From a virus, in IMG/VR virus record IMGVR_UViG_3300027985_001318, positions 1-64,000 of that record: a stretch of 64,000 nt of DNA; one strand, given 5' to 3'. Both the position numbers and the translations under genes were made by a program. The notes beneath the pieces are model-generated. The model searched no databases. It saw nothing but the letters and a program-made list of their open reading frames with translations, and was not told the origin of the DNA. The first letter of the stretch is position 1, and the number at the start of each line of letters is the position of its first letter. This document shows, piece after piece, positions 1 to 64,000 of this stretch.

Positions 1-2202
1 TTGCACTGTGGCGCTAACCAATGCCATGGTGGTAGCCGGCGACATGTAAAGATCGTCGGCCGATCCAAGAAGGGCTTCTTCTTGGGTGGCCATTGCATAG
101 TTCTGTACGTTACCTAGGCCCAGTTGAATTGCAGTTACACCGTGTGGATTCTCGGTATTGGCTATGTGTTGATCGATGGAGCTGCTAAAACCAGAGATAG
201 CTGCGCTGATAGCTGCATTGGTAGCTAGCGGACTCATGTACAGATCGTCTGCTTCGCCAAGGGTAGCATCATCGGCAGACGCCATTCCATAGTTCTGCAC
301 CAGACCCAAACCGACTTGGACTTTGGTGACACCATGCGGATTATTGGCGGCATTAAGGTGCTCACTGAGAGAATTACCTACCAGCCGAATAATCATGGAG
401 GTTACGCCACCTGGGGTAACAAAGCGGTTGGTGGCACTACCGCTATCAAGTTCACTCTGGTCGGCGGTAGCGAAGTTATCTACGCTACCTAGCCCGACTT
501 GCGTCTTAGTGACGGCGTGCGGGTTGTCGAGATCAGAAACGTGACCGGCGATGGTTTCTGAGCTCAAACGAGAGATCATCTGGCTAACGCCGTAGATCGT
601 AACGTAATGAGCGTTGGAATTTCCAGCCTCGTAGTCTTCGTCAGTACCTATCGGGAGGTTTTGGACATTACCCAAACCCACTTGGGCTTTAGTCACTACG
701 TGAGGATTGGTTTTGTCATTTATGTGGTCAGTGAAAGCAGAACCAATGCGGGACGCGATCAACGAAACCACGCCAGCTACAGTCACGAAGTGGCTGTTGG
801 ATGTGCCTGCTTCAAGTTCAGTATCTCCGGCGGTGGCAAAGTTGGAAACGTTACCCAAGCCTACCTGCGCCTTAGTGGTCGCATGAGGGTTACTCATGGC
901 GTTAAAGTGCGTTATGATCGGCGGCCAGAGATTCTCATCCAAAAGCCGTGTGGTCAAATATGGGGTCATAAATCCCAATTTGTAAAGACCGTCTATTGCT
1001 TGGGCTTCCGTGGCCAACGGATAGTTTGGTACGTTCCCCAAACCGACTTGAGATTGAGTAACTCCGTGCGGGTTTTCATGGTCATCCAGGTGATTCTGAA
1101 TACCTGAAGCGCCTGCTTGAGCGGCGATGGCGAGCTTGGTAAGCTCTGGGGTCATATAGCCATCATTGCCGGTACCACCAACCGCATCGGCTTCTGTGGC
1201 CAAGCCGAGATTCTGCACGTTACCAAGACCTAGCTGCGCTTTAGTAACCCCATGCGGATTGCTGGTGTTTGCCATATGTGCAGTAACGGCATCGGCTATC
1301 CAGTTACTGATTGCCAGCCAAGCTTTTCGTGGGGTAAGGAATTCTGAATCATTCTCCTTATCCAACGCGCTTGTATCGCTAGCTGTAGCAAAGTTATCCA
1401 CGCTACCCAGACCCACTTGTATTTTAGTGACGGCGTGGGGGTTACTTTTATCGGAAACGTGACCGGCCACTGAAGTAGAATTCAGTTTTGCGATCATCTT
1501 GGAAACATGGCCAGGAGAGATATAACGATCCAGACGAACACCCTCCAGAGCTTCTTCCTCTGTGGAGAGGGGGAAGTTGGAAACGTTACCCAAACCGACT
1601 TGCGCCTTGGTGACGGCGTGGGGGTTGGCCTTGTCTTGAATATGAACGTTTATTGCCGGATAAAGGCTATCGGCAGCGGCGAGAATGCGGTCTGCGATCA
1701 GATTCAGGGCATCGGCCAGCTCTTTACCGCCAACCATATCTTGTACGTTAAACAAGTGTTGAATGGGGGTAAAATACCACGGTATATCGGTGATCTTTTC
1801 CCAAGTAGTAACTCGAGGATCGGTTAGTGCATTGGAAAGCAAGGTCAGCAAGGATTGCTCGTCGAGCGTATACTCGCCACCAAGCGTATGGTAATCGTAC
1901 TCAAAAGTACCGGTCAGGGTGTTGTCGAGAATACAGATAGCGCCATATACCGGCTTATAGGTCCGACTGGAAACCAATTCGAACATATAGCCCGGTTCCC
2001 AATCGACACCTTTGGTAAGAACACGGCCAGTCCCCAGATGTCGAACTACAGCCGTATCACCGTAGAAGGGGGCTCCGTTAGGAATGATAAACATGAACGT
2101 ACCGTCTTGGGTGTTACTCAAGACTTTGCGTTCTCCTACGATATCGTTATCGGTATTGGTCCCGTAAGGATCCAGTTCCCACGTAAAAACTTTATTAAGC
2201 AT
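1..2202 (-). CDS. Tail fibre protein with nine NPH-type repeats (partial, C-terminus beyond window)
   Basis: Reading the minus strand from the ATG at 2202 gives 734 codons with no stop before the window edge. The first ~180 residues form a unique N-terminal domain (start MLNKVFTWELDPYG). Then come nine copies of a motif close to NPHGVTKAQVGLGNVQNY, spaced about 61 residues (about 180-186 nt). Such repeats are typical of long myovirus tail fibres, where they build a shaft ahead of a receptor-binding tip. The tip would lie left of the window. A minus-strand GGAGTGG before the ATG is a good ribosome site. The neighbour on plus is divergent. Fibre identity is well supported; the receptor cannot be told. 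Confidence 0.85.
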   Translation of the reverse strand, partial: MLNKVFTWELDPYGTNTDNDIVGERKVLSNTQDGTFMFIIPNGAPFYGDTAVVRHLGTGRVLTKGVDWEPGYMFELVSSRTYKPVYGAICILDNTLTGTFEYDYHTLGGEYTLDEQSLLTLLSNALTDPRVTTWEKITDIPWYFTPIQHLFNVQDMVGGKELADALNLIADRILAAADSLYPAINVHIQDKANPHAVTKAQVGLGNVSNFPLSTEEEALEGVRLDRYISPGHVSKMIAKLNSTSVAGHVSDKSNPHAVTKIQVGLGSVDNFATASDTSALDKENDSEFLTPRKAWLAISNWIADAVTAHMANTSNPHGVTKAQLGLGNVQNLGLATEADAVGGTGNDGYMTPELTKLAIAAQAGASGIQNHLDDHENPHGVTQSQVGLGNVPNYPLATEAQAIDGLYKLGFMTPYLTTRLLDENLWPPIITHFNAMSNPHATTKAQVGLGNVSNFATAGDTELEAGTSNSHFVTVAGVVSLIASRIGSAFTDHINDKTNPHVVTKAQVGLGNVQNLPIGTDEDYEAGNSNAHYVTIYGVSQMISRLSSETIAGHVSDLDNPHAVTKTQVGLGSVDNFATADQSELDSGSATNRFVTPGGVTSMIIRLVGNSLSEHLNAANNPHGVTKVQVGLGLVQNYGMASADDATLGEADDLYMSPLATNAAISAAISGFSSSIDQHIANTENPHGVTAIQLGLGNVQNYAMATQEEALLGSADDLYMSPATTMALVSATVQ

Positions 2203-2247
2203 AGCGCCACTCCATTATTGGCAATTTTATGGCAAACATAGTCCAGG

Positions 2248-2260
2248 CAGACCTAGAGTC
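2248..2260 (+). promoter_or_regulatory. Weak CAGACCTA promoter-like motif
   Basis: CAGACCTAGAGTC resembles the first half of the CAGACCTATATG motif found at 47140 and 58962. It sits about 40 nt before the gene at 2300 in a divergent intergenic gap. The TATA core is not kept, so this is a tentative call. Confidence 0.25.
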
Positions 2261-2299
2261 ATACCATACTCCGGTCTTTAAACAGTTTTTGAGGTGTAT

Positions 2300-3541
2300 A
2301 TGTACTCTTTAGTAAAAAGTTACGCCCAGCCAGTCGCTGAAGGATCGGAGTGGCTGGAGCCCGAATTGTCTGCGGTGCTTTGCAGTGCCGTTTTTTCAAC
2401 CTATCGTAAGGTTTACTTGGTGCTGAATAATACCTATTTAGATCATCAGGTAACTTTGGATTTGGATTTGGTTCGGAGTACGATACAAGTCCAACAAATC
2501 ACCATAGCTACTTGGCTTTTCAATCTTGGTAACGCTAGTCTCCCTACTGTAGATGGCGTACCGGTAATCAAGAAATCTAAGCTTTACGTTGGTGATGTTT
2601 TCCAAGCAGGTTATCGCGTTATCCCTACTTCTGTTAACGTCCATCCGGATACTCCGCTGAATACTGATCAGCAACACGACATCCTGTTGCTGCGCGACGA
2701 AGCAGACTATTTGTTTATGCAAGAGTACTGCCTTGCGTCAGTGAATGGTTATATTCATCGCAGTAGTAGTTCCGAAGACGGTTTTTATATCCTTAACGGG
2801 GTAGATACTGGTACCAAGACCAGGTCGAACCAGGTCTCGCTTTACAACTTCCAGGAACTAGGTAAAGTAGAACAGTTTAGCATAACTGAGGATATGATCG
2901 TTAAGCCGATCGATGATCTTCCTTTGGTTAAGAAGGTTTGGCTAAAGCTACCTAAGTCGGTGGTAGGCAAAACCGTCGGTCTGGTTATTGCCGGGTTCTT
3001 GCAATTGCTCGATGGGGTAGTTGATAAGGTAGCCGACGATATTGTTGTTTTAAACTTGGCTCGCCTGCCTTGGTTGGAACGCGTAGCCCACATTGGCGCT
3101 TCAATGGACCTTACCGGCTGTCCGACTGAATTCTACGAGGATAGTCGTCGGGTCCTGTCAGAGGTAGAGTCTGACGAGTTCGTGCGTTGGGTTCTGAAGC
3201 TTTCACAGACTTTTCTATTTACCGTAGATAACTCCAACCTCCAAGCAGAACGGATGGTACTGGAAGATATCCCAATCCCCGGCCGTTGGTTAGCTCACGA
3301 GTACCCGGTTGGTTATATCCAGATCTCCGGCGGTTATACACCTAATTGTCTGGTAATCCCTGAAGGAACTCGTTATGGCATCGTCGCCAGACCGCTTTAC
3401 GATCAAGGACGGTTGCGTGAACAGCAACGATTCCGCGACCACATGGTCTACAACGATGCGATCGATGTCTCCAAGTATCGTAAGCCGGCTAGAGCTACTC
3501 TAGTTCGGATTGTATCAACTTCAATTGAAATTAAGGTGTAA
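2300..3541 (+). CDS. Hypothetical protein, probable virion structural protein (413 aa)
   Basis: I do not recognise the family. The protein is soluble, mixed alpha/beta, without signal peptide or clear membrane segment. I chose the ATG at 2300 because GAGGTG (2291-2296) lies just upstream; a GTG at 2294 is in frame but overlaps that site. It ends 3 nt before the next gene, so the two are co-transcribed and start a plus-strand pair divergent from the tail fibre. Position beside fibre, inner-head and spike-type genes suggests a virion protein; this is inference from context only. Confidence 0.6.
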   Translation: MYSLVKSYAQPVAEGSEWLEPELSAVLCSAVFSTYRKVYLVLNNTYLDHQVTLDLDLVRSTIQVQQITIATWLFNLGNASLPTVDGVPVIKKSKLYVGDVFQAGYRVIPTSVNVHPDTPLNTDQQHDILLLRDEADYLFMQEYCLASVNGYIHRSSSSEDGFYILNGVDTGTKTRSNQVSLYNFQELGKVEQFSITEDMIVKPIDDLPLVKKVWLKLPKSVVGKTVGLVIAGFLQLLDGVVDKVADDIVVLNLARLPWLERVAHIGASMDLTGCPTEFYEDSRRVLSEVESDEFVRWVLKLSQTFLFTVDNSNLQAERMVLEDIPIPGRWLAHEYPVGYIQISGGYTPNCLVIPEGTRYGIVARPLYDQGRLREQQRFRDHMVYNDAIDVSKYRKPARATLVRIVSTSIEIKV

Positions 3542-3544
3542 GGT

Positions 3545-5590
3545 ATGTCTGATTTGATGGCTGGTTTGATTGAGAAACGTCTGGCGGTTTCTCAGGAAGG
3601 GGTATTGGATTTTCTGTTTGGTAAGAAGTCCAGCAAGAACGAAACTCCTTCTTTGAAGAAGTTGGAACGACTCGAGGAAGAACTCAAGAAAGTAACGTCT
3701 AGGGAAGCTTTGGACGTAGCCAATGGCCGTAGTAAACCGAGCCAGGAGGTTCTTGACAAACTCATGGAGCTAGCGGAGAAACACGCAGCTCCGTCTATGG
3801 TTTACAAGCAAAACCGGCAGCTGTTTGACATCCTTGTAAAGCTGGTAAAGTTGCCGGAACCTAAACCATACTGGGTTTATGAAGAACTCAGCGGAGCCTC
3901 TTCCGCTAGCGAAGCGGAAAAGATCGCCAAGGATTTCATCCGAGTGATGGAACCCCAGGTTAAGCTGATGTCTCAAGCCAAAAACTTGAAGATCTACGAA
4001 GCCAGTGAGGATCAGCTGTTTGCTGACGTTAGTTCGGGGTTTCAGGCAAATCTGAAGTTTGCTGAGAGTTGTCGCTACGACCACCCCACCCCACACGAAA
4101 CTTATTTGGCAGCCTGTTTGGCTCAGGACTTCGGCTATCCGGCCAGTGTGTTCAGCAATCGTGAAGGCGATGGCGTTAGTGAGCTCTTTGAGCAGAACGA
4201 AACGCTGTTTAAGTCACTAGAAAAAGCTCTGGATGAAATAGCCGATGAAGCCGGGGCTTTCGAAATGTGCTGGATGGGTGGCGATCCAGCCAATCGTAAG
4301 CACTTTTATCCTGGTAACGACGATGTCGATTTCCTGGTACGCGGTCGCTGTATTCTGCTCGACTACGTATTGGACTTGAAGATCGCTCAGGAAGATCTGG
4401 ACGGGAATGACGAAGAAGCTGAAAAGCTCTTTGCCGATATCAATACCGCGATGGAGTCACTGGATGATCTGGAACTTCTGGTAAGTAGCATGGAGGCCGC
4501 TCAAGCTGATCCGCATTTTGGTAAGTACAACTTACCTTTGTACAAATCGATGCTGGATCAAACTTGCGCTAAACTCCAGCTTTCCGGCACCGCACTGTCT
4601 GTCGAGTCTTTTGGTCCGCAGAACGTACTTTCCACCGAAGGCGTCAAAGAAGTTATCTCTAAACTCTACGGGGTAATTAAAGAGCTTCTGGCGAGACTCG
4701 TGACTTGGTTCAAGAACACGTTCACTGCAAAGAACGCTGTGATGTTGAGGATAGCTAAAGGTAACGTTAATGCTCTGAGCAAACTGAACAAAACCAGCTG
4801 GAATGGCGATACCTCTGCCAGTTTCAAAAGTAAATCTGTCTGTGGCCTGATTTTTGCAAAAACTTCCGGTCACTGCAAAAACTTCCGTGAGCTGAAAGAT
4901 TTGTTGGATGGTTGGGACAAACAAATCGAGCATTATCAGGTAGATATCTTTGATTCGTTGCAAATCCTCAAATCTGCGGTTAGAAAACAACCAGAAGACC
5001 AGGAAAAACCACTGGGGGATTTAGAGGAAGGGATATTGGGAGGTAAGAACAACCCAGGTTCTTATGTCAATAAAGCCAGGGAGTTTATGCGACTGGCTGG
5101 TAACGAGCAAGACAAGCGACCGAACGAAGAGAAAGATTACGTCGTTCTGGATAGTCTTGGTAGTTTTGAAGACATGAAGCATTTTTGTCAGAAACTAGAG
5201 CACGACAAAAAGGTTCGCTCTATGGATAATGGGTTGCAAGAGATCATAGACACCTGCGATGATCTTATCAAGAAAGTTAATAAAACCTTGAACGACAACC
5301 CAAACTCCGCCAGAATATGCCGTCATGTTCAGAACGCTCTGAGTTCAGCTTATGCTTTTAACCATCTTCGTGCTGAACTATTGTTTCAGACACATCGCGC
5401 CCTGGAAGTTTCTTTACGAGCCGGGGCTGGCGATAAGAATGGTTCTAGCTATAGCGCTTACCAGCACCAGCAAAACGACCAGCAGTTTATGCAGCAGCAT
5501 AACCAAAATCACCACCAAGCAGTCCAACAGCACAATCAAGATATGCTGCACCATCAGCAGATGGTACAGCACCACAACAGCGGTTTCTAA
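3545..5590 (+). CDS. Probable inner-head virion protein with cleavable propeptide and His/Gln-rich tail (681 aa)
   Basis: The N-terminus carries AVSQE followed by GVLDFLFGKK at about residues 14-28. This looks like the propeptide end of phiKZ-type internal head proteins, which are cut by the prohead protease after S/A/G-x-E. A second similar stretch with SVES and LSTEGVKEVI lies near residues 350-375, so the protein may be cut twice or be a fusion of two related modules. The middle is strongly alpha-helical and charged. The last ~46 residues are almost only H, Q, N, M, S and Y (for example HQQNDQQFMQQHNQNHH). GG before the ATG is a short ribosome site, with coupling to the gene ending at 3541. 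Family assignment is inferred from motif and length, not from alignment. Confidence 0.6.
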   Translation: MSDLMAGLIEKRLAVSQEGVLDFLFGKKSSKNETPSLKKLERLEEELKKVTSREALDVANGRSKPSQEVLDKLMELAEKHAAPSMVYKQNRQLFDILVKLVKLPEPKPYWVYEELSGASSASEAEKIAKDFIRVMEPQVKLMSQAKNLKIYEASEDQLFADVSSGFQANLKFAESCRYDHPTPHETYLAACLAQDFGYPASVFSNREGDGVSELFEQNETLFKSLEKALDEIADEAGAFEMCWMGGDPANRKHFYPGNDDVDFLVRGRCILLDYVLDLKIAQEDLDGNDEEAEKLFADINTAMESLDDLELLVSSMEAAQADPHFGKYNLPLYKSMLDQTCAKLQLSGTALSVESFGPQNVLSTEGVKEVISKLYGVIKELLARLVTWFKNTFTAKNAVMLRIAKGNVNALSKLNKTSWNGDTSASFKSKSVCGLIFAKTSGHCKNFRELKDLLDGWDKQIEHYQVDIFDSLQILKSAVRKQPEDQEKPLGDLEEGILGGKNNPGSYVNKAREFMRLAGNEQDKRPNEEKDYVVLDSLGSFEDMKHFCQKLEHDKKVRSMDNGLQEIIDTCDDLIKKVNKTLNDNPNSARICRHVQNALSSAYAFNHLRAELLFQTHRALEVSLRAGAGDKNGSSYSAYQHQQNDQQFMQQHNQNHHQAVQQHNQDMLHHQQMVQHHNSGF

Positions 5591-5604
5591 CCGAGACGTA
5601 AAAA

Positions 5605-5628
5605 AGAGGAGGGCTTTCGCCCTCCTCT
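5605..5628 (-). terminator. Rho-independent terminator, U-tract on minus strand
   Basis: AGAGGAGGGC-TTTC-GCCCTCCTCT is a perfect 10-bp stem with a tetraloop. The A-run to its left makes a U-tract only for minus-strand transcripts, so it best terminates the gene at 5752-8241; it may also stabilise the 3' end of the plus gene at 3545-5590. Confidence 0.8.
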
Positions 5629-5751
5629 ATGTCACCAATTCCCAATCCCCTTATACCGTCTCACGACGCTACGTGGGCGCTGCGTAATCCAGCAGCCGGA
5701 CCTTGGATCACCCCCTTATGCTGAGCGAATGCTCGGTGTCTATAGAATTTA

Positions 5752-8241
5752 TCAGGAAAGTACAACGTGTTTGTTGTACTCCTTCAAAACCGTTACATTA
5801 CTGGCATCAAGGATAGTCAGTTCTGCATCAGACATAGCTGTGTGAGAGCTAGCATAGTGAGAGACGATAAAGACCATACTGGCTTTTCCAGAAGTCACGT
5901 AGTCCTTAACGAACTGCAATATCTTGCGATGGTGCGTTTCGTCAAAGGTGGCTCCTAACTCATCTAGGTAGATGGGCCATTCTGGTCGTCTAAGGTAAAG
6001 TGCAAGTACTAACTTGAAAGCAAAGTCAATCAAGTCTTTCTGACCCCAACTTGCTTCAGAAACATCTGAGGGACGATTCTCCTCGGATATGATTTCAACC
6101 GGGAACTTATAGTTGAGTTCCCCGTTTTCGATACCGCAAGGATAAACTTTGATATCGTAAGTCCAAAACTTACTGATGATCTCGTTCATCTTCCCTACAA
6201 ACTCCGCAATGAAACCAGAGAGCTGTTCTGCAATCAACCCGTCGGTAGGACTTAGCGCTTCCAATAACTGGTCGTAATGTAGTTCAGCCTGTTTCAGTTC
6301 GGCTATCTGCTGGTTCAGGTCTTGCACTAGGGCTTGGTTTACAGTTACTTCGTGAAGTCGATGCGTAATCAAAGCCAGTTGGCGTTGGTGGGTTTCGATA
6401 AGCTGTTCGATCAAGTTATTGCGTTCAAGTTCGATACGAAGCTGGTAAAGTTCGGAGCGCTTAGCAACCATCCCTCTAACGGCTTCCCCTTCGCTTATGA
6501 AACCCTCAACGCGTTCAAGCTTCTTTGACATCATCTCAATGGTTGAGCTAGTCACTCTAGATTGAGCTGTCAGCTTCTCTATCGTCAACTCAAGGGATTT
6601 AGCTTGGGCTGAGATAAGATCTGCTGGGACTGCGCCTACATTTTTGAAATGTTCCAACACCTCCTTTAGTTTCTTTTCCTCACGTTGTAAATCACGGTAC
6701 TTAGAAAGCTCTCCGAGATATCGTTCAAACTGAGAGATCTCTGAAATCATTCGTTGGGTATTTTGTCTAGCAAACGGGATGGTTGCGAAGATACGCCAAA
6801 GCGCTTGCAGTCTTGGGAATTCAACAACAGCTTTACGGAGTCGTTGCAATCCGTCCTCGTAGCTTAGCTGAAGTTGCTCGTCGCTTTCAGCTAACTCAAG
6901 GGATTTATTCAATTCGAAGAGTTCTTCTTCCAACTTGACCACTACCTGCTTCATCTCTTCCAGGTGATGTTCGTGGACGCCAGGTTTAAACTTGTTCTGA
7001 CATCTAGGACATTCAACTTGAGGGACGTATTGGGTTTGTTGGAGGTCTTGCTGGATGAAATCAATTTTGTTCTTGCGCCGCCCGATTTCCTCTCGCAAAG
7101 TTCTTAGTGCGACTCTACGCTGTTCGGCTGCTTCTTTACTAAAGTCCAACTGGTTCAAGGAAGGGTTAGGCATCGATTGCAAGCAATCTACCAGATAACC
7201 CTTAGCGATCTCCAGCTGCTCTATAGCGAGTCCGCTCTCTTGGATATCCGATTGTCTAACTTCTTCACCGAAAGCTCTCAGAAGCCGCTCTAGTTCGTTT
7301 AAACGAGAAGTTACACTCTCCTTACTCATCCCGTCCCGTTCACTGAGCTCCAACAGCATTTCGTTCAACTGCATAAAGTGTTGTTGGTTAGAATCTATCT
7401 CAGCGTTGGTCTTGTTGAGTTCGGCTTGCAGTTCTGAAATAACGGAGCTGATTTGTTTCGGGGTATCGGCTGTCGAGAACACATCGTTTCTACGCAGCAC
7501 CTGAGCGCAAATTCGATTTAGGTCGCTCTCTATCTGTTCTATCTCTCTTTCGACTTGCCTGGGATGTTGTTGTAGTTCTTGTCGAAAGTTTCGCATCAAT
7601 ACTTCTAGCTCGGCTTTCAGTTGATCTGAATCGCGCTGTAAGGCCAGTATCTCGTTCTGGTCGATAAGTTGAGCGGTTATATTAGCCAAGCGCTTCTCTG
7701 CCGTTTTACGAGCTCCTAACGCATGACTGGCTTGTGTTTTCAGTTTCTGGTAGACGCCCAAAGCGTAACTGAGGTCTACTGGGCAAAGTTCGGTGAACAA
7801 TTCTCGCCGACGCATGTACGGCATTCCAGAAAACCGATTAGCATTCAACTTACCGCTCAACACGGATTGAATCAGTGGGGTGATGCCAAAGTAGCGCTGA
7901 ACGAGCTCTCTCTGTACTGTGGCGGTCCCGCCTTGGTTGAGTTCTAGTTCTGAACCATCGGGTTCTATTTGAACGAATGAATGCTCAAAAGCTTTTTTCT
8001 TTAGCAGAGAGCTTAGCCGAAATCTACCAGTAGGTACTTTGATAAGGAGAACCTTACTTCCTCCCGGGGTATAGTCTTTTGGGTCTGGAGGAAGCGGATG
8101 TAATTCGTTCATCAGTCGGGTCTTACCGCAACCATTGGTGCCGGCGATGATTTGGATTGGACTGCCGAACGTAAAATGTAAGTTACTGATATTCGCAAGA
8201 AATGTACCGCGAAATCCCTTAATGATAGCTTCTTCGATCAT
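5752..8241 (-). CDS. Rad50/SbcC/T4 gp46-like recombination nuclease ATPase (829 aa)
   Basis: SMC-type ATPase with the expected domain order. Walker A GTNGCGKT is at residues 34-41. Two long coiled-coil arms flank a zinc-hook CPRC motif near residue 410. The C-terminal lobe has a Walker-B-like YLDELGATFDE near residue 750 and a switch-type IVSHY after it. Such proteins pair with an Mre11/SbcD/gp47 nuclease to process DNA ends in recombination-dependent replication. No nuclease partner is visible in this window, so it is either elsewhere in the genome or replaced. The gene is a single minus-strand unit ending before a terminator at 5605-5628. No strong ribosome site is seen before the ATG. Confidence 0.85.
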   Translation of the reverse strand: MIEEAIIKGFRGTFLANISNLHFTFGSPIQIIAGTNGCGKTRLMNELHPLPPDPKDYTPGGSKVLLIKVPTGRFRLSSLLKKKAFEHSFVQIEPDGSELELNQGGTATVQRELVQRYFGITPLIQSVLSGKLNANRFSGMPYMRRRELFTELCPVDLSYALGVYQKLKTQASHALGARKTAEKRLANITAQLIDQNEILALQRDSDQLKAELEVLMRNFRQELQQHPRQVEREIEQIESDLNRICAQVLRRNDVFSTADTPKQISSVISELQAELNKTNAEIDSNQQHFMQLNEMLLELSERDGMSKESVTSRLNELERLLRAFGEEVRQSDIQESGLAIEQLEIAKGYLVDCLQSMPNPSLNQLDFSKEAAEQRRVALRTLREEIGRRKNKIDFIQQDLQQTQYVPQVECPRCQNKFKPGVHEHHLEEMKQVVVKLEEELFELNKSLELAESDEQLQLSYEDGLQRLRKAVVEFPRLQALWRIFATIPFARQNTQRMISEISQFERYLGELSKYRDLQREEKKLKEVLEHFKNVGAVPADLISAQAKSLELTIEKLTAQSRVTSSTIEMMSKKLERVEGFISEGEAVRGMVAKRSELYQLRIELERNNLIEQLIETHQRQLALITHRLHEVTVNQALVQDLNQQIAELKQAELHYDQLLEALSPTDGLIAEQLSGFIAEFVGKMNEIISKFWTYDIKVYPCGIENGELNYKFPVEIISEENRPSDVSEASWGQKDLIDFAFKLVLALYLRRPEWPIYLDELGATFDETHHRKILQFVKDYVTSGKASMVFIVSHYASSHTAMSDAELTILDASNVTVLKEYNKHVVLS

Positions 8242-8261
8242 GGTGATATTTTTTTAGTGAT

Positions 8262-8278
8262 CAGTCCCTATACTTTAG
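8262..8278 (+). promoter_or_regulatory. CCTATA-type promoter motif
   Basis: CAGTCCCTATACTTTAG shares CCTATA and TTTAG with the motif at 20993. It lies about 36 nt before the ATG at 8314 in the divergent gap after the Rad50-like gene's start. Confidence 0.5.
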
Positions 8279-8313
8279 TTGAGAACAGTAAAAGATAACT
8301 GAGGTTGATGAAA

Positions 8314-8724
8314 ATGAGCAGAAATTATTTTGACACCCATGCAGATCCTGCATTATGGAAGCAGCACGTATATTGTTCCGATGTACGTAACCTGATAGAA
8401 AACGTTATCAAATACCTTAATGCTGTGCTGGCTAAATCAAGAACGGTTCAGATCGATTCTTTATTTGATAGTACTGAAATGGCTTACCAGGCAGCTAGTT
8501 GGTTTTTTGATCCTGACTCAGAGCGAGAACAATTCCGCATTTTGTTCTTTGGTTTGAAATGTAAGAATACTGGGCTGTTATCCATGACATTTGGCATCAG
8601 AGTCAAATTGAAATGGATCGGTAGTTCTCTCATGCAACACAGTACTAGTCCGTCATTGCAGTTTCTCAGGAAGGTTGAAGAGAAGCATAGTAAGATGGGG
8701 TTATGGTGGGATTATCATGAATAG
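8314..8724 (+). CDS. Hypothetical protein (136 aa)
   Basis: Unrecognised small protein, start MSRNYFDTHADPALW. TTG (8305), ATG (8308) and ATG (8314) are in frame; GAGG at 8301-8304 is best spaced for 8314. It overlaps the following spike-like gene by 8 nt, so translation is probably coupled and the product may work with it in the baseplate, for instance as a chaperone or small baseplate part. That role is inference. Confidence 0.6.
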   Translation: MSRNYFDTHADPALWKQHVYCSDVRNLIENVIKYLNAVLAKSRTVQIDSLFDSTEMAYQAASWFFDPDSEREQFRILFFGLKCKNTGLLSMTFGIRVKLKWIGSSLMQHSTSPSLQFLRKVEEKHSKMGLWWDYHE

Positions 8725-9631
8725 TAAAGATCTGAATATTTCTGTGTTTCGTCCGGTCTCAACAGCTCAGGTCTTAGAAAATCTGGTTGTTGGCGAGAGG
8801 GTTATTTCAGCCAAGATGATCGAGAGCGATCCATTTACCGATGGTGAGCAAAAAGAAATAGCCGAAGAGCTTGTATGTGATGGGATTGATGAGGAAGGTC
8901 AGAGTTACTCTCTATCAGTTACTGTGTCCAACAGCATCGAAGCAACTTGGCTGCCTCTAGGTAAGACTAACCACGTCGTAGCTCCAAACGTTCGTCGAGG
9001 GGAACGTGTCCAAATTTGGCAAGCGGGCGACGACGACCGTTATTACTGGACGGAGCTTGGCTTAGACAGAAATCTTCGTCGCGGCGAGACGGTAGTTTTG
9101 GCTTTCTCTAATCGTTTCGATAACGATGACTCAGAGCTTTCTTTGGAAGAGTGTTATTTCATCGAGGTCTCCACACACCTTCAACACATCCTGCTACAGA
9201 CCAGTAAAAGTAATGGCGAAGATTTTCTGTATCAGGTGCAGTTGAATACCAAGGACAGCTTCTTTGTTCTGAAAGATGATCAAGAGCAGCATTTCTTTTT
9301 TGATTCCAAGAATAAAATACTCCGCCTACATAACGCCGACGGTAGTTTTGTGGAATTGAATCGGAAGATTATTTCCATGTTTGCTAAAGACAGTATTAAT
9401 GCCGAAGCATTGAAACTGATCAACATGAAAGCCAAAACAGTAAATGTCAAGGCTGACGATTGCAATATCACAGCAGAAACAACCGTGGATGGTAACTGTA
9501 CTGTTACCAAGAAACTCACAGCTGCTACAGTTTCTGCTGGAAGCATCGCTGCCGGCGCTGGCGGTATCTCAAGCGGAGGTAACATAGAAAGCGATGGGGT
9601 TGTCAGAGCTAAAGACTTTGTCCGCACATAG
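8717..9631 (+). CDS. Baseplate central-spike-like protein (304 aa)
   Basis: The middle (RGERVQIWQAGDDDRYYWTEL, within residues ~96-120) looks like the OB-fold seen in gp5/gpV/VgrG-type spikes. The C-terminal third is made of short hydrophobic-polar repeats (INMKAKTVNVKADDCNITAE and similar), as in the intertwined beta-helical needle of phage membrane-piercing spikes, followed by a Gly/Ala/Ser-rich end. No lysozyme domain is visible. The ATG at 8717 follows GGTGGG and overlaps the previous stop; a longer in-frame start upstream lies wholly inside the previous gene. A bidirectional terminator follows. Assignment rests on fold pattern and context. Confidence 0.55.
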   Translation: MNSKDLNISVFRPVSTAQVLENLVVGERVISAKMIESDPFTDGEQKEIAEELVCDGIDEEGQSYSLSVTVSNSIEATWLPLGKTNHVVAPNVRRGERVQIWQAGDDDRYYWTELGLDRNLRRGETVVLAFSNRFDNDDSELSLEECYFIEVSTHLQHILLQTSKSNGEDFLYQVQLNTKDSFFVLKDDQEQHFFFDSKNKILRLHNADGSFVELNRKIISMFAKDSINAEALKLINMKAKTVNVKADDCNITAETTVDGNCTVTKKLTAATVSAGSIAAGAGGISSGGNIESDGVVRAKDFVRT

Positions 9632-9640
9632 CCTAAAAAA

Positions 9641-9668
9641 GAAGGAGGGCGAAAGCCCTCCTCTTTTT
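9641..9668. terminator. Bidirectional terminator
   Basis: GGAGGGC-GAAA-GCCCTCC stem with T-runs on both strands, shared by the converging genes ending at 9631 (plus) and 9667 (minus). Confidence 0.85.
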
Positions 9669-10284
9669 AAAGTATGCCGTTATTGCGAAGCAGTTGTTCG
9701 TAAACAGCCATCTGAGCCTGCAAGGCGGTGACTTGAGTTTGAAGCTTGATACACTGAGCCTTGTAGGTGGTCTGATTGGTAATCTTCGCCAACCGCGCTG
9801 TTTCAATGCGATCATGCTCTTCGCGATCTACCGATTTGGTAAGAGGGGCTTCGTGGATATTGATAACAGCATCAACTCCGATAGTATTAACTACCTGTTC
9901 GCCAAGCTCTTCCAGGAGCCATTCCAGATTCAGACTGTCGGGAATGGCTCCCAGTGAAATACTACACACAACATGACGATAGTTGTAATCGCCCATGTTT
10001 GGATAGCTTTCGATCTGGGTATCTGGAACGTAGATTACAGTACCATCTTCAGTGAATAACGAAACAATTGCTGCTCCAGCAGCACGATCTAACTCCATCT
10101 GCTCTGTAGTAGACCCTACCGGGTCATATACGAGAGAGAAGATATCTAACCCACGAATCTCTAGGTCAGCAAACAACCGCACTGCTTTACATTCGTATAC
10201 CTTAGTAGCGTCGGCTATCCACGGCTGAGTTAAACTGTAAGTGCCAACAGTACCTACTGGCGGTGTGCGACGAACTGTTGCCAT
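9667..10284 (-). CDS. Hypothetical virion-type protein with C-terminal coiled coil (205 aa)
   Basis: Not recognised. The first ~150 residues look globular; the last ~45 (from about DREEHDRIETARLAKI) form a coiled coil with leucine and glutamine heptads, ending VYEQLLRNNGIL. This suggests oligomerisation. It lies 10 nt downstream of the 480-residue gene in the same minus operon, which points to a shared structural role in the tail or baseplate, near the spike-like gene on the other strand. Confidence 0.6.
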   Translation of the reverse strand: MATVRRTPPVGTVGTYSLTQPWIADATKVYECKAVRLFADLEIRGLDIFSLVYDPVGSTTEQMELDRAAGAAIVSLFTEDGTVIYVPDTQIESYPNMGDYNYRHVVCSISLGAIPDSLNLEWLLEELGEQVVNTIGVDAVINIHEAPLTKSVDREEHDRIETARLAKITNQTTYKAQCIKLQTQVTALQAQMAVYEQLLRNNGIL

Positions 10285-10294
10285 CGGTCACTCC

Positions 10295-11737
10295 TTACAT
10301 GTTATCCAAAGCATTGTAGATATAGTCAGCAGAGTAAGTCTCCACCCAACGACCAGCTTCACGCAACCAGGTTCCGGCAGCATCTACGTCAGTTACACCA
10401 GTGCCGGCATCCCGCCCGAATTTAGTGAGTACCAGGTACTGGACCTTATCGTAAGAGAATGCCAGGTAGATCAGCCCGTTACGTTTCAGTCGGGAGAAGT
10501 CCTGGGGTACATCGCTGTACTCGGTGATAGTTTCAGCATGACGGATAGCGGCGGCGAATAGCAACATCCATTGCTGGGTAGAAGGAGAGATCCGGTTAAA
10601 ATCAACCTCCGTGCTCGACAGAGCCACGTAGTCTTCGAATTTCTCATAAAAGTCGTAAATACCGTCCCGGTTCCGGTTGCCACCGCAAACCACAAAACCA
10701 AGAGACATATACGAATGAGTAGCATACCGTAGATACGAAGTAAGATGAGTATCGGCATAGGTTGGCATCCCTTTCTTAGCTAAGTCCAAACCCTCACTAA
10801 CCTTGAGTGATGGCGAATAAATCCCGGCCTGAAGTGTTTTGTTCGGGATCGCATACTGATCCCAATTAGGGACTATCAGAAATTCCGTTGAAATAAAAAG
10901 ATCTGGAAGGATAGCCTCCCAATCTGCGCGACCATACTCGCTGTTAGCGAGGATATAGTCAACCAGCTCAGAACGAATCACGTCCGGGTTATTACCAGCC
11001 TCACCCCAGATCATCGCCGTCCAGGCAGATGGAGTAGTGAAAGTGGTGTCGGTCCGATCAACCCAGTCATATTCTTCCGCGGAGATGACGTTGTATGGAG
11101 TGTTAGGGGCTACTGTGGTGGCCAAGGTCTCGGCCAGCGACAGAGTCTTACTCAGACTACGAGACGACAGTAACGTGACCACGTCGTCGCGGGAACCGAA
11201 CAGACTGTCGAGGCTTTCTACTGGGATCAGGAAGGCAATATCGTAACCGCTGTACTGGAGACGAAAGCTTGCATCGGAAAACCAAATCTTTACTGGCAGG
11301 CCGGCGGCTAGTTCTCCGTCGATTGTTTCGATACGCGACCAACTAACCCACTCCGGCATAAAAGCACCTGAGTCTTGGAGGATATCGCCACAATTGATGT
11401 TGGTGATGGCGCTACCGTAAGCAGTAGTTAGTGCTGTCAGGAAAGTCTGGCGTTCAGAAGTAATGAAGCCTTGGAGAGATTCTTGGGAAATCCAGTAGGC
11501 GATTTCCAAGACGTGATTGGCGTCCTGTTGACTGTGAGGGTCAGCAACAGGATTGGTTGCTAAACCTCGGTTGCGAAAACTGATGAGTTCTACGCCGGGT
11601 TGCGCATCGTTCCGATATTTGCTAGACTCGATAGCGTAGGAGCGAGAGTCCTCTGAGATCTCGCCGAAAATAGCCACTTTGTCAGTGGTATTATCGACGT
11701 AATTGCCGAGTTGAATAAAACCATAGAGCGGAGTCAT
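10295..11737 (-). CDS. Hypothetical virion structural protein (480 aa)
   Basis: Unrecognised acidic, aromatic-rich protein without signal peptide. AGAGGTG upstream of the minus-strand ATG is a clear ribosome site. It is first in a two-gene minus operon driven by a likely promoter at 11767-11778. Neighbours (spike-like gene, tail fibre, inner-head gene) suggest a tail or baseplate part. No catalytic motif was seen. Confidence 0.6.
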   Translation of the reverse strand: MTPLYGFIQLGNYVDNTTDKVAIFGEISEDSRSYAIESSKYRNDAQPGVELISFRNRGLATNPVADPHSQQDANHVLEIAYWISQESLQGFITSERQTFLTALTTAYGSAITNINCGDILQDSGAFMPEWVSWSRIETIDGELAAGLPVKIWFSDASFRLQYSGYDIAFLIPVESLDSLFGSRDDVVTLLSSRSLSKTLSLAETLATTVAPNTPYNVISAEEYDWVDRTDTTFTTPSAWTAMIWGEAGNNPDVIRSELVDYILANSEYGRADWEAILPDLFISTEFLIVPNWDQYAIPNKTLQAGIYSPSLKVSEGLDLAKKGMPTYADTHLTSYLRYATHSYMSLGFVVCGGNRNRDGIYDFYEKFEDYVALSSTEVDFNRISPSTQQWMLLFAAAIRHAETITEYSDVPQDFSRLKRNGLIYLAFSYDKVQYLVLTKFGRDAGTGVTDVDAAGTWLREAGRWVETYSADYIYNALDNM

Positions 11738-11766
11738 CGCACACCTCTGGTAGTTTGTGAATGATT

Positions 11767-11778
11767 TAAAATATAGGT
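11767..11778 (-). promoter_or_regulatory. ACCTATA promoter-like motif (minus strand)
   Basis: Read on minus, ACCTATATTTTA lies about 30 nt before the ATG of the 480-residue gene and resembles CCCCTATATCATTTTAG at 20993. Confidence 0.4.
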
Positions 11779-11803
11779 AAGTCCATAGAATCTGGAATAC
11801 TCT

Positions 11804-12382
11804 ATGACTAATTACATTATTGATACGGATGAGAGTATGTTGAACCTTTCTCTTTTTAAGATCATCCCACTCATCAAACCTTTCTTCAAAGAGATGTTTA
11901 TGGGCGGTTCTGTACCTACTGCAGGCAAGACCCGTAATCGTCTGCTTCCTGTCTTAGGTATTCTATCTATTATCGTAGCTATTAGCTTTGGTGCTCTGGT
12001 AATTAACTGGATATCTAGTTACGATAAAACCGAAGGACTGGAACTTCGTATCGATAAGCTAGAACAGCAACTTAACGAAAGTTCTCGCTTATTAGCTTTA
12101 CGTAACGAGGAAAGTCGTCAGTACATGGTTGAACGTCGCGAGCTCTTATTAGATAAAGAGCATCTGAGTTCTAAGTTGGTGGCTCTAGAAAGGGCCGGTA
12201 AAGAACTACTGGAAAATTATCAAGAAGCTTCCGAGCAACTTCGTGAAAAGGAAAGCAAGCTTTCCGGTTTACAAGTTAAATATCGCGAACTTGAGGAGCA
12301 GCTAGCTAAATCTAAACATCCTCCGGTTAAGAAAAAGAGAAGTCCCAATACGGCTTACGCTGATCTGCTAAAGGAAAATTAA
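11804..12382 (+). CDS. Candidate inner-membrane spanin (192 aa, one TM segment, coiled coil)
   Basis: A cytoplasmic N-terminus of ~45 residues precedes one strong membrane segment at about 46-68 (LLPVLGILSIIVAISFGAL). A long periplasmic coiled coil follows (about 75-175), then a basic C-terminal tail. This is the layout of an Rz-type i-spanin, apart from the longer N-terminus. The next gene, 1 nt away, encodes a lipoprotein, as expected for a spanin pair that fuses inner and outer membranes at lysis. The ATG at 11804 has only a weak ribosome site; the ATG at 11837 is an alternative. No holin or endolysin gene is evident next to it. Confidence 0.5.
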   Translation: MTNYIIDTDESMLNLSLFKIIPLIKPFFKEMFMGGSVPTAGKTRNRLLPVLGILSIIVAISFGALVINWISSYDKTEGLELRIDKLEQQLNESSRLLALRNEESRQYMVERRELLLDKEHLSSKLVALERAGKELLENYQEASEQLREKESKLSGLQVKYRELEEQLAKSKHPPVKKKRSPNTAYADLLKEN

Positions 12383-12383
12383 A

Positions 12384-12836
12384 ATGAAAAAGATTATCTT
12401 GTTTGTATTTGCGTGCCTGCTACTAGGTGGTTGTAGCCAGAGCTTCGTAAAGAGATCAGAAGCATTACCTCCACCTACAGTATCCGAGGGCGAGATTAAT
12501 GAAGAGTTCTACCAGGAGCTGGTAAGTTATAATGCGTACGTAGATGCCGAGTTAGCTTACGTAGCCACACGGTTACGTAAACCAGTAAAGGAGGAACTTC
12601 GCACAGCTACCGTTACTGAATCCATTGACGAACCAGGCTGTGAGATGGTCTTTGAACTCCCGGAAGAAAAACCGATGCCGAAGATACCGGTAGTCGATCC
12701 TAATGATCCCGACGCTATTGCAAGCGCTTTGGCGCATTATATCACTGAGATCAGGAAACATCGACGGGACTATCAGAGTCAATTGCAAGATAACTATCGA
12801 CGTTACCGCAGCGGTTGTCGGTCTAAGAAAACGTAA
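12384..12836 (+). CDS. Lipoprotein, candidate outer-membrane spanin (150 aa)
   Basis: Starts MKKIILFVFACLLLGGCS: a positively charged start, a hydrophobic core and a lipobox LGGC, with Cys17 as the predicted lipidated residue. The mature part is Pro/Glu-rich (KPMPKIPVVDPNDPD) with a basic C-terminal helix. It follows the TM/coiled-coil gene after 1 nt. Together they fit o-spanin and i-spanin, though typical Rz1-like proteins are shorter. The signal peptide is secure; the spanin role is inferred from pairing. Confidence 0.6.
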   Translation: MKKIILFVFACLLLGGCSQSFVKRSEALPPPTVSEGEINEEFYQELVSYNAYVDAELAYVATRLRKPVKEELRTATVTESIDEPGCEMVFELPEEKPMPKIPVVDPNDPDAIASALAHYITEIRKHRRDYQSQLQDNYRRYRSGCRSKKT

Positions 12837-12875
12837 GATAGTTTTTTATAGGTACTTTGACAGGACAGTTAACAA

Positions 12876-14396
12876 ATGACCGAGATTATCAAGAACAAAC
12901 ACATGGTGGCATATCCGGACGGCGGATGTCGAGGTAATGAGCGTAGCGCAGGTAGCGGAGCTCATTGTTTTATCTGGGAAGATGAAGACGAACCGGTTTC
13001 TATCAAGGACGGCAAAAATCTTCGCAAAGGGCTACCGACTAGCCACGGTTATATCGATGACAATAACTTAGGTTTTCTCGAACAATCCGACGCCTTGGTA
13101 GTGACTCCAGTTACCTTCATCGATTACCATCACGGACTGCCGTTCTCCACCAATAACATCGCTGAACTTGAAGGGGCTATTTTCTCACTCACTAAAGCTC
13201 TTGAGCTTAAAGTGAAGTCCTTTGTGATGATCCCCGACTCCGAGTATGTTATTAATGGGGCCACTAAATGGCTACCTGGTTGGATCAAGAACAATTGGGT
13301 TAGTGGTTCTGGAGCCCCGGTGAAAAACCAAGAGCTTTGGATACAAGTAGCCGATCTAATCAAACAGTTACGCGATAACGGTACTACCATTACCATTTTC
13401 TGGGTAAATGGTCATTCTGGTAATTTGGGTAACGACGAAGCTGACCGCCTGGCCACTAAGGGTGTGATACTTGCTTCCAAGGGCCTTGAAGAGAAGATGG
13501 TAGAAGAAAAGCCAGCTCGAGGCTATTGGAATTACAAGGCCCCTTATAACCGGATGTTCTTCCAGCCACATTGGTACTTCGCCACTCAAACCAACCGTAG
13601 TGCTCGTACTCCAGATGGTCGATCCATCTACTACGCCGGACATCACTCGAAAGAAGATGACTTTTTCATGAAGCGTAGTTCCGATGCTTACGTATCGGTC
13701 CTGTTTTTGAAAGACCCCGAACCGGTATTGGATACTATTGCCGCCTACCAGGAAGCAGCCGAGGTTGGTAATTATGGGGCCGTTTATATTGGCTATCTCA
13801 ACAACATTTTCAACTCTCGGACTTACAGCGAGATGTCGGATACTAAGGATCTGTATCTGACTGCCAGCGAGCCCAAAAAGAACATTTCCTACATCGATTC
13901 TATGTTGACTAGAGCAATGCGTCCAGCCTTGATGTCATGGTGTGCCGATACTGCATTCAGTTCCCTGCAGGGAATTCTGAACGAAGTTGAAGTCGGCCTG
14001 GCCAACGGCAATGAAGCGCCAGTAGTTCACGAAGATGGTCGTTATGAGGTCTGTATTACTGATCTCACTGACGCTATTTTTGAAGTCGACAGTAGCAAGA
14101 AAAAGGAGGTGTATAAACTCAAGCCAGATATTAGTCAAATCACGAAATCCATTAACGTGGAACTGGACCATAACGTAACAGGTAAGTTGGAGAAAACCAA
14201 GGTGATTCTCACTTTGGGTCTCGATATGCCGAACAGGAATTCTCTGTCGGCTATTGCTGGGCCTGATGCGCGCTTTTATGGCGTGACGTGGCGTGAGTCT
14301 AGTCACGGTTTCCGTTATGCAACTGTTGTACGAGCAGCTGGTGATACTTGCATTACAGCAGCTATGTACGCCAACTTAATCGCAATCGCTAAATAA
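12876..14396 (+). CDS. Ribonuclease HI with long C-terminal extension (506 aa)
   Basis: Residues 1-200 are a type 1 RNase H domain. Catalytic acids are visible in order: Asp15 (AYPDGG), Glu97 (NNIAELEG), Asp121 (PDSEYV), then His180 (NGHSGN) and Asp190 (NDEADRLA). The enzyme would cut RNA in RNA-DNA hybrids, for example primers or R-loops during phage replication. The remaining ~300 residues match no domain I recognise and are far beyond the usual RNase HI length of about 150-160. A CAGGACAG sequence precedes the ATG. It is followed after 13 nt by a small gene. Confidence 0.85.
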   Translation: MTEIIKNKHMVAYPDGGCRGNERSAGSGAHCFIWEDEDEPVSIKDGKNLRKGLPTSHGYIDDNNLGFLEQSDALVVTPVTFIDYHHGLPFSTNNIAELEGAIFSLTKALELKVKSFVMIPDSEYVINGATKWLPGWIKNNWVSGSGAPVKNQELWIQVADLIKQLRDNGTTITIFWVNGHSGNLGNDEADRLATKGVILASKGLEEKMVEEKPARGYWNYKAPYNRMFFQPHWYFATQTNRSARTPDGRSIYYAGHHSKEDDFFMKRSSDAYVSVLFLKDPEPVLDTIAAYQEAAEVGNYGAVYIGYLNNIFNSRTYSEMSDTKDLYLTASEPKKNISYIDSMLTRAMRPALMSWCADTAFSSLQGILNEVEVGLANGNEAPVVHEDGRYEVCITDLTDAIFEVDSSKKKEVYKLKPDISQITKSINVELDHNVTGKLEKTKVILTLGLDMPNRNSLSAIAGPDARFYGVTWRESSHGFRYATVVRAAGDTCITAAMYANLIAIAK

Positions 14397-14409
14397 GCTG
14401 GGTGTTAAG

Positions 14410-14784
14410 ATGTCAGTATTTGAAACCGGTATTGTGACGGCGATGATGAACCGCATGCCTGCCAGAACCAAACGTTCGATTTTTATCACTTCCCTTTACA
14501 TGGAATGTTGTGAGAAACCGAATCTGGATGAGCTGAACAACTCTCTGTCTCTGGTTAAGGATATCGCAGCCTTGGATCTTCCGGCCTTTTTACATCGCTG
14601 GATTTGGAGACGAGGTAACGTAGCGGTGGCCGCACTTAAGACCGAACTGGGGGCGTCTCGGCGAGAAAATACAAACCGAGAACCTTTAGTTCGTGCAGCT
14701 CCGGCCTGGATGGTTTATGCGAGTCAGCAAGAAATGGCTCGTGACATCGATAAACTTCTTTCCATAATCCGGAATGGTCGTTAG
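14410..14784 (+). CDS. Hypothetical protein (124 aa)
   Basis: Unrecognised, basic, mostly helical. GGGTG lies before the ATG. It is co-transcribed with the RNase H gene and ends just before a bidirectional terminator. No domain, signal or membrane segment visible. Confidence 0.6.
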   Translation: MSVFETGIVTAMMNRMPARTKRSIFITSLYMECCEKPNLDELNNSLSLVKDIAALDLPAFLHRWIWRRGNVAVAALKTELGASRRENTNREPLVRAAPAWMVYASQQEMARDIDKLLSIIRNGR

Positions 14785-14797
14785 GTCGTTTGAAAAA

Positions 14798-14826
14798 AAT
14801 AAGAGAGGGCAATGCCCTCTCTTATT
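14798..14826. terminator. Bidirectional terminator
   Basis: AATAAGAGAGGGC-AAT-GCCCTCTCTTATT stem, T-rich on both strands, between converging genes ending at 14784 and 14835. Confidence 0.85.
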
Positions 14827-14834
14827 CGGTTTTC

Positions 14835-16115
14835 TTACTTAACGTTTTTCGCGAACTTGGTCAGTTTAGTAGCAGAGTCGTCGATCGCCACCATCAAGGT
14901 ACGGAGTACGTTGGTGAAAGCTGCATAAAACTCAACCAACTGAGCGGCGTGGAAGCACCAGTCAGCCAGAACTTCAAGGTTCTGCTTACTAGCGATCTCT
15001 TCGCCATTCATAGTGGAACGATAGATGTTGTCAAGATTGGCAGTGACGCCATCTACCATGGCTTTAACTGACTTAGGAGGGCAGCTGTCGTACAAGTCCA
15101 GGAGCTTGTCACAACCGGTCTTGATTTCAGACCAGTCAGTGTTTCGTTCAACCATCAGACTGTAAGGTACGTTGGTGGTAGAAGAGTTCCCGAAACACTT
15201 GGCTAGATTGCTCTTCATTTTGCCGATATCGACACTGGGGGTTCCCAATACCTTACGCGCTCCGGAGAGGGCCTGTGGATTGTTTACCAGATAACCGATA
15301 GCCGAGATAAACGCTTTGAGGTCCGTCTCGATCGAATCGATCGAGTTCTTACCTACCAGCTGGAGGGTGTCCAACAGATTCAGGTAAGGTACAGTTTGAC
15401 CGGGAGCGCAATACACGCCGAAATCCACCAGCAGACTGTAAGGCACGTTTTGGATATTACCGGCCAGCTTCCGTACCTTGATTCCGTCATAGTTAAAGTT
15501 CTTGACTCGAACTATGTTGTTGGAATAAGCACTGAAAGCGTTGGTTACTTGCTGAAACTTGGACTTTACCGCCAACATAAAACCCTGAACGGTAGTATCG
15601 ATGGCTCTGAATTCCAAAGCGAGCTCGTGAATCCTGTCCGGATCTACGTCGTAACCGAGAAGATTGTTTTCATCTACTCTCAGGTTATTTTCGGCCAGGT
15701 ACTGTTTGGCTCTGGCCTCGATTTCATCTTCCGTACAGAATGCTTCAGAAGAGACCTCGACGTCTTGCCATTGCGGGTTGTAAATATCGCGAAGGAAATT
15801 ATCCAGATCAGTACCGGTCTTCATTGGCTCGCAGAGATTTTCTTTGAGCAGGAAACTTTCTTTCTCAACTATTGCCATCGCCGAACGAATATCGCCACCA
15901 AAGCAGTCCACCCAACCAGTATGAGACTCGTCGTCTCTCCAGCGGCGGGTTTGGATTACACTGGAGCCATCTGAGAAAACCACCTTAAGGCGCTGCACGC
16001 CTTCCTCGTAGTTTTGTTCAGAAAGTTCAACTACATCTTCGATCGTTTTGGTGTCTTTCAAGGTGTTCACCCAATCGTAAGAAGTAAGAGATTGAAGTGA
16101 AGTTTCTGTCGTCAT
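14835..16115 (-). CDS. Hypothetical protein, possibly internal virion protein (426 aa)
   Basis: Start MTTETSLQSLTSYDW. GGAGAACC upstream supports this ATG over a longer in-frame start at 16340, which would run into the divergent gene. The protein is largely helical. It holds two copies of a VPYSL segment (NVPYSLLVDFG and NVPYSLMVERN), each before a D/E-rich helical stretch, suggesting an internal duplication across residues ~220-360. No known motif. The neighbourhood (RecA-like and RNase H genes) does not settle its role. Confidence 0.6.
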   Translation of the reverse strand: MTTETSLQSLTSYDWVNTLKDTKTIEDVVELSEQNYEEGVQRLKVVFSDGSSVIQTRRWRDDESHTGWVDCFGGDIRSAMAIVEKESFLLKENLCEPMKTGTDLDNFLRDIYNPQWQDVEVSSEAFCTEDEIEARAKQYLAENNLRVDENNLLGYDVDPDRIHELALEFRAIDTTVQGFMLAVKSKFQQVTNAFSAYSNNIVRVKNFNYDGIKVRKLAGNIQNVPYSLLVDFGVYCAPGQTVPYLNLLDTLQLVGKNSIDSIETDLKAFISAIGYLVNNPQALSGARKVLGTPSVDIGKMKSNLAKCFGNSSTTNVPYSLMVERNTDWSEIKTGCDKLLDLYDSCPPKSVKAMVDGVTANLDNIYRSTMNGEEIASKQNLEVLADWCFHAAQLVEFYAAFTNVLRTLMVAIDDSATKLTKFAKNVK

Positions 16116-16260
16116 AATGGTTCTCCAGAGGCGGTAACAGCGGTAATCAGAGTCATAGCATGTACATCGGTGAAAATAAACAGTTGCTGCTGATGGTATG
16201 CGTACTAGATCCGTTTTGTACAAAATATTTTTCAGAAACCATTTGTAATGGGAGTCTAAG

Positions 16261-17766
16261 ATGTTTGACAAGTTTCCACGGGCGCCGAGTATGCGTCCAT
16301 TTTTGAACATAGGTTTTCCTTTTGATATCCAGACCGGCAAGTACTACACGGGTAAAGATGGCGAGAGTATCTTGAATGGTGGCTTGCAGCATGTTACTGG
16401 AATTGGTGGTGGCGGTAACCTCTACAAGTCCACCGTACTGCACTACATGCATCTGATTGCCCTGGAGCGTTACGGTGCGGCTTGTGGGATGGTCTACGAT
16501 ACCGAGCCGCCTAGCTGTAACTATCCGCGTTTTGAACAACTCTCCAAACGCATGCTGCGACTCACTGAGGGTAGTTTGCGCGATCGACTACTGCTGACCG
16601 ACTCCACAGTAATCGTCGGTAACAAGTGGTTTAAGCAGTTAAAAGAAGCGATCGACTTCAAGCTGAAGTCAGGCAAAGACGGTTATGCTGAAACTCCCTT
16701 CTTGGATGAAAAGGGCAATAAGATCAAAACTCTGTTGCCCAATCTGATCTCTATCGACTCGATGAGTATGTTCACTTCTGACAACGTACAGGACATCCTC
16801 GATGAGAACGAAATCGGGGCTTCTGGTGCCAACATTGAAGCTATGCGTGGCCAGGGCGCTAAGACTCAGATGTTGGTGCAGCTACCCGACATGGCTACTG
16901 GTTCCAATACGTTTATCATGATGACCGCGCACGCCGGTAAGCAATACCAGATGGATCCTCGGACCCCGCTGCAGAAACAACTTACGTTCCTGAAGCAGGA
17001 CGTTAAGTTCAAGAACGTACCTGAGAAGTTTTTGTTCCTGACTAACAACCTTTGGTACGCGGTAGCGGCTTCTCCGATGATTAACCGCACTACTAAGGCG
17101 CCTGAGTATCCTCGCAACAGCAATGACGATCTCTCCGGCAATACCGACCTGATGCTCGTTACGTTCTCTAACCTGCGGGCTAAGAATGGTCCTTCCGGTA
17201 TGCCTTTCGAACTGATCATTTCTCAATCGGAAGGCTATCTGCGCGAACTCAGCGCTCTGCACTATCTGAAGAACAGTGATCGTTTTGGTTTGGGTGGTCA
17301 CGACCGCGCCTATTTCTGTCATCTGCGTCCAGATGTTTCTCTCCAACGCACCACCGTGCGTAGCAAAATCGACGGGGATGCTAAGCTGGGGCGTGCTATC
17401 GAAATCTGCGCAGAACTCTGTCAGATTACCAACCTCTGGCTCGACACGCCAGCCAGTGTTCTTTGTACCCCTGAAGAACTCTACCGCGACATCGCTGCGA
17501 TGGGCTATGATTGGGAAGAGTTGTTGGACACGCGTGGTTTCTGGGTTTACGAGAACGACAAACATCCGCAGAATTTCCTTTCCACTAAGGACTTGCTGAT
17601 GATGCGTGTTGGTAAATACCAGCCGAAATGGGCTACGCGCAAAGCTTCAGTCAGTCCATCGACTGTTACCAAGGAAGAAGTTGGGGTGGATTCAACGACT
17701 AACGTGGTAGAGCTTAAACCGAAACATCTGGTTAAGGCTTCTTTGGGCGAAGCTACTGCCGCCTAA
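16261..17766 (+). CDS. RecA/UvsX-like recombinase ATPase (501 aa)
   Basis: The N-terminal third has a P-loop-like GGGGNLYKST at about residues 51-60, followed by a helix and a strand ending VYDTEPP. That matches the RecA/UvsX core, where the second strand ends in an acidic residue. A Walker-B-type strand LISIDSMSMF lies near residues 162-172. Longer than bacterial RecA. The expected role is DNA strand exchange in recombination-dependent replication and repair, alongside the Rad50-like and RNase H proteins. GGGAG precedes the ATG. phiKZ has a similar gene near its beta C-terminal RNA polymerase gene, as here. The P-loop spacing is unusual, so an ATPase of other function remains possible. Confidence 0.65.
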   Translation: MFDKFPRAPSMRPFLNIGFPFDIQTGKYYTGKDGESILNGGLQHVTGIGGGGNLYKSTVLHYMHLIALERYGAACGMVYDTEPPSCNYPRFEQLSKRMLRLTEGSLRDRLLLTDSTVIVGNKWFKQLKEAIDFKLKSGKDGYAETPFLDEKGNKIKTLLPNLISIDSMSMFTSDNVQDILDENEIGASGANIEAMRGQGAKTQMLVQLPDMATGSNTFIMMTAHAGKQYQMDPRTPLQKQLTFLKQDVKFKNVPEKFLFLTNNLWYAVAASPMINRTTKAPEYPRNSNDDLSGNTDLMLVTFSNLRAKNGPSGMPFELIISQSEGYLRELSALHYLKNSDRFGLGGHDRAYFCHLRPDVSLQRTTVRSKIDGDAKLGRAIEICAELCQITNLWLDTPASVLCTPEELYRDIAAMGYDWEELLDTRGFWVYENDKHPQNFLSTKDLLMMRVGKYQPKWATRKASVSPSTVTKEEVGVDSTTNVVELKPKHLVKASLGEATAA

Positions 17767-17775
17767 TTAAACAGT

Positions 17776-17799
17776 TAGGGAGAGCTTCGGCTCTCCCTA
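17776..17799 (+). terminator. Intercistronic hairpin / weak terminator
   Basis: TAGGGAGAGC-TTCG-GCTCTCCCTA, a perfect 10-bp stem with UUCG loop. No immediate U-tract; the next ribosome site AGGAGGGT begins directly after it. May attenuate or process the transcript rather than end it. Confidence 0.55.
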
Positions 17800-17809
17800 G
17801 GAGGGTTTT

Positions 17810-18208
17810 ATGACTTTGGTAAAAATAGATCTCTGCGAACGCGTTATTTCTGATAAAGCTTTAGAAGAAATCAAGGAACGTAAGGTAGTCTATGGCGAAG
17901 ATCAAGATCTACTACGTCAAGACCTGGATCTTTGCGCGACTCCAGAAGAACGCTATAAACGGTTTTGTTTAGTGAATCCCGATAAGATCAGTTTTGTCGC
18001 TGATAACTTCGAGATCGATCAGAACGGTAGTCTCACTGCAGATATTCGTCCTCTTGATCCTGATGTAAACAATTTGTTAGATAAAGGACATTTTGGGATC
18101 CGTGCGCTGGTTTCTAATGTACCCAACGCCAATGGTGAAATTATTCCATCCATCGATAAAGTAATCTCTATCGATTGGATATCGAATACTGTTTCCCTGC
18201 CGGAATAA
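17810..18208 (+). CDS. Hypothetical protein (132 aa)
   Basis: Unrecognised acidic protein with strong ribosome site AGGAGGGT. First of a run of tightly packed plus genes (17810-20522) that includes the SLOG protein and the RNA polymerase beta C-terminal piece. No domain seen. Confidence 0.6.
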   Translation: MTLVKIDLCERVISDKALEEIKERKVVYGEDQDLLRQDLDLCATPEERYKRFCLVNPDKISFVADNFEIDQNGSLTADIRPLDPDVNNLLDKGHFGIRALVSNVPNANGEIIPSIDKVISIDWISNTVSLPE

Positions 18209-18212
18209 ATCC

Positions 18213-18734
18213 ATGGAACAGAAACCTATTACCGTCATAGTCGCCGGTACTCGCGATTTTATCGATAAAGAGTACCTCTTTAAAGTACTGGATAGATATT
18301 TAGGTAAGCGTAATCCAAAGACTATCACAATCCTGGACGGCAAGGCTCGAGGCCCTGATCGCTTCGGTGGTGAGTACGGGGAAGCTAAGGGGATCCGGGT
18401 ACTGCCGTATCCGGCCGACTGGGATAAACACGGAAAAGCTGCTGGTTTTATACGTAACGAGGAAATGGCTTGTGCTGGTAGCCATTTGATCGCTTTCTGG
18501 GACGGAGTGTCTAACGGCACTAAAGATATGATTGAGAGAGCCACCGCACATGGCTTGATGGTTGTAGTGATTAAGATTAAGCCGGAACAAATCGATAGTT
18601 CCTGGAAAGAACGTTACAAAACCAGAGGGGAACAAAATAATGTCCAGAGAAAAAGCAACCAAGTTTATGCTCGATCTAATCGAAACGCTCGTCCCTGGGA
18701 CGCCAAACAAAGAGCTGACCAAAAAGCGGCTTGA
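18213..18734 (+). CDS. SLOG-superfamily DUF2493 (YspA-like) protein (173 aa)
   Basis: The whole DUF2493 pattern is readable: VAGTRDF (10-16), a GKARGPDRFGGEYGEAKG nucleotide-loop region, then ADWDKHGKAAGFIRNEEMA and a final AFWDGVSNGTKDMIERA. SLOG domains are Rossmann-like folds that bind or cut nucleotides or NAD-derived molecules and occur in phage-host conflict settings. The exact ligand is unknown. The last ~32 residues are low in pattern and overlap the next gene by 95 nt in another frame, so the functional domain probably ends near 18640. Confidence 0.8.
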   Translation: MEQKPITVIVAGTRDFIDKEYLFKVLDRYLGKRNPKTITILDGKARGPDRFGGEYGEAKGIRVLPYPADWDKHGKAAGFIRNEEMACAGSHLIAFWDGVSNGTKDMIERATAHGLMVVVIKIKPEQIDSSWKERYKTRGEQNNVQRKSNQVYARSNRNARPWDAKQRADQKAA

Positions 18735-19302
18735 GCGACTTTCTGACGAGCAGTTTGCGGAGCTTATGGATCGGTTCGAAAAAGGCACCGACTATATCCA
18801 GATCATCATTCCTCCGTCGATGAGCAATAAGTTCACTATGGAAAATATCGACGCGGCGGCGGCCAAGGTAAACATCCGTTTGTTTCAGCGGTTGTGGCTT
18901 ACGGATCAGACCACAGGGTTACTTAGTCTCACTCCTAAACCAGCTCTGGTACTCACTCTGCCTGATCGGCGGCAATCTCAAACCCGTTTGAAGAAGTCCT
19001 CAAACGCCCATGACAACAACCATATCGACGAACTGACCGGCCAGCCGACTGGCGATTCTAAAGCCAGTAGTATTTCTAACCCCCAGTTTTTGATTCTGCT
19101 TTCGCGTTCTCTCAATAACACCATGGAAGAATTCGCAAAAGTACGTGGTGGCGATAACAAAGCGTTCAACTACTCAAACAAGGTCATTCACCAGCGTGGG
19201 AACGTAACGCTGGCAGAACTACGCGAACTGGGTAGCCGAGCCAAGTCTAGTGAGACTCTCTCTAGTTACTGGACGGCCCAACACTTAGGGAATAACATGT
19301 GA
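18640..19302 (+). CDS. RNA polymerase beta subunit, C-terminal (clamp) piece (220 aa)
   Basis: The segment TGQPTGDSKASS then NPQFLILLSRSLNNTMEEF lines up with the bacterial beta C-terminus, where QQPLGGKAQFGG leads into the [20 protein letters not shown] helix. This piece is therefore the region missing from the beta gene at 34219-38844, about 15 kb away. phiKZ-like phages are known to split beta and beta' into separate genes, and I take this as the counterpart of the small phiKZ beta C-terminal gene. The ribosome site GAGGGG (18625-18630) is well placed for this start although it lies inside the SLOG gene. The stop overlaps the next start (TGATG). Confidence 0.65.
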   Translation: MSREKATKFMLDLIETLVPGTPNKELTKKRLERLSDEQFAELMDRFEKGTDYIQIIIPPSMSNKFTMENIDAAAAKVNIRLFQRLWLTDQTTGLLSLTPKPALVLTLPDRRQSQTRLKKSSNAHDNNHIDELTGQPTGDSKASSISNPQFLILLSRSLNNTMEEFAKVRGGDNKAFNYSNKVIHQRGNVTLAELRELGSRAKSSETLSSYWTAQHLGNNM

Positions 19303-19793
19303 TGGAAAAAGTAGGTTATTACAACATTTCCGAACTGGTGGAACGCGTACGCACTGTTGGTAATGAGATTATCATTCGCAGACACAACTCCCTCGCAAGC
19401 GTCAGTGTGGAAAAAGCTGAGGAGTTCATTTCTGCTTGGGTGAGGTTGTCCGCCGGCCTTGCCGATTATCAGCTATTCTCAGAACAGTCGATAAACAGGG
19501 TCTACCGTTCGTTTATGACCGGGGATGGTAAAAAGGACTTCCTACAGATCATCCTAGGCACTTATGCTGAGTTGCGGGCCAGGGTTTTTAACAACCAGGA
19601 TGATTGGGTGAATTTCGTCGGTCATCTAGCCGTAGCCTATAGTTCAGCTAACGATACTTTGTCGGTAATTGAGAAGCAGATCATCAGCGCTTTACATACC
19701 GAACAGGCGATATCCAAAAGTATTTTCGCCAACCCATGGATTATCGTTATCTGGGTTATGTCTCTGGAAGAAGTGCGGATTCGTAAGCGTTAA
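19302..19793 (+). CDS. Hypothetical protein (163 aa)
   Basis: Unrecognised helical protein. It starts at the ATG overlapping the previous stop, so it is translationally coupled to the RNA polymerase piece. A hydrophobic stretch near the end (IFANPWIIVIWVMSLEE) is too short and polar to call as a membrane anchor. Confidence 0.6.
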   Translation: MEKVGYYNISELVERVRTVGNEIIIRRHNSLASVSVEKAEEFISAWVRLSAGLADYQLFSEQSINRVYRSFMTGDGKKDFLQIILGTYAELRARVFNNQDDWVNFVGHLAVAYSSANDTLSVIEKQIISALHTEQAISKSIFANPWIIVIWVMSLEEVRIRKR

Positions 19794-19805
19794 CTAGGAG
19801 CCATT

Positions 19806-20522
19806 ATGGCTAGCAAACATTTCTATATCGACCTGGACTTCATATTCGATACTAGGATTTCGGTACTCCATAAGCTGGACCCTAACTATCTAAAAAAGGA
19901 GTTCGACCAGAAAAAATATCGTAATCGTACCAACGATCGCTTTGCCACGGAGACGACACCGTTTACTCACCAGGAATGGCTTGATGCTTGGAATAAACGC
20001 GATCTGGAAATCCTACAGAATTCCATCGTCACTAATGGCGTTAAGACCTTACACGAAACCATCGCTTCCATTGATTGGGGTATCGATCCTTCAGATATCT
20101 CGAAGAAAGTAACCGTGACGGTCAACTGCTGGCCTTATAAGGAACTTTCTGATGGAGCCAAGCAAGAAATCTGTAACTGTATCCGTAGACTCTGTCCGAT
20201 GGACATTACGGTAGGTAGTTGCTATGTTCCTCCAGAGCATTTGTTTCTTAAAGAAGCATCTGATCAGTACGATCTGATGTTCCATTACAATCCTTTTGCC
20301 TGGTTGAGGTTTCACGAAAAGGACTTGGAACAACACGATATGGTTTCTCTTTGGATTGTCGCACCTGCGTTGCTCTGGGGAGACGAGTCAACGGAGATCA
20401 ATAATCCCTTACTGAAAAACTACGACCCGTTTACACTCACTGAGATGTTCTGTTCCTCTAAGTTCACTCTCCGCTATATCCCCGTTAGCGATGTTTGTTT
20501 GCTCAAACCAAAAGGGGAATAA
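19806..20522 (+). CDS. Hypothetical protein (238 aa)
   Basis: Unrecognised. Starts MASKHFYIDLDFIFD after TAGGAG. Trp/Cys-containing alpha/beta protein, last of the operon that carries the beta C-terminal piece; ends at a terminator. No motif seen. Confidence 0.6.
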   Translation: MASKHFYIDLDFIFDTRISVLHKLDPNYLKKEFDQKKYRNRTNDRFATETTPFTHQEWLDAWNKRDLEILQNSIVTNGVKTLHETIASIDWGIDPSDISKKVTVTVNCWPYKELSDGAKQEICNCIRRLCPMDITVGSCYVPPEHLFLKEASDQYDLMFHYNPFAWLRFHEKDLEQHDMVSLWIVAPALLWGDESTEINNPLLKNYDPFTLTEMFCSSKFTLRYIPVSDVCLLKPKGE

Positions 20523-20549
20523 GAGGAGGGCTTTCGCCCTCCTCTTTAA
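20523..20549. terminator. Terminator between converging genes
   Basis: AGAGGAGGGC-TTTC-GCCCTCCTCT stem, followed by TTTAATT on plus; the converging minus gene stops at 20546 within it. Confidence 0.75.
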
Positions 20550-20965
20550 TTCTCGACACGGCCAAGGAACTCAGTCATGTTATCGTTAGCGATGCCAACT
20601 GTAGTCTCTCCGTCAACCATTTCTATATCGGCGAGATCCCCGTCTGAGATTACTTGTCGTTCCGGCAACCCTTGACCGTTTCCGCGAATTTCGCTAGGGT
20701 TCTGCTGTACCCCGCGATTGATCATCGCGATTCGCTCAGCGATAGCTCGATCGTCTGCAGAGTTCTTGTCGTCTTGTTTCAGTCGAGCATGCTGGAGGGT
20801 TTGTTTGTCCATATCGCCCAGAGCAGCCAGCAATGTGATGCGACTGTCTTTATCTTGAGGTACTTGACCTCCCTGACACATATTGTCTACCAGACTTTTA
20901 CGAATGCTCTGGGTGTACTGCAGGGCTTCGTCTTGGTCTTTAAATACTTTGTCTTCTACCGACAT
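20546..20965 (-). CDS. Hypothetical protein (139 aa)
   Basis: Acidic, Gln/Asp-rich, helical N-terminal two thirds (DEALQYTQSIRKSL; LLAALGDMDKQTLQHARL), flexible Pro/Gly region, acidic end. GGAG precedes the minus ATG. A single-gene minus unit. Helical small size would allow a small DNA-packaging subunit, but nothing specific supports that. Confidence 0.55.
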   Translation of the reverse strand: MSVEDKVFKDQDEALQYTQSIRKSLVDNMCQGGQVPQDKDSRITLLAALGDMDKQTLQHARLKQDDKNSADDRAIAERIAMINRGVQQNPSEIRGNGQGLPERQVISDGDLADIEMVDGETTVGIANDNMTEFLGRVEN

Positions 20966-20992
20966 ATCAGTCTCCGATTCAATAAAAAATTA

Positions 20993-21009
20993 CCCCTATA
21001 TCATTTTAG
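20993..21009 (+). promoter_or_regulatory. CCTATA-type promoter motif
   Basis: CCCCTATATCATTTTAG lies 26 nt before the ATG at 21035, in the gap between divergent genes. It shares CCTATA and the downstream TTAG with 8262 and 42873. Confidence 0.5.
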
Positions 21010-21034
21010 TGCAATACACCCATAAGGAACCCCT

Positions 21035-21613
21035 ATGCGATTAATAACTAGTTGGATTAAAGCAAGGGCTAAAGAACGAGCTCAACAGAAGTCAAAGAAA
21101 CTACTGCTAACTTTCGCTGAGAGAGATGACGTCGAGTTAAAAGATCTGAGAGTAACTATAACCGAACTGATCAGCGGTTATAGTGCGCTTTTTGATCTGG
21201 ATGAAGATGCCATAGACTCTCTGGTTAGTTATGGCGGTATGACTGAATTGCGTACGTTTTTTAATGCCCCTGATTTACTTTCTGAAAGTAGTAAAATGAT
21301 TAACTGCATTGTTCTCGATACGAGTCCCGGATTTCCTATAGATACTCGGAAGGCGGTCTCGCCTTCTGACACTTTACTGGATTTCTTCACCGATAAATCA
21401 AAACTGATAGATGTCCGGTGGTATCTGGTTGAGGTACTGAGGTTTCTGAGACAGTTCAATGACCGTTTGAACGAGGTTGCTCTATGTCGTAAAGATTTTC
21501 TGGCATATTGGCTAAGGGTCTGTTACCCAATTATCGGCGACTATTACTCACTGATGTTATCCATGGCTAAGAACTACCGTAACGTCTGTAACTCTAAAGG
21601 CGGTGGATCATGA
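21035..21613 (+). CDS. Hypothetical protein (192 aa)
   Basis: Unrecognised, helical, with a basic N-terminus (MRLITSWIKARAKERAQQKS). AAGGAA precedes the ATG. It overlaps the next gene by 4 nt (ATGA) and forms a two-gene unit with it; both are about the same size and helical, so they may form a complex. Confidence 0.6.
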   Translation: MRLITSWIKARAKERAQQKSKKLLLTFAERDDVELKDLRVTITELISGYSALFDLDEDAIDSLVSYGGMTELRTFFNAPDLLSESSKMINCIVLDTSPGFPIDTRKAVSPSDTLLDFFTDKSKLIDVRWYLVEVLRFLRQFNDRLNEVALCRKDFLAYWLRVCYPIIGDYYSLMLSMAKNYRNVCNSKGGGS

Positions 21614-22137
21614 GCGACCGTAAGAGAATCCTTAGCGAACCAGATAAAGGTCTCAGCCAATCGAAAGATGTTTTAACGCGGTTCTTTCGTGGGATCCTTG
21701 ACGATGGTAATGTCGGTCCTGGGTTGTGGTCGAATCTGATGGGTAAGTACTTGAGGGATCCGATGAATGGGATCCGTCAGGATACTAAAACCATCTCCTC
21801 CGAGTCCGGTAATCTCTGTAAGGCTCTGCTTAATGCAGACACCATGACTTGGAGAACTTTCACCAAGGGAATTCGACTGCTTTCTTATCTCACAGTTTAC
21901 GTGAGATTGGAGCTGCACTATAAGCTGTTTGGTAAACCGGCTGTAGTTAGCAAAATAACTTTGGTGAACAAGCAAAAAGAAATCGACTTCACCAAAGAAG
22001 TTAGCGACAATGCCGAACCTGACGTGCAGGATTTCGAGGACGAAATTAGCAGACTTAAAGCTCGGGTGCTTGAGCTGGAAACAGAACTGGCTGAACGAGA
22101 TAAGAAGGCTACCAATACCCCGAAGCTTTGGGGTTAG
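21610..22137 (+). CDS. Hypothetical protein with C-terminal coiled coil (175 aa)
   Basis: Unrecognised. A helical body is followed by a short coiled coil at about 140-165 (DEISRLKARVLELETELAER). Coupled to the previous gene by ATGA; followed by a strong terminator. Confidence 0.6.
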   Translation: MSDRKRILSEPDKGLSQSKDVLTRFFRGILDDGNVGPGLWSNLMGKYLRDPMNGIRQDTKTISSESGNLCKALLNADTMTWRTFTKGIRLLSYLTVYVRLELHYKLFGKPAVVSKITLVNKQKEIDFTKEVSDNAEPDVQDFEDEISRLKARVLELETELAERDKKATNTPKLWG

Positions 22138-22148
22138 AAAAATATAAA

Positions 22149-22176
22149 AAAGAAGGCTTGCGCCTTCTTTTTTTTG
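22149..22176 (+). terminator. Rho-independent terminator
   Basis: AGAAGGC-TTGC-GCCTTCT stem followed by eight T residues. Confidence 0.85.
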
Positions 22177-22223
22177 CCCTTCGTTTAGATTTTATAGCAG
22201 ATTAGAAACCCTTCGGAGGTTTT

Positions 22224-23249
22224 ATGAGTAGTAAAAGCACACCGTTCACTGCCCCGTTCTGGAGCGGTGGTACTAAGAACGAAGACTTGGTAGTAGCTGA
22301 CGTCTATAATGGACAACAAACCGAAACCAAGACAGTTTCTGCATTTAAGAGCGTAGCCTCGGACATTAAAAGTAGCGTAATTAGTTCCGTTAAGGGTTCT
22401 AAGCTTACTGATCTAACTAAGATAGTTAAAACTGGTACTAGCCTAAGTGTTGATAAAGATCAGTTGATGTCTCGTTTGGAGAGTCTGACTGGAGTAAAGT
22501 TCAGTACCACGGAAGGCGTTATTGGCGAGTTGTCAGATGGCGCTCTCTCGAAGATCTCTAACAGTGTCGGAATTGATTCTAAACGTATCATAACCGATGG
22601 TGGTGAGTTTATCAATCTCGCCAAAGGCGCATCTTTCAAAGACGCTAAAGATTACACTAACTTCGTTAGCGAGGTTTTTGACACTCAGATCGGTAGAAGC
22701 ATAGTAGACAACTACGCTCAAGTAGCTATGTTCGGGTCTTTGGTTGCCCTCTCAGTTAAATTAGGTTTACCTGACGCTATCGATAATTTTGTCGATAAGA
22801 TGACCGACGTCAAGGAAGCAAAGAAAGCCTTGATTGAATCCTTAGAGACCGCTGCCAGAAACGGAGACATCGCCACCCTTAAGAAAATCAAAGACCATAT
22901 TGGTCCTGCAGCGATGCGCTCCAAGCTTCCCAATATAGTTCAGTTGGTTTTACAGGGTTATGATTTCCCTACGGTCTACGATGAAGTTACTAACCCAAAC
23001 TACGCTTCCATCTACAACACATTCGTGGAGTTCTTTAATGAAGTAGATCCAGATTGGGTTGCCGATCAGAGAGCTGGACGTTCTTGTAGTAAACTGACCG
23101 TATTTGGTACTGCCAGTAAAGACAGTATTACTGTATTCAGTAACTACGGGGATTATGTAACAGAAGCGTTAATTGCCGGTGACTATTTGGCTAAATCCGT
23201 TCAGGACCTTAGCCGTAAGCAGTTTTCCTATACCTACATAAGCAGTTAA
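22224..23249 (+). CDS. Hypothetical virion-type protein (341 aa)
   Basis: Unrecognised; Ser/Lys/Asp-rich N-terminal half with few aromatic residues and a helical C-terminal half. STTEGVIGEL near residue 95 resembles the S-x-E sites used by phiKZ-type prohead proteases, so it may be a processed head protein; this is a weak inference. CGGAGG precedes the ATG. Single plus-strand unit ended by a bidirectional terminator. Confidence 0.6.
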   Translation: MSSKSTPFTAPFWSGGTKNEDLVVADVYNGQQTETKTVSAFKSVASDIKSSVISSVKGSKLTDLTKIVKTGTSLSVDKDQLMSRLESLTGVKFSTTEGVIGELSDGALSKISNSVGIDSKRIITDGGEFINLAKGASFKDAKDYTNFVSEVFDTQIGRSIVDNYAQVAMFGSLVALSVKLGLPDAIDNFVDKMTDVKEAKKALIESLETAARNGDIATLKKIKDHIGPAAMRSKLPNIVQLVLQGYDFPTVYDEVTNPNYASIYNTFVEFFNEVDPDWVADQRAGRSCSKLTVFGTASKDSITVFSNYGDYVTEALIAGDYLAKSVQDLSRKQFSYTYISS

Positions 23250-23250
23250 A

Positions 23251-23286
23251 AGAGAGAGGGCTTGCGCCCTCTCTCTTTTTTTTTTT
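23251..23286. terminator. Terminator between converging genes
   Basis: AGAGAGAGGGC-TTGC-GCCCTCTCTCT stem, then a run of T. The long T-run favours plus-strand termination. Confidence 0.85.
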
Positions 23287-23288
23287 GG

Positions 23289-25241
23289 TCAGATACGTTC
23301 AGTTCCTTTGAGAAACGCTGACCAGATCTTACCGGGCACTGTGCCAGCAAAGTAGTTAGTCGTATGACTCACACTAAACCAGCTGTTGAAGTCAGCCACG
23401 CCTCTGGTCAGATTTCGTACCAGTTTAGGGATCTGGTAAATCTGACTGGAAAGCGACATACTTGACATCACTGCAATATAGTCGTGATATGGCGTATCTT
23501 CAGCGAACAGTTTGGCAGAGAAACTCTTAGCACCGTCCAGGATATCTAACGGAGAGAAACCTGGGGCGATCGGTACGTAAATCAAATTGCTAAGATCGAC
23601 AACTGAGAAGTTGATATCTACCCCTAGATGTTTACGATCTTTGTTCCAACCCAAAGTACCGACACCTCGAGTTATCGACAAACTATCGATAATACCTAAA
23701 CGAATCTGGGCCGCACCTCGCGAATATACTTCGCAAAGAAACGGGGACCGATAAGAAGCATTGCCGGTAGCTAGCGGTAACGCTCCAGCTAATAGCATTG
23801 CCGGTACGATAAACAGTCTTTGGAAACGAGTAATGTCGTTCCCGGACCAGGTACGTAACTGGATAGTGTAGTCGGCTCTAGGTAGGTTGGCTGAACTAGC
23901 ATCCCAGTGTTTGGGAAAATCGGCGAAAGCATTACCGGCCAGAGCCGCTATACCGTCGATCCCAACACCTTTAGCGAAACCTACTGCAAAGTCTTTTACC
24001 GTACCCATTACTTTCTCTAAGGTACCTAGTATTATACCGTCACCGACGTTACCATCAGCAAAGCTATAACGACTATTTCTAGCGCTAGAGGACGCCCCAT
24101 TAAACGTTCCTGAAATATCCGGGTCCTTAACCGAGTTGTTAAAACTCTCGGAAGCAGTTCCTTGGTGGTCAACGCGAAGGGAAATAAACTGAGCCCCATC
24201 GCGAAGTTCCGACATTAAGAAATCAGTACCGTTCGATAACCAAGAACCAAATCGTTCGAAAATTCCCATAGCCTCCTTGGCGCCGGAAGTTGTTGTTTCG
24301 TCAGTGCCTTCCGTAGTTGATTCTTCTTGAACGACTTTAGCAGCATCTGTGTTCTGCCAGTAGTCTTTCAGATACTCTTGTAAACGCCGACCGCGTTCAA
24401 GCTTCAGGTCAGTTTTGGACAATGCTTCGAAACGAGCTTTCAAGTCCTTGGAGTTCTCAGCATCTTCCATTGCTTTAAGGATTAGTTCGTTCCACTTGGC
24501 TGACAAACGCTGAGCTCTGGTGGCTACGGCATAGATATCGATCCCACCGTCACCACGCATGATATCTGGTAAGAGTCGGTTGAGTTGACCAATCTCTTCT
24601 CTGGTAAGGCTTTGGTTGTTGAACACGGCCTGCTTGGATTGGTCGTAGTCGCTTTGCACCAGCGGGGCTATCAGACCCATGTTGGTAGCGATCTCGTTCA
24701 AGATACCATTTACAGTATTCCAATACAGAGGCATTGCCGGCTTCAGGTAATAGAAACGAGATATTGGTTTGTTCAACATAAACCGCACTGCGTGTCCTAC
24801 CAAAATTGCTATATGCAAAGGCCAGCCGAACGACAACCCGAGAATCTTACCGAAGTTAAAAAACAGTCCGGAAGTTCGACCAGTACCGGCCAATCTGCCA
24901 AGGTCGGCGTCGTAGAAGTTAGTAAAGAAATTGGTAAGGGAGTTAAACTCCGGCACACCAAAACGCATGTTTACTACTTGGTTGTTCATGTCATAAGCTT
25001 CGTAATAATAACGACCGGTACCTTTACAACCGGCTAGTTTTCTACGTTGCTTAGGATCTGCGTGTCTGGTGAATTGCGGCAATGGATTGATTACCATGTT
25101 ACCGCCCAGGGTTGTGTCAGTGAAACTATTGGAAACTTCCGAGTAAGTTCTACGAATAGCGTCGAGAGTATCCAACTCTCCGGCAGGTAACAGAAACGAC
25201 TGTCGTACCCATTCGGCGTCATCTGTAAGTATATAAGCCAT
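23289..25241 (-). CDS. Virion structural protein, tail/baseplate type (650 aa)
   Basis: Not recognised by name. A hydrophobic stretch near residues 150-172 (LGLSFGWPLHIAILVGHAV), a charged coiled region (~240-320), a Thr/Ser linker, then a beta-rich C-terminal part with IDSLSITRGVGTLGW. It sits directly downstream of the 2403-residue transglycosylase giant on the same strand, where phiKZ-like genomes keep tail-associated virion genes. A promoter-like motif of its own lies at 25258-25274. Confidence 0.65.
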   Translation of the reverse strand: MAYILTDDAEWVRQSFLLPAGELDTLDAIRRTYSEVSNSFTDTTLGGNMVINPLPQFTRHADPKQRRKLAGCKGTGRYYYEAYDMNNQVVNMRFGVPEFNSLTNFFTNFYDADLGRLAGTGRTSGLFFNFGKILGLSFGWPLHIAILVGHAVRFMLNKPISRFYYLKPAMPLYWNTVNGILNEIATNMGLIAPLVQSDYDQSKQAVFNNQSLTREEIGQLNRLLPDIMRGDGGIDIYAVATRAQRLSAKWNELILKAMEDAENSKDLKARFEALSKTDLKLERGRRLQEYLKDYWQNTDAAKVVQEESTTEGTDETTTSGAKEAMGIFERFGSWLSNGTDFLMSELRDGAQFISLRVDHQGTASESFNNSVKDPDISGTFNGASSSARNSRYSFADGNVGDGIILGTLEKVMGTVKDFAVGFAKGVGIDGIAALAGNAFADFPKHWDASSANLPRADYTIQLRTWSGNDITRFQRLFIVPAMLLAGALPLATGNASYRSPFLCEVYSRGAAQIRLGIIDSLSITRGVGTLGWNKDRKHLGVDINFSVVDLSNLIYVPIAPGFSPLDILDGAKSFSAKLFAEDTPYHDYIAVMSSMSLSSQIYQIPKLVRNLTRGVADFNSWFSVSHTTNYFAGTVPGKIWSAFLKGTERI

Positions 25242-25257
25242 CTTTTTGCTCCGACTA

Positions 25258-25274
25258 CTTAAACTATAGGATGA
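25258..25274 (-). promoter_or_regulatory. CCTATAGTTTAAG promoter-like motif (minus strand)
   Basis: Read on minus, TCATCCTATAGTTTAAG lies about 17 nt before the ATG of the 650-residue gene, after the terminator of the upstream giant gene. Confidence 0.4.
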
Positions 25275-25279
25275 GATAA

Positions 25280-25306
25280 AAAGAGAGGGCTTTCGCCCTC
25301 TCTTTT
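25280..25306 (-). terminator. Terminator after the giant virion gene
   Basis: AAGAGAGGGC-TTTC-GCCCTCTCTT stem; on minus it is followed by TTTTTA. Placed 3 nt after the stop at 25310. Confidence 0.85.
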
Positions 25307-25309
25307 GAG

Positions 25310-28300
25310 TTAATGTCTGAAGCCCATTTCTACTGGCAGTTCCTTACGGTCCTTCTCTCTAGTCGACTTACCGCCGGACTGCTTATCGGATGGTTTATTT
25401 TCCGCTGGCTTACCAGAGCGCTCCTCTCGGATACCCCGGATTTCTTTCAAGAGTTCAGTCAAAGTGACATCCATTGACTTACTTACTTCCAGATGTTCGG
25501 CAGTTATGTCTTTGAGTTCAGTCAATCCGCGACCTGTTTCTTTCGAAACAGAAGATCTTTGGATTTCACTAACCGCCTGCTGATTAACAACAGCAGTTTG
25601 ACCTCTATCGATTACACGATCCTGTCCTTTACTAACAGAGTTGTTAAAGGCAGTTCTTGAAACGGTATTGGTCTCGGTAGTGGCCGTAGTGCTCTGGCTT
25701 TGAGTATCTCCTCTAGGAGCTCTGAAAACCAGATCTGTCTCTTGCGCTGGCGGTGTACTAGTAACTGGTACATCGGCCATCGGGTTAGCACTGCCCCAAC
25801 TAGACGATGGACTGTCTGCTGAAGCTGTGCTGGAAGCCGCAGCGATAGCCGATGGGGCTTGACTATCGTTGTTTTTCACTGTATTGCTTTCAGTGGGTTC
25901 CGGTACTTTGGAAACATCGGCTTCTTTGCCAGTAGCAGCCATCTCCTTAGCAGCCATTCCGTATTTCTGACCGTGTCCGCTAACAAGACCATCGATATGC
26001 TGATAGACCTGAGCTACGGTACGAGGAACTTTGGATGGGGTGTAGAAGATGTTTTCGTTGTTTCTCGCTGCTTTAGGGAACAGCTCGACCGCGTTAGCAG
26101 TAGGTGAGGCCTTTAAGAGCTGGACCGCACCCTCACCGCCGAGGAAGTGTGCCAAATAGATATCGTCGTCGGTAGGCTCTCTACCAATACGGCTTCTCAA
26201 GTAGTTGAGGTTCTGCTTGAGATATTCGGCACCCATTAACGCGTTAGCGCGTGGATCTGTAGCAGGGGTATTAGGATCGATACCGTACTTAGCTCCGTAT
26301 TTCTGCAGCATCTCTGTCCAAGTACCGCTAATGAACTGGTAAAGTCCAACAGCAGAACCCTTCTTGGGACGGGCAGTCACCCTGAAGTTAGATTCGATGC
26401 TTGCCATCGTAGCCATCAGTCCAGGATCAACTCCAGCCATCTGAGCAGCGGCCATGATCAGGTCGCGAACCTTAGCCCAACCGTCTCCGCTAGGGATAGG
26501 TAGGGAGTTGATGTCGCCACCGGTACCGTTACCTGGATGGGTGACTGATCTACCACCACCCATGGTCTGATCACCACTAGTGTCTGGAGTAGCTCCGCCA
26601 CCAAACAGATTACCCCAGAAACCGCCCTTAGTAGAAACAGGCAGTGAGGAGTTTCCGTTGGCTGCTGGATTATAACCGGTATTACCGTAACCAGTACTAA
26701 TTGGACGTGAGAGATTGTACTGTCCGTAGTTGAGGCTGGTAGCTGACGGTTTTGCTACACCGGTTTTGCTATCGATGTTGAGTTCTTTGATTTTGTCTTC
26801 GTCAAGTTTCCCACGTAAAGCAGACATCAAAGGACTTACTGAGGACTGGTCAGTGTTTGGTTCTTGATCTGGGAACGGTGAAGCAGCCACCGACCAAACG
26901 GAAACTTCGTCTCCATTGATCTTAGCCACACTACCTACGATAACTTTGGCAACATCAACCAGGGCGGTTGGCTTCAGTTTCTCGTAAGCATTACCTGGAG
27001 TGGCATACTTATCTGCTTTTCTAATAGCCGAGCAGAAGTTCAACCACACCGGAGTAAACCGGTTAACAAACCAATACAACCAAACCGTACGGTGTTGCTC
27101 GTTGTTAGGATCGCAGTTGAAGTTAGTCGCGAACTTAGTGAACAGAGCAACCGGCTCTACATCCATACTTGCGTTATCAAACCAGCTATACTCCACCTTA
27201 TCAGTAAGGTATTGTTCGAGAGCTAAGGTGGCATTAACGTCCAGTACTTTAAGATCTGATAGACCATAAGCTCTGAGACGAATCCCTGCCAGGTCATCGA
27301 TCTTACGGTTTTGACCGCTCTGCCAGATGAATTCGCCGGAGGCGAATTTCAAACCCTTCGCTTTAGCTCGTTTAATTTCGGTTTCTGAATAGTAGGAAAG
27401 ATCTACGTCAGCCTTTTCGTCTTTCTTTACCCCCAGAGGTTTGGTGGCGTCTTGAGCAGCTGAAGCACCAGGGCGATAAATGCCCTTGGAATCAATCATG
27501 CTGTACTTGGCAGCCACCTTAGTGGATTTGTTAGGGAACTGCTTCACTATCTCGGCGATCTTGTTAGAGATCATCTGCTCCGTGATAGTAATTGGCGTGG
27601 TGGGGAACGGTGATGTAAAGATATCGTAAGCACCACCGCAGTCGCGAACCTTGGTTGCGAACTCACCCTTGAATTTGTCATCGATGCGATCAACGCGTTC
27701 AAGTTTGAGAGAAGGATCAAATGACTTCAGTGTTGCCACTGATTTCAGATAAACTGGTTTGAAACGCTGCGCAAACCAACCAGTCCAAGAACGTACTTGA
27801 TCCTGGTTTTTCGGGTCAACCCCGAACGGTTCTAACAGATCAGCGTATTCCAAATCGTCATCTAATGTCACCTCTCCTTTAGGGGAGATCTTGGTGTGAT
27901 CTTCCAGAGCCGACTCCAGGTTACGAATGACACTGACCTGATCCGACGAAGGATCGAAACCATATTGCATCATTCGAAGCTCGGTTAGCGGACCACCTCG
28001 CGATTGCCACCACTGATAACCCTTATAAGCACCGTAACCCACTGCAGCAACAGCAGCAGTGCCTAAGATCACCATACCTGCGGTGGTACCGGCAGCAGCC
28101 AAAGCGCCACCAGCCAAACTGACGAGAGCTCCTCGAATCACGTTAGTGAGTAAGAAACGACCGCCGGTAGCTACGACGCTCTCACCAATACCAGCCTCGC
28201 CTAACCCAAGTGCGGTTCTACCCCAACTAAAGGCAGTGCGTGCAGTCTGTGAGTTCTTCAACCAAGTAGCGGCTTGTCCAAAACCAGCCTTGGACTTTGA

Positions 28301-31300
28301 GAGTCCTTGCTTAGCAAGTTCTACAGCACCCTTACCGGTTTTGGAATTACCGAAACGATCCCAGAGTTTTTTCGCGTATTGCCCGAATCTGCCGAACTTA
28401 CCGCGAGCTCTAGGACCTCTACCTCTACCTCTACCTCTACCGCGCCCCCTACCTCTTCCTCGATCTTTGCGATCCGTATCGATATCGACATCGTCCATGA
28501 GATCGCCGGCGTCGTCGAGAAGATCAGATCCACCCTTGAGCTTCTTCAGCCACTCAAGCGGATTCAACCATTTCTTTAGGCCACCAACCAAACTCATAAT
28601 CCCACCGAGCACACCGCCAAGCATCCAGCCTAGCCAGGACTTCTCCTTATCCTTCGGTTCGTCTTTCTTCCCTCCCTTGAGACGGTCTTTAAGCTTAGCC
28701 GCTCGTTGACGTAAGATGTCAGCAACGGAGTTGTCTCGCACGCCATCGCCATTACTGTCAAACATACGCTTCTTGCCAGGCAAACGGTTATCGAGCAGGC
28801 TATGGATACGCTTCAGCCAGAAATTCGTTTTACCGGTACCGAACAGAGGCTCTTTGTCGCCGTCCTGCTTTTTCTTGAAGAGAGCTCCAAGACCTTCGAA
28901 AGGAACATCCTTGAGACGACCCAGAAAACCCATACCGGTATCGAGAACTTTCTTACCTACCCGCTTACCTGCTCTAAAAGCCGATGTAGCCAACCCAGCT
29001 AACTTGCGCACACCCCAAGTAGCCAACCCTACCAATCTAGCAGGCAGATTAGCCAAACGCCCACCAAAGCGATTTACAAGGCCGGCCTTGATATCTTCCA
29101 AAGTCAGAACAACATTACCAGCAGCATCAACTACCGGACCATCAATATCGGAATAACCCTTTATGACCTTACCAGTAGTTTTTGAGAAATACTGACCAGA
29201 AAGAATCAACCGAGCTAACAGTTTGGGGGTGCTCATGTCGCTCTTCGAATAAACGTCAAACGGCACGGTAAGTTTGTTGTAGACTCCCTTGATAGCGGAA
29301 ATAGCAAAACGACCTGGGGCGGTAACGATGCTTCTACCTACCCCGACCAACGAACCGGTTGCTTTCAGTATCTTGGCAATCATTCCAGTCCTGATACGCT
29401 TACCATTGACGTCAAATAACCCTTCTTTCAGCTGTTCGGCTGTGAGTAACAGGTTGCCGCTATGGTCACAAACAGGTCCCGAGATGTCATCGACGTAATC
29501 GATAACTTTACGGCTTTGGAAATCCAAGTACTCTCCGGCGCGGAAACCTGCGGCTGTAAGTACAGGTTCCTTTCTATCACGGATATAAACGTCCATTACT
29601 CGGGATTTCTTGTACAAGCTCTCGAACAGTGTCCGTTTCTTACCGAAAAAGAGCATGGCTTGCTCTTTTCTCTTTTTGAACTCTTTGTTCAAATTGCCGT
29701 TACTGAAAACTTTACCGTATCGATCGACGACGTCTTTCTTAAGTTCATCGTACTTGACAACAACATTGCCCTTTGCGTCGAGCACGTCTGAACTAATATC
29801 ATCCCAGGACTTAAGGACTTTGTTAGTAGCTGAGTCGTAATACTCTCCAGCTCGTAACTTAGCCAGTTCCAGAACAGGACTATTAATACCTTTCCTGTAC
29901 AGATCACCGACCCCGGCCTTAATTAAACCAGCCTTTTGACGCAGGTAGTCGATACCGCCACCAACACCACGGAACGGGGCAGCTATTACACCGCCTGCCA
30001 AACGACCCGCCAGTTTGGTAGTACCCCAACCGAATCTACCGGCTTGTTTGCCCAGCCACCAGCCAGCTTTACTGGTACCAATGCCAGTACGCCAACCGAG
30101 CTTTCCGACACCAGCGCCGAGAGAAAGAGCTGAGTCAGTCAGCCAGCCAACCGCACCACCAAAGCTACGCTTATGGCCTTGTCCGGAGGAGGGGATCCCC
30201 CCTCCGGTATTATCTTGTTTCTTTTGGAGAAATGAGAAAATTTCCCCTACCAGTTTATTTGTCTCTTCAACCCTACTGCTAGATGAGTTAGCCTTGATGG
30301 CTTCGACCAATCTGCTGGTACTTTCGTTGAGCGTGTCTTCAAAGCGGTCGCCAAGACCAGCCTCCAACCTTACTTGTCCGGCTTCTTGCTTTGGAGCCGG
30401 AGTAGGCGAAGGGGTAGACGGATCACGATCACCACCAGAGAGACGATTGCTAACGAGAGGAGGCATAGGCCCATTACGGCTACCCTGCTCGTTGCTTTCA
30501 GTTCTTCCGTCACTGCTATTTTCTCCAGTATTACCGGCAACACCAGTATAACGTTTTAAGAGGTATCGAGAATCCACCAAATCGTTGGTACGATCTTTAT
30601 ACAACAGCCCAAGGTCGCGCAACACGTCGCGATGACCCGTATTTGCGTACTTGTTAACACTTTCACCTACGTTAGGCAGATAGCGCGACAGGGCAGTAAA
30701 GAGTGCGTCGTCGCGATTACGATTGGTTTGGGCTCGCTCGCCCTTACCCATCTTACCATCCCAATCGATTTCATAACGATCTTGGAACAGTGCCCGTAGT
30801 TCTTGTCGCACCTCCTCGTCTACGTCAGGACCCCAGAACTCGTCTGAGGCATATTTCTCCGGGTCGTACCGACCACCATCGATGCTGTGTTGCAAGAGAC
30901 GCTCTTTAAGAGCTTTGTTGGCCGAGGCCGACAATTTGTCTTGCCCGCCAGCTAAGTGGTCTGAGAGACGCTGTAAAGACTCATCAGTGTACTTAAGAGA
31001 ACCCTGGGAAAGAATTTTGTTACCGACGTCTTCTTTTAACTGATCATAGCCAGTGAATTCTTGACGTTCGGCATTCCATACGAGTCTCTGACCCAACGTA
31101 CCGGTACGAAGCCCCTCTAGAGACTGCAACTGGCGCGATAACAGGCCGGGAATGATTTCGTTGATGGATTGATGGGTTTGATTATCGAACCTTGCTGATT
31201 CGAAAGCTTTGTTGACCCCGTTGTTCTCGACCAGTGTCTGGTTGCGATAAGTTGGCAGGTTCCACTTAAGCATGTCTACTAAAGCGGCACCGGGTCTACT

Positions 31301-32521
31301 CCAGTCAGTATCTGACTTGGCGAATTCGTCAATGTACCCGGCCTTATTACGGATAGCGTAAGCTAACTTCTGTCCGTTAGCTACTATCGTTGGGTTGTTG
31401 TCGGTGAACTTTCTGACATGTTTTCCAACCTTAGAACCAAGCCAGTCAGCCAGGTAACCGCCAGCCATGCGACCAGCCATAGTGCGACGCATGTCGTTGG
31501 GATCTTGACCCATATCGGCAGCCATTTCTTCAGCTGACTGCATGTCTTCGAAGAACTGACCAGCACTAGACAAATTATCGGAGAAACCCTGCGCCGCATC
31601 TAGTGTGCTTTCCCGGATGTTTTCAAAGATACGTTCCAGGAAATTACCAGACCATTGACTGAAGCTTTCGCCAACTTTACCTATCATCTTGTCACGCAGA
31701 TACTTCTTACCTTCTTCGGTAGTGTTCTGCTTGACGTATTCTGGCAAGCCGGTGTTTTTAGCAATGGCTGCCAGGTTTTCGATGACAGTCTTAGAGCTAT
31801 TACCTAGCAAATCATAGGTATCTCGTTGGACGAAGTAACTACGATACTGGAGCTCCAGGGACTTGCGTTGATATTTGTAAACGATGTTGTCACGGAAACC
31901 AGCGGCTCGGTTTTCCAGATCTGCTATTTGTTGCAGTAAGGTAATCGTGCCGGTGTGACGTTTGTCTTCTTTGGTTTCGCGGATCGAAGCCTCAGCAGAT
32001 TGTCGCTCAGCGACATAAGCCTGTTGTTCAATCTGGGTTTCAAAGACATCTTTCAAACTATCATTTATTGTGGCTTCGTCCTGGGCGCGCTGGCTTTTAA
32101 CCCGGCTTTCTTCAGGATCTTCACCAAGTTCCTTAAGCTTATTTACGACGCTATCAGGAAGGTATTTCTCCACTTTCGGTAATAGGCTCTTTGTCGCGCG
32201 AGCAAAGTCGCGCATACCGGGCTTGATTACCTGAGTGGCTTCATTGTATAGACTACGGCTTTTGCCGTAGATATTTGCACTTAATTCGACAGCATCGCCG
32301 TACCCATCGGGTAGGGCTGCGCGGACAAAGTTTTTAACGAACTTGGAGTCCGTAACTGTGTCTTTAGCGCCCTCCAGCACTGCGTCCTTTACCTTAGTGG
32401 TTGGGGTACGATCATCAGCTGGCGGGTCTGTGTCGAACGAATCGAAGTCATCGAAATTATCGAAGTCTTGATTGTCATCGTCGAGTTCGAACTCGTCTGA
32501 ATTGTTACCTTTATTAGCCAT
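25310..32521 (-). CDS. Giant tail-associated virion protein with lytic transglycosylase domain (2403 aa)
   Basis: Largest gene here; the counterpart of phiKZ gp181 by size, domain and position. Order of parts: acidic N-terminus (DEFELDDDNQDFDNFDDF); helical segments; three related ~60-residue modules at about 874-930, 980-1040 and 1098-1160 (each with AGEY or SGQY, a D-G-NVV-type turn and an ELK/EQLKEGL-like helix); DSNGDGVRDN calcium-loop-like motif; an RG dipeptide run near 1355-1375; two hydrophobic segments around 1468-1505; a duplicated ~90-residue domain; and a soluble lytic transglycosylase domain at about 2020-2170 with catalytic Glu2043 in ASIESNF and GLYQFISGTW. The enzyme would cut peptidoglycan during DNA entry. 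Start at 32521 (AAGGGTG upstream) is preferred over an upstream in-frame ATG. Confidence 0.85.
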   Translation of the reverse strand: MANKGNNSDEFELDDDNQDFDNFDDFDSFDTDPPADDRTPTTKVKDAVLEGAKDTVTDSKFVKNFVRAALPDGYGDAVELSANIYGKSRSLYNEATQVIKPGMRDFARATKSLLPKVEKYLPDSVVNKLKELGEDPEESRVKSQRAQDEATINDSLKDVFETQIEQQAYVAERQSAEASIRETKEDKRHTGTITLLQQIADLENRAAGFRDNIVYKYQRKSLELQYRSYFVQRDTYDLLGNSSKTVIENLAAIAKNTGLPEYVKQNTTEEGKKYLRDKMIGKVGESFSQWSGNFLERIFENIRESTLDAAQGFSDNLSSAGQFFEDMQSAEEMAADMGQDPNDMRRTMAGRMAGGYLADWLGSKVGKHVRKFTDNNPTIVANGQKLAYAIRNKAGYIDEFAKSDTDWSRPGAALVDMLKWNLPTYRNQTLVENNGVNKAFESARFDNQTHQSINEIIPGLLSRQLQSLEGLRTGTLGQRLVWNAERQEFTGYDQLKEDVGNKILSQGSLKYTDESLQRLSDHLAGGQDKLSASANKALKERLLQHSIDGGRYDPEKYASDEFWGPDVDEEVRQELRALFQDRYEIDWDGKMGKGERAQTNRNRDDALFTALSRYLPNVGESVNKYANTGHRDVLRDLGLLYKDRTNDLVDSRYLLKRYTGVAGNTGENSSDGRTESNEQGSRNGPMPPLVSNRLSGGDRDPSTPSPTPAPKQEAGQVRLEAGLGDRFEDTLNESTSRLVEAIKANSSSSRVEETNKLVGEIFSFLQKKQDNTGGGIPSSGQGHKRSFGGAVGWLTDSALSLGAGVGKLGWRTGIGTSKAGWWLGKQAGRFGWGTTKLAGRLAGGVIAAPFRGVGGGIDYLRQKAGLIKAGVGDLYRKGINSPVLELAKLRAGEYYDSATNKVLKSWDDISSDVLDAKGNVVVKYDELKKDVVDRYGKVFSNGNLNKEFKKRKEQAMLFFGKKRTLFESLYKKSRVMDVYIRDRKEPVLTAAGFRAGEYLDFQSRKVIDYVDDISGPVCDHSGNLLLTAEQLKEGLFDVNGKRIRTGMIAKILKATGSLVGVGRSIVTAPGRFAISAIKGVYNKLTVPFDVYSKSDMSTPKLLARLILSGQYFSKTTGKVIKGYSDIDGPVVDAAGNVVLTLEDIKAGLVNRFGGRLANLPARLVGLATWGVRKLAGLATSAFRAGKRVGKKVLDTGMGFLGRLKDVPFEGLGALFKKKQDGDKEPLFGTGKTNFWLKRIHSLLDNRLPGKKRMFDSNGDGVRDNSVADILRQRAAKLKDRLKGGKKDEPKDKEKSWLGWMLGGVLGGIMSLVGGLKKWLNPLEWLKKLKGGSDLLDDAGDLMDDVDIDTDRKDRGRGRGRGRGRGRGRGPRARGKFGRFGQYAKKLWDRFGNSKTGKGAVELAKQGLSKSKAGFGQAATWLKNSQTARTAFSWGRTALGLGEAGIGESVVATGGRFLLTNVIRGALVSLAGGALAAAGTTAGMVILGTAAVAAVGYGAYKGYQWWQSRGGPLTELRMMQYGFDPSSDQVSVIRNLESALEDHTKISPKGEVTLDDDLEYADLLEPFGVDPKNQDQVRSWTGWFAQRFKPVYLKSVATLKSFDPSLKLERVDRIDDKFKGEFATKVRDCGGAYDIFTSPFPTTPITITEQMISNKIAEIVKQFPNKSTKVAAKYSMIDSKGIYRPGASAAQDATKPLGVKKDEKADVDLSYYSETEIKRAKAKGLKFASGEFIWQSGQNRKIDDLAGIRLRAYGLSDLKVLDVNATLALEQYLTDKVEYSWFDNASMDVEPVALFTKFATNFNCDPNNEQHRTVWLYWFVNRFTPVWLNFCSAIRKADKYATPGNAYEKLKPTALVDVAKVIVGSVAKINGDEVSVWSVAASPFPDQEPNTDQSSVSPLMSALRGKLDEDKIKELNIDSKTGVAKPSATSLNYGQYNLSRPISTGYGNTGYNPAANGNSSLPVSTKGGFWGNLFGGGATPDTSGDQTMGGGRSVTHPGNGTGGDINSLPIPSGDGWAKVRDLIMAAAQMAGVDPGLMATMASIESNFRVTARPKKGSAVGLYQFISGTWTEMLQKYGAKYGIDPNTPATDPRANALMGAEYLKQNLNYLRSRIGREPTDDDIYLAHFLGGEGAVQLLKASPTANAVELFPKAARNNENIFYTPSKVPRTVAQVYQHIDGLVSGHGQKYGMAAKEMAATGKEADVSKVPEPTESNTVKNNDSQAPSAIAAASSTASADSPSSSWGSANPMADVPVTSTPPAQETDLVFRAPRGDTQSQSTTATTETNTVSRTAFNNSVSKGQDRVIDRGQTAVVNQQAVSEIQRSSVSKETGRGLTELKDITAEHLEVSKSMDVTLTELLKEIRGIREERSGKPAENKPSDKQSGGKSTREKDRKELPVEMGFRH
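28395..28460 (-). repeat. CTACCT hexamer run encoding Arg-Gly repeats
   Basis: Plus-strand CTACCT units in tandem, interrupted by CGCGCCCCC. In frame it encodes about ten Arg-Gly pairs within the giant virion gene. Such simple repeats can vary in copy number by slippage while keeping the frame. Confidence 0.8.
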
Positions 32522-32587
32522 TTTTTGCACCCTTGCAAATAAGATAAGGCTGAATCTACTCATACCTTTTATCGAGTTGAGGCTACC

Positions 32588-34222
32588 ATGGCAAATCGTC
32601 CACCACTTAATCTCTCGATACTGAAACCCACAAAAGAGATGTTGCAGACTTTACGTCCAGTAAAAGTTTCCGATATTTTCGATGGGATGTCCACTAACTT
32701 CCATGAAGATGGGCTTTTCAGTGTCTCTACTTTTGGCCGGGTCGGCTCTGACGAACGAGATAAACGTTTCGGCTTTATCAACATCAAGGTACCGATTTTT
32801 CACCCGCTCCTTTACAAGCGCCTGATGTCATTAAAGGCGCTTTATAGCACTGTTATTTCGGGCAAGAGCTTTGCGAAATGGGACCCGATATCTAACGATC
32901 TGGTACTAGCCAGACCAGATGACGAGGGAGCCGGTACCGGCTTTGGGTTCTTTGTAGAGCACTGGGAGAAGATTCGTTTCCATACTACTCAGTCTCTGCA
33001 GCGACAGATGAAGATCGAAGTTATTGAACGGAATCGTCATAAGGCATTGACCGACAAGATCTTGGTGTTACCTGCTGGCTTGCGAGACATTGAGATCGAT
33101 GCCGATGGTCGGAAAGTCGAGGACGAACTTAACAATCCGTATCGTCGTTTGATAGCCGTTTCTAATACCATACCCGATAGTATTTCTGATTTCAACGCTC
33201 CATTCCTGGACAGTTCCAAGCGTAGCTTGCAAACCTCTTTTGGTTTGGTCTACGAAATGATCAACCAGATCCTTTACGGGAAGAAAGGCTTTATCCAAGC
33301 CAAATGGGCAAGTCGTCGAATCTTCAATGGTACTCGTAACGTTATTAGTACCATGGAAACTGCATCTGAAGTTTTCGATGGGCCGCGAAGTGCTGACTTG
33401 CAAGACACTCAGATTGGTTTGTTGCAGACCATGAAATCCGCATTGCCGGTAGCTGTGCACTGCTTAATGACCGGATGGCTGTCTCAGGTGTTTGGTAACG
33501 CCGATCAGAGCGCGGTGTTGGTTAATCCGAAAACCTGGCACGCCGAATACGTAGATGTGGACGTCGATACTATCGATCGTTGGACTACTGCCGAAGGTCT
33601 CGAGAAAGCTATTGAGCGTTTCAGCGAAACCAAGATCCGTCAAAGACCTCTTCGCATCGATGGGTACTATGTTGGATTGGTTTATGTAGATGAAAAGCAC
33701 TTCAGGATCTTCAACGACATTGATCAGCTTCCGAAACATCTAGATAAAAAGAACGTACATCCGATGACTATGACTGAGTTGATGTATCTGTCAGGTTATC
33801 GGCGCTGGTATGAGCTTTACACTTTCGGTACTCGATTCCCTGTAGCTGAATTAGGTAGTATGTACCCGTCTCGGGTGTATACTCGGACTACAGTCATAGC
33901 CTCTGCTAAAGAAGAGTTGGATGAAAACTGGGAACCGAAGGGCAAAGAATTCGTTGCAAAGGAGTTTCCTGTATCCGATCTCACCGCTCCTTTCATGGAC
34001 TCGCAAGCACCACATCCAAGTAACCTGAAGAACTTACAAGGTGACCACGACGGCGATACAATGTCTTGCGATACCGTCTATATCCAGGAGTCTATCGAGG
34101 AAGTTAAGAACTATCTCAACAGTTTGGCATCGATCATGACGCCGTCTGGTAAAATCTATACTCCGGCCAATACCGACACCATCGAACTGGTGTTGCGTAA
34201 CATATTGAGAACTCCGAAATGA
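32588..34222 (+). CDS. RNA polymerase beta' subunit, N-terminal piece with DxDGD centre (544 aa)
   Basis: The first 80 residues (EDGLFSVSTFGRVG then FGFINIKVPIFHPLLYKRL) match the bacterial beta' N-terminal pattern GLF-IFGP followed by GHIELASPVAH-WF, without the zinc cysteines. Near the end, NLQGDHDGDTMSCD carries Asp486, Asp488 and Asp490. These correspond to the NADFDGD loop that holds the catalytic magnesium. The bridge helix, trigger loop and later parts are absent and must be encoded elsewhere, as in phiKZ-like split polymerases. Position next to the virion giant suggests the virion-packaged polymerase that makes early transcripts. GAGG precedes the ATG; overlaps the beta gene by 4 nt. 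Confidence 0.8.
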   Translation: MANRPPLNLSILKPTKEMLQTLRPVKVSDIFDGMSTNFHEDGLFSVSTFGRVGSDERDKRFGFINIKVPIFHPLLYKRLMSLKALYSTVISGKSFAKWDPISNDLVLARPDDEGAGTGFGFFVEHWEKIRFHTTQSLQRQMKIEVIERNRHKALTDKILVLPAGLRDIEIDADGRKVEDELNNPYRRLIAVSNTIPDSISDFNAPFLDSSKRSLQTSFGLVYEMINQILYGKKGFIQAKWASRRIFNGTRNVISTMETASEVFDGPRSADLQDTQIGLLQTMKSALPVAVHCLMTGWLSQVFGNADQSAVLVNPKTWHAEYVDVDVDTIDRWTTAEGLEKAIERFSETKIRQRPLRIDGYYVGLVYVDEKHFRIFNDIDQLPKHLDKKNVHPMTMTELMYLSGYRRWYELYTFGTRFPVAELGSMYPSRVYTRTTVIASAKEELDENWEPKGKEFVAKEFPVSDLTAPFMDSQAPHPSNLKNLQGDHDGDTMSCDTVYIQESIEEVKNYLNSLASIMTPSGKIYTPANTDTIELVLRNILRTPK

Positions 34223-37200
34223 TTACTTATCAGCAGTTTTATCGTCGTTATGGGGTAAGAAAGCTGGAAGAGTTGTTGGTATTCAAACAGAAACCCCTGC
34301 GTGGGTGTTTGCTACCGAATCGTCCGGTTATTCATTTACTCCCGAGCAATCTACAAGAAACCAAAGTAGACATGAATGACTACTTCATTTCTTCGCAGAA
34401 GGGACTGACTTACTGCATTCATCAAACTGAGCTGAAATCGGAAATTGGTAACCCGGTCAGAAACTCTGTAAACGCTCAGGGTCTTGTACGTCAGCTGGAG
34501 AAAACACAGCGCAGCTTGCGGCGAGTTCGACAATTCGAAACCGTTAATCGCGATCAGCGGGCGGCTTTGATTGTTAACTATTCGCCATTGCAAGCACTCT
34601 ATCGTTATCGAATTAGTTTCCTTACCAGCTGGCAGCGTTGGGCAAATATTTTCGCAACAATGACTGCTAACATCAGCGAGCTCTCCAAAGAGACAGACCG
34701 TCATCACTATCTGCGTTTTGACATTCCTGAGTTTCTCCCTTCTATTTCTGCTCTGCGGATGGGTGCTCGTGGGATGTCTAAAATGGTGGTGGAAACACTC
34801 CGTACACCGGAGGCGTTCTTTTTGCTGGAGTTGTGGAAGTGGTCTATTCGTGAACCTTCTTTGTTTGACGGTTTGCCGAAAGAACATCTCGACAAGTTTA
34901 CTCTGCTGATAGTCGACGGCGATCGTTTTGGTAGCCTCAACTTTGGTCAGTTGTCTGAGTGGCGCGAAGCTGGTACCCGGGTAGATGAAAACGGAGAAGT
35001 GCGTTCAGTAGGTAACTTTTCTCGTCAACTGCTCTATCTGTTCGTACAGTTCGTTAAAGGGCGTACCGCAGATCCAGCAACGAACGATCTCAAAGAGACA
35101 CCAGCAGAAACCAAGGAGCTTGAAGATACGCTCAACCATCTCTCTGGCGACGATGAGAGCGATAACCAAGCCGCAGAAGAAATCATGGAAGAAGATGCTG
35201 AGCAGGCTGAAGAAGATCTCGATAAACTGGTAGAAGAGATCAACGAGCAAGCTAGCGAATTAGATAATGATTTCGATATCGAAGACGATTCTGTTTTCGA
35301 AACAGCCGGGCCGGTAAAGAAGGAAACTAGCAACACCAGTAATGGCGGTAGCCTTGATGTAACAAAGGCTCCGGAGACTGGAGTTCAGCGAAAAGTCGAA
35401 GAACTCAGTAAAACAGGGATTCTTTCGGCGGCTGAACAAAAGCGGTATCATAAGCTATCGGAAACTTACTTGCGGCTACCTAACCCTTACGGAAAGGGTA
35501 CGATTGCCGAAGCGATCGCTTACGACCCGATGGAAACCAAGATAGATCCGGCAGCTACCAGGTTGGAAGATATCGAAGGCGTGCTTGATAAAAGTATGCT
35601 CAACGATACCCTCACTGTGTTTGATGAGGAATATATCACGAAAGTATTGCATCGCGATATACTTCGCTCAGTAATGGCTTTCCAACGCGATGGTACTTCA
35701 ATTACCGACATCAAAGTAACTCGTGTAGTCGATGCCGTAAACAAGTATGATGTTATCACTCTGAGACTTCAACCGGTGAACGGTAAGCCAACCACTCTGA
35801 ACATTAAAGTTCAAGTGATCGAGAAGGACGGTACTTGGGTAGCTGATGGTGTTAACTATCGACTGCGGAAACAACGTCGCGAATACCCCATCGTAAAAAC
35901 GGCTCCGGATCAAGTAGCTCTTTCCAGCTATCTTGGTAAGTTGTTCATTAGTCGTAGCAGTAAGGTAGTACATGACTTTGACCGCTGGATGCAGGCGCAA
36001 ATCATCGGAGCAGTAATGGCTGGTGATAGCCAAATCAGTTCTATCAGCTATCGAGCACATCGCAGTAAAGCAGTTATCCCCCCGCTACCTAGGATTTATA
36101 CTGGGCTAGCCAAGCGTTTTAACGCTTTCACCGCTAACGGTTATCGTGTCTTTATTGACTATGTAAACCGTAATGAGTTCTTTACCGAAAAAGAGCTTTC
36201 AGTGGAACAGGCCAATCCTGGATTGGTATTGTTCGCTAAAGGCGTAGATGCTGGAATCAAGGATCAGTTATTGTTGGTTGACGATAACGGTACGATTTAC
36301 TCTGTCGGTAAGGCCGGTCTTGCGGTTTATGGAGATATCAGCACTTTAACTGGTATTGATCTATCCAAGGCTCCGCTGCAGCAAGACGTGATCAAATTGC
36401 TCGGTAAGAATGTTCCACTCGGGGCAGTAATTTGCTACTACTTTGGTTTGGATCAAGCCATTACCAAACTTGGCGCTAAAGTACGTCGCGTCCAACGTGG
36501 TAGCAAAATAGAATTGGAATCCGATGAATACGCCATTCGATTCCAAGACCAAGTTCTGGTCTTCTCTAAGCAAGACCGTGCCGCCAGTTTGTTGTTTGCT
36601 GGTTTCAACACGTTTGCTAGACAGATCAACTGTTATCCTGTTGCCGAGTACAACAAGAAAGATATCTACCTGAACCTCTTCGAGAGTATCGGGTTAGGTG
36701 TCCGCTATCTTCGTGAGCTCGATCATCTGGATCGTTATTTCATCGATCCCATGACTCTGAAGATTCTTGTTGAACATAACGAACCTACTGACTTTGTTGG
36801 TTTGTTGTTAAAGGCCAATGAGTTGCTGACTACGGATTACGTGGAGAAGAAACGTCGGATGTTGAAGGGCTATGAACGGGTTGCTGCTGCGGTCTATCGC
36901 GAAGTGGCTCAGTCTAGCCGTAACTACAACTCGCGGCCGACGTCTCCCCGCTATGGCGTTGATCTTAAGCCTACGGCGATCTGGCAGGCTATCCAACAGG
37001 ACCCGAGTATCTCTCAGGTACAGAACATCAACCCGATCCACAACCTTAAGGAACAGGAAGCAGTTACTGAAGGCGGTACTGGTGGTCGTAGTAGTCGAAC
37101 TGTGACAGCTGAACATCGGGCTTACGATAAGGACGACTTTGGGGTTATCTCAGAGGCAACTGTCGATAGTTCCGAAGTGGCCATCTCTACTTCCACTTCA

Positions 37201-37365
37201 GCCGATCCAAACTTAATATCTCTGACTGGCGAGACGCGCGAGTTCGATAAAGACAACGATGGGATTGTTTCCATTATGTCTACGTCAGCCAACGCGTCGC
37301 CATGTGCGTTGCACGATGATCAAATTCGGGTCCGGTTGGTGAGTAATTACCAACTGAGCGCTTCT
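34219..37365 (+). CDS. RNA polymerase beta subunit, exon 1 (1049 codons)
   Basis: The first exon begins in an ATGA overlap with the beta' gene. It is a divergent N-terminal beta part with an acidic segment (about 295-390) and two DKDxDG-type loops near its end (YDKDDFGVIS and FDKDNDGIVS). Unspliced, it meets a TAA at 37366-37368 straight after Ser1049. Splicing at 37365/37717 joins ...QLSAS to PKRVNFISIQHSS... without a frame change, giving a 1424-residue beta that continues in the conserved region of exon 2. Assignment comes mainly from exon 2 and gene order; the N-terminal half alone is too divergent to name with certainty. Confidence 0.75.
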
Positions 37366-37716
37366 TAATTGACGGGAACCCAATTGTAATCTAAAGCCTT
37401 GTACACCAACCCAATCAGGGAAACCTATTGGCGGCTGAACTAATCACTCAGGTATGGTAACAGAGACAAGGATGAGGCTATTTGGCCGAAATGGGGAATC
37501 ACGCAGCAAAGCTCCTAAGGTTCTACGGAATACGGAGTGGGTCCAACGACTATGGGAGTTCATCGCCCATACACGAGCAAGTGCCGTGGAAATAGAAGCC
37601 CCCTCTAGTGAGGGTGAAGATATAGTCTGAACATCCAAGGAAAACTTGGAGCAGTCCTTTACTGTCGGGAGACAGCGAGGGGCGGGGTGGCTTAACGACC
37701 CATCCGAACAAAATTG
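37366..37716 (+). ncRNA. Group I self-splicing intron in the beta gene (351 nt, no endonuclease)
   Basis: The start TAATTGA and the following TTGTAATCTA resemble the T4 td intron. Exon end CGCTTCT can pair with internal guide GGGAAC, with the usual U-G pair at the splice site (P1). GAAGATATAGTCTGAAC at about 37616-37632 is the hallmark P7/3' core sequence of phage group IA introns. The intron ends in G at 37716, as required. Splicing restores one reading frame across a stop codon. No endonuclease reading frame lies inside. The exact 3' site is inferred from frame plus the terminal G. Confidence 0.85.
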
Positions 37717-38844
37717 CCTAAACGCGTAAACTTTATCAGCATTCAGCATAGCTCTGGGATTGCTGCGGTCGGTTATCAGCACCAACCGATTCGTACTGGC
37801 TACGATCAGGTCATACCTCAGAGAGTTACCGATCTCTATGCTTTTGCTGCGCGTAAGGCCGGGGTGGTTAAGGAGATATCTTCTACTCACCTTTTGGTCG
37901 AGTACGAAGACGGTGAGTTGGTTGGGGTAGAGTTAGGTCGACGGTTTGGTACAGCTGAAGGTAGCGTGTTCCCGCATCTGGTAGTGAGCGATGCTGTTGT
38001 AGGTCAGTCTTTCAAGCGCGGTCACGTACTAGCTTGGAACGATGGTTGGTTTGTGCGAGATTTCTTCGATGAGACCCAAGTACTTTGGAAGAATGCGTGT
38101 TTGATGAACGTAGCGTTGATGGATGTCCCTGAAACATACGAAGACTCTCATGCTATCTCGAAGAAAGCTTCGGCTAAGATGCTGTCATATGCCACTAAGA
38201 TCAAGACGATACACCTGAAGTTTTCACAGAAGGTTACTCAATTGGTCAGAGAGGGCGAGGACGTTGATGCTGAACAGATTCTTTGCATGATTGAGGATGC
38301 TCTGACTGCCGATAACGGGCTGTTCACAGACGACAACCTAGATGCTCTGAAGATGTTGTCAGCTCAAACGCCGCGTTCTGGAGTTACTGGTAAAGTAGAG
38401 AAAATTGAGGTGCTTTACCGTGGCGACAAGGAAGATATGTCAGAATCTCTGCAGCAAATCTCTGGGTTATATGACAGGAAGCGCGCTCTACAGGTTCGTC
38501 GCCTGCGTAACGAAGGGGCAACCACTGGTCGAGTTTTGGACTCCGTTCGCGTCGATGGTACCATCCTCGAACAAGACAGTGTCGCTATCCGGATTTTCAT
38601 TACCTATCCGGTGGAATTCGGCGTTGCTGATAAGTCGGTGTTTGGTTTGCAGTTGAAGACCGTAAATGGGCAAGTGTTTGAAGGCGAGAACATGACTGAA
38701 GATGGTGAAGAAATTGACGCCAAGTTCAGTAATATGTCTGTCTTTAACCGTATCGTCGACTCAGCTTACCGCATCGGTTGCGGTACTCGAGTTCTATTGG
38801 CTGGATCAAAACTTACTGCGAAGATTTACAGAGGGGAAGTGTAA
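37717..38844 (+). CDS. RNA polymerase beta subunit, exon 2 (375 aa)
   Basis: Starts PKRVNFISIQHSSGIAAVGY and continues HQPIRTGYDQVIP. This parallels bacterial beta [27 protein letters not shown]. Further on, VADKSVFGLQLKTVNGQV and SNMSVFNRIVDSAYRIG parallel the GDK-GRHGNKG and NPLGVPSRMNIGQILE regions of the active-site face. The protein stops before the beta C-terminal clamp, which I place in the gene at 18640-19302. A TTG at 37714 could be misread as a start; the intron boundary explains the missing ribosome site there. Confidence 0.8.
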   Translation, partial: PKRVNFISIQHSSGIAAVGYQHQPIRTGYDQVIPQRVTDLYAFAARKAGVVKEISSTHLLVEYEDGELVGVELGRRFGTAEGSVFPHLVVSDAVVGQSFKRGHVLAWNDGWFVRDFFDETQVLWKNACLMNVALMDVPETYEDSHAISKKASAKMLSYATKIKTIHLKFSQKVTQLVREGEDVDAEQILCMIEDALTADNGLFTDDNLDALKMLSAQTPRSGVTGKVEKIEVLYRGDKEDMSESLQQISGLYDRKRALQVRRLRNEGATTGRVLDSVRVDGTILEQDSVAIRIFITYPVEFGVADKSVFGLQLKTVNGQVFEGENMTEDGEEIDAKFSNMSVFNRIVDSAYRIGCGTRVLLAGSKLTAKIYRGEV

Positions 38845-38845
38845 C

Positions 38846-39037
38846 ATGTTTGATAATCCGCTAGCACTTACCGCCGTTACTACGGCGAATTTGATTTCCA
38901 TCGCCACTGGGGTGATGCGAAAGTATGGTAGCGATGTGGAAGCCGTTCCTGAGGAGATTTCCGAAATGGAGCGCGAGACCGGCATCGAATCTTTGGTTGC
39001 AGCCAAGCTGCAAGCTAAACTGGCTTATCTGGGTTAA
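38846..39037 (+). CDS. Hypothetical small protein (63 aa)
   Basis: ATG at 38846, 1 nt after the beta stop, with GAGGGGAAG upstream. Helical: MFDNPLALTAVTTANLI, then an acidic stretch (EAVPEEISEMERE). Kept between the beta gene and the 479-residue structural gene with 9-nt spacing; possibly a small polymerase or virion partner. Longer in-frame reading from 38702 lies inside the beta gene and is not used. Confidence 0.6.
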   Translation: MFDNPLALTAVTTANLISIATGVMRKYGSDVEAVPEEISEMERETGIESLVAAKLQAKLAYLG

Positions 39038-39046
39038 GGGGGCGGT

Positions 39047-40486
39047 ATGTTGCGTGTTCAATCTATTGCCTGTGGCAAGGATCTTGGTTATCTCATCGGG
39101 GAAAAGGGTTTTGTACTTACCCCCAAAGCCGGTACTCCGTTGAAGATCATGTTCGACTGTAGTACCAAAGGTAATCAACTCATCACCGCCGGCGAGGGCT
39201 TCACTGAATTCGACCAGGTGGTGGCTCTGACTAACTCGGAACTGGGGGAGGAAACTCCCCACGACCTGGCTCAGAAACAAGCCGTGACCGCTGCTTACCA
39301 GAGCTGCTCTAACGCCATTGCGTTTTCTCGCAATACCGTGAACCCGGCCATCAAAGCAATTCACGAAGCCGTTGGTAACGCAGCTAATGAACTGGTTGAC
39401 CCAGATCGCATGGCTGTCGCTCCGTTCTACTACGACGAACTGTTCGATCTGACTGTCTGGTCTGCAATGATCAGTAAGCACGAAGAAATCCCGGTAGCGT
39501 CTGTTCGTATCGATACTGGGACCTATCCGGACCCGGATCCTTTGTATCTGGCAGAAGTTATCAAGTCTGGTTCTGACAAGATCGACGAGCGCATCTCCGC
39601 GTTCATCAGTTCTCAGTCCGATGGTTACTTGGCTTCCGTTTACTCGGCTATGTTCAACGGTAACCTGGCCGCCAATGGTCGGCTTCAGCTCTTCAGTCGC
39701 ACTCAGAACGGGGAACTCACCTTTGCTCCGAACCGACTGAACGTGCACCACTGCGCGGTAGCCTACCTGCTCGCTAAGGGGATGATTAACAAGTCTCCTG
39801 AAGGCGTACGTATGAGCCAGAAGGATTACGAGTATCAGGTATCTACCTTGATCGCCCAAGCTGGTCGTCGTCTCTGTCGCGCTATCGAGATGCGTAAGGA
39901 AGACCTTCGCACCGGTTTTCTGATACTGGACCCTGCCGTTGGCAATCGAACAGTGATCGTAGTAAACGGTGACGTTTACGATAAATTCCTGCGCGATGGC
40001 GGCACGCCTGAAATCGTTATCGGTACCGTCCAGATGGATGGCGACAATTTCTTGCCTGGGGTCGTTGCACGTGCTGAAGAGGCCTTGCGGACTTACCGGA
40101 AGTATGAAGCTGAGCTCATCGAGCGTCATGACGCCAGCTTCGTGAGCCGGATTAAATCGGCACTGAATCACCAGATCATGGAACTGGTTCGCAACACCCC
40201 TGACGAAGAACTGTCTCGTTCTCGTCAGGAATGCGTACAGGAGCTTCGCGAACACCTCCGTCTCGTTGGCCGACAAGAACTCGATAACCTCTGGGTGCTG
40301 ATTCGTCGGTTGGTTTGCCATATCCTCTACCCGCACAGCGATGCGCTGAAGATACTAACCTCTTTCGACGAGGTTGCCGGCCGACTGCCTGACGCAAACT
40401 CCAATCTGGTAGAGTACCACGTACTGCTCAACTATGTACTTGACTATCTGGTCGACTGCTTGGAAGTGCGCGATATGCCGTGCTAA
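39047..40486 (+). CDS. Virion structural protein (479 aa)
   Basis: Unrecognised by domain; alpha-helical C-terminal half, beta-rich N-terminal ~90 residues. Codon use is richer in C/G at third positions than in nearby genes, as in the sheath and tube genes, which suggests high late expression. Gene order (polymerase pieces, this gene, then protease) resembles phiKZ, where the equivalent is a virion protein. GGGGGCGGT precedes the ATG; a terminator follows. Confidence 0.65.
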   Translation: MLRVQSIACGKDLGYLIGEKGFVLTPKAGTPLKIMFDCSTKGNQLITAGEGFTEFDQVVALTNSELGEETPHDLAQKQAVTAAYQSCSNAIAFSRNTVNPAIKAIHEAVGNAANELVDPDRMAVAPFYYDELFDLTVWSAMISKHEEIPVASVRIDTGTYPDPDPLYLAEVIKSGSDKIDERISAFISSQSDGYLASVYSAMFNGNLAANGRLQLFSRTQNGELTFAPNRLNVHHCAVAYLLAKGMINKSPEGVRMSQKDYEYQVSTLIAQAGRRLCRAIEMRKEDLRTGFLILDPAVGNRTVIVVNGDVYDKFLRDGGTPEIVIGTVQMDGDNFLPGVVARAEEALRTYRKYEAELIERHDASFVSRIKSALNHQIMELVRNTPDEELSRSRQECVQELREHLRLVGRQELDNLWVLIRRLVCHILYPHSDALKILTSFDEVAGRLPDANSNLVEYHVLLNYVLDYLVDCLEVRDMPC

Positions 40487-40488
40487 TT

Positions 40489-40512
40489 AAGGGTGGCTTC
40501 GGCCACCCTTTA
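40489..40512 (+). terminator. Rho-independent terminator (UUCG loop)
   Basis: AAGGGTGGC-TTCG-GCCACCCTT stem followed by TAACTAG. The U-tract is short, so it may be leaky towards 40533. Confidence 0.7.
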
Positions 40513-40532
40513 ACTAGTTAAAGGATAAGTTG

Positions 40533-41300
40533 ATGGAAATCGAACTCATTTCTGGTAAGTCGAGGAAGAACCAGCTCGGTATGTTCAAGAACATGCAGAG
40601 AAGTTCCTCACTCACCCATCAGGACTGGATTGAACTACCTGACGGTTCTATCATTACGAAAGAAGGTTGTAAAGTTTATTTCCCTGTTAGCTGGACTGAG
40701 TGCGGTTTGGCTTCCGTTGGCGACGACATCCAAGTACTCGGCTTCTTCACCGCAGTGTACGGTAGTCGCTTCACGGTAGGATCGGCTATGTCCATGGTGC
40801 GGTTAAGTCCGGCTATCGTGAACATCGTTAAGGGTTTTGACGAAGACTATTACGAGCTAACTTTCGACCAAGGCGGCTTGGTTATGGAAACCTCCGCGAT
40901 AGTTATCGACGATACTCTTTCTTACCGGGTTTACAAACGTTTCGTGGAAATGGGAAAAGTCCCTATTTACATGGATTCGTTGGATATCATCACGATGTTC
41001 AAGAACGTACGTTATTGCTGCGGCAGTAAGCTAGGCGATGGAGAGTCTGTATTGACAGCTATTAGTTGTTCGATACTTCGAGACCCACAGGATCTCAGCA
41101 GACCCCTTAGTTTGTCCAAAGAAGGTCCTTTCTCGCATGGCGACTATGATTTCGTGATTGTTCCGTTCAGAGATGTTCAATTCGGTGCCAGCAACGTTAC
41201 GGCGAAAGTTAGCGGTAGTTACGCCGACATTGCTATCAACTCAGCCCTAGTGAACCCAAGTGATCGCTCAGAGGCTATGGAAGACGGATTACGGCTATGA
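40533..41300 (+). CDS. Hypothetical virion-associated protein (255 aa)
   Basis: Beta-rich protein of unknown family. AAAGGAT precedes; ATG 40533 preferred over TTG 40530. Overlaps the next gene by 4 nt (ATGA) and is the first of a three-gene unit ending in the prohead protease, so a role in head assembly is likely by context. Confidence 0.6.
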   Translation: MEIELISGKSRKNQLGMFKNMQRSSSLTHQDWIELPDGSIITKEGCKVYFPVSWTECGLASVGDDIQVLGFFTAVYGSRFTVGSAMSMVRLSPAIVNIVKGFDEDYYELTFDQGGLVMETSAIVIDDTLSYRVYKRFVEMGKVPIYMDSLDIITMFKNVRYCCGSKLGDGESVLTAISCSILRDPQDLSRPLSLSKEGPFSHGDYDFVIVPFRDVQFGASNVTAKVSGSYADIAINSALVNPSDRSEAMEDGLRL

Positions 41301-42034
41301 CCATTGATGCTGAAGAACGTAAAGAATTTGATCGTGCAATTGAATTGCTTCCTGACTCTGTCTCCAAAGGCCTTAAGGTTGTTTCACCGTCTGACTTACC
41401 GGCCGGTACTTTGTACCATATTTCAACCAATCATAACATCCCGACTTTTATCCCTTGCGTTTCTAAGCGCACTATGGAAGGAGAGGATCGTACCGTACCG
41501 AGGGTTTGTGTTAGTCCGGACGTATTGAAGGCCATGCTTGGCTACGGCGCTGTTTACAGCGATTTCCAGGATTGGGACGAAAAGAAACAGCGTTTGAAGA
41601 ACAACGCTTATTGGATGATCTATCGCTTCGATTTCGACTTGGCGATTCGTCCAGTTAAACGCCTGCTACCGGATCAACGTGATACCGATGAACACTGGTT
41701 AATCACTTACTCCAAAAAGACTCGCGAGTATAAACCCACTAAAATCGGCAAGCTGAAGATGGTTGGTTACAGTACTCAGTACAAGAATGGTCAGATGGTT
41801 GATCGCCTGGAATTGGTGATCGAAGTCACTGGCTCAGAAATCCTTTTCTCTGACGGCGTGCTGTTAACTAAGGGGTTTTATAAACTTTGTCTTTCTAACT
41901 GGAAAGTAAGTAACCGAAAACATACAGAGATTTCGGTTACAAGCACTGCTATCAAGAAAGACGAGTACGACGCTTACATGAGAGAACGGGTTTCTCTTGA
42001 ACATTTACCACCATCTGCTTCCTGGGGGTCATGA
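41297..42034 (+). CDS. Hypothetical protein beside prohead protease (245 aa)
   Basis: N-terminal half has LYHISTNHNIPTFIP followed by PRVCVSPDVLKAMLG. This layout is loosely like ADP-ribosyltransferase-fold proteins (LYH-x-S, then an R-x-S-x-D-like strand), but no catalytic set can be assigned. The C-terminus is LPPSASWGS and the next gene's product ends VPPSASW, so both carry the same terminal tag. Overlaps both neighbours by 4 nt, so translation is coupled with the protease. Confidence 0.6.
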   Translation: MTIDAEERKEFDRAIELLPDSVSKGLKVVSPSDLPAGTLYHISTNHNIPTFIPCVSKRTMEGEDRTVPRVCVSPDVLKAMLGYGAVYSDFQDWDEKKQRLKNNAYWMIYRFDFDLAIRPVKRLLPDQRDTDEHWLITYSKKTREYKPTKIGKLKMVGYSTQYKNGQMVDRLELVIEVTGSEILFSDGVLLTKGFYKLCLSNWKVSNRKHTEISVTSTAIKKDEYDAYMRERVSLEHLPPSASWGS

Positions 42035-42819
42035 TGGCTACTGCTACTTTGATCTACGCTGGCGATCCATTGGCCGGCACTAACAAGGCCGGTAAGCTCA
42101 AAGTCAACGATGAAGGTTATTACCTGGACGTTGTTTTGGGCGCACTGGATGTTTTCAATTCGGCTGGCGCTATGTATGTTTCTGAACCGGCTTTGCCGTT
42201 GTTCAAAGACAATACTAACCTTCAACGTCAAGCCCAGACACGGAATCTCCGTGGCGAGTACGGCCATCCAAAACGCCTGCCGAACCAATCCATCCAGGAT
42301 TTCGTTCGCCGCTGCTGTACTATCTACGAAGACTGTGTTTCTCACCACATGACTAACTTGCGTTTGATGCCTACCAATCAGCCTGGCGCTAAAGGCAAGA
42401 AGGTTATCCTGATTATCGCTGACGTCAAGCCCTGCGGTCCTCACGGAGCGGTTCTGAAAGCTCAGCTCGATAACCCGAACGAAAACGTCTGCTTCAGCAT
42501 TCGTTCTCTGACCGAAGACGTGATGGTTGGTGGGGTGATCGAGAAACGTCTCCGCACCATCATCACCTGGGATTACGTGAACGAGCCTGGGATCAGTTAC
42601 GCAAACAAGTTCCAAAGTCCTTCTCTGGAATGCGTGTATGGTGATGATGTGATTATCACGGCCGATATCGTTCGTTCGTTGCAGTCTGACTACGAAGCTT
42701 CTGGCATGGGCAATGAGAGTTACGGCCTGGCACTGGAAAGCGTGGTGGCTGCTTTCGGACTTGCTGAGCTCGAGCACAAGCAGAAAGAATTCGCTGTTCC
42801 TCCTAGCGCCAGCTGGTAA
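42031..42819 (+). CDS. Prohead maturation protease, T4 gp21-like (262 aa)
   Basis: RGEYGHP with His79 matches the GEL-x-HP histidine box of gp21-type prohead proteases. A spaced NVCFSIRS strand (Ser156 or Ser159) matches the nucleophile region, preceded by the usual VSHHMTNLRL segment and a GAVLKAQLDNP helix. The enzyme would cut scaffold and inner-head proteins after S/A/G-x-E during capsid maturation, for instance the AVSQE site in the product of 3545-5590. Ends in VPPSASW. A second ATG at 42034 is possible. phiKZ has its protease at this relative position. Confidence 0.7.
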   Translation: MMATATLIYAGDPLAGTNKAGKLKVNDEGYYLDVVLGALDVFNSAGAMYVSEPALPLFKDNTNLQRQAQTRNLRGEYGHPKRLPNQSIQDFVRRCCTIYEDCVSHHMTNLRLMPTNQPGAKGKKVILIIADVKPCGPHGAVLKAQLDNPNENVCFSIRSLTEDVMVGGVIEKRLRTIITWDYVNEPGISYANKFQSPSLECVYGDDVIITADIVRSLQSDYEASGMGNESYGLALESVVAAFGLAELEHKQKEFAVPPSASW

Positions 42820-42823
42820 CCGA

Positions 42824-42855
42824 ATAAGAGAGGGCAAGTGCCCTCTCTTATTTTT
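42824..42855 (+). terminator. Rho-independent terminator
   Basis: AATAAGAGAGGGC-AAGT-GCCCTCTCTTATT stem with TTTTT following. Confidence 0.85.
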
Positions 42856-42872
42856 ACGGTTTAAAAATATTT

Positions 42873-42890
42873 GAGACCTATATCCTTTAG
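42873..42890 (+). promoter_or_regulatory. GAGACCTATAT promoter motif (accessory type)
   Basis: GAGACCTATATCCTTTAG, the same pattern as at 47140 and 58962. It follows a terminator, opens the accessory region, and is followed by a leader hairpin at 42905. Confidence 0.6.
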
Positions 42891-42904
42891 GTGATATAAA
42901 TAAC

Positions 42905-42916
42905 CTCGCCTGCGAG
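42905..42916 (+). promoter_or_regulatory. Leader hairpin after promoter motif
   Basis: CTCG-CCTG-CGAG, 4-bp stem, about 25 nt after the TATA core. Weaker than the hairpins at 47178 and 58997 but in the same place. Confidence 0.4.
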
Positions 42917-42953
42917 CGCTGTACAAACTTTACTACTTTTAAGGGATTAGAAA

Positions 42954-43082
42954 ATGGACTATGTAAATCGCCTTGGCTGCAACCGCAAAGAAAAGCACAG
43001 CACTCTGGAAACTGTGCTGTCTGTAGTACTTTTCAACCTGGCTTGGGTTGGGATCGTTGCATGGAGTTACTTCACTCTGTAA
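42954..43082 (+). CDS. Small single-pass membrane protein (42 aa)
   Basis: MDYVNRLGCNRKEKHSTLE is followed by a hydrophobic helix (TVLSVVLFNLAWVGIVAW) ending SYFTL. AGGGATTAG precedes the ATG. First gene after the accessory promoter at 42873. A short membrane peptide of this kind may act on the host envelope, but no family is recognised. Confidence 0.6.
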   Translation: MDYVNRLGCNRKEKHSTLETVLSVVLFNLAWVGIVAWSYFTL

Positions 43083-43103
43083 GGTTTAGGGAGTCTATGA
43101 CTC

Positions 43104-43149
43104 CCCTCCTCTAAGACATCGCTGGCATCTAGGATGTTTTAGAGGAGGG
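43104..43149 (+). promoter_or_regulatory. Long 17-bp hairpin without U-tract
   Basis: CCCTCCTCTAAGACATC pairs with GATGTTTTAGAGGAGGG (one G-U pair) around a 12-nt loop. No T-run follows; TATAAAAATAC does. It lies between the 42-residue gene and the codon-biased gene at 43239, so it may be a processing site, a 5' stabiliser or a partial terminator. Confidence 0.6.
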
Positions 43150-43238
43150 TCGTATAAAAATACAGCTTTCCTTTTTGTGTGAAACGTCGACGATTCATAC
43201 AGCATTTTTCTCAATAACTCAATCTAAGGAAACAGACT

Positions 43239-43721
43239 ATGTCTGATCAAATCGTTCTGAAAGAAATCACTCAAGCCACTTCTGATGCCGCCAAGGGCAA
43301 GTTCACCATCGGCTCCGCCGGTGTTACCAACTTCGATGCTGCCGGCAGCTTCGAGCAATACCTGACCACCAACGAAGTGGGTCTGACCCCCGCCCAGGTT
43401 TCCACTGCCTATCAAGCCATGACCGACTGGTCCGCCGGGACCAGCCACGCCTTCGGCCAAGCTTCCCTGGAAGCCATGATCGCAGATCCCTCGCTGGCCA
43501 GCACTGAGCTCAAAGCTAACGTCGTCAAGGGCGTCGACTACTCCGCCACCTTCCGTCGCGAAACCATGGTCTCCAACGGTGACATGAACAACCCGCAACG
43601 CGTGCCGGCCTACGGCCGTCTGAACGCCGAGATCGTTGTCAACGCCTGTGCCAACAAGGGCGAGTTCGGCAAGGTACGCAAGAGCCTGGCTGCCGCAGCC
43701 CGCGAAGCCTTCGGCAGCTAA
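43239..43721 (+). CDS. Orphan protein with strongly GC-biased codons (160 aa)
   Basis: Family not recognised. Codon use is sharply different from neighbours: GCC, CTG, AAC, ATC and GGC dominate, as in the sheath and tube genes but more extreme. This fits either very high expression or recent gain from a high-GC host. The protein is Ala/Ser/Thr-rich (AGVTNFDAAGSFEQYLTTNE; SLAAAAREAFGS) with no signal or membrane segment. TAAGGA lies before the ATG, with a 156-nt leader containing a long hairpin. A small GTG-start gene follows after 3 nt. Confidence 0.75.
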   Translation: MSDQIVLKEITQATSDAAKGKFTIGSAGVTNFDAAGSFEQYLTTNEVGLTPAQVSTAYQAMTDWSAGTSHAFGQASLEAMIADPSLASTELKANVVKGVDYSATFRRETMVSNGDMNNPQRVPAYGRLNAEIVVNACANKGEFGKVRKSLAAAAREAFGS

Positions 43722-43724
43722 CTA

Positions 43725-43952
43725 GTGACCAAGGTAACCAGAGTAGTTAACGAAAATTCTCCGCTGGCCGGTAAATGGTCACGTCCTTGTAGTGTGAAGT
43801 TTGAGTTCCACGACATCGATCATGCTAACAAGTTTGCCGAAGTCATGTCTGACCTTCTAACCAAGGCTAGTGGTGGCGGAGATTTCGAACTCAACGGACT
43901 TACTGTTGGACACGACGTTAACTGCTTGGGAATCGTAGTTGAAGCTCCTTGA
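43725..43952 (+). CDS. Hypothetical small protein, GTG start (75 aa)
   Basis: GTG at 43725, 3 nt after the previous stop, suggests coupling; no separate strong ribosome site. Begins TKVTRVVNENSPLAGKW and has a beta-alpha pattern (VKFEFHDIDHANKFAEVM). Codon use returns to the phage norm, unlike the gene before it. Terminator follows. Confidence 0.55.
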   Translation: MTKVTRVVNENSPLAGKWSRPCSVKFEFHDIDHANKFAEVMSDLLTKASGGGDFELNGLTVGHDVNCLGIVVEAP

Positions 43953-43964
43953 GCTATTAAACTT

Positions 43965-43994
43965 AAAGGAGGGCACTGCCCTCCTTTTTTTATT
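43965..43994 (+). terminator. Rho-independent terminator
   Basis: AAAGGAGGGC-ACT-GCCCTCCTTT stem with a T-run. Confidence 0.85.
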
Positions 43995-44038
43995 CTTCAT
44001 AACGACCGTAAATAACCAACAACCAAATGAGGTAAAGT

Positions 44039-44713
44039 ATGAATACCAACGTAACTTATCTAGCCCGCTTGATCGAATTCATGCGTAAACATTTTCCCGT
44101 ACGAGGCCCTCTTCGTATCGATGATTTGAGCCCTGACATCGAAACTATGTTGAGCGAAAACTGGGCTATCTGGCGCAATCTCTTGCTCATTCTGCGGACG
44201 ACAAGTGAACTCGAGCGGCTCATTGGCGCTAAAGTACCGGAAGCGCCAATTGTGGACGATATCTTGGATGATGGTATTGTCGTAGTTAGAAAACCACAGC
44301 CGATGTCCAGCTTGTTTGTCTTTAGCATGATCGTTACAAATCTCGAAAACTTCGACGCTTTGGGTTTGGCAGACCAAGCAAGAAGCCGGGTTTTTATGAA
44401 GGACGTGTTTGCTTGTTTGCAAACCGTGATTAATCAACAGTCGTTGGAAGTGATGAAGAAGGTCTGGGAAATCAAATTTCCTTCATCATCTGGATTTGGT
44501 TTTAATCAACAGGGTCTGCAAAACGACCAGCCTCTCCATCGCGGAGCTCAAAACGTTTTCCAACAGGCCCATCAACCTATCTTTTACCCGATGAGCGAAG
44601 TCATTAAGCCAATAACTGATGGTAAGTTGACTTATGTTTCCGAGCTGATCGCTCAGGTAACTGAGATGCTGGTAGTGAGACCCTCAGGAACAGTAGCTCA
44701 ATCTAACTCCTAA
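44039..44713 (+). CDS. Hypothetical protein (224 aa)
   Basis: Unrecognised. Helical N-terminal two thirds, then a Gln/His/Phe-rich stretch near residues 150-185 (FGFNQQGLQNDQPLHRG) that looks disordered, then a short helix. GAGGTAA before the ATG. Single-gene unit between two terminators. Confidence 0.6.
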   Translation: MNTNVTYLARLIEFMRKHFPVRGPLRIDDLSPDIETMLSENWAIWRNLLLILRTTSELERLIGAKVPEAPIVDDILDDGIVVVRKPQPMSSLFVFSMIVTNLENFDALGLADQARSRVFMKDVFACLQTVINQQSLEVMKKVWEIKFPSSSGFGFNQQGLQNDQPLHRGAQNVFQQAHQPIFYPMSEVIKPITDGKLTYVSELIAQVTEMLVVRPSGTVAQSNS

Positions 44714-44730
44714 ACTTGGTTGTAAAACCT

Positions 44731-44763
44731 ATGGGGAGCACCTCGCTCCCCATTTCTTTTTTT
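44731..44763 (+). terminator. Rho-independent terminator
   Basis: ATGGGGAGC-ACCTC-GCTCCCCAT stem followed by TTCTTTTTTT. Confidence 0.85.
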
Positions 44764-44775
44764 AACGAGGTGTAC

Positions 44776-45069
44776 ATGGAACTGTCAAAAACCACGCTCA
44801 GCACACTACAGTCTTTCTACGGCCGTAAAACTCTGGCCCGGAACGACTACCATCACGCCGTAGATATTGCTTCTTCTATCAAACGGGACTCTAAGTTTCT
44901 CGATCGTTTTGGCGAAAACTTTCGTGAATACCTGTCTCGCTGTCAGGCTTTGAAAATCAGTCCGCTGAGTCGTCAGCGTTACACGACTCTCGCCAAGACG
45001 CTCTATCGCGACAATACCGGTATGCGCGATGAGCTGATCGCGTACTGGAGTGAAGTATTGATTCGTTAG
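44776..45069 (+). CDS. Hypothetical protein (97 aa)
   Basis: ATG at 44776 with GAGGTG upstream; a longer in-frame reading from 44716 would cross the terminator. Basic, helical, many Arg/Tyr (SFYGRKTLARNDYHHAVD). May bind nucleic acid by charge, not by motif. Confidence 0.6.
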   Translation: MELSKTTLSTLQSFYGRKTLARNDYHHAVDIASSIKRDSKFLDRFGENFREYLSRCQALKISPLSRQRYTTLAKTLYRDNTGMRDELIAYWSEVLIR

Positions 45070-45117
45070 TGCAGCCAAGGCTTCTGCGAAGCGTTTTAAG
45101 CGATAGTGGAAAGAAAC

Positions 45118-45148
45118 ATAGGCCGACGCCTCAAAGCGTCGGCCTTAT
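45118..45148 (+). terminator. GC-rich hairpin, probable terminator
   Basis: GGCCGACGC-CTCAAA-GCGTCGGCC stem with TTAT after it; strong stem, weak U-tract. Confidence 0.65.
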
Positions 45149-45225
45149 GTCCCAAAATCGATTTAAAGAGCTTTAAACGAGTTATTTTTATAAATACGTA
45201 ACAGACCAGTATCTTGAGGTGCATT

Positions 45226-45588
45226 ATGGACATATACACTATCCAGATTGGTAAATGGCGAAAAGCTAAAGCCTTGGGTTTTGAGGTCTTGAACATTACG
45301 GTAATGAATGGTGAAAAGCGACTAGCTCCGACGTGGGATTTACTTAGAGCTTGGCAGAAAGGCGAGGTCACAGAAGAAGAGTATCGCACAGAGTATTTTT
45401 GGTTGATGCGAGAAAGCCTTAAAGCTAACCTGGAGTTCTGGCTAGATCTTTCTAAGAAAGAAACTCTAGTACTTGGTTGTTATTGCGCCCCTGGCTTATT
45501 CTGTCATCGTCGCTTGCTCGTAGAAATTTTTACCATGTTCTTTGCTAGTCGTGGAATTATCGCTGAGTACAAAGGGGAGATTGAATGA
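45226..45588 (+). CDS. DUF488-like protein with CYC...CHR motif (120 aa)
   Basis: IQIGKWRKAKALGFEVLNIT at the start and LGCYCAPGLFCHRRLLVEIF near residues 83-105 give the C-x-C-(x)n-CHR signature of the DUF488/DUF4326-type family, found in phages and conflict loci; function unproven. ATG 45226 has GAGGTG upstream; a TTG at 45214 is in frame. The stop overlaps the NADAR start (ATGA), so the two are made together. First gene of a four-gene overlapping cassette. Confidence 0.65.
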   Translation: MDIYTIQIGKWRKAKALGFEVLNITVMNGEKRLAPTWDLLRAWQKGEVTEEEYRTEYFWLMRESLKANLEFWLDLSKKETLVLGCYCAPGLFCHRRLLVEIFTMFFASRGIIAEYKGEIE

Positions 45589-46109
45589 ATCCGAAAGAAG
45601 ATGGTGTTACTCACATCAACGTCTACTCAAAAGCAGCCACAAAACTAGGTTGTTTTCTGTCCAACTTTTATCCGGTTGATCTTGAAATCTCTGGCGAACA
45701 TTATCGCAGTATCGAAGCTTATTGGTATTCGCTTTGGGCTGAGTCGGTAGTAGATGAAAAAACCGCATCAGGCGGAGCTTATCGTAATCTTCAGAGTAAA
45801 GTCAAAGGTTCGTATGGTTATCAGGCAAAGATGCTTGGTAAGAACCTGATGAAATTAGCTTTTGGCGGGGAGATTCCGGAAGGTAGTCTACCGGATACTA
45901 ATTTCCAGAAGAAGATAATCTCGGCGATTCGTCAGAAGCTCTGGAAATATCCGGAATACTTAGAGCTCTTTAAAGAGTCGCGTTTGCCTTTTGCTCACTA
46001 CTACTTTTTCGGTACCGTAGATAACGCAACGGTAGTGGACGCCAATAGACATCCGTGGTTGATTAATGGATTAGAGAATCTTCGATTCGAACTTAAGGAC
46101 CTGAGATGA
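45585..46109 (+). CDS. NADAR (YbiA-like, DUF1768) domain protein (174 aa)
   Basis: LSNFYPVDLEISGEHYRSIEAYWY (split here: SNFYP at 26-30, SIEAYWY at 42-48) is the NADAR entry signature. The end HYYFFGTVDNATVVDANRHP and a final L-x-NLR helix fit the family. Known NADAR proteins act as N-glycosidases on ADP-ribosylated nucleobases or in riboflavin-intermediate breakdown, and some reverse DNA ADP-ribosylation by toxin systems. Here a counter-defence role is attractive but unproven. Overlaps both neighbours by 4 nt. Confidence 0.8.
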   Translation: MNPKEDGVTHINVYSKAATKLGCFLSNFYPVDLEISGEHYRSIEAYWYSLWAESVVDEKTASGGAYRNLQSKVKGSYGYQAKMLGKNLMKLAFGGEIPEGSLPDTNFQKKIISAIRQKLWKYPEYLELFKESRLPFAHYYFFGTVDNATVVDANRHPWLINGLENLRFELKDLR

Positions 46110-46291
46110 AAGTAGCTTTAGTCGGTAGTTCACTATGTTTTGAAATGGCCCGTGAATTGGCCAGTAAAGGTATCGAAGTCGAAGTGGTTAGTAAGATACC
46201 GACTGAGGTAAGTATCAACGAGTCCCCAGTTAGTAAGTTTAAGCCACAGCATGAATATAATCGTGTTCCCCCACGTAAACTTTCTAAGTGA
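46106..46291 (+). CDS. Small Rossmann-like peptide (61 aa)
   Basis: MKVALVGSSLCFEMARELASKGIEVEVV (given in parts: VALVGSSLC, ARELASKG, IEVEVV) is a beta-alpha-beta unit with a short Gly/Ser loop, like the first third of a nucleotide-binding Rossmann fold. The rest is a basic tail ending PPRKLSK. Too short to be an enzyme alone. ATGA overlap upstream and a 4-nt overlap with a possible GTG start downstream argue that it is a real coupled gene. Confidence 0.6.
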   Translation: MKVALVGSSLCFEMARELASKGIEVEVVSKIPTEVSINESPVSKFKPQHEYNRVPPRKLSK

Positions 46292-46302
46292 GTGATTCTG
46301 CA

Positions 46303-47046
46303 ATGATTGAAAGAGTTGAGATAGGGAGTGTTTATCTTTCTAGTTCCGGGATCAAATTCCGTGTAGATGACGTTAGAAAGCATGGTCAGGATTGTAGTCT
46401 GGCTATGGTCTGTTATACAAACCTGGAGCCCACTAAAGATTCGCCTACTGGAACCGGTTGGGTAATTAGTGAGTCGTTATTTCTTAAGTTGTTTGATGAG
46501 TGTTCTGAACCTGAACGAGTTGTCTTCTTGGACTTCGACGGGGTCTTCACTATTACCTCAGATGGTGTTTTCTGTAAAGATTACGTTAATCGTCGAGCTA
46601 TTAGTCTACTTAACTCAGTTTTCGAGAAAACTAAAGCCAAGATCGTAGTAAGTAGTTCTTGGCGAGTTGGCGAAGATCGCGTAAGGTTGAATGCCTATTT
46701 AGATCTGGCTGGAATTCGAGGTAAATTACACTTGGATTTTAAGACGACGAGCAAAGGAAGTGGTTTTCGTGGCGAACAGGTCAAGGAGTGGCTTTCGAGA
46801 CATCCTGAGGTCGAGCAATACGCCATTGTTGATGACGAAACAGATTTCTTCGACGATCAATTAAAGAACCTTGTTCATGTCGATATGTACGAAGGTTTTG
46901 GTGGTAGGGATTGCGCTCGGCTACTGTCGGTATTTGGTTTGGCTGTAGATAAGGATTCGCTACGTCCTTTTAAGACTAGGGGCGTTGGTGGCGACCTTAA
47001 GCCGTACTATGACGAATATTTGGAAAGTTTAGAAAAGGGCGGTTAG
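46303..47046 (+). CDS. HAD phosphatase of RNA-repair type with DUF1653-like N-domain (247 aa)
   Basis: Residues 1-65 (IGSVYLSSSGIKFRVDDVRK) look like the small DUF1653 beta-barrel. From 72 on is a HAD domain: VFLDFDGVF (Asp77, Asp79), SSSWR (117-121), the RGEQVKEWL helix and IVDDETDFF (Asp177, Asp178). This set matches the HAD family attached to multi-domain RNA repair proteins, where it could remove 2'- or 3'-phosphates. A GTG at 46288 is an alternative start. Last gene of the cassette with the NADAR and CYC/CHR proteins. Confidence 0.7.
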   Translation: MIERVEIGSVYLSSSGIKFRVDDVRKHGQDCSLAMVCYTNLEPTKDSPTGTGWVISESLFLKLFDECSEPERVVFLDFDGVFTITSDGVFCKDYVNRRAISLLNSVFEKTKAKIVVSSSWRVGEDRVRLNAYLDLAGIRGKLHLDFKTTSKGSGFRGEQVKEWLSRHPEVEQYAIVDDETDFFDDQLKNLVHVDMYEGFGGRDCARLLSVFGLAVDKDSLRPFKTRGVGGDLKPYYDEYLESLEKGG

Positions 47047-47109
47047 TCCTTTTCTTTTTTAGGTTTTGTTACCACCAATTGATTTATTCGCCTAAAGCTG
47101 AAAGCAAAG

Positions 47110-47143
47110 GATTCGTTGGAGAGAAATTGAATCCCAACGAATC
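47110..47143 (+). promoter_or_regulatory. Inverted repeat just upstream of promoter motif
   Basis: GATTCGTTGG (47110-47119) pairs with CCAACGAATC (47134-47143). It abuts and overlaps the promoter motif by a few bases, so it could be an operator or the 3' hairpin of the upstream unit. No U-tract. Confidence 0.5.
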
Positions 47144-47160
47144 TCAGACCTATATGTCTA
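47140..47160 (+). promoter_or_regulatory. AATCTCAGACCTATATG promoter motif
   Basis: The 17-nt string AATCTCAGACCTATATG is identical to the one at 58962. It lies 71 nt before the ATG at 47227 and 22 nt before a leader hairpin. Confidence 0.65.
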
Positions 47161-47177
47161 AAGTGGTAATAGAGAAA

Positions 47178-47196
47178 AGAATGGATGGTCCATTCT
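47178..47196 (+). promoter_or_regulatory. Leader stem-loop, TGG loop
   Basis: AGAATGGA-TGG-TCCATTCT, a perfect 8-bp stem, possibly extended by AGAG/CTCT. The hairpin at 58997 has the same loop with different, compensated stem bases. Confidence 0.65.
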
Positions 47197-47226
47197 CTCT
47201 AGCCAATACACTTAGAGAGGTGAGCT

Positions 47227-47478
47227 ATGAATTGGGTAAATATCGATAAGGCCGAAGGCCTGGCTTTGCTGCAAGCTAACGGTTACTGGCTGAAGGGTAC
47301 TTCAGCCAAGCCGCTGAAACGTCTGGAAGGGACCAAGAAAGTGGTCTGGTTTCAGCCGCAGCGGAAGCTGGTGGTCTTGATTGACCATCACCTACCGATC
47401 GGTCATAATGGCCACAACAAGGTTTTGTTGGAGAATTGCAGTTCTCCGGTGTGGGAAGAAATTCAACTGGAGGTTTAA
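47227..47478 (+). CDS. Hypothetical small protein (83 aa)
   Basis: Beta-rich (KVVWFQPQRKLVVLIDHH). GAGAGGTGAG gives a strong ribosome site. First of three small genes behind the promoter at 47140; spacing to the next is 1 nt. No family recognised. Confidence 0.6.
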   Translation: MNWVNIDKAEGLALLQANGYWLKGTSAKPLKRLEGTKKVVWFQPQRKLVVLIDHHLPIGHNGHNKVLLENCSSPVWEEIQLEV

Positions 47479-47479
47479 T

Positions 47480-47647
47480 ATGGAAAACGAAGAAAAGCGA
47501 ACAGCGGCGCAAAGCCGTAATGAGGAGATGGTTTCCATCTCCTACGACGCTGGCAAAAAGGCCGGTGAAGTCGAGTCCTTTAACAAAGGTTTCGTGACAG
47601 GTATTCTGTTCACCTGTCTGATAGGTTGGCTCTTCAAAGGGAAGTAA
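47480..47647 (+). CDS. Small tail-anchored-type membrane protein (55 aa)
   Basis: ATG 47480 follows CTGGAGG. Charged N-terminus, a glycine-patterned middle (YDAGKKAGEVESFNKG) and a C-terminal helix GFVTGILFTCLIGWLF ending KGK. A longer in-frame reading from 47381 would sit inside the previous gene and is rejected. Confidence 0.6.
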   Translation: MENEEKRTAAQSRNEEMVSISYDAGKKAGEVESFNKGFVTGILFTCLIGWLFKGK

Positions 47648-47650
47648 CGG

Positions 47651-47899
47651 ATGGCCGTAAAGAAAACATACCAGGGAAAGAAATACAAACTTTCCTTGGT
47701 TGAATATCCGAAGACTCGTCGTTATGAGATCCACGGGTTCGATAACGAGGACGGAGTCTGGATCTGCAATACTAAGACCAAACTCCGGACTTATGACTAT
47801 TACGCAGCCAACGAACAGTTCATGTCGGAAGTTCGTGAACTGGAGCGTGATGGCGTAGAGTTCTCCGAGGTCTATCTCGGCGGACATAACTGGCTGTAA
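47651..47899 (+). CDS. Hypothetical small protein (82 aa)
   Basis: Lys/Tyr-rich beta-type protein (KKTYQGKKYKLSLVEYPKTR). ATG 3 nt after the previous stop. Last gene of the unit, followed by a terminator. No motif. Confidence 0.6.
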   Translation: MAVKKTYQGKKYKLSLVEYPKTRRYEIHGFDNEDGVWICNTKTKLRTYDYYAANEQFMSEVRELERDGVEFSEVYLGGHNWL

Positions 47900-47901
47900 G
47901 T

Positions 47902-47932
47902 AGAGGGAGGCTTACGCCTCCCTCTGTTTTTA
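47902..47932 (+). terminator. Rho-independent terminator
   Basis: AGAGGGAGGC-TTAC-GCCTCCCTCT stem followed by GTTTTTATT. Confidence 0.85.
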
Positions 47933-47952
47933 TTCTCTCAAGGAGCAATGAA

Positions 47953-48375
47953 ATGACTTTTACTGAAATCCTGTCTCTGATCAACGCAAACGCGCTTAGC
48001 GCCGATAAACAAAATAATACCGTACCTGAACGGGCGATAGTTTACGCCGTGGAGCGTAAACTGGTGTCCGATCTCACCGGCAATGTTCTCATCAGCGCCA
48101 ATGATAAAATGGTAAGAAATGCGATGCGTGGGATTTCATTGGAAGATATAGTGCTCTTCCAGGAAGTAGATTCCTTTGTCATGCGCCTTTTCAGAATGGT
48201 CGATGAGCTGGCTACTGCGGAGGAAGAGGTCGCAAAGGCCATGGCTGAACCTGAGCCGGACAAGAAGTTGGTAGCTGAGCATGATCGCCGAGCGATGAGT
48301 CGGCGTAGCTCAATTAAAGATCTGATTGGACTCATTAACGGCGAAGTTCATAGCTTCGCAAAAAATAAAAGCTGA
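47953..48375 (+). CDS. Hypothetical helical protein (140 aa)
   Basis: Unrecognised, helical, with an acidic Glu/Ala segment (ATAEEEVAKAMAEPEPDKK). CAAGGAG gives a good ribosome site. Convergent with the tail tube gene; the two share the terminator at 48401. Confidence 0.6.
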   Translation: MTFTEILSLINANALSADKQNNTVPERAIVYAVERKLVSDLTGNVLISANDKMVRNAMRGISLEDIVLFQEVDSFVMRLFRMVDELATAEEEVAKAMAEPEPDKKLVAEHDRRAMSRRSSIKDLIGLINGEVHSFAKNKS

Positions 48376-48400
48376 GCCGGACCAGTGCCGAGTAAGCGTA

Positions 48401-48430
48401 AAAAAGGAGGGCTTTCGCCCTCCTTTTTTT
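48401..48430. terminator. Bidirectional terminator
   Basis: AAAAAGGAGGGC-TTTC-GCCCTCCTTTTT, fully symmetric, between converging genes ending at 48375 and 48435. Confidence 0.9.
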
Positions 48431-48434
48431 TTGC

Positions 48435-49301
48435 TTACAGCTTCAGGAAGGAGCTGTTGGCTTCCTCGATCTGCTCGGCATAACCGTTACCGTGCTGAAC
48501 ATCAGCATCGATACTATCGGCGAATGCCGGGGCCAGGTTCGGGTTAACGCCAGACATGTTCAGTGAATCGAGCACGGTCTGGGCGTAATTACGAACACCG
48601 TAACCGTACTGAGTGATGGCGGAGAAAGTCACGGAGACTTCTACGTTCTCACCACCGGCGGAGATGTCACGAGAACCTTCGATCGGACCGGAGGTGTTCG
48701 GCATCATGTTGGTGCACAGCCAGGCTTCAACAACTTCCCGGTGCGTCACGTCCGGTTCGATGAACAGAACGGTCATGCCGGTGTATTGCGGAGTGGGGTT
48801 GATCTTCTTGGTCAGGCCACGAGTGACGACCATGGGGATCTTGTTGGTCGGATCACCCAGAAGGTTGAGGATCCAACCTTCCATGGTGTTCTTGACCGGC
48901 TTACCGCGCTTTTCTGGCCAGGTAAAGGCAGGTTCGGAACGTTCACGAGTAACGTTCCCGACGTCTTGTTGCATTTCACCGGCGCCGTTCAGCGTGGTTT
49001 CCACCCACTCAACGTTCAGGGTACTACGCAGACCTTCGATCCGAGTAGCGTGACGTTCGACCAGAGCCTTCAGGGCGTCTACCCACAAGGTGGGATCCGG
49101 CAGATCCTGGAAGCCCTCGGGAGCTTGCAACAGAATTGCGATGAGGTTCTTGCGAACGTAGTTTTGGTTACCGGCCAGGTTGTTCAGATCGGGCATATAG
49201 CCCTGCTGGCCACCGTCGATGATATTGGCTGCTGTTGCAAAACGATCGACTTGCATCCCACGCTTGGGATCCAGCACCAACTTAGTTACTGCACTAGCCA
49301 T
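48435..49301 (-). CDS. Tail tube protein (288 aa)
   Basis: Directly downstream of the sheath gene and overlapping its stop by 8 nt, the usual sheath-tube arrangement of myoviruses. Beta-rich with a GGENVEVSVTFSAITQYG strand pair and a helical C-terminus, as for the tube protein of phiKZ-like phages. It forms the rigid inner tube through which DNA and virion proteins pass. Third codon positions favour C and G more than the genome norm, fitting a high copy number. Minus-strand unit ends at a bidirectional terminator. Confidence 0.8.
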   Translation of the reverse strand: MASAVTKLVLDPKRGMQVDRFATAANIIDGGQQGYMPDLNNLAGNQNYVRKNLIAILLQAPEGFQDLPDPTLWVDALKALVERHATRIEGLRSTLNVEWVETTLNGAGEMQQDVGNVTRERSEPAFTWPEKRGKPVKNTMEGWILNLLGDPTNKIPMVVTRGLTKKINPTPQYTGMTVLFIEPDVTHREVVEAWLCTNMMPNTSGPIEGSRDISAGGENVEVSVTFSAITQYGYGVRNYAQTVLDSLNMSGVNPNLAPAFADSIDADVQHGNGYAEQIEEANSSFLKL

Positions 49302-51354
49302 TGATCAGATCCTCCATCCGATGCGCTTCAACAGTGAAGGACGAGGCCGTCTGCATGTTGTTCGCATACATGTGAATGGTTGCGTGGTTGGAGTACCCGC
49401 GCTGTTCATCCTGGGTAGTGTAGTAGGTTTCCGGAACGATCTGCACGCGGTTGTCGAAACGACCGGTGGTGTTCTCGGTAATCGTCTGATCCGACCGCTG
49501 ACGATATTGTTCGCGAGTCAGGTCGGTACGACCCACCAGGGTACGCCAGGTACGGAAGCAAACCTTTTGGCACTCTACGGCGATCATGACGTTCAACAGA
49601 CTGTTCAGTACTGAGGTGTCGTCGTCGTAGACGGTTTGCATGGCCGGGATGAAGAAAGAACGAGTAGAATAGGACTGAGCCCAGATCAACCCGTTATCCC
49701 AGTCACGGTTACGTACACTGGATTCCTTGAACGTACAGTTCAGGTCACGCAGCATAGTAACGTGGTTGTTTGGATCTACGTCGGGAGCGTATGCGCCGCG
49801 CAGAATACCATCACCGGCACCAGCGTAACGCGACAGCATGGCGGCGATTTCGATGGTCATCGGAACCAGTTTCTTCCACGCGGAGTTGATCAGCTTACCA
49901 GCATGACCGACGATGGCGATACGAGTAACGCCAGTACCGTACAGGACAGATTCCGGTGACAGCTCTGCTGCGGTACGCAACATAACAGCCATAGAGGACT
50001 CGGTTACTGCGTCATTGATCGACAGTGCCACGTCCTGGGTAGAAACGGCAACCCAGAGGTCCTTACGTACAGCGGTAACACCCATCAACGCCCGCTTGGT
50101 TTCGGCATCGAAACCGGTGTCGTAGATAACGCTCTGCGGGAACACAGCGACGTCCTTGAACTTATTGGTGAGATCACCGTAGTTCAGGAACTCGTTACGA
50201 CACATCTCGTTATAAGCTGTGTCGCCCATGGTACCATCAGCACCGCCACCGGCGTAGAAGGTGGAATTCTCGGTAAAGCTCAGGCCACCAGACAGAACAT
50301 CTGCCACCGCAAAGGTGTGGTAGGGACGACCATCGATGTCCACTGCGGTCAGCAGGTTCATCAGGTACTCGCCACCATCGACCAGATCGGGATTGGCCTT
50401 CTGTTCTTCAGCGTAGATCAGACCCAGGACTTCAGCGATTTGGTCATGGTAGAAGTGCGCGGCACCGAAGGGTGCATATACCGGAGCCAGGCCAGTGGTG
50501 GGATCGTCATCAACGTAGTTGGCGTCGAAGGCTTCATCGATGAAGTACTCGGTACTGGTACGGTCATCGAAAGAACCGGGCTTCAGACTGAAGTTGATGT
50601 AACGAGCACTGTAGATGGTCTCGGTTACGTTCGGGGTGGAACGAGCGTTGGGACGCTCCACCAGCTGCATCCGGTACACGAAAGCGTTGATGGCGTTAAC
50701 CAGACGTTCGTCTTGCGGAGTAGCGGAATCGGTGGTCGGCGACCACATACGCAGCCCTACGTTGTCACCGAACTTACCGAAGTCGTTCAGTTCACCGTCA
50801 AAGAACGGGTAGAGCGTGGACTGGGTGCCCAGGTCAGCATCGGTTTGGGTACCGATCTTGGATTGAGCTGCCCCAATGGCGTGGGTGGGGGCGTTGTCGT
50901 AGACGAACTTGGCCAGGTAACCATCGATGGTAGAACCGGTGTCGATAGCTTGGCCGTTAGCGTCCAGAACCAGATCACCGGAAGCATTGCGCTGGTATAC
51001 CGGCAGTTTGGTTTTCAGCAGATCCAGGTAAATGCTTACACGAGACTTTTTGGCATCGGCGGGGATCAGACGTTGGTAAACGGTCTGGTTAGCTTCGGCC
51101 GCAAAAACCTCGACCATGAACGGAGTAGCATGGGTAGCGTACTCGCTCCGGTAATTGAAAGACTCAGCTCCGTAAATGCCAGTAGCATCAGCCGGATTCA
51201 GAAAAGTTGCCTTATCAGAACCACGTTGAGCAAAGAACATTACGTGAGGAGTATGAATCGGAAGTGTCTCAACTCCCGGGTCCACCCTGCGTGCTGAAGA
51301 GTCTTTGATACCCTCCAATTTAAACTGCGGGGCGGCGTTCAAGAATTCTGACAT
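49294..51354 (-). CDS. Contractile tail sheath protein (686 aa)
   Basis: Start MSEFLNAAPQFKLEGIKDSS, followed by a SYRSEYATHATPFMVEVFAA-type region and VYQRLIPADAKKSRV, the typical N-terminal sheath pattern of jumbo myoviruses. The C-terminal third holds conserved sheath parts: LWVAVSTQDVALSINDAV, NDCTF/RNRDWDNGLIWAQS-like and VCFRTWRTLVGRTDLT. The latter lies in the domain that links neighbouring subunits and contacts the tube. AAGGAG precedes the minus ATG. First gene of the sheath-tube operon, C/G-biased codons. Confidence 0.85.
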   Translation of the reverse strand: MSEFLNAAPQFKLEGIKDSSARRVDPGVETLPIHTPHVMFFAQRGSDKATFLNPADATGIYGAESFNYRSEYATHATPFMVEVFAAEANQTVYQRLIPADAKKSRVSIYLDLLKTKLPVYQRNASGDLVLDANGQAIDTGSTIDGYLAKFVYDNAPTHAIGAAQSKIGTQTDADLGTQSTLYPFFDGELNDFGKFGDNVGLRMWSPTTDSATPQDERLVNAINAFVYRMQLVERPNARSTPNVTETIYSARYINFSLKPGSFDDRTSTEYFIDEAFDANYVDDDPTTGLAPVYAPFGAAHFYHDQIAEVLGLIYAEEQKANPDLVDGGEYLMNLLTAVDIDGRPYHTFAVADVLSGGLSFTENSTFYAGGGADGTMGDTAYNEMCRNEFLNYGDLTNKFKDVAVFPQSVIYDTGFDAETKRALMGVTAVRKDLWVAVSTQDVALSINDAVTESSMAVMLRTAAELSPESVLYGTGVTRIAIVGHAGKLINSAWKKLVPMTIEIAAMLSRYAGAGDGILRGAYAPDVDPNNHVTMLRDLNCTFKESSVRNRDWDNGLIWAQSYSTRSFFIPAMQTVYDDDTSVLNSLLNVMIAVECQKVCFRTWRTLVGRTDLTREQYRQRSDQTITENTTGRFDNRVQIVPETYYTTQDEQRGYSNHATIHMYANNMQTASSFTVEAHRMEDLING

Positions 51355-51442
51355 CTTGATCTCCTTGGCAATTATACTTTAGTCGACTAAATCGTATGGC
51401 AATGTAGCATCCTAAAAAGAAACCACACTTCATAGTGATAGC

Positions 51443-51459
51443 CAGTTTCTATAGTGGAT
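51443..51459 (+). promoter_or_regulatory. CAGTTTCTATAG promoter-like site
   Basis: CAGTTTCTATAGTGGAT resembles CAGTCCCTATACTTTAG at 8262. It sits about 45 nt before the ATG at 51504, in the divergent gap between sheath and the terL operon. Confidence 0.35.
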
Positions 51460-51503
51460 GTGTATTTTTTAACGTTCTTTATTAAAGAAAGAGGTCTATA
51501 GCA

Positions 51504-52430
51504 ATGTTTAAAACCCCTTATGAAACCACAGTGGCTCGCCACTCCGCAATGAACTCTATCACGTCAAGTCTGGCGGTTGCTTTTTCCAACCAAGAACTAG
51601 GTTATGCTGGTATCTCAGGCAACGTTCTGGTTTTGACTGGTTTGAAAAACAGTGCCGTCCGTGTTCCTCCTTTTACTCATCCGGTTGTTTTTGAAGATGC
51701 TTACAAAAATAAGCAGATCGCCATCGATGCGCGTAGCTGTGTGGCGGTACGTAATAATGGTGGTGAGGTGATCAATCCGCGCAATCTTCCAGAGTTCGCT
51801 TTGCTGGCTTATCGAGCCGTTACGCAGAAATGCTGGATGGCTGGCAACTACAATGACATCAAAAACATTTCTCCGATTATTGGCGGTATCTACAGTCGCT
51901 GGATTTCCGAAACCATCACCCGGCAATTCCAGCTGGCCCCGGACGTGCAATTGAAGCTGGCGATTCTTTCTGCTTTCTTCTATATCTGTCAGTTCATTCC
52001 CAAAGACGCGTTCGATCCCAAGGAGGACCTGAAGCACGCCGCCCAAGTGGCTCGTTACACTGGGGTGTCTGTAGACTTCGCGAAGAACTCACTGGAAGGC
52101 ATTGGCCATATTGAAGATCTGAAGGAATTCTCAGACCTGGTTCGTTCTCTGAAGCTTTCAGTTCGCCTGGATAAATTCGACCACGCCATCATGCTCACCA
52201 TACTGACCAATTATTGGCTCAGTAATCGTGATCGTGAAATGGTTGCTGTGGCACTCGAGTACCCGCCGACCTTTGTAACTTTGGTTTATCAGGCCATTGC
52301 CGAGCGCGGATATCAGAAAACCAGACTCGCTGATCTGATCCTGCGTAACTTCGACAAAGGCGATAACCTGAAGCAGTTGGCTATGAATTTCAAACAGCTG
52401 GTAAATGTCTGGAAAGAATCTCAGCTGTAG
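51504..52430 (+). CDS. Virion structural protein (308 aa)
   Basis: Unrecognised by domain, mostly helical C-terminal half. AAAGAGGTC precedes the ATG. First gene of a plus operon that runs to terL, opposite the sheath gene; in phiKZ the genes between terL and sheath encode virion proteins, and I infer the same here. Confidence 0.65.
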   Translation: MFKTPYETTVARHSAMNSITSSLAVAFSNQELGYAGISGNVLVLTGLKNSAVRVPPFTHPVVFEDAYKNKQIAIDARSCVAVRNNGGEVINPRNLPEFALLAYRAVTQKCWMAGNYNDIKNISPIIGGIYSRWISETITRQFQLAPDVQLKLAILSAFFYICQFIPKDAFDPKEDLKHAAQVARYTGVSVDFAKNSLEGIGHIEDLKEFSDLVRSLKLSVRLDKFDHAIMLTILTNYWLSNRDREMVAVALEYPPTFVTLVYQAIAERGYQKTRLADLILRNFDKGDNLKQLAMNFKQLVNVWKESQL

Positions 52431-52449
52431 TACTTAACGGGAGTTTAAC

Positions 52450-54993
52450 ATGCACCCTTTGATAGAACACGCCGTGAAGAACATTTGGTGCTCACCACGG
52501 CAAGATCTTCCGTCACTGCTTGCTCTCACAAGAATTACCCCTAAGCTAGGGGCTTTTATCTCCTATCGGGTAGGTTGGGAGACGCTAGCGCTTCCTGACA
52601 GCAAAAACAGCTACCATATCTACCAGATCGGTCATAACCTTCCGAGCTCTTTTGGGCTTAGCAACACTTCTGGTAAATGGCTACGTCTTAGCGATGTCTG
52701 TGCCAACGAGTTGCTATTGGTAGATCTCTACTTGGATAACGGTTTGCAGTTTCCTCGTAGCGAAGCCTACATGTGTTCAGCTAAAAATCAGAACCTTCTG
52801 ATCGCCGTTCGAGTCCAGCCTAAAATAGCCGAGCTGGACCAACACCAACTCTATATGCGCTGCTATTCAAACGCATATTTCGGCACCAAATACAGCGACG
52901 TAAGTAAAGACGAAATCGCTGTACAGGGCGGGGTGATCACCACAGTCCAACAACTTGTTGCTTTGCAGCAGAACTTTATCAACTATAAAGCCAAAGGCTA
53001 CGGCCACGCCTATGCTTTCCACAACGGGAAGTTCGTTGACCAGTTTTCCCCACTCACCGTACAAATTGGCGATGTGGTAGAATTCGTCTTTGATAGTAGT
53101 ATCTACAAAGTGCTGGACTTCACGATAGCTGATCTCGATACTTTCAATTCCATCAAAGATGGCAAGGCTAAGTATCTGATACATCAGCCGAAAGCTGGGG
53201 TTAAGTTTATCGACTATCGCGACGATCTGGAGATCTTTTTCTGGAGAGCCGAGGCCAACGGTCGTAAGGTAGGAACCTACTATAACCGTAATGCAGAAGA
53301 CTCTGTACGGATGGTCACCCATGCAGACTGGTCAGTGCCTGTCGATTACGTGATGTCTTATGCTAATTCTGCTAGCGGCTGGGACTCTATGGTTGAGTCT
53401 GTCATGCGTATCCATGTACGCCATGGTGGTTACGAGCGTCCGTTGGTATTTGAACAGCATCGCATCCATGAGCTTTATAAGCTCGATGATGAGAAAATAG
53501 TTCAGGCTATGATCGGTTCGCACGCCACCTTGTCAGAATGGCAAGCGGCTAACTTGGAGCTGAGCAAATACCCAACTGTGATGCGGACCATGTACGAAGA
53601 TCTTACTCTCGATATGGTAGTTGAAGCCTATGGCTATAATAGCATGTCGCAGATCGTTGGCGACACGCCACAAAAGGTAGAGAATGGTCGCGTCCTACTG
53701 CCGCTTGGAATGCGGGATAGTTGCACGGTCTACGAACACGATTCTGCCGGTAAGCTGTTGGGGGTTGTCTATCATCAGTCGGGCGATTACTACGAGCCGT
53801 ATAATCCGGCTACCGCAATGATCGAAACGATTTATGGTCGTGGGGGTCGTACGTTAGACGCGGCTATCACTAAGCAGATGCTGCAGATAGATACTGATGC
53901 TGAATACCGTGTCTATCGGACCCCGGACGGCTATCCTGCAGGGATGCGTGTCTGGGAAGACATTACCGGTACTGATCGTTACACTGTAGACGCCGACGGC
54001 TTTCTTCACTGGAACTATCCTGAAAGTGCTTACACTTACATGGTTGTTTCAGATAACCGTTTTATCACCTACAACCTTACCTTGAACTACCGGGATCATC
54101 TACTGAAGTTCTCTCTGCAATGGAGACCTGACGGGTTTACCGACAGTGTGCAGGAAGTGCCGCCTGGTAGAGTAGATCTGTGGCTGAATGGCCGTCCGCT
54201 GATTGAAGGGTTGGATTACTTTATTGATTTTCCTCAAGTAGTGATCTGCAATAAAGAGTATCTTGATCAAACGGCTCCGTTCAACCAAAAGATTACGGTG
54301 CGTTGTACTGGCTTCTGTGATTCAGAAATGAAAATGGAAGAGCTGGTCGATTTTGGCTACGTTAAACATCGTCGGCTATCTGAAGACAATCAGTTCGATC
54401 TTCGCGATGACAAAGTAGTTCGTTGTATTGTCGACGGTGCCCTGTACCAGAGAACGGATCTTGGTTTCGCTGAACAAGATAGTTCTGTTATCGTTCCAGA
54501 TTCGGTTCGCGAGGGTGCTCCATATCTCGTTAGAGACATGATCACACCGATCCCTGATGTCAGCCAATATCAACATTTGATACTTCGCACTGAGGCACAA
54601 GACATTGACGAGCGGGTAAGTGGCTACATGACCAACTACTTGCCGGAATACCAGTCTGACGGGGTGGTTGCAATATCTAAGCTCTATTGGCTCTATAGTC
54701 CGTTTTTGGCTAAGGTATTGTGGGATATTAAAAATGATATCTTCGATGCCAATGCAGACTTTGTATCGGATAAATCAATCCTTGATGCAATGAGCGATTA
54801 CGAATATCTGCTGGAATACGATCCTTGTTTGAAGGATATCGATAGCAATTTCGTGACTATACACCCTCACGACAAAATCACCACAGTGGAAGTTACGGTA
54901 AATGAGTACAGTTTCCTTGCCAGAGTGATTAAACTATATCTGCGCAACAAGGTTTCTTTGTCTCATTTCCTTACCATCAAGTTAGGAGCCTAA
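52450..54993 (+). CDS. Large virion structural protein, tail/baseplate type (847 aa)
   Basis: Tyr/Asp-rich, beta-dominated through residues 1-650, helical at the C-terminus (KLYWLYSPFLAKVLWDIKND). No enzymatic motif or signal peptide. GGGAG lies before the ATG; 1-nt gap to the next gene. Placement in the terL-to-sheath block, and the large beta-rich body, suggest a baseplate or tail component as in phiKZ-like phages. Specific role unknown. Confidence 0.65.
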   Translation: MHPLIEHAVKNIWCSPRQDLPSLLALTRITPKLGAFISYRVGWETLALPDSKNSYHIYQIGHNLPSSFGLSNTSGKWLRLSDVCANELLLVDLYLDNGLQFPRSEAYMCSAKNQNLLIAVRVQPKIAELDQHQLYMRCYSNAYFGTKYSDVSKDEIAVQGGVITTVQQLVALQQNFINYKAKGYGHAYAFHNGKFVDQFSPLTVQIGDVVEFVFDSSIYKVLDFTIADLDTFNSIKDGKAKYLIHQPKAGVKFIDYRDDLEIFFWRAEANGRKVGTYYNRNAEDSVRMVTHADWSVPVDYVMSYANSASGWDSMVESVMRIHVRHGGYERPLVFEQHRIHELYKLDDEKIVQAMIGSHATLSEWQAANLELSKYPTVMRTMYEDLTLDMVVEAYGYNSMSQIVGDTPQKVENGRVLLPLGMRDSCTVYEHDSAGKLLGVVYHQSGDYYEPYNPATAMIETIYGRGGRTLDAAITKQMLQIDTDAEYRVYRTPDGYPAGMRVWEDITGTDRYTVDADGFLHWNYPESAYTYMVVSDNRFITYNLTLNYRDHLLKFSLQWRPDGFTDSVQEVPPGRVDLWLNGRPLIEGLDYFIDFPQVVICNKEYLDQTAPFNQKITVRCTGFCDSEMKMEELVDFGYVKHRRLSEDNQFDLRDDKVVRCIVDGALYQRTDLGFAEQDSSVIVPDSVREGAPYLVRDMITPIPDVSQYQHLILRTEAQDIDERVSGYMTNYLPEYQSDGVVAISKLYWLYSPFLAKVLWDIKNDIFDANADFVSDKSILDAMSDYEYLLEYDPCLKDIDSNFVTIHPHDKITTVEVTVNEYSFLARVIKLYLRNKVSLSHFLTIKLGA

Positions 54994-54994
54994 G

Positions 54995-56656
54995 ATGGCC
55001 GAAAGTACTTACGTGGTCCCGCTCTATCAGCCGGACCTCCCTTATCGAGAGCTGTTGCTTTCGCAAGTTTACACTGGACCGAGCGGTAAAGGTCGGCTGG
55101 TTCCTAATGTCGACGATAAAGTATTCGATTGGAGTTCTGGCACCACCTATCGGGTCACTGAAGTAGATACCACCACGTACCTCTCAAAGTTGGTTCCTTG
55201 GGTTGCTCCCGAAACCTCCGTTGACGTCGATACTATCGATATACTCTACGGTGTAGGTCCCTGGTATCCGTTCGAGTCGGCGTTTTGCTACATCGATACT
55301 TCTGTACTGCCGTACCGTTTGGCTGTGGACGATCGTTTGTTTTTGAAACATCGTTCAACTCAGTACGCCAAGATCTTTCTTGGCTATGACACCAGCGAAG
55401 ATACTGGGGTTGTGATCTCTAAGGTTTATGACTCCGCCGGTAACTTTGTTGGCGAGAACATACCTCTGGATCTGGTGGCTATGCCGAATGCCGAAAACTA
55501 CAGCATTCGTACTTTACGTCCAGGTCATACCACACACAAACTGAATGATGGCGACGTGGTGACCGTAGTTACCTATAACGACGCCGGTGGCGCGCTGTCC
55601 AGAACCCTGCTGACGGTAGCCAACACCTCATTCATTCGCAGTGTTGAGGCTAACCAGCGTTATATCCAGAGCATTGAGATCCTCTCTCCGTTCCGGAGCA
55701 AAACCGATCCGTTTGTGATCGAGTTTCCGCTTAACGTTACTCTCGATTCCGTCACGGTAATGGGCCGCGTCAATTATAGCGACGGCTACAAAGACTTGGC
55801 TATCGATGGCGCTAAGTTCTCTCTCTTGGGGCTGGATAGCTATGTCTCTACGATCAACGGTCAAGTACATCCGCTGACCTTGCGTTATGAAGTAGGTGAC
55901 GATGAAACTGCTTACTCAAACGCGGTGGTTGGTAATCGGTCGGTGATGGCGGCTTATAAAGCCAAGACTACGGAAGTCGATGGCGCTTACAGCGTTAAGT
56001 TGTTCGGCTTCCCATGTTGGGATCCGGGTTTGCTGCAGTACGAACTGCATTGGTTCCTCTACAACCTCGATCGCGCCACCTGGTATTACGTCGACGATTA
56101 TATCGAACTGGGCGTAAACTCAGCACCGTTCAAGCCGCGTCTATACGGTACCCAACAAGACATGGATTTCGTTATCGATCTTTCCAAGGTTGATGGACGC
56201 TTCGCTAAGGTACGTATTCCTCAGCACCTGACACTTACTTTGCTGGCTCCACCAGATAACGGTAATGATCTCTGGGGCGTTACTTATGACGCCGCTTACG
56301 ACCATCCGTTTGGTTTGGACGTATATGCTAACCTCACGCATATTTCTGGTACTAATTACAGTTGTGTGCTGAATGACGAGCATAAATACCAGGATATCTG
56401 GCTGAAGCGTTTCTACTACGACGCTTATCCTTTGATTAGCGAACGGCTCGAAACCGTACCGCCTGTACCTACCCACTTTGTGATCAACAGCAACGGTATT
56501 GAACAAGAATACCCGCTTTCTGCTTGGAACACCGAACTGGTAATCCCGGTAGCAATGGCAACTGGTCGCAATATCTACATTCATTGGATTCGCCGTGATG
56601 GTGAAAATGATCTTCATCTGGCGGTATCGGCAATCCCTGTTCGTAACGTCGGTTAA
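54995..56656 (+). CDS. Virion structural protein, beta-rich (553 aa)
   Basis: Tyr/Asp/Val-rich beta protein similar in composition to its upstream neighbour, which may indicate related folds. TTAGGAG precedes the ATG within the previous gene. Followed by a 14-bp hairpin and then terL. No domain recognised. Confidence 0.65.
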   Translation: MAESTYVVPLYQPDLPYRELLLSQVYTGPSGKGRLVPNVDDKVFDWSSGTTYRVTEVDTTTYLSKLVPWVAPETSVDVDTIDILYGVGPWYPFESAFCYIDTSVLPYRLAVDDRLFLKHRSTQYAKIFLGYDTSEDTGVVISKVYDSAGNFVGENIPLDLVAMPNAENYSIRTLRPGHTTHKLNDGDVVTVVTYNDAGGALSRTLLTVANTSFIRSVEANQRYIQSIEILSPFRSKTDPFVIEFPLNVTLDSVTVMGRVNYSDGYKDLAIDGAKFSLLGLDSYVSTINGQVHPLTLRYEVGDDETAYSNAVVGNRSVMAAYKAKTTEVDGAYSVKLFGFPCWDPGLLQYELHWFLYNLDRATWYYVDDYIELGVNSAPFKPRLYGTQQDMDFVIDLSKVDGRFAKVRIPQHLTLTLLAPPDNGNDLWGVTYDAAYDHPFGLDVYANLTHISGTNYSCVLNDEHKYQDIWLKRFYYDAYPLISERLETVPPVPTHFVINSNGIEQEYPLSAWNTELVIPVAMATGRNIYIHWIRRDGENDLHLAVSAIPVRNVG

Positions 56657-56660
56657 TTAG

Positions 56661-56693
56661 CCAGGAGTAGGTGGGTTCTGCCCACCTACTCCT
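56661..56693 (+). promoter_or_regulatory. Intercistronic hairpin ahead of terL
   Basis: CAGGAGTAGGTGGG pairs perfectly with CCCACCTACTCCTG around TTCTG. No U-tract; the terL ribosome site GAGGAGG begins 1 nt later. Could be a processing or translational-control element. Confidence 0.65.
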
Positions 56694-56705
56694 GAGGAGG
56701 CTCCT

Positions 56706-58901
56706 ATGATTCGTTTTTTAGACGACTGGAGACGCTTCCCAACAGCTACCGTCCATTTGGCTACGAAAAACGAGTCTTTTAAACGACTCGCTGCTTTGTA
56801 CAAAAAAATGGGCGTAAAGAATTATTACTTTATCTTGGCGTTGGAAGATCCAGATCTCACTTATGTAGATCCTCATGATAGCGAGAATCTTACTGAAGAC
56901 ATCAAAGAAAAAATTGCTATCGAAGCTAAGTTTAATGTTTGGTATTTTCTTCGAGAAGTTATACGTATACCGCCAGCTACCGGTAACGTACCTGTAAGTT
57001 ATCGGGCAAATAGAGGTAATATCGCGTTAACTTGGGCTTTCGTTACAAACGTAGATATTGCCTTGATTCAGCCACGTCAAACCGGTAAGTCGGTTTCTAC
57101 TGACTCATTGATGATTTGGTTGTTGTTCTTTGGTTTGAACAACACTACTATCTCACTGATCACTAAGGACGATAAACTGCGGGTTGCGAACATCGAGCGT
57201 CTCAAGAAAATCCGTGACCTATTGCCAGCATATCTCTGGGTTCATGATAAACTCGACGCCAATAACCAGACTGAAGTCACCTATCGTTGTTTGTCTAACA
57301 AGTACATTACTTCAGTAGCACAAAACTCGGAAACGGCAGCAAACAACGTAGCTCGTGGTAATACCGTACCTATCACTCACAACGACGAAGGTCCGTTCAT
57401 TAACTTCATCGATCAAACTTTACCAGCGGCCTTGGCGGCAGGTACTGCGGTACGTGAAGAAGCTGAACGGAACGGCACGCCGTATGGGAACATATTCACC
57501 ACCACTGCCGGTAAGAAGGACGACCGTTCCGGTGCCTTTATGTACGACTTGATTCACGGTGGGGCTCCGTGGGATGAGAAGTTCTTCGATGCTGAGAACC
57601 GAGAAGATCTCTGGCGTATTGTTAAGGCTAACTGTCGCAATCGTAAGATGATCATTAACTGCACGATGTCCCATCGGCAACTCGGTTATAGTGACGAATG
57701 GCTCTATGCGGCTATCTCCAACGTTGGTGGTACAGAGGAACAGATCAACCGTGACTTCTTCAACGTTTGGACTAGTGGTTCTGAAGGCTCTCCGCTGAGC
57801 GCTAAACTCAACGAAATCATTGCCAAGTCAGCCATTGCTCCGTTACATCAGGAAATATCAAGCGAAGGCTTTATCACGCGTTGGTATGTTCCGGAGCAGC
57901 ACATCGAAGCCGTGATGAATAGTTCCAAGTTTATCATCGGGCTCGACCCCAGCGAAGCGATAGGTCGAGATGATATCGCTATGGTAGTTATCGATATCCG
58001 GACTATGGGAGTTATTGCATCTGGTGTCTTCAACGATACTACGATTATTAACTTCAGTCACTATCTCGGTAAGTTCATGACTAAGTATAAAAACACCATA
58101 CTGGTTATCGAGCGGAAGTCCACAGGTAGTGCTATCACTGGACATCTTTGCATGATGTTGCCAGAACATGGTATCGATCCATTCCGTCGCATCTATAACC
58201 ACGTAGTCGATAATCAACACGAACGAGTTGAGGATTATCGTGCCGCCTGTAGCGATATGGCTCGTCGCGGAACTTATTTCTACGACCGTTATGTCAAGGA
58301 TTTCGGTTTCGTCACCACCGGTGATCGACGAACCCATCTGTATAGTCAGGTATTGCAAAACGCCGCGAAGAAGTCTGGCCATTTGATCAAGGACAAACTT
58401 CTGATCGGCCAGATTGCTGGCCTGGTTGTTAAGAAAGGGCGTATCGATCACTCTAGCGGCGAACATGACGACTTGGTCATTGCCTGGCTGTTGGCTTGTT
58501 GGTTCCTTACCGATGCTAAACACATCGAACACTACGGTATCGATGTCAGACAGGTCATGGCTATGGTTAGCGAAGAAACTCGTACGCTTACACCTGAGGA
58601 ACTACGTGAACGTGAGGAGCAGAAACTCATTAAGGCAGAAGTAGATAGTCTGCTTGAGAAACTGGCGATCATGAACGACGAACTGATGGTTGCTCGCGTA
58701 GAACATCGCTTGAGATACTTAGTAGATAAGCTGAAATCAAATGACGAGGCTCCTCTGAGTATTTCTGACATGTTGGCGGCAGCGGCCGATAAACGACGGA
58801 TGCGGTTTAAGCTCCGTTCTCTCGATCGCCGTGACCAGCAACGACCAGCTAATCGTTATAGTCTCGGTGCTGACGTACACACCTATCGTATCGCAGCCTA
58901 A
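56706..58901 (+). CDS. terL: Terminase large subunit (731 aa)
   Basis: DNA-packaging motor with ATPase and nuclease halves. Walker A LIQPRQTGKS near residues 118-128 is of the terminase R/Q-x-x-GK-S type. A Walker-B-like ITHNDEGPF sits near 222-230. The nuclease domain shows IIGLDPSEAIGRDD near 410, an IERKSTG strand near 468 and GEHDDLVIAWLLA near 585, giving the acidic metal-binding set of RNase-H-like terminase nucleases. Uninterrupted by intron or intein. The small subunit is not recognisable nearby. GAGGAGG is a strong ribosome site, directly behind a stable hairpin. Confidence 0.9.
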   Translation: MIRFLDDWRRFPTATVHLATKNESFKRLAALYKKMGVKNYYFILALEDPDLTYVDPHDSENLTEDIKEKIAIEAKFNVWYFLREVIRIPPATGNVPVSYRANRGNIALTWAFVTNVDIALIQPRQTGKSVSTDSLMIWLLFFGLNNTTISLITKDDKLRVANIERLKKIRDLLPAYLWVHDKLDANNQTEVTYRCLSNKYITSVAQNSETAANNVARGNTVPITHNDEGPFINFIDQTLPAALAAGTAVREEAERNGTPYGNIFTTTAGKKDDRSGAFMYDLIHGGAPWDEKFFDAENREDLWRIVKANCRNRKMIINCTMSHRQLGYSDEWLYAAISNVGGTEEQINRDFFNVWTSGSEGSPLSAKLNEIIAKSAIAPLHQEISSEGFITRWYVPEQHIEAVMNSSKFIIGLDPSEAIGRDDIAMVVIDIRTMGVIASGVFNDTTIINFSHYLGKFMTKYKNTILVIERKSTGSAITGHLCMMLPEHGIDPFRRIYNHVVDNQHERVEDYRAACSDMARRGTYFYDRYVKDFGFVTTGDRRTHLYSQVLQNAAKKSGHLIKDKLLIGQIAGLVVKKGRIDHSSGEHDDLVIAWLLACWFLTDAKHIEHYGIDVRQVMAMVSEETRTLTPEELREREEQKLIKAEVDSLLEKLAIMNDELMVARVEHRLRYLVDKLKSNDEAPLSISDMLAAAADKRRMRFKLRSLDRRDQQRPANRYSLGADVHTYRIAA

Positions 58902-58935
58902 AAAGAGGAGGGCGAAAGCCCTCCTCTTTTTTTCC
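58901..58935 (+). terminator. Rho-independent terminator after terL
   Basis: AGAGGAGGGC-GAAA-GCCCTCCTCT stem followed by seven or more T. Confidence 0.9.
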
Positions 58936-58961
58936 CTAAGCAATAAAACTTAAAATAAATA

Positions 58962-58984
58962 AATCTCAGACCTATATGCCTTAG
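58962..58984 (+). promoter_or_regulatory. AATCTCAGACCTATATG promoter motif
   Basis: Identical 17-nt core to 47140, continuing CCTTAG. Located between the terL terminator and an accessory gene at 59039. Confidence 0.65.
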
Positions 58985-58996
58985 ATGAAGTAAAGG

Positions 58997-59015
58997 GAAA
59001 TAGATGGTCTATTTC
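58997..59015 (+). promoter_or_regulatory. Leader stem-loop, TGG loop
   Basis: GAAATAGA-TGG-TCTATTTC, perfect 8-bp stem plus two possible G-U pairs below. Same loop and position as 47178 with compensated stem changes. Confidence 0.65.
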
Positions 59016-59038
59016 TTACTCTAACTGAGGATACAAAA

Positions 59039-59452
59039 ATGAATATACGTCTTGTTCGTGAGGCATACCTGGTTGCTTCCAGAGACCCGCAATACTTCCT
59101 GCTCGTTAGCATGCTGACAGGAGAGTCAGCGAAGATTTTTAAACACCTCGAGCTGGTAGGGCTAGGGGACAATAGTTGGGATCGGGAGCTCAAACTGCGT
59201 AGAGCAGTAAAAGAGAAAATGGGATTCAGTTGGGATTCCGATGCAGAAAGATTTATCGAAAGGATCCTCTGTCCCAACTTGCTCAACTGGCTCCGTCGAT
59301 GGGCATTTGATAGAACGATCAGTAGTGGTCAGGTCTTCGACCTGACAGGTTTTGAACCCCGCCCTGCAGTACTGATGTCCTCACGCACTGCACATGAAGA
59401 AGCTGCGATTGCTTCTGCTCTGGCCAATTTGCACCGCGCTACTCGCGGTTAG
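59039..59452 (+). CDS. Hypothetical protein (137 aa)
   Basis: Unrecognised helical protein, start MNIRLVREAYLVASRD. ACTGAGGAT gives a ribosome site. First gene behind the promoter at 58962, followed after 9 nt by a second accessory gene. No motif seen. Confidence 0.6.
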   Translation: MNIRLVREAYLVASRDPQYFLLVSMLTGESAKIFKHLELVGLGDNSWDRELKLRRAVKEKMGFSWDSDAERFIERILCPNLLNWLRRWAFDRTISSGQVFDLTGFEPRPAVLMSSRTAHEEAAIASALANLHRATRG

Positions 59453-59461
59453 GAGACAACA

Positions 59462-60001
59462 ATGAATATTAAAGTAGAACTTGAGTCACTGGTAAAAGCT
59501 ATTGCTTTTACCACCAATACGTCTGGTCTGAATGAGACCAGCATCCGCTGGATGCCTGACTGGCAAACCTTCATCGGGGTCAATGACTCCGTCCATGGAA
59601 TTGGGGTAGGGATTAATTTCCCTACCAAAGGCCGGATGGTACTTTTCCACAAACTGTTGGTAATCGATTACCAACTCGCAGGGGAACTTGGATTAGTAAA
59701 CGGTGAGTTCTCTTACTGGAAGGATTGTTTCTTCCAGATCTTTGTAGAGCTGCTCGCCAAGGTACACGCCGTCGGCTGGGACGAAGACAAGCTGGTGAGC
59801 GAATTTAAGGTTCGCTTCACAGAAAGTCGTGAGCTGGCCCTCAAGACCCGTAGCGATCGCCATATGAAACTGACGTCTATAGATCTTGGCTTGGAAAGCG
59901 TCAAGCACCGACGCTCCATGAACTCAATCTGTTCTACTGGGATTATGTTCACGGTCTTCGCATTTACGTTGGGCTCTGTGATTGCAGAAGCCCGCGGCTA
60001 A
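59462..60001 (+). CDS. Hypothetical protein with C-terminal membrane segment (179 aa)
   Basis: Soluble N-terminal ~150 residues (beta then helical), then a hydrophobic C-terminal helix (SICSTGIMFTVFAFTLGSVI). The layout suggests a tail-anchored membrane protein facing the cytoplasm. TAGGAGA precedes the ATG. Its stop is the first base of the terminator stem. Confidence 0.6.
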   Translation: MNIKVELESLVKAIAFTTNTSGLNETSIRWMPDWQTFIGVNDSVHGIGVGINFPTKGRMVLFHKLLVIDYQLAGELGLVNGEFSYWKDCFFQIFVELLAKVHAVGWDEDKLVSEFKVRFTESRELALKTRSDRHMKLTSIDLGLESVKHRRSMNSICSTGIMFTVFAFTLGSVIAEARG

Positions 60002-60030
60002 GAGGAGGGCGAAAGCCCTCCTCTTTTTTA
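60001..60030 (+). terminator. Rho-independent terminator
   Basis: AGAGGAGGGC-GAAA-GCCCTCCTCT stem with TTTTTT. Confidence 0.9.
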
Positions 60031-60056
60031 GGTCTTTTTACTTTTGGGGATAAAAA

Positions 60057-60338
60057 ATGAGAGCGCTGGTAAAGGAATATCTTGTCGTTCATGAAATCTA
60101 TTCTGAAAGACTTCGTTCTTTTGGTTTGCCGGCACCAAAGCCATATCCAAAAGAACTACTACTCACAATGAGCACCGTCGAAGCTATAAAGCTAGACGAT
60201 GAAATCAAAAGAATGAAAAAATCTTTAACTACAATTAAGAAAGAATGTCATGTTTGTCGTATGGTGGCGAAGTATTTCTTTCTGCCTATCGTAGTTATTG
60301 GTGGTCTGCTAGTTCTTTTGAACGTAATGGCTCAATAG
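60057..60338 (+). CDS. Hypothetical small tail-anchored protein (93 aa)
   Basis: Charged helical body (KLDDEIKRMKKSLTTIKKE), a CHVC pair, then a C-terminal membrane helix (YFFLPIVVIGGLLVLLNVMA). GGGGAT precedes the ATG. Single-gene unit between terminators. Family unknown. Confidence 0.6.
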   Translation: MRALVKEYLVVHEIYSERLRSFGLPAPKPYPKELLLTMSTVEAIKLDDEIKRMKKSLTTIKKECHVCRMVAKYFFLPIVVIGGLLVLLNVMAQ

Positions 60339-60367
60339 AGTGGGATTAGATATCCCACTCTTTTTTT
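60338..60367 (+). terminator. Rho-independent terminator
   Basis: GAGTGGGAT-TAGAT-ATCCCACTC stem followed by TTTTTTT. Confidence 0.85.
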
Positions 60368-60383
60368 CGAAAAAAGCAGCATA

Positions 60384-60406
60384 GGGGAGGAGCCGAAGCC
60401 CCTCCC
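60384..60406 (-). terminator. Hairpin terminating the minus gene
   Basis: Read on minus, GGGAGGGGC-TTCG-GCTCCTCCC (one G-U pair), with a T-run about 10 nt further. Lies 9 nt after the stop of the 458-residue gene. Confidence 0.65.
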
Positions 60407-60414
60407 GCTATACG

Positions 60415-61791
60415 TCATTTCGACGTATAGTAATTACGTGTCAAAGCTCGCAACAAAACATACAGTAGTACAGATGTTCTCACACCGGCTTTTACTGAGT
60501 CGTTCTTACTGGAAACTGATTTTTCCACCAACTTTTCACCTAGTTCACGCATTTTCAAAACAGCTGGATCGCTACTACGTGAGGCGGTATAGATAGCCTT
60601 CAGTTTGGAAATAATCAACGCCAAGTCGTTGACCAAGATTCCTCTGCGTTGGAGATACTCGAAAGCGTGAAGTAAAACTTCATCTACGAGGTCAGCCACG
60701 AAAGGTGTGCTGCTGTCGTTGTAGTGTTTCGACATGTACGTCAACGCTTCAGTGATAGCGTTTGTCGGAGCACCAGACATTGCATTGGATACTATCTTCA
60801 CAAGTTGCGGTTTGATAAAGCTGTTGATATCACCTACTACTGTCTGTATGTAACGGCGGTAGATCGTGAAAGCTTTGACTCGGTCGCGAATGACCTTCTC
60901 ACCTTCCAACTCCATAGTTGAAGTAGATGTTCCGATTCTTGCATTCTTCTCATGGATCTCCATGAACTCACGAGTTAGAGCTTTGATAAGCTCTCGAATA
61001 CGAGACTGGATATCGTTGACCATGTAAACGATGGCGCGATCATCTGAGTATCTTACATAAGTATTAAAGTGGATTCCGGTCTTTGCGATAATTGATTCGG
61101 CACGAGCGCGAATCAGAGCCGACCAGCTCCCGTATTGCTTGATGTCAAACTTCTTGGAAAGGCTACTGTAAGCAGCCAACGCTACTTCTCGGTCTGCCGG
61201 GTATTTGAAATACCAAGCGATCAGCGAGGTTATGAACTTGTAGTGCATGATCGAGATCAGCGCTATTTTGGTATCAAGAATAACCTGAGTGGAGAGCTTG
61301 CTGGAGGTATGGAATTTGTGCAGCAACCAGATGAAGGAATGGTTCATGGCGTCGCCAGAAACCATGAATTCTGGGTTGATCGTCGGTACTGAATGCAGAC
61401 TGTTGGTCAAAGAGATTTCATCTACATCCAGGACGTCATCAAACCATGCCAACCGATCGTCATCGGTAAAACGAACTTTGTGAACACCGATAAGAATACT
61501 GCCGAAGAACTGGATGTGTTCATCGTTCTTGGTAACGAAAGCCATAGCGTAGCGCTGGATAGCTTTGGCGAGTTTCATATCGATTTTTAGATTTGAACAC
61601 TCCGACTCAAAAACCTGGCTAATGTAATCGCCATTGGCTTTCGGATCAAAAGCTTCCAACGACAGCCACCGATGATCTTCTAAACCAAGATTATTGGAAG
61701 AAAAATCCATACTGAAGTCTTCGAGACTTAGTCCGTAATTTACCGGAGTTCTTCCGTAGGAAATTTCTCTATCAAGCGTTGCTTGTACCAT
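60415..61791 (-). CDS. Hypothetical helical protein, possible virion protein (458 aa)
   Basis: Almost fully alpha-helical from residue 80 onwards; N-terminal ~60 residues acidic and flexible. No membrane helix, enzymatic motif or signal. Single-gene minus unit. Size and setting near terL allow a virion or packaging role, but there is no sequence proof. Confidence 0.6.
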   Translation of the reverse strand: MVQATLDREISYGRTPVNYGLSLEDFSMDFSSNNLGLEDHRWLSLEAFDPKANGDYISQVFESECSNLKIDMKLAKAIQRYAMAFVTKNDEHIQFFGSILIGVHKVRFTDDDRLAWFDDVLDVDEISLTNSLHSVPTINPEFMVSGDAMNHSFIWLLHKFHTSSKLSTQVILDTKIALISIMHYKFITSLIAWYFKYPADREVALAAYSSLSKKFDIKQYGSWSALIRARAESIIAKTGIHFNTYVRYSDDRAIVYMVNDIQSRIRELIKALTREFMEIHEKNARIGTSTSTMELEGEKVIRDRVKAFTIYRRYIQTVVGDINSFIKPQLVKIVSNAMSGAPTNAITEALTYMSKHYNDSSTPFVADLVDEVLLHAFEYLQRRGILVNDLALIISKLKAIYTASRSSDPAVLKMRELGEKLVEKSVSSKNDSVKAGVRTSVLLYVLLRALTRNYYTSK

Positions 61792-61820
61792 AGTTGTTAC
61801 CGCCTGGTAAAAAATTACAC

Positions 61821-61833
61821 GTCTATATCATCG
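61821..61833 (+). promoter_or_regulatory. CTATATCAT promoter-like site
   Basis: GTCTATATCATCG resembles CCTATATCATTTTAG at 20993. Lies 33 nt before the ATG at 61866 in the divergent gap. Confidence 0.4.
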
Positions 61834-61865
61834 AACCGGTAAAAGGGTTTAAAAGGATAACGGAA

Positions 61866-62747
61866 ATGATCAAACCATTCTACGATTTGGTCCCTTATTC
61901 CGAATTTCCGCTCCTAAAACAGCCTTTTGAGGGCATTGTTAGATGCTGCCCAATCTTTAAGGGTTTCTTTCTGCACATTGTAAAACGTGATGGAAAGTAT
62001 CGTTTCCGGTATAACAAAAATGACTGGGAAACTGAGACTAGTAAATTTGCCGATGGTCTCTGGGAGTGGTTTTCTGAGAAAGGGTGTTTCATAGAGGAGA
62101 TCTCTTTGACGTTAGAGCACAAAGTGCTCGACCAACATGAGATCATGAATTCAACCATCGATTCTCTAACAAGAGATCAGCCGCTGCGCTGGGACGATTA
62201 TCGATTAAACGTTTATTTCATCACCGGGTACGGAAAAGGGATTAAGAATTTCCGGTTTCAGCATTACGAACCTAAGAACTACTGGGAGTTAGACGAGTAC
62301 TACAGTGAAATGTCCGCTACTGGACTTTACAATGGCATTTATGTTTCCATGAAGCAACCCGATGGGTTTTGGAAACACTATGTCTATGAATTTAACTGGC
62401 TACTTACTTTCACGATCAGTAGCTTCAATAGAACCCAGGGGATTAATGGGGGAGTTACAGCTGACGGTAAAATGGTGAGAATGATTACCAAGAAAGGATC
62501 TAACTGGACCCTTGATCTTTTTGGTAATTCGCCAAAGAAAGAAATAATCGGTAAAGAAATAACAATAGTTTATCAATCATCATCCGAACACCCGTTCTTT
62601 AGTAACGGCGATGAATATACAATTTTGGTTTTATTGAACACAAGACAGGCTACTGAAGAAGAGATTGAACATACCCGCTTAAAACGCGCTATGAAGAATT
62701 TCGACACAGAGCTTAGGAAAGGTCTTCTTATCTATCAAGGAAACTGA
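61866..62747 (+). CDS. Hypothetical protein (293 aa)
   Basis: Aromatic-rich, beta/alpha protein; unrecognised. I use ATG 61866 (MIKPFYDLVPYSEF) because AAGGATAACGGA precedes it; a TTG at 61794 would extend the frame upstream across the likely promoter. First of at least four plus genes with 1-11 nt gaps. Confidence 0.6.
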   Translation: MIKPFYDLVPYSEFPLLKQPFEGIVRCCPIFKGFFLHIVKRDGKYRFRYNKNDWETETSKFADGLWEWFSEKGCFIEEISLTLEHKVLDQHEIMNSTIDSLTRDQPLRWDDYRLNVYFITGYGKGIKNFRFQHYEPKNYWELDEYYSEMSATGLYNGIYVSMKQPDGFWKHYVYEFNWLLTFTISSFNRTQGINGGVTADGKMVRMITKKGSNWTLDLFGNSPKKEIIGKEITIVYQSSSEHPFFSNGDEYTILVLLNTRQATEEEIEHTRLKRAMKNFDTELRKGLLIYQGN

Positions 62748-62748
62748 T

Positions 62749-63180
62749 ATGCAAGCTTCTATGGACTTTAAAGAACGTACTGGCAATTACCGACCTGGCT
62801 TCGGCGACGCCAAAATGGATGACTGGGATCGTCAGGATTCTCCAGTGATGATTTCAACCTCACGTGAAATGGATCGCGTCATCCAAAACAACGGCTTGGA
62901 ACTTCCTGATCAATTACTAGTAGTGCGAGCTTTGGCTATGATCGAGGAAGATCCTTTGTTAGTCGCCCAGGACTTTTTCTTGCTGGCTAAGATCCACCAT
63001 TTGCCGATGCTGGAACGGATTGGTCGACATTTGCTACCCAATGGCGGCCGCTGCCTCAAACCGCGCTTCGATATCTTTGAACGCAACGGCTATATGGTTT
63101 TCAAGAACACAGTTACTGGAAACTGGCACATCCGAACCAAGAAAGGTGATCTGATCTTTTTCCCCTATTACGGAGAATAG
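62749..63180 (+). CDS. Hypothetical protein (143 aa)
   Basis: Starts 1 nt after the previous stop with CAAGGAAA upstream. Disordered Gly/Asp-rich N-terminus (NYRPGFGDAKMDDWDR), then a helical region, then a short beta part (GNWHIRTKKGDLIFFPYYGE). Unknown family. Confidence 0.6.
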   Translation: MQASMDFKERTGNYRPGFGDAKMDDWDRQDSPVMISTSREMDRVIQNNGLELPDQLLVVRALAMIEEDPLLVAQDFFLLAKIHHLPMLERIGRHLLPNGGRCLKPRFDIFERNGYMVFKNTVTGNWHIRTKKGDLIFFPYYGE

Positions 63181-63182
63181 TG

Positions 63183-63683
63183 ATGAGCAATGTACTTGAA
63201 CAAATTAAATTGATCGGGCTGCGCGATAAACTCTTTACCGGCAAGATATCTCTAGAAGAATTCATGGCCAGCGATCTCCGTATGGTCGAACTCGAAATCG
63301 ACAATAAGTTTTGGATGGAAGTCTGTATGATAAATACCTCTGGTTTTCACGCACTGGTTACTTGCTGGCGTGGTTGGTTAGGCCGTAAATTGCGTGAAAA
63401 GGTTTTGGGTAAATCTTTATCCATTAGCTGGGATATGAAATACCATATCTCCACCGATGAATTCCTGATCATTTTCCTGGTCTCTGGTTTGGATGGTCAT
63501 TACGACCACCAGCTTGAGTTTTTACTGGATGGTACTCCGGTCACCAATGAAGCTTTTGTAATAGACGCCAAAGAACGCGAGATCCTCATTCGTGAGCTCG
63601 CTGATTACAACGCTCTGCACAGATTATGCAGAGCTAATTTTACCTGGCCAGAGCCAACTGTGAAATTAACCGACTTTTCATAA
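63183..63683 (+). CDS. Hypothetical protein (166 aa)
   Basis: ATG 63183, 2 nt after the previous stop, with CGGAGAA upstream. Mixed alpha/beta, aromatic-rich. The length and layout resemble the following partial gene only loosely. No motif. Confidence 0.6.
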   Translation: MSNVLEQIKLIGLRDKLFTGKISLEEFMASDLRMVELEIDNKFWMEVCMINTSGFHALVTCWRGWLGRKLREKVLGKSLSISWDMKYHISTDEFLIIFLVSGLDGHYDHQLEFLLDGTPVTNEAFVIDAKEREILIRELADYNALHRLCRANFTWPEPTVKLTDFS

Positions 63684-63694
63684 TCGAGCCTATC

Positions 63695-64000
63695 ATGAAC
63701 GACATCAACGTAATGCCGCTTTTGCAATGCTTACATTTAGGTACTCCGGTATTTGCTGCTCACGATATTTCTGAGCGGCACCTCGGACTAAATCGGTTTG
63801 AACCGCCAATGACGGCTTTGGTAACTGACACCTTTCTGTTCACGCAAGTTCTTCCGCAGGATCTTTTCAACGAAATGATCCATTACGGTTTCTACCTGAT
63901 TAACCGCTTAGATATCCCAGGAGAAGGTCAGGTAATTACCGCATGTAGTCTGTTGAACAACACTCTGCATTTTTTGATAGAGCTTCCTAAGGGAACTCCT
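63695..64000 (+). CDS. Hypothetical protein, 3' end beyond window (102+ aa)
   Basis: ATG at 63695 begins an open frame that runs to the window edge without a stop: MNDINVMPLLQCLHLGTPVF and onwards. Eleven nt after the previous gene, so same operon. A weak GAGCC lies upstream. Unrecognised. Confidence 0.65.
   Translation, partial: MNDINVMPLLQCLHLGTPVFAAHDISERHLGLNRFEPPMTALVTDTFLFTQVLPQDLFNEMIHYGFYLINRLDIPGEGQVITACSLLNNTLHFLIELPKGTP

Follow-up and report, generated by a model that had tools for sequence, protein, structure and literature searches.

What might a phiKZ-like jumbo phage gain from carrying a NADAR protein, an orphan peptide and a phosphatase directly behind a gene of the phiKZ gp151 family, and do these genes work together? 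We addressed this question in a window of 64,000 nucleotides (positions 1 to 64,000 of the 223.7-kb IMG/VR virus record IMGVR_UViG_3300027985_001318), where the block consists of four ORFs, all on the plus strand (Table 1). Three of the four genes probably encode enzymes that strip ADP-ribose or phosphate groups and thereby undo bacterial defences. We tentatively favour, at somewhat less than an even chance, the reading that the block is a counter-defence cargo for ADP-ribose clean-up at a conserved locus, whose genes would be co-transcribed and whose products would share a target. A DNA-level search of the region against 50,697 phage records gave zero matches, and all comparisons were therefore made at the protein level.

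Table 1. Coordinates of the block, its flanking signals and the landmarks of the locus (window numbering).
Feature	Position	Strand	Evidence
Peptidase S80 head maturation protease, left landmark	42031..42819	+	PF20034 7.7e-69, phrog_3014 3e-68, synteny
Intrinsic-terminator-like hairpin, one gene upstream of the block	44731..44753	+	Hairpin scan and folding
Strong GC hairpin, intergenic, just upstream of the DUF488 gene	45120..45145	unassigned	Scan lists minus strand; plus-strand fold z-score -5.8
DUF488-N3a ("CYC/CHR") protein, 120 aa, phiKZ gp151 family; predicted Cys-dependent phosphatase, rhodanese-phosphatase superfamily	45226..45588	+	Pfam, PHROG, motif
NADAR protein, 174 aa, gp30.3 type	45585..46109	+	phrog_652, fold, active-site residues
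p61 orphan peptide, 61 aa	46106..46291	+	Overlaps NADAR by 4 nt; Shine-Dalgarno-like AAGGA; 0.21 bits/codon as coding score
Fusion of DUF1653-like barrel (about residues 1-65), HAD_SAK phosphatase (about 70-205) and C-terminal tail	46303..47046	+	Pfam, PHROG, Foldseek, motifs
Intrinsic-terminator-like hairpin with T-run, overlapping the HAD gene end	47031..47055	+	Fold z-score -3.9
Tail tube protein, right landmark	48435-49301	-	Right-landmark pair matched PF23806 7.9e-101 and phiKZ_gp29PR 3.9e-58; synteny
Tail sheath, right landmark	49294-51354	-	phrog_3242 tail sheath 5e-231, synteny

In-frame composition was coding-like for all four ORFs (0.18-0.21 bits per codon, with the other forward frames negative), and Shine-Dalgarno-like sequences lie upstream of the DUF488, NADAR and p61 genes. 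The initial annotation had described a cassette of four overlapping genes. The four ORFs are co-directional and the DUF488/NADAR and NADAR/p61 junctions each consist of a 4-nt ATGA overlap, but an overlap between p61 and the HAD gene requires a GTG start at 46288, which has no Shine-Dalgarno sequence. Homologues of the N-terminal domain of the HAD protein begin at the residue encoded by the ATG at 46303, leaving an 11-nt gap after p61, and the GTG is the less likely start. Terminator-like hairpins stand on both sides of the block, an arrangement that we counted in favour of the clean-up reading. A sigma-70 promoter scan gave no more matches than expected by chance; phiKZ-like phages use their own RNA polymerases. 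A foreign origin by composition was considered and dropped, since the GC3 of the four genes (0.34-0.42 versus 0.51 +/- 0.07 for the other window genes, only 1-2 sd low) is roughly within the range of the others.

The first gene product, initially described as a CYC/CHR family protein, was confirmed as DUF488-N3a by a Pfam match above cut-off (7.4e-12, 46.1 bits against 27) and belongs to phrog_2450 (2.4e-35); its match to DUF4326 was below cut-off. The cysteine active-site motif is intact, with C85, Y86, C87, H94 and R95 invariant in 70/70 homologues, and a phosphatase or phosphotransfer activity is predicted. Members of the related DUF4326 clade have been predicted to act on ADP-ribose phosphates (PMC9503650). 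The homologue in phage 201phi2-1 (gp235) is annotated as similar to phiKZ gp151 and matches the DUF488-N3a model at 2e-8.

The second product had been called NADAR, and this call is borne out, though the protein is invisible to the Pfam NADAR model (no match to PF08719 even at E 10). It falls in phrog_652 (4e-31), which is also matched by T4 gp30.3 (9e-51) and YbiA (1e-7); with YbiA as the sole target, profile-profile comparison gave a weak match (prob 38%, E 3e-4). The AlphaFold2 model (pLDDT 96.1) gave 8bau, 2b3w and 8bat as its best three Foldseek matches, all of them NADAR/YbiA structures (prob 1.00, 1.00 and 0.97; the next match 0.11). The phrog_652 match and the fold thus settle its membership as a divergent NADAR; it belongs to the HIN[IV]YSKG subfamily. 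Scanning viral contigs with the single sequence returned zero matches, and a profile built from nine phage NADAR homologues returned 80 loci.

Residues E44 and H138 of this protein are each present in 52/53 relatives, and H138 adjoins a predicted strand at 139-142. Phage NADARs carry their catalytic histidine in the last strand (PMC11125620), and E44 and H138 fit this published phage-type rule of a catalytic glutamate and a last-strand histidine. The active-site lysine, K95 of the E. coli C7 NADAR, lies seven residues after the glutamate and is largely, not universally, conserved (PMC11543638). In the window protein this position is Trp, and lysine is uncommon there in the subfamily; the lack of the catalytic lysine of DarT1-linked NADARs, both here and as a conserved feature of the subfamily, weighs against ADP-ribose clean-up. 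T4 gp30.3 takes ADP-ribose off guanosine in DNA and RNA in vitro (PMC11125620, PMC11833690), yet it did not rescue cells from DarT1 (PMC11125620), which also speaks against that role.

The fourth product contains the predicted HAD phosphatase, now placed in HAD_SAK_2 (1.7e-19, 71 bits against a cut-off of 27.5), with the DxD, Ser and DD motifs intact (D77, D79, S118, R156, D177 and D178 invariant in 31 HAD_SAK relatives). Foldseek related this part to T4 polynucleotide kinase/phosphatase (2ia5, prob 0.96) and bacterial Pnkp1/Rnl/Hen1 (4xru, prob 0.82). Overlooked earlier was a separate DUF1653-like domain at residues 4-69, which matches phrog_9138 (5e-24). The Pfam DUF1653 model did not match the window segment but matched 2/7 of its relatives (best E 0.0047), and Foldseek aligned the domain with DUF1653 structure 3be3 (prob 1.00, rmsd 2.2 over 57-59 columns) and also with Tudor domains (prob 1.00). 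None of 74 other phage HAD_SAK ORFs examined carries such a domain, and no phage record was found that covers 80% of the fusion protein, so that, judged by these searches, the DUF1653-HAD_SAK fusion is new and found nowhere else.

The peptide between NADAR and the fusion, p61, is probably a real gene. No relatives were found among Pfam (sub-threshold matches only, E 0.04 or worse), PHROG or homologue searches. Its description as Rossmann-like is unsupported, as 61 residues are too few for a full Rossmann domain and no family scored above cut-off.

In about 20 phiKZ-like lineages, whether or not a NADAR is present, the DUF488 gene is fixed between the head-maturation-protease block and the tail tube and sheath genes. 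It mostly stands at the tail locus without NADAR, so its function does not depend on NADAR, which we counted against the clean-up reading. The interval from DUF488 to the tail tube gene measures 0.45-3.6 kb, and from one lineage to the next almost all of its contents are replaced. The DUF488 gene is a resident of the locus, and the genes after it look like variable cargo. The location of the block among structural genes is another point against the clean-up reading.

We also compared 50 DUF488-centred records (window included), of which 31 have a NADAR anywhere and 4 a HAD_SAK gene. All four genes together were found in no other record, and the earlier proposal that the four act as one system in jumbo phages is not supported by this co-occurrence check. 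A conserved four-gene unit was rejected, as p61 is without relatives and only the DUF488-NADAR pair recurs. Only three other phages (L098, L095 and L171), two of them at the tail locus, have a same-strand NADAR gene immediately after DUF488, against a rough, post hoc chance expectation of 0.2-0.4; HAD_SAK follows DUF488 nowhere besides the window. In the NADAR tree the window groups with L098 (support 66/68) and L095 lies elsewhere, and a single origin of these three tail-locus NADARs was neither shown nor rejected (p-AU 0.475).

Much of this would also be expected if the interval between DUF488 and the tail tube gene were an insertion hot spot in which NADAR, p61 and the HAD fusion are functionally unrelated and merely co-transcribed. 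The turnover of the interval, the single occurrence of the set, the scarcity of HAD_SAK, the isolation of p61 and the lack of one clade for the tail-locus NADARs all point this way, and we regard such a chance assembly as a substantial, if lesser, possibility. Against it stand the three further phages with NADAR after DUF488, a HAD_SAK gene that phage L147 carries at its tail locus, upstream of DUF488 by about 2 kb, and a DUF1653-like domain encoded immediately upstream of DUF488 in two further groups of contigs (L163-166 and L167/168/170). In addition, among the giant-virus proteins matched by the NADAR model, some have names that include a tyrosine or dual-specificity phosphatase.

Under the ADP-ribose clean-up reading, which we prefer, the resident DUF488-N3a gene and the gp30.3-type NADAR, p61 and DUF1653-HAD_SAK genes would apparently be read from one transcript. 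NADAR would hydrolyse the N-glycosidic bond of ADP-ribose on guanine in nucleic acid of the phage or the host, or alternatively act on a small ADP-ribose derivative, and would in this way reverse attack by a host ADP-ribosyltransferase. The two phosphatases may trim terminal phosphates from the freed ADP-ribose derivatives or from damaged RNA ends, with the DUF1653-like barrel perhaps serving as a docking or binding module for this work. The ADP-ribose theme of the initial annotation is supported by the PHROG shared with T4 gp30.3 and by an earlier survey that predicted such NADAR-phosphatase links, DUF4326-clade Cys-phosphatase domains being often fused to NADAR (PMC9503650). A more specific version, in which DUF488 and NADAR act in sequence on one ADP-ribose substrate (NADAR freeing the adduct and DUF488 trimming its phosphate) and the DUF1653-HAD_SAK protein repairs the nucleic-acid end, is unlikely; if true, it would represent an adduct-removal pathway that has not been described before and that builds on a jumbo-phage gene of wide distribution. 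Pfam and PHROG searches found no ADP-ribosyltransferase among the four block proteins or the scanned neighbouring products, and a macrodomain is present elsewhere in the record. We discarded a DarG-like role for the block, which lacks a macrodomain and has no transferase gene in its vicinity.

RNA-end repair is a rather improbable alternative, in which HAD_SAK and DUF488 would take 2'- or 3'-phosphates off cleaved tRNA and NADAR would clear ADP-ribosylated repair by-products. Surveys have placed SAK HADs in RNA repair (PMC7824862, PMC9503650), and the resemblance of the HAD domain to RNA/DNA-end phosphatases fits this role equally well, which counts against clean-up. NADAR also occurs within RNA-repair operons (phosphoesterase, RNA ligase, kinase-phosphatase, NADAR and Sir2) in L011, L034 and L045. 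However, searches of the 223.7-kb record, which is perhaps incomplete, found no Rnl2-type ligase, RtcB or KptA, with positive controls detected, and no tRNA genes, so that end repair by ligation is disfavoured, though a host RtcB could seal the ends. A search for a T4 Rnl1-type ligase gave no match, and its control was likewise undetected. The weakest alternative, that DUF488 serves the virion or DNA metabolism of nucleus-forming phages and has no connection with ADP-ribose, NADAR and HAD being passengers, draws on its fixed position and on the 201phi2-1 and Noxifer homologues, which are flanked by a UvsX-like recombinase and a virion protein, but is very doubtful given the invariant C-Y-C...H-R active site, which suggests an enzyme, the action on ADP-ribose phosphates predicted for the DUF4326 clade, and the 201phi2-1 homologue, which has no mass-spectrometry virion note when three proteins of the same stretch have one.

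The DNA of phiKZ-type phages is shielded in a nucleus-like compartment. Therefore, the defences of most consequence for them should be those that act on RNA, NAD+ or exposed DNA. If the clean-up reading is true, a role that can be tested, next to an ADP-ribose hydrolase, falls to the widespread DUF488 (phiKZ gp151) family, and counter-defence genes may be sought in the variable interval beside the tail sheath gene. The DUF1653-HAD_SAK fusion also offers a handle on phrog_9138, a jumbo-phage domain family.

Several known systems resemble parts of the block. Like DarTG1 (DarT1-NADAR), it contains a NADAR that could reverse guanine ADP-ribosylation (PMC11543638), but it has no ADP-ribosyltransferase toxin gene, and its NADAR has the phage-type histidine in place of the DarT1-linked aspartate and no +7 lysine. 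T4 gp30.3 and other phage NADARs share phrog_652, the NADAR fold and, by alignment, the catalytic glutamate and phage-type histidine with the window protein. However, pairwise BLASTP with gp30.3 was not significant (E 0.06), T4 keeps the lysine at glutamate +7, the insert that follows the active-site helix is longer in the window protein, and gene 30.3 of T4 is found close to alt and DNA ligase rather than beside DUF488. The phiKZ gp151 family (201phi2-1 gp235, Noxifer NOXIFER_160) provides homologous DUF488-N3a proteins, whose Pseudomonas phage genes stand beside a UvsX-like gene with no NADAR or HAD annotated adjacent. The "Swiss army knife" HAD_SAK phosphatases and the T4 PNKP 3'-phosphatase domain share the HAD motifs and fold with the window enzyme, which differs in its fused DUF1653-like domain. 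A further parallel is found in the NAD+/ADP-ribose counter-defence neighbourhoods of DNA viruses, where DUF4326-clade phosphatases are fused to NADAR, Macro or SLOG (PMC9503650). There, too, NADAR is associated with a DUF488/DUF4326-clade Cys-phosphatase, and the window phage has a macrodomain in the same genome, whereas its genes are separate and overlapping, its phosphatase is DUF488-N3a instead of DUF4326, and its set lies at the tail locus with an orphan peptide and the DUF1653-HAD_SAK fusion. The statement that the combination had not been described as a unit holds for this exact set but not for the NADAR-phosphatase theme, which was already in the literature; the new elements are the order of the genes, the shared tail-locus position and, as far as the sequence comparisons reach, the fusion.

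The tail sheath encoded in the window (bases 1-64000 of the 223,650-base virus record) has its closest matches in phiKZ-like jumbo phages, namely Erwinia phage pEa_SNUABM_54 (42%), Xanthomonas phage LucasX (40%) and Klebsiella phage Eowyn (39%), and matches the phiKZ gp29 model. The window also carries a block of four open reading frames, all phage-like in codon composition, which the initial annotation described as an overlapping cassette. The DUF488/NADAR and NADAR/peptide junctions share the motif ATGA. An overlap of the third and fourth genes (4 nt) would need a start at GTG 46288; since this codon lacks a Shine-Dalgarno sequence and ATG 46303 encodes the residue where most relatives of the HAD N-terminal domain start, this ATG, 11 nt past the peptide stop, is the more likely start. 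Terminator-like hairpins are found at the HAD gene end and one gene before the block, with a further hairpin immediately 5' of DUF488. The four genes are likely to lie on a single transcript.

Coordinates of the features discussed (window positions unless a locus is named; G000:C1, whole virus record; L numbers, other viral loci compared)
Feature	Coordinates	Strand	Remark
Peptidase S80 head maturation protease	42031-42819		last gene of block upstream of DUF488
DUF488 gene	45226-45588	+	ORF
NADAR gene	45585-46109	+	ORF
61-residue peptide gene	46106-46291	+	ORF
HAD fusion gene	start ATG 46303 or GTG 46288	+	ORF
Tail tube and sheath genes	48435-51354	opposite to DUF488	flank of tail locus
Macrodomain gene	G000:C1:97996-98310 (L296:13927-14367)	-	Pfam Macro 1.4e-11
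L098 DUF488; NADAR	3566-3952; 3930-4469		tail locus
L095 DUF488; NADAR	9344-9829; 9983-10423		tail locus
L171 DUF488	9932-10810		NADAR gene 6 nt after; context other than tail locus

The first gene had been assigned to the CYC/CHR family, and a DUF488-N3a match well above threshold (46.1 bits; cut-off 27) bears this out. The protein also matches phrog_2450 (2e-35), and C85, Y86, C87, H94 and R95 are identical in 70 of 70 aligned homologues. The annotation of the 201phi2-1 homologue notes similarity to phiKZ gp151, and thus the protein belongs to the gp151 family. The 292-aa DUF488 protein of L171, a near full-length phrog_2450 match, has a C-terminal half that is missing here. Some 20 distinct phiKZ-like lineages have the DUF488 gene between the head maturation protease block and the tail tube and sheath genes (the tail locus), with or without NADAR, and this synteny explains the layout of the block. 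The DUF488-to-tube interval spans 0.45-3.6 kb, and nearly all of its content differs from lineage to lineage (window 45588-48435; equivalents in L016, L103, L124, L138 and L172). The cargo of L016 and that of L124 in this interval are related, and the L016 protein resembles HslV peptidase.

The initial annotation had grouped the four families as one system. Among 50 DUF488-centred records, the window counted, only the window has all four, and the block is not a conserved unit; anywhere in these records, NADAR of phrog_652 occurs in 31, HAD_SAK in 4 and phrog_9138 in 11. NADAR at the tail locus is common to the window, L098 and L095. Three DUF488-NADAR pairs besides the window were found against 0.2-0.4 expected by chance, a rough estimate with a post hoc count, and a single origin of the three tail-locus NADARs is neither supported nor rejected by their tree (p-AU 0.475). 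HAD_SAK recurs once at the tail locus (L147, ~2 kb upstream of DUF488), and in L163-166 and L167/168/170 the phrog_9138 domain precedes DUF488 by a few hundred bases. DUF488 is thus the resident of the locus and the other three genes its cargo, with weak and partly recurring links to it.

The second gene does encode a NADAR protein, although the Pfam NADAR model gives no match at all. It belongs to phrog_652 (4e-31), which also contains T4 gp30.3 (9e-51) and extends to E. coli YbiA (1e-7). The best three PDB matches to its AlphaFold2 model (53 sequences; pLDDT 96.1) are all NADAR/YbiA (8bau, 2b3w and 8bat; probabilities 1.00, 1.00 and 0.97; fourth match 0.11), and the top matches among viral models are phage proteins together with many named NADAR. 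E44 and H138, which 52 of 53 relatives retain in each case, fit the catalytic glutamate and marker histidine of phage NADARs (PMC11125620). As a caution, the active-site lysine 7 residues past the glutamate is not conserved in this subfamily. Other phage NADARs have a long additional C-terminal region (Vibrio phage MS32) or tandem duplicates (Pseudanabaena phage Pam2) (L003:3992-4888 and L010:3498-4431), and in very large enterobacterial phages (L008:3971-6053, L082, L092) an ADP-ribosylglycohydrolase gene follows NADAR ~0.6-0.9 kb downstream. No relative of the 61-residue peptide turned up in Pfam, PHROGs, the phage collection or the fetched loci; its length does not suffice for a Rossmann domain, and the Rossmann-like assignment is unsupported.

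The fourth protein, previously called a HAD phosphatase, is a fusion. That call holds for its C-terminal part (HAD_SAK_2, 1.7e-19; HAD motifs intact) and had overlooked an N-terminal 65-residue phrog_9138 domain. In the phage collection this domain occurs in large phages only, every record among the matches listed exceeding 200 kb; DUF1653 matches it weakly, and structurally it resembles DUF1653 3be3 and Tudor domains (probability 1.00 each). None of 74 other phage HAD_SAK ORFs matches the N-domain, and no phage record covering 80% of the fusion was found. Elsewhere, a HAD_SAK phosphatase gene is followed 2 nt on by an ADP-ribosylglycohydrolase-like gene (L287:7992-9433), an independent link between HAD_SAK and ADP-ribose processing, and pairs of closely spaced HAD_SAK genes occur in phage contigs L236, L238, L242 and L277.

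Our tentative preference is that the genes behind DUF488 would serve as ADP-ribose clean-up cargo. T4 gp30.3 strips ADP-ribose off guanosine in DNA and RNA in vitro, although cells were not protected from DarT1 (PMC11125620, PMC11833690). The record also encodes a macrodomain, whose motif GNIF...PVNTLGVMGNGLALAFKWKYP resembles DarG/TARG1-type macrodomains; ADP-ribose-processing domains of two unrelated kinds are therefore present in this phage. Somewhat less probable is that the three genes are unrelated cargo on a shared transcript. RNA-end repair, the other half of the role first proposed, is unlikely. The HAD domain resembles RNA/DNA-end phosphatases (Foldseek probability 0.96 for T4 polynucleotide kinase/phosphatase, 0.82 for Pnkp1/Rnl/Hen1), and in Vequintavirinae-like phages NADAR sits within operons of phosphoesterase, RNA ligase, polynucleotide kinase-phosphatase, NADAR and Sir2 (L011:1445-5310, L034:8056-11536, L045:7945-11810), which ties gp30.3-type NADAR strongly to RNA repair in those phages. 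However, Rnl2-type RNA ligase, RtcB, KptA and tRNA genes were not found in the 223,650-base record; T4 Rnl1 gave no match in a search whose control also failed. Together with the macrodomain, these absences favour ADP-ribose clean-up over self-contained ligation-based RNA repair. A virion or DNA-metabolism role for DUF488 is more doubtful still, and the likelihoods of the four readings overlap slightly because DUF488 could act separately from the other genes.

Iyer and colleagues reported that in DNA viruses DUF4326-clade Cys-phosphatase domains frequently occur as fusions with NADAR, Macro or SLOG; they predicted that these domains act on the terminal phosphates of ADP-ribose or of its breakdown products, and that phage NADARs act mainly against ADP-ribose-based defence (PMC9503650). 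Our viral fold search also lists marseillevirus proteins named NADAR with tyrosine phosphatase, or named dual-specificity phosphatase. Both the enzyme families and the broader theme of NADAR with a phosphatase are already known, and the initial view that the combination had not been described applies to this exact set of genes. The gene order, the tail-locus position common to DUF488-NADAR pairs and the DUF1653-HAD_SAK fusion are, as far as these searches show, new.

Follow-up and report, generated by a model that had tools for sequence, protein, structure and literature searches.

Structured leaders behind a subclass of early-type promoters, and a two-hairpin chimallin leader, predicted in a phiKZ-like jumbo phage

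Introduction

Does a promoter-like sequence that recurs in a viral genome form one element with the hairpin that follows it, and what would such an element do? The question is raised by IMG/VR record IMGVR_UViG_3300027985_001318 (223,650 bp in total), of which the window, i.e. the whole stretch of 64,000 nt under analysis, comprises bases 1-64000. A first-pass annotation had noted the same sequence before two small genes, a near copy before a third and a hairpin after each, and had proposed a promoter plus leader hairpin that may define one temporal class. Little work has addressed how nucleus-forming phages preserve their first messages and secure efficient translation of them. Here we report a computational analysis of these sites, of their promoter family in the whole record, and of related leaders in other phages.

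The window is predicted to encode RNA polymerase (RNAP) beta-type subunits, which match phrog_3148 and phrog_2986 and are in keeping with a virion RNAP, as well as the large terminase and phiKZ-type head proteins; chimallin (PF25677, E 1e-40; phrog_4795 nuclear shell protein) is encoded outside the window. On the strength of these genes, the phage is classified from its sequence as a phiKZ-like nucleus-forming jumbo phage. It is distant from every named phage (RNAP beta identity at most about 34%), and neither a megablast search of the region against phages nor a tblastn search with the 83-aa and 137-aa proteins encoded behind the two identical promoters matched anything. One RNAP beta-type subunit gene is interrupted by a group I intron (Rfam RF00028; 37311-37651, + strand), its two parts corresponding to positions 1-1058 (34219-37368) and 1051-1423 (37714-38844) of phrog_3148.

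Results

The sequence AATCTCAGACCTATATG is indeed identical at 47140 and 58962, and its AT-rich box, followed by 6 nt and a G at +1, marks it by sequence as a variant of the phiKZ-like early promoter, the type used by virion RNAP. According to excerpts of the AR9 paper, the AR9 early promoter reads AAATATATATTAT-6N-G with mapped starts, and transcription in phiKZ and phiR1-37 also starts 6 nt after the box (PMC5312081); the early boxes are TATATTAC in phiKZ, AAACCTACATTAT in EL and TATATTAC...GTG in 201phi2-1 (PMC7058600). The same layout, TATATGTC/TATATGCC-6N-G, was found at 47165 and 58987. Because AR9, phiKZ and phiR1-37 start 6 nt after the box, and with the conserved G as a further guide, the +1 positions are predicted at 47165, 58987 and, for the near copy, 42893. 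By the same analogy, we infer the exact +1, use of the virion RNAP and early timing for the family promoters.

All features at these loci lie on the + strand. At the first, a terminator-like hairpin with a T-run (47031-47055) closes the upstream unit, and the promoter (47140-47164), with the layout CTCAGACC-TATATGTC-6N, is one of six exact copies of CTCAGACCTATATG. The predicted +1 G (47165, 6 nt past the box) is taken into a GGU/GCC pairing of a 5'-terminal leader hairpin (47165-47204; fold p 0.001), and a Shine-Dalgarno-like GAGGTG stretch (47216-47222) lies outside and downstream of this hairpin. The first gene after the promoter is an 83-aa ORF without known family (47227-47478). The gene directly upstream of the promoter (46288-47046) carries a HAD_SAK_2 domain (Pfam PF18143), which is associated with RNA repair. 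At the second locus, a terminator-like hairpin after the large terminase gene (AAAAAGAGGAGGGC-GAAA-GCCCTCCTCTTTTT; 58900-58931) is followed by another exact CTCAGACCTATATG promoter (58962-58986; +1 predicted at 58987), a 32-nt leader hairpin of the same shape as 47170-47201 (58989-59020) and a 137-aa ORF without known family as first gene (59039-59452). The third locus has a terminator-like hairpin (42828-42849) and a promoter of the TTGAGACCTATATC form (42871-42892). Since a terminator-like hairpin precedes each of the three promoters, each probably opens a new unit. The 5' ends predicted (not mapped) at 47165 and 58987 coincide with the beginning of a hairpin or fall shortly before it, and the genome holds further copies, so that neither outcome named in the first-pass annotation as a refutation came about. 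The hairpins end at 47204 and 59020, ahead of the Shine-Dalgarno stretches and the start codons at 47227 and 59039, and no T-run follows either of them in the sequence.

A weight matrix iterated over the genome yielded about 20 strong sites, and a second derivation gave 26 matches, of which one was discarded; the family is thus put at about 25 sites, six of them exact copies. All family sites are on the + strand, and the reversed control gave only weak scores. Within the window by itself, a search allowing mismatches would not have reached significance; the significance comes from the whole-genome search. A weak match at 37849 was dropped because it sits within an RNAP coding exon. The general form of the family is ACCTATAT(T/C/G)(A/C)C-6N-G, with the consensus ACCTATATnAC-6N-G, and the genes behind its promoters include chimallin, an RNAP beta subunit and an NAD-dependent DNA ligase, all of which are early-type genes, and many small ORFs. 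The proposed single temporal class therefore appears early by promoter type and gene content, but comprises about 25 promoters rather than three.

The core TCAGACCTATATG has six exact copies in the genome, all on the + strand (reversed control: 0), and the exact CTCAGACCTATATG form occurs at six family sites. The G of TA(T/C)ATG is tied to an upstream TCA(G/C)ACC, the latter being present at 13/13 TA(T/C)ATG sites versus 25/70 other sites (counted in the present phage, IMG/VR phage G007 and Erwinia phage Ea35-70, with a coding match left out). Box and extension of this subclass are also found in Ea35-70, RAY and G007, and are thus common to phages with an identity of only about 30-44% in their RNAP and terminase proteins; no TA(T/C)ATG subclass site was found in phiKZ (about 200 kb examined) or in phage G001. 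An exact 14-mer scan of IMG/VR returned 98 stretches, mostly chance coding matches, among which only those with RTG at the proper distance and an intergenic context were regarded as promoter-like. Two genes behind CTCAGACCTATATG promoters (L008 12622-13032 and L013 17521-17691) both match phrog_8344 (E 3e-35 and 8e-4), which may mean that promoter and gene were duplicated as one.

The first 42 predicted transcript nucleotides of the six CTCAGACCTATATG sites fold better than dinucleotide shuffles (Fisher 2.7e-6; single-site p 0.001, 0.0025, 0.0125, 0.079, 0.085 and 0.15), although three of the leaders (96560, 58987 and 183808) stay above p 0.05 when taken singly. The other 20 family leaders showed no enrichment over dinucleotide shuffles (p 0.2), and TATATG sites fold more strongly than the remaining sites (p 0.0015); folding is also stronger in long leaders than in short ones. 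When 70 nt of the six leaders are folded, three hairpins include the +1 and a fourth begins at +4, the unpaired 5' nucleotides, counted from the predicted +1, being 0, 0, 0, 3, 5 and 8. A further early promoter in the window (20989-21011) has a 24-nt leader without significant hairpin. The near copy at 42873 is a genuine family promoter, but the hairpin ascribed to it did not hold up: the small CTCG-CCTG-CGAG hairpin (42905-42916) is no better than chance, and 67/200 shuffles fold as well as this leader (z -0.4). Two leaders at genome positions 97106 and 152087 (L008 ~13106, L011 ~8087) form GGGC-loop-GCCC hairpins followed by a common TGTGTAAACGAnCTTT and represent a second leader type within the same genome.

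The two hairpins around a TGG loop at 47178-47196 and 58997-59015, described by the first-pass annotation as covarying, extend to 47170-47201 and 58989-59020 and consist of 5 bp, a 3-nt 5' bulge, 8 bp and a UGG loop. Each of the two forms the full 13 pairs, of which 7 are changed on both sides, which bears out the covariation; shuffled sequences had a mean of 3.5 two-sided changes, none of 500 reached 7, and slid versions reached at most 1. The fully paired 32-nt shape exists at only five places on both strands of the 223,650 bp, two of which are these leaders. Loop and flanks (GATGGTC) and the 3-nt bulge are kept at both sites, while the remaining stem covaries. A covariance model built from the pair (and matching it by construction) gave about 30 weak matches, mostly elsewhere, and also caught two subclass leaders (+1 at 136449, E 0.036, and 183808, E 1.0). 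The UGG loop with bulge is not present in the other subclass leaders. Since the model found no convincing copy in G007, phiKZ or Ea35-70, this hairpin is private to the present phage as far as tested; an Rfam search at the leaders returned no family above gathering score.

Subclass promoters in Erwinia and IMG/VR phages are often followed by a hairpin in which stem letters are altered and pairing is kept, as judged by eye because MAFFT alignments (of paralogous leaders, one related-leader set and chimallin leaders) were too poor for automatic pair counting. RAY record L066 has AAGAGTA-GTGAA-TACTCTT, nearly identical in L067, G007 and Ea35-70, with AGAGC-AATAA-GCTCT as counterpart in L079; similarly, ATCCACT..AGTGGAT in G007 becomes CACTA-GTCC-TAGTG in L175 and CAGT-AGTC-ACTG in Ea35-70. 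Some subclass sites, e.g. G007 70066, lack a hairpin. The assumption that every early leader has one was rejected, and leader hairpins are a property of selected leaders, because there is no enrichment over all early leaders of phiKZ or G007. The proposed unit of promoter and hairpin thus stands for the significant CTCAGACCTATATG subset, but the hairpin does not define the class, since many early leaders, including nearly all of those of phiKZ, are without one.

Of 17 phages examined, 16 have an early-type promoter ahead of the chimallin gene, and a genome scan located one in G007 as well. Compared with shuffles, the first 44 nt of the chimallin leaders fold better (Fisher 2.9e-5), the fold usually beginning at +1 or near it, and in most a second hairpin follows, as in the leaders at genome positions 75918-75993 (L007 11918-11993), L162, L169, L142 and L183-L196. 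In most phages examined the sequence of this second hairpin is perfectly palindromic. The Pseudomonas group has CTTGATCAAG, the present phage has GTCTTTAGCTAAAGAC, and Ea35-70, G007 and Proteus phage 10 have ACATTAGCTAATGT; forms centred on CGCG or TCGA are found in other phages. Of 18 chimallin leaders, 14 contain a palindrome of 10 nt or more, versus 15/113 other early leaders (Fisher 6e-8), a count in which some phages are close relatives and hence not independent, and in which a few palindromes are at other positions. The centres of the chimallin palindromes (GATC, AGCT, CGCG, TCGA) are self-complementary, which is superfluous for an RNA hairpin and could point to an operator or to RNA dimerisation. 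Another perfect palindrome, TTGTTGGCCAACAA, stands shortly after the predicted +1 in the early leaders at Ea35-70 160973 and G007 184217.

Discussion

The explanation ranked first, to which we give about an even chance, is that the 5'-proximal stem-loop shields early mRNAs from decay that depends on the 5' end. Injected virion RNAP would read each site as an early promoter (box, 6 nt, G at +1), and transcription of the CTCAGACCTATATG subclass from +1 would produce an untranslated leader, 52-62 nt long in most cases, whose first ~40 nt would fold into a stem-loop at or near the 5' end and leave the Shine-Dalgarno sequence free downstream. Like the 5' stem-loop of ompA, the hairpin would hide the 5' end from decay of the RppH/RNase E type, and the shielded messages would have a longer life and a higher protein yield. 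A 5'-terminal stem-loop is known to block RppH and 5'-tethered RNase E and to stabilise mRNA (PMC3997798), and shielding fits the present leaders because the hairpin lies at or near +1 and is followed by the stretch with the Shine-Dalgarno sequence. Against it, two of the six leaders are predicted to have 5-8 unpaired 5' nucleotides, which might leave protection incomplete, and the hairpin is absent from most phiKZ early leaders. Moreover, phiKZ has a protein, Dip, that inhibits the degradosome directly (PMC4980113), and an RNA-level shield might be redundant if the present phage has a Dip counterpart.

Next in rank, and tentative, is recognition of the hairpin by an RNA-binding protein of the phage, for instance a translational regulator or a factor resembling ChmC, through which this set of early mRNAs would be marked, exported or regulated. 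Constant loop, flanks and 3-nt bulge amid a covarying stem at 47170 and 58989 are what protein-binding hairpins display, and excerpts of two reviews describe ChmC, encoded by nucleus-forming phages, as a binder of phage mRNA (PMC12908238, PMC13282480); yet the other subclass leaders lack the UGG loop and bulge, loops vary between phages, and three other phages gave no convincing copies. Equally tentative is the idea that nucleus-forming jumbo phages tag certain early mRNAs, most of all that of chimallin, with a conserved structured 5' leader as a dedicated control element, i.e. a +1-proximal hairpin that in chimallin is followed by a palindromic hairpin with self-complementary centre. A phage protein might, for example, recognise this leader and thereby act on stability, dimerisation, autoregulation or the exit of the message from the early infection vesicle. 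A reading without RNA function, in which the hairpins serve as operators at the DNA level or are inverted repeats that arose by chance and remained after duplication of a promoter cassette, is quite unlikely: the upstream ATCCCAAnnAATCTCAG context common to several sites suggests copying, and hairpins are not general among early leaders, but chance leftovers should lose their pairing rather than keep 13/13 pairs with 7 two-sided changes, and the hairpin is retained in subclass leaders of other phages. An operator for one protein should also keep its letters within a genome, and the differing arms therefore disfavour this reading.

We consider it very unlikely that TATATG combines an early virion RNAP promoter with a phiKZ-type late T-3ATG+1, giving transcription throughout infection and making the hairpin secondary. 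The late promoters of phiKZ do require TATG, with G as +1, but TATG alone is insufficient there (PMC4666361); certain AR9 genes with early and late promoters are continuously expressed, as an excerpted review states (PMC7598289), and TA(T/C)ATG is restricted to the TCA(G/C)ACC subclass in three phages, but dual use leaves the covarying hairpins unexplained. A role during transcription, as a promoter-near pause or attenuation signal, is highly improbable: a few early leaders have a hairpin and then a T-run (e.g. 137897 and 169013), but the hairpins behind 47165 and 58987 do not.

Passages on promoters and ChmC in three reviews (PMC7598289, PMC12908238, PMC13282480) mention no leader structures, and for early 5' UTRs the AR9 paper, as excerpted, predicts a motif without naming it (PMC5312081). 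In the literature searched, partly in excerpts, no description of structured subclass leaders or of a two-hairpin chimallin leader was found; an earlier report is possible, and within that scope both appear to be new here. The subclass hairpin and the two-hairpin chimallin leader are short, directly mutable test elements. The latter recurs in phages of Pseudomonas, Erwinia, Proteus and Burkholderia hosts, among others, and the leader elements are candidate targets for antisense knock-down of chimallin.

Among known systems, the ompA-type stabilising stem-loop lies, as is predicted here, at or near the 5' end of an untranslated leader and leaves the ribosome-binding site free, which at 47165 and 58987 is outside the stem-loop; it differs in its unrelated sequence, in that stabilisation is here a prediction, and in the 5-8 unpaired 5' nucleotides predicted for some leaders. 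The virion RNAP promoters of phage N4 contain small hairpins with 3-nt loops, and there the hairpin, upstream of +1, is the promoter itself. A hairpin promoter of this kind was rejected for the present sites, where the hairpin is transcribed, lies downstream of the predicted +1 and is absent at many promoters of the class. With the phiKZ late promoter, which is read by nvRNAP, the subclass shares TATG (47153-47156) in an early-type context, but it has a long conserved context, a conserved G 9 nt further on and early-type genes behind it. The closest likeness in layout is with the early promoters of phiKZ-like phages and AR9, which have an AT-rich box centred near -10, 6 nt and a G at +1, stand before early genes and number about 30 copies per genome, comparable to the family here. 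The subclass differs from them in its CTCAGACC extension and in a TATATG(C/T)C box in place of TATATTAC; the kind of promoter is already known, and the sites reported here add a member to it.
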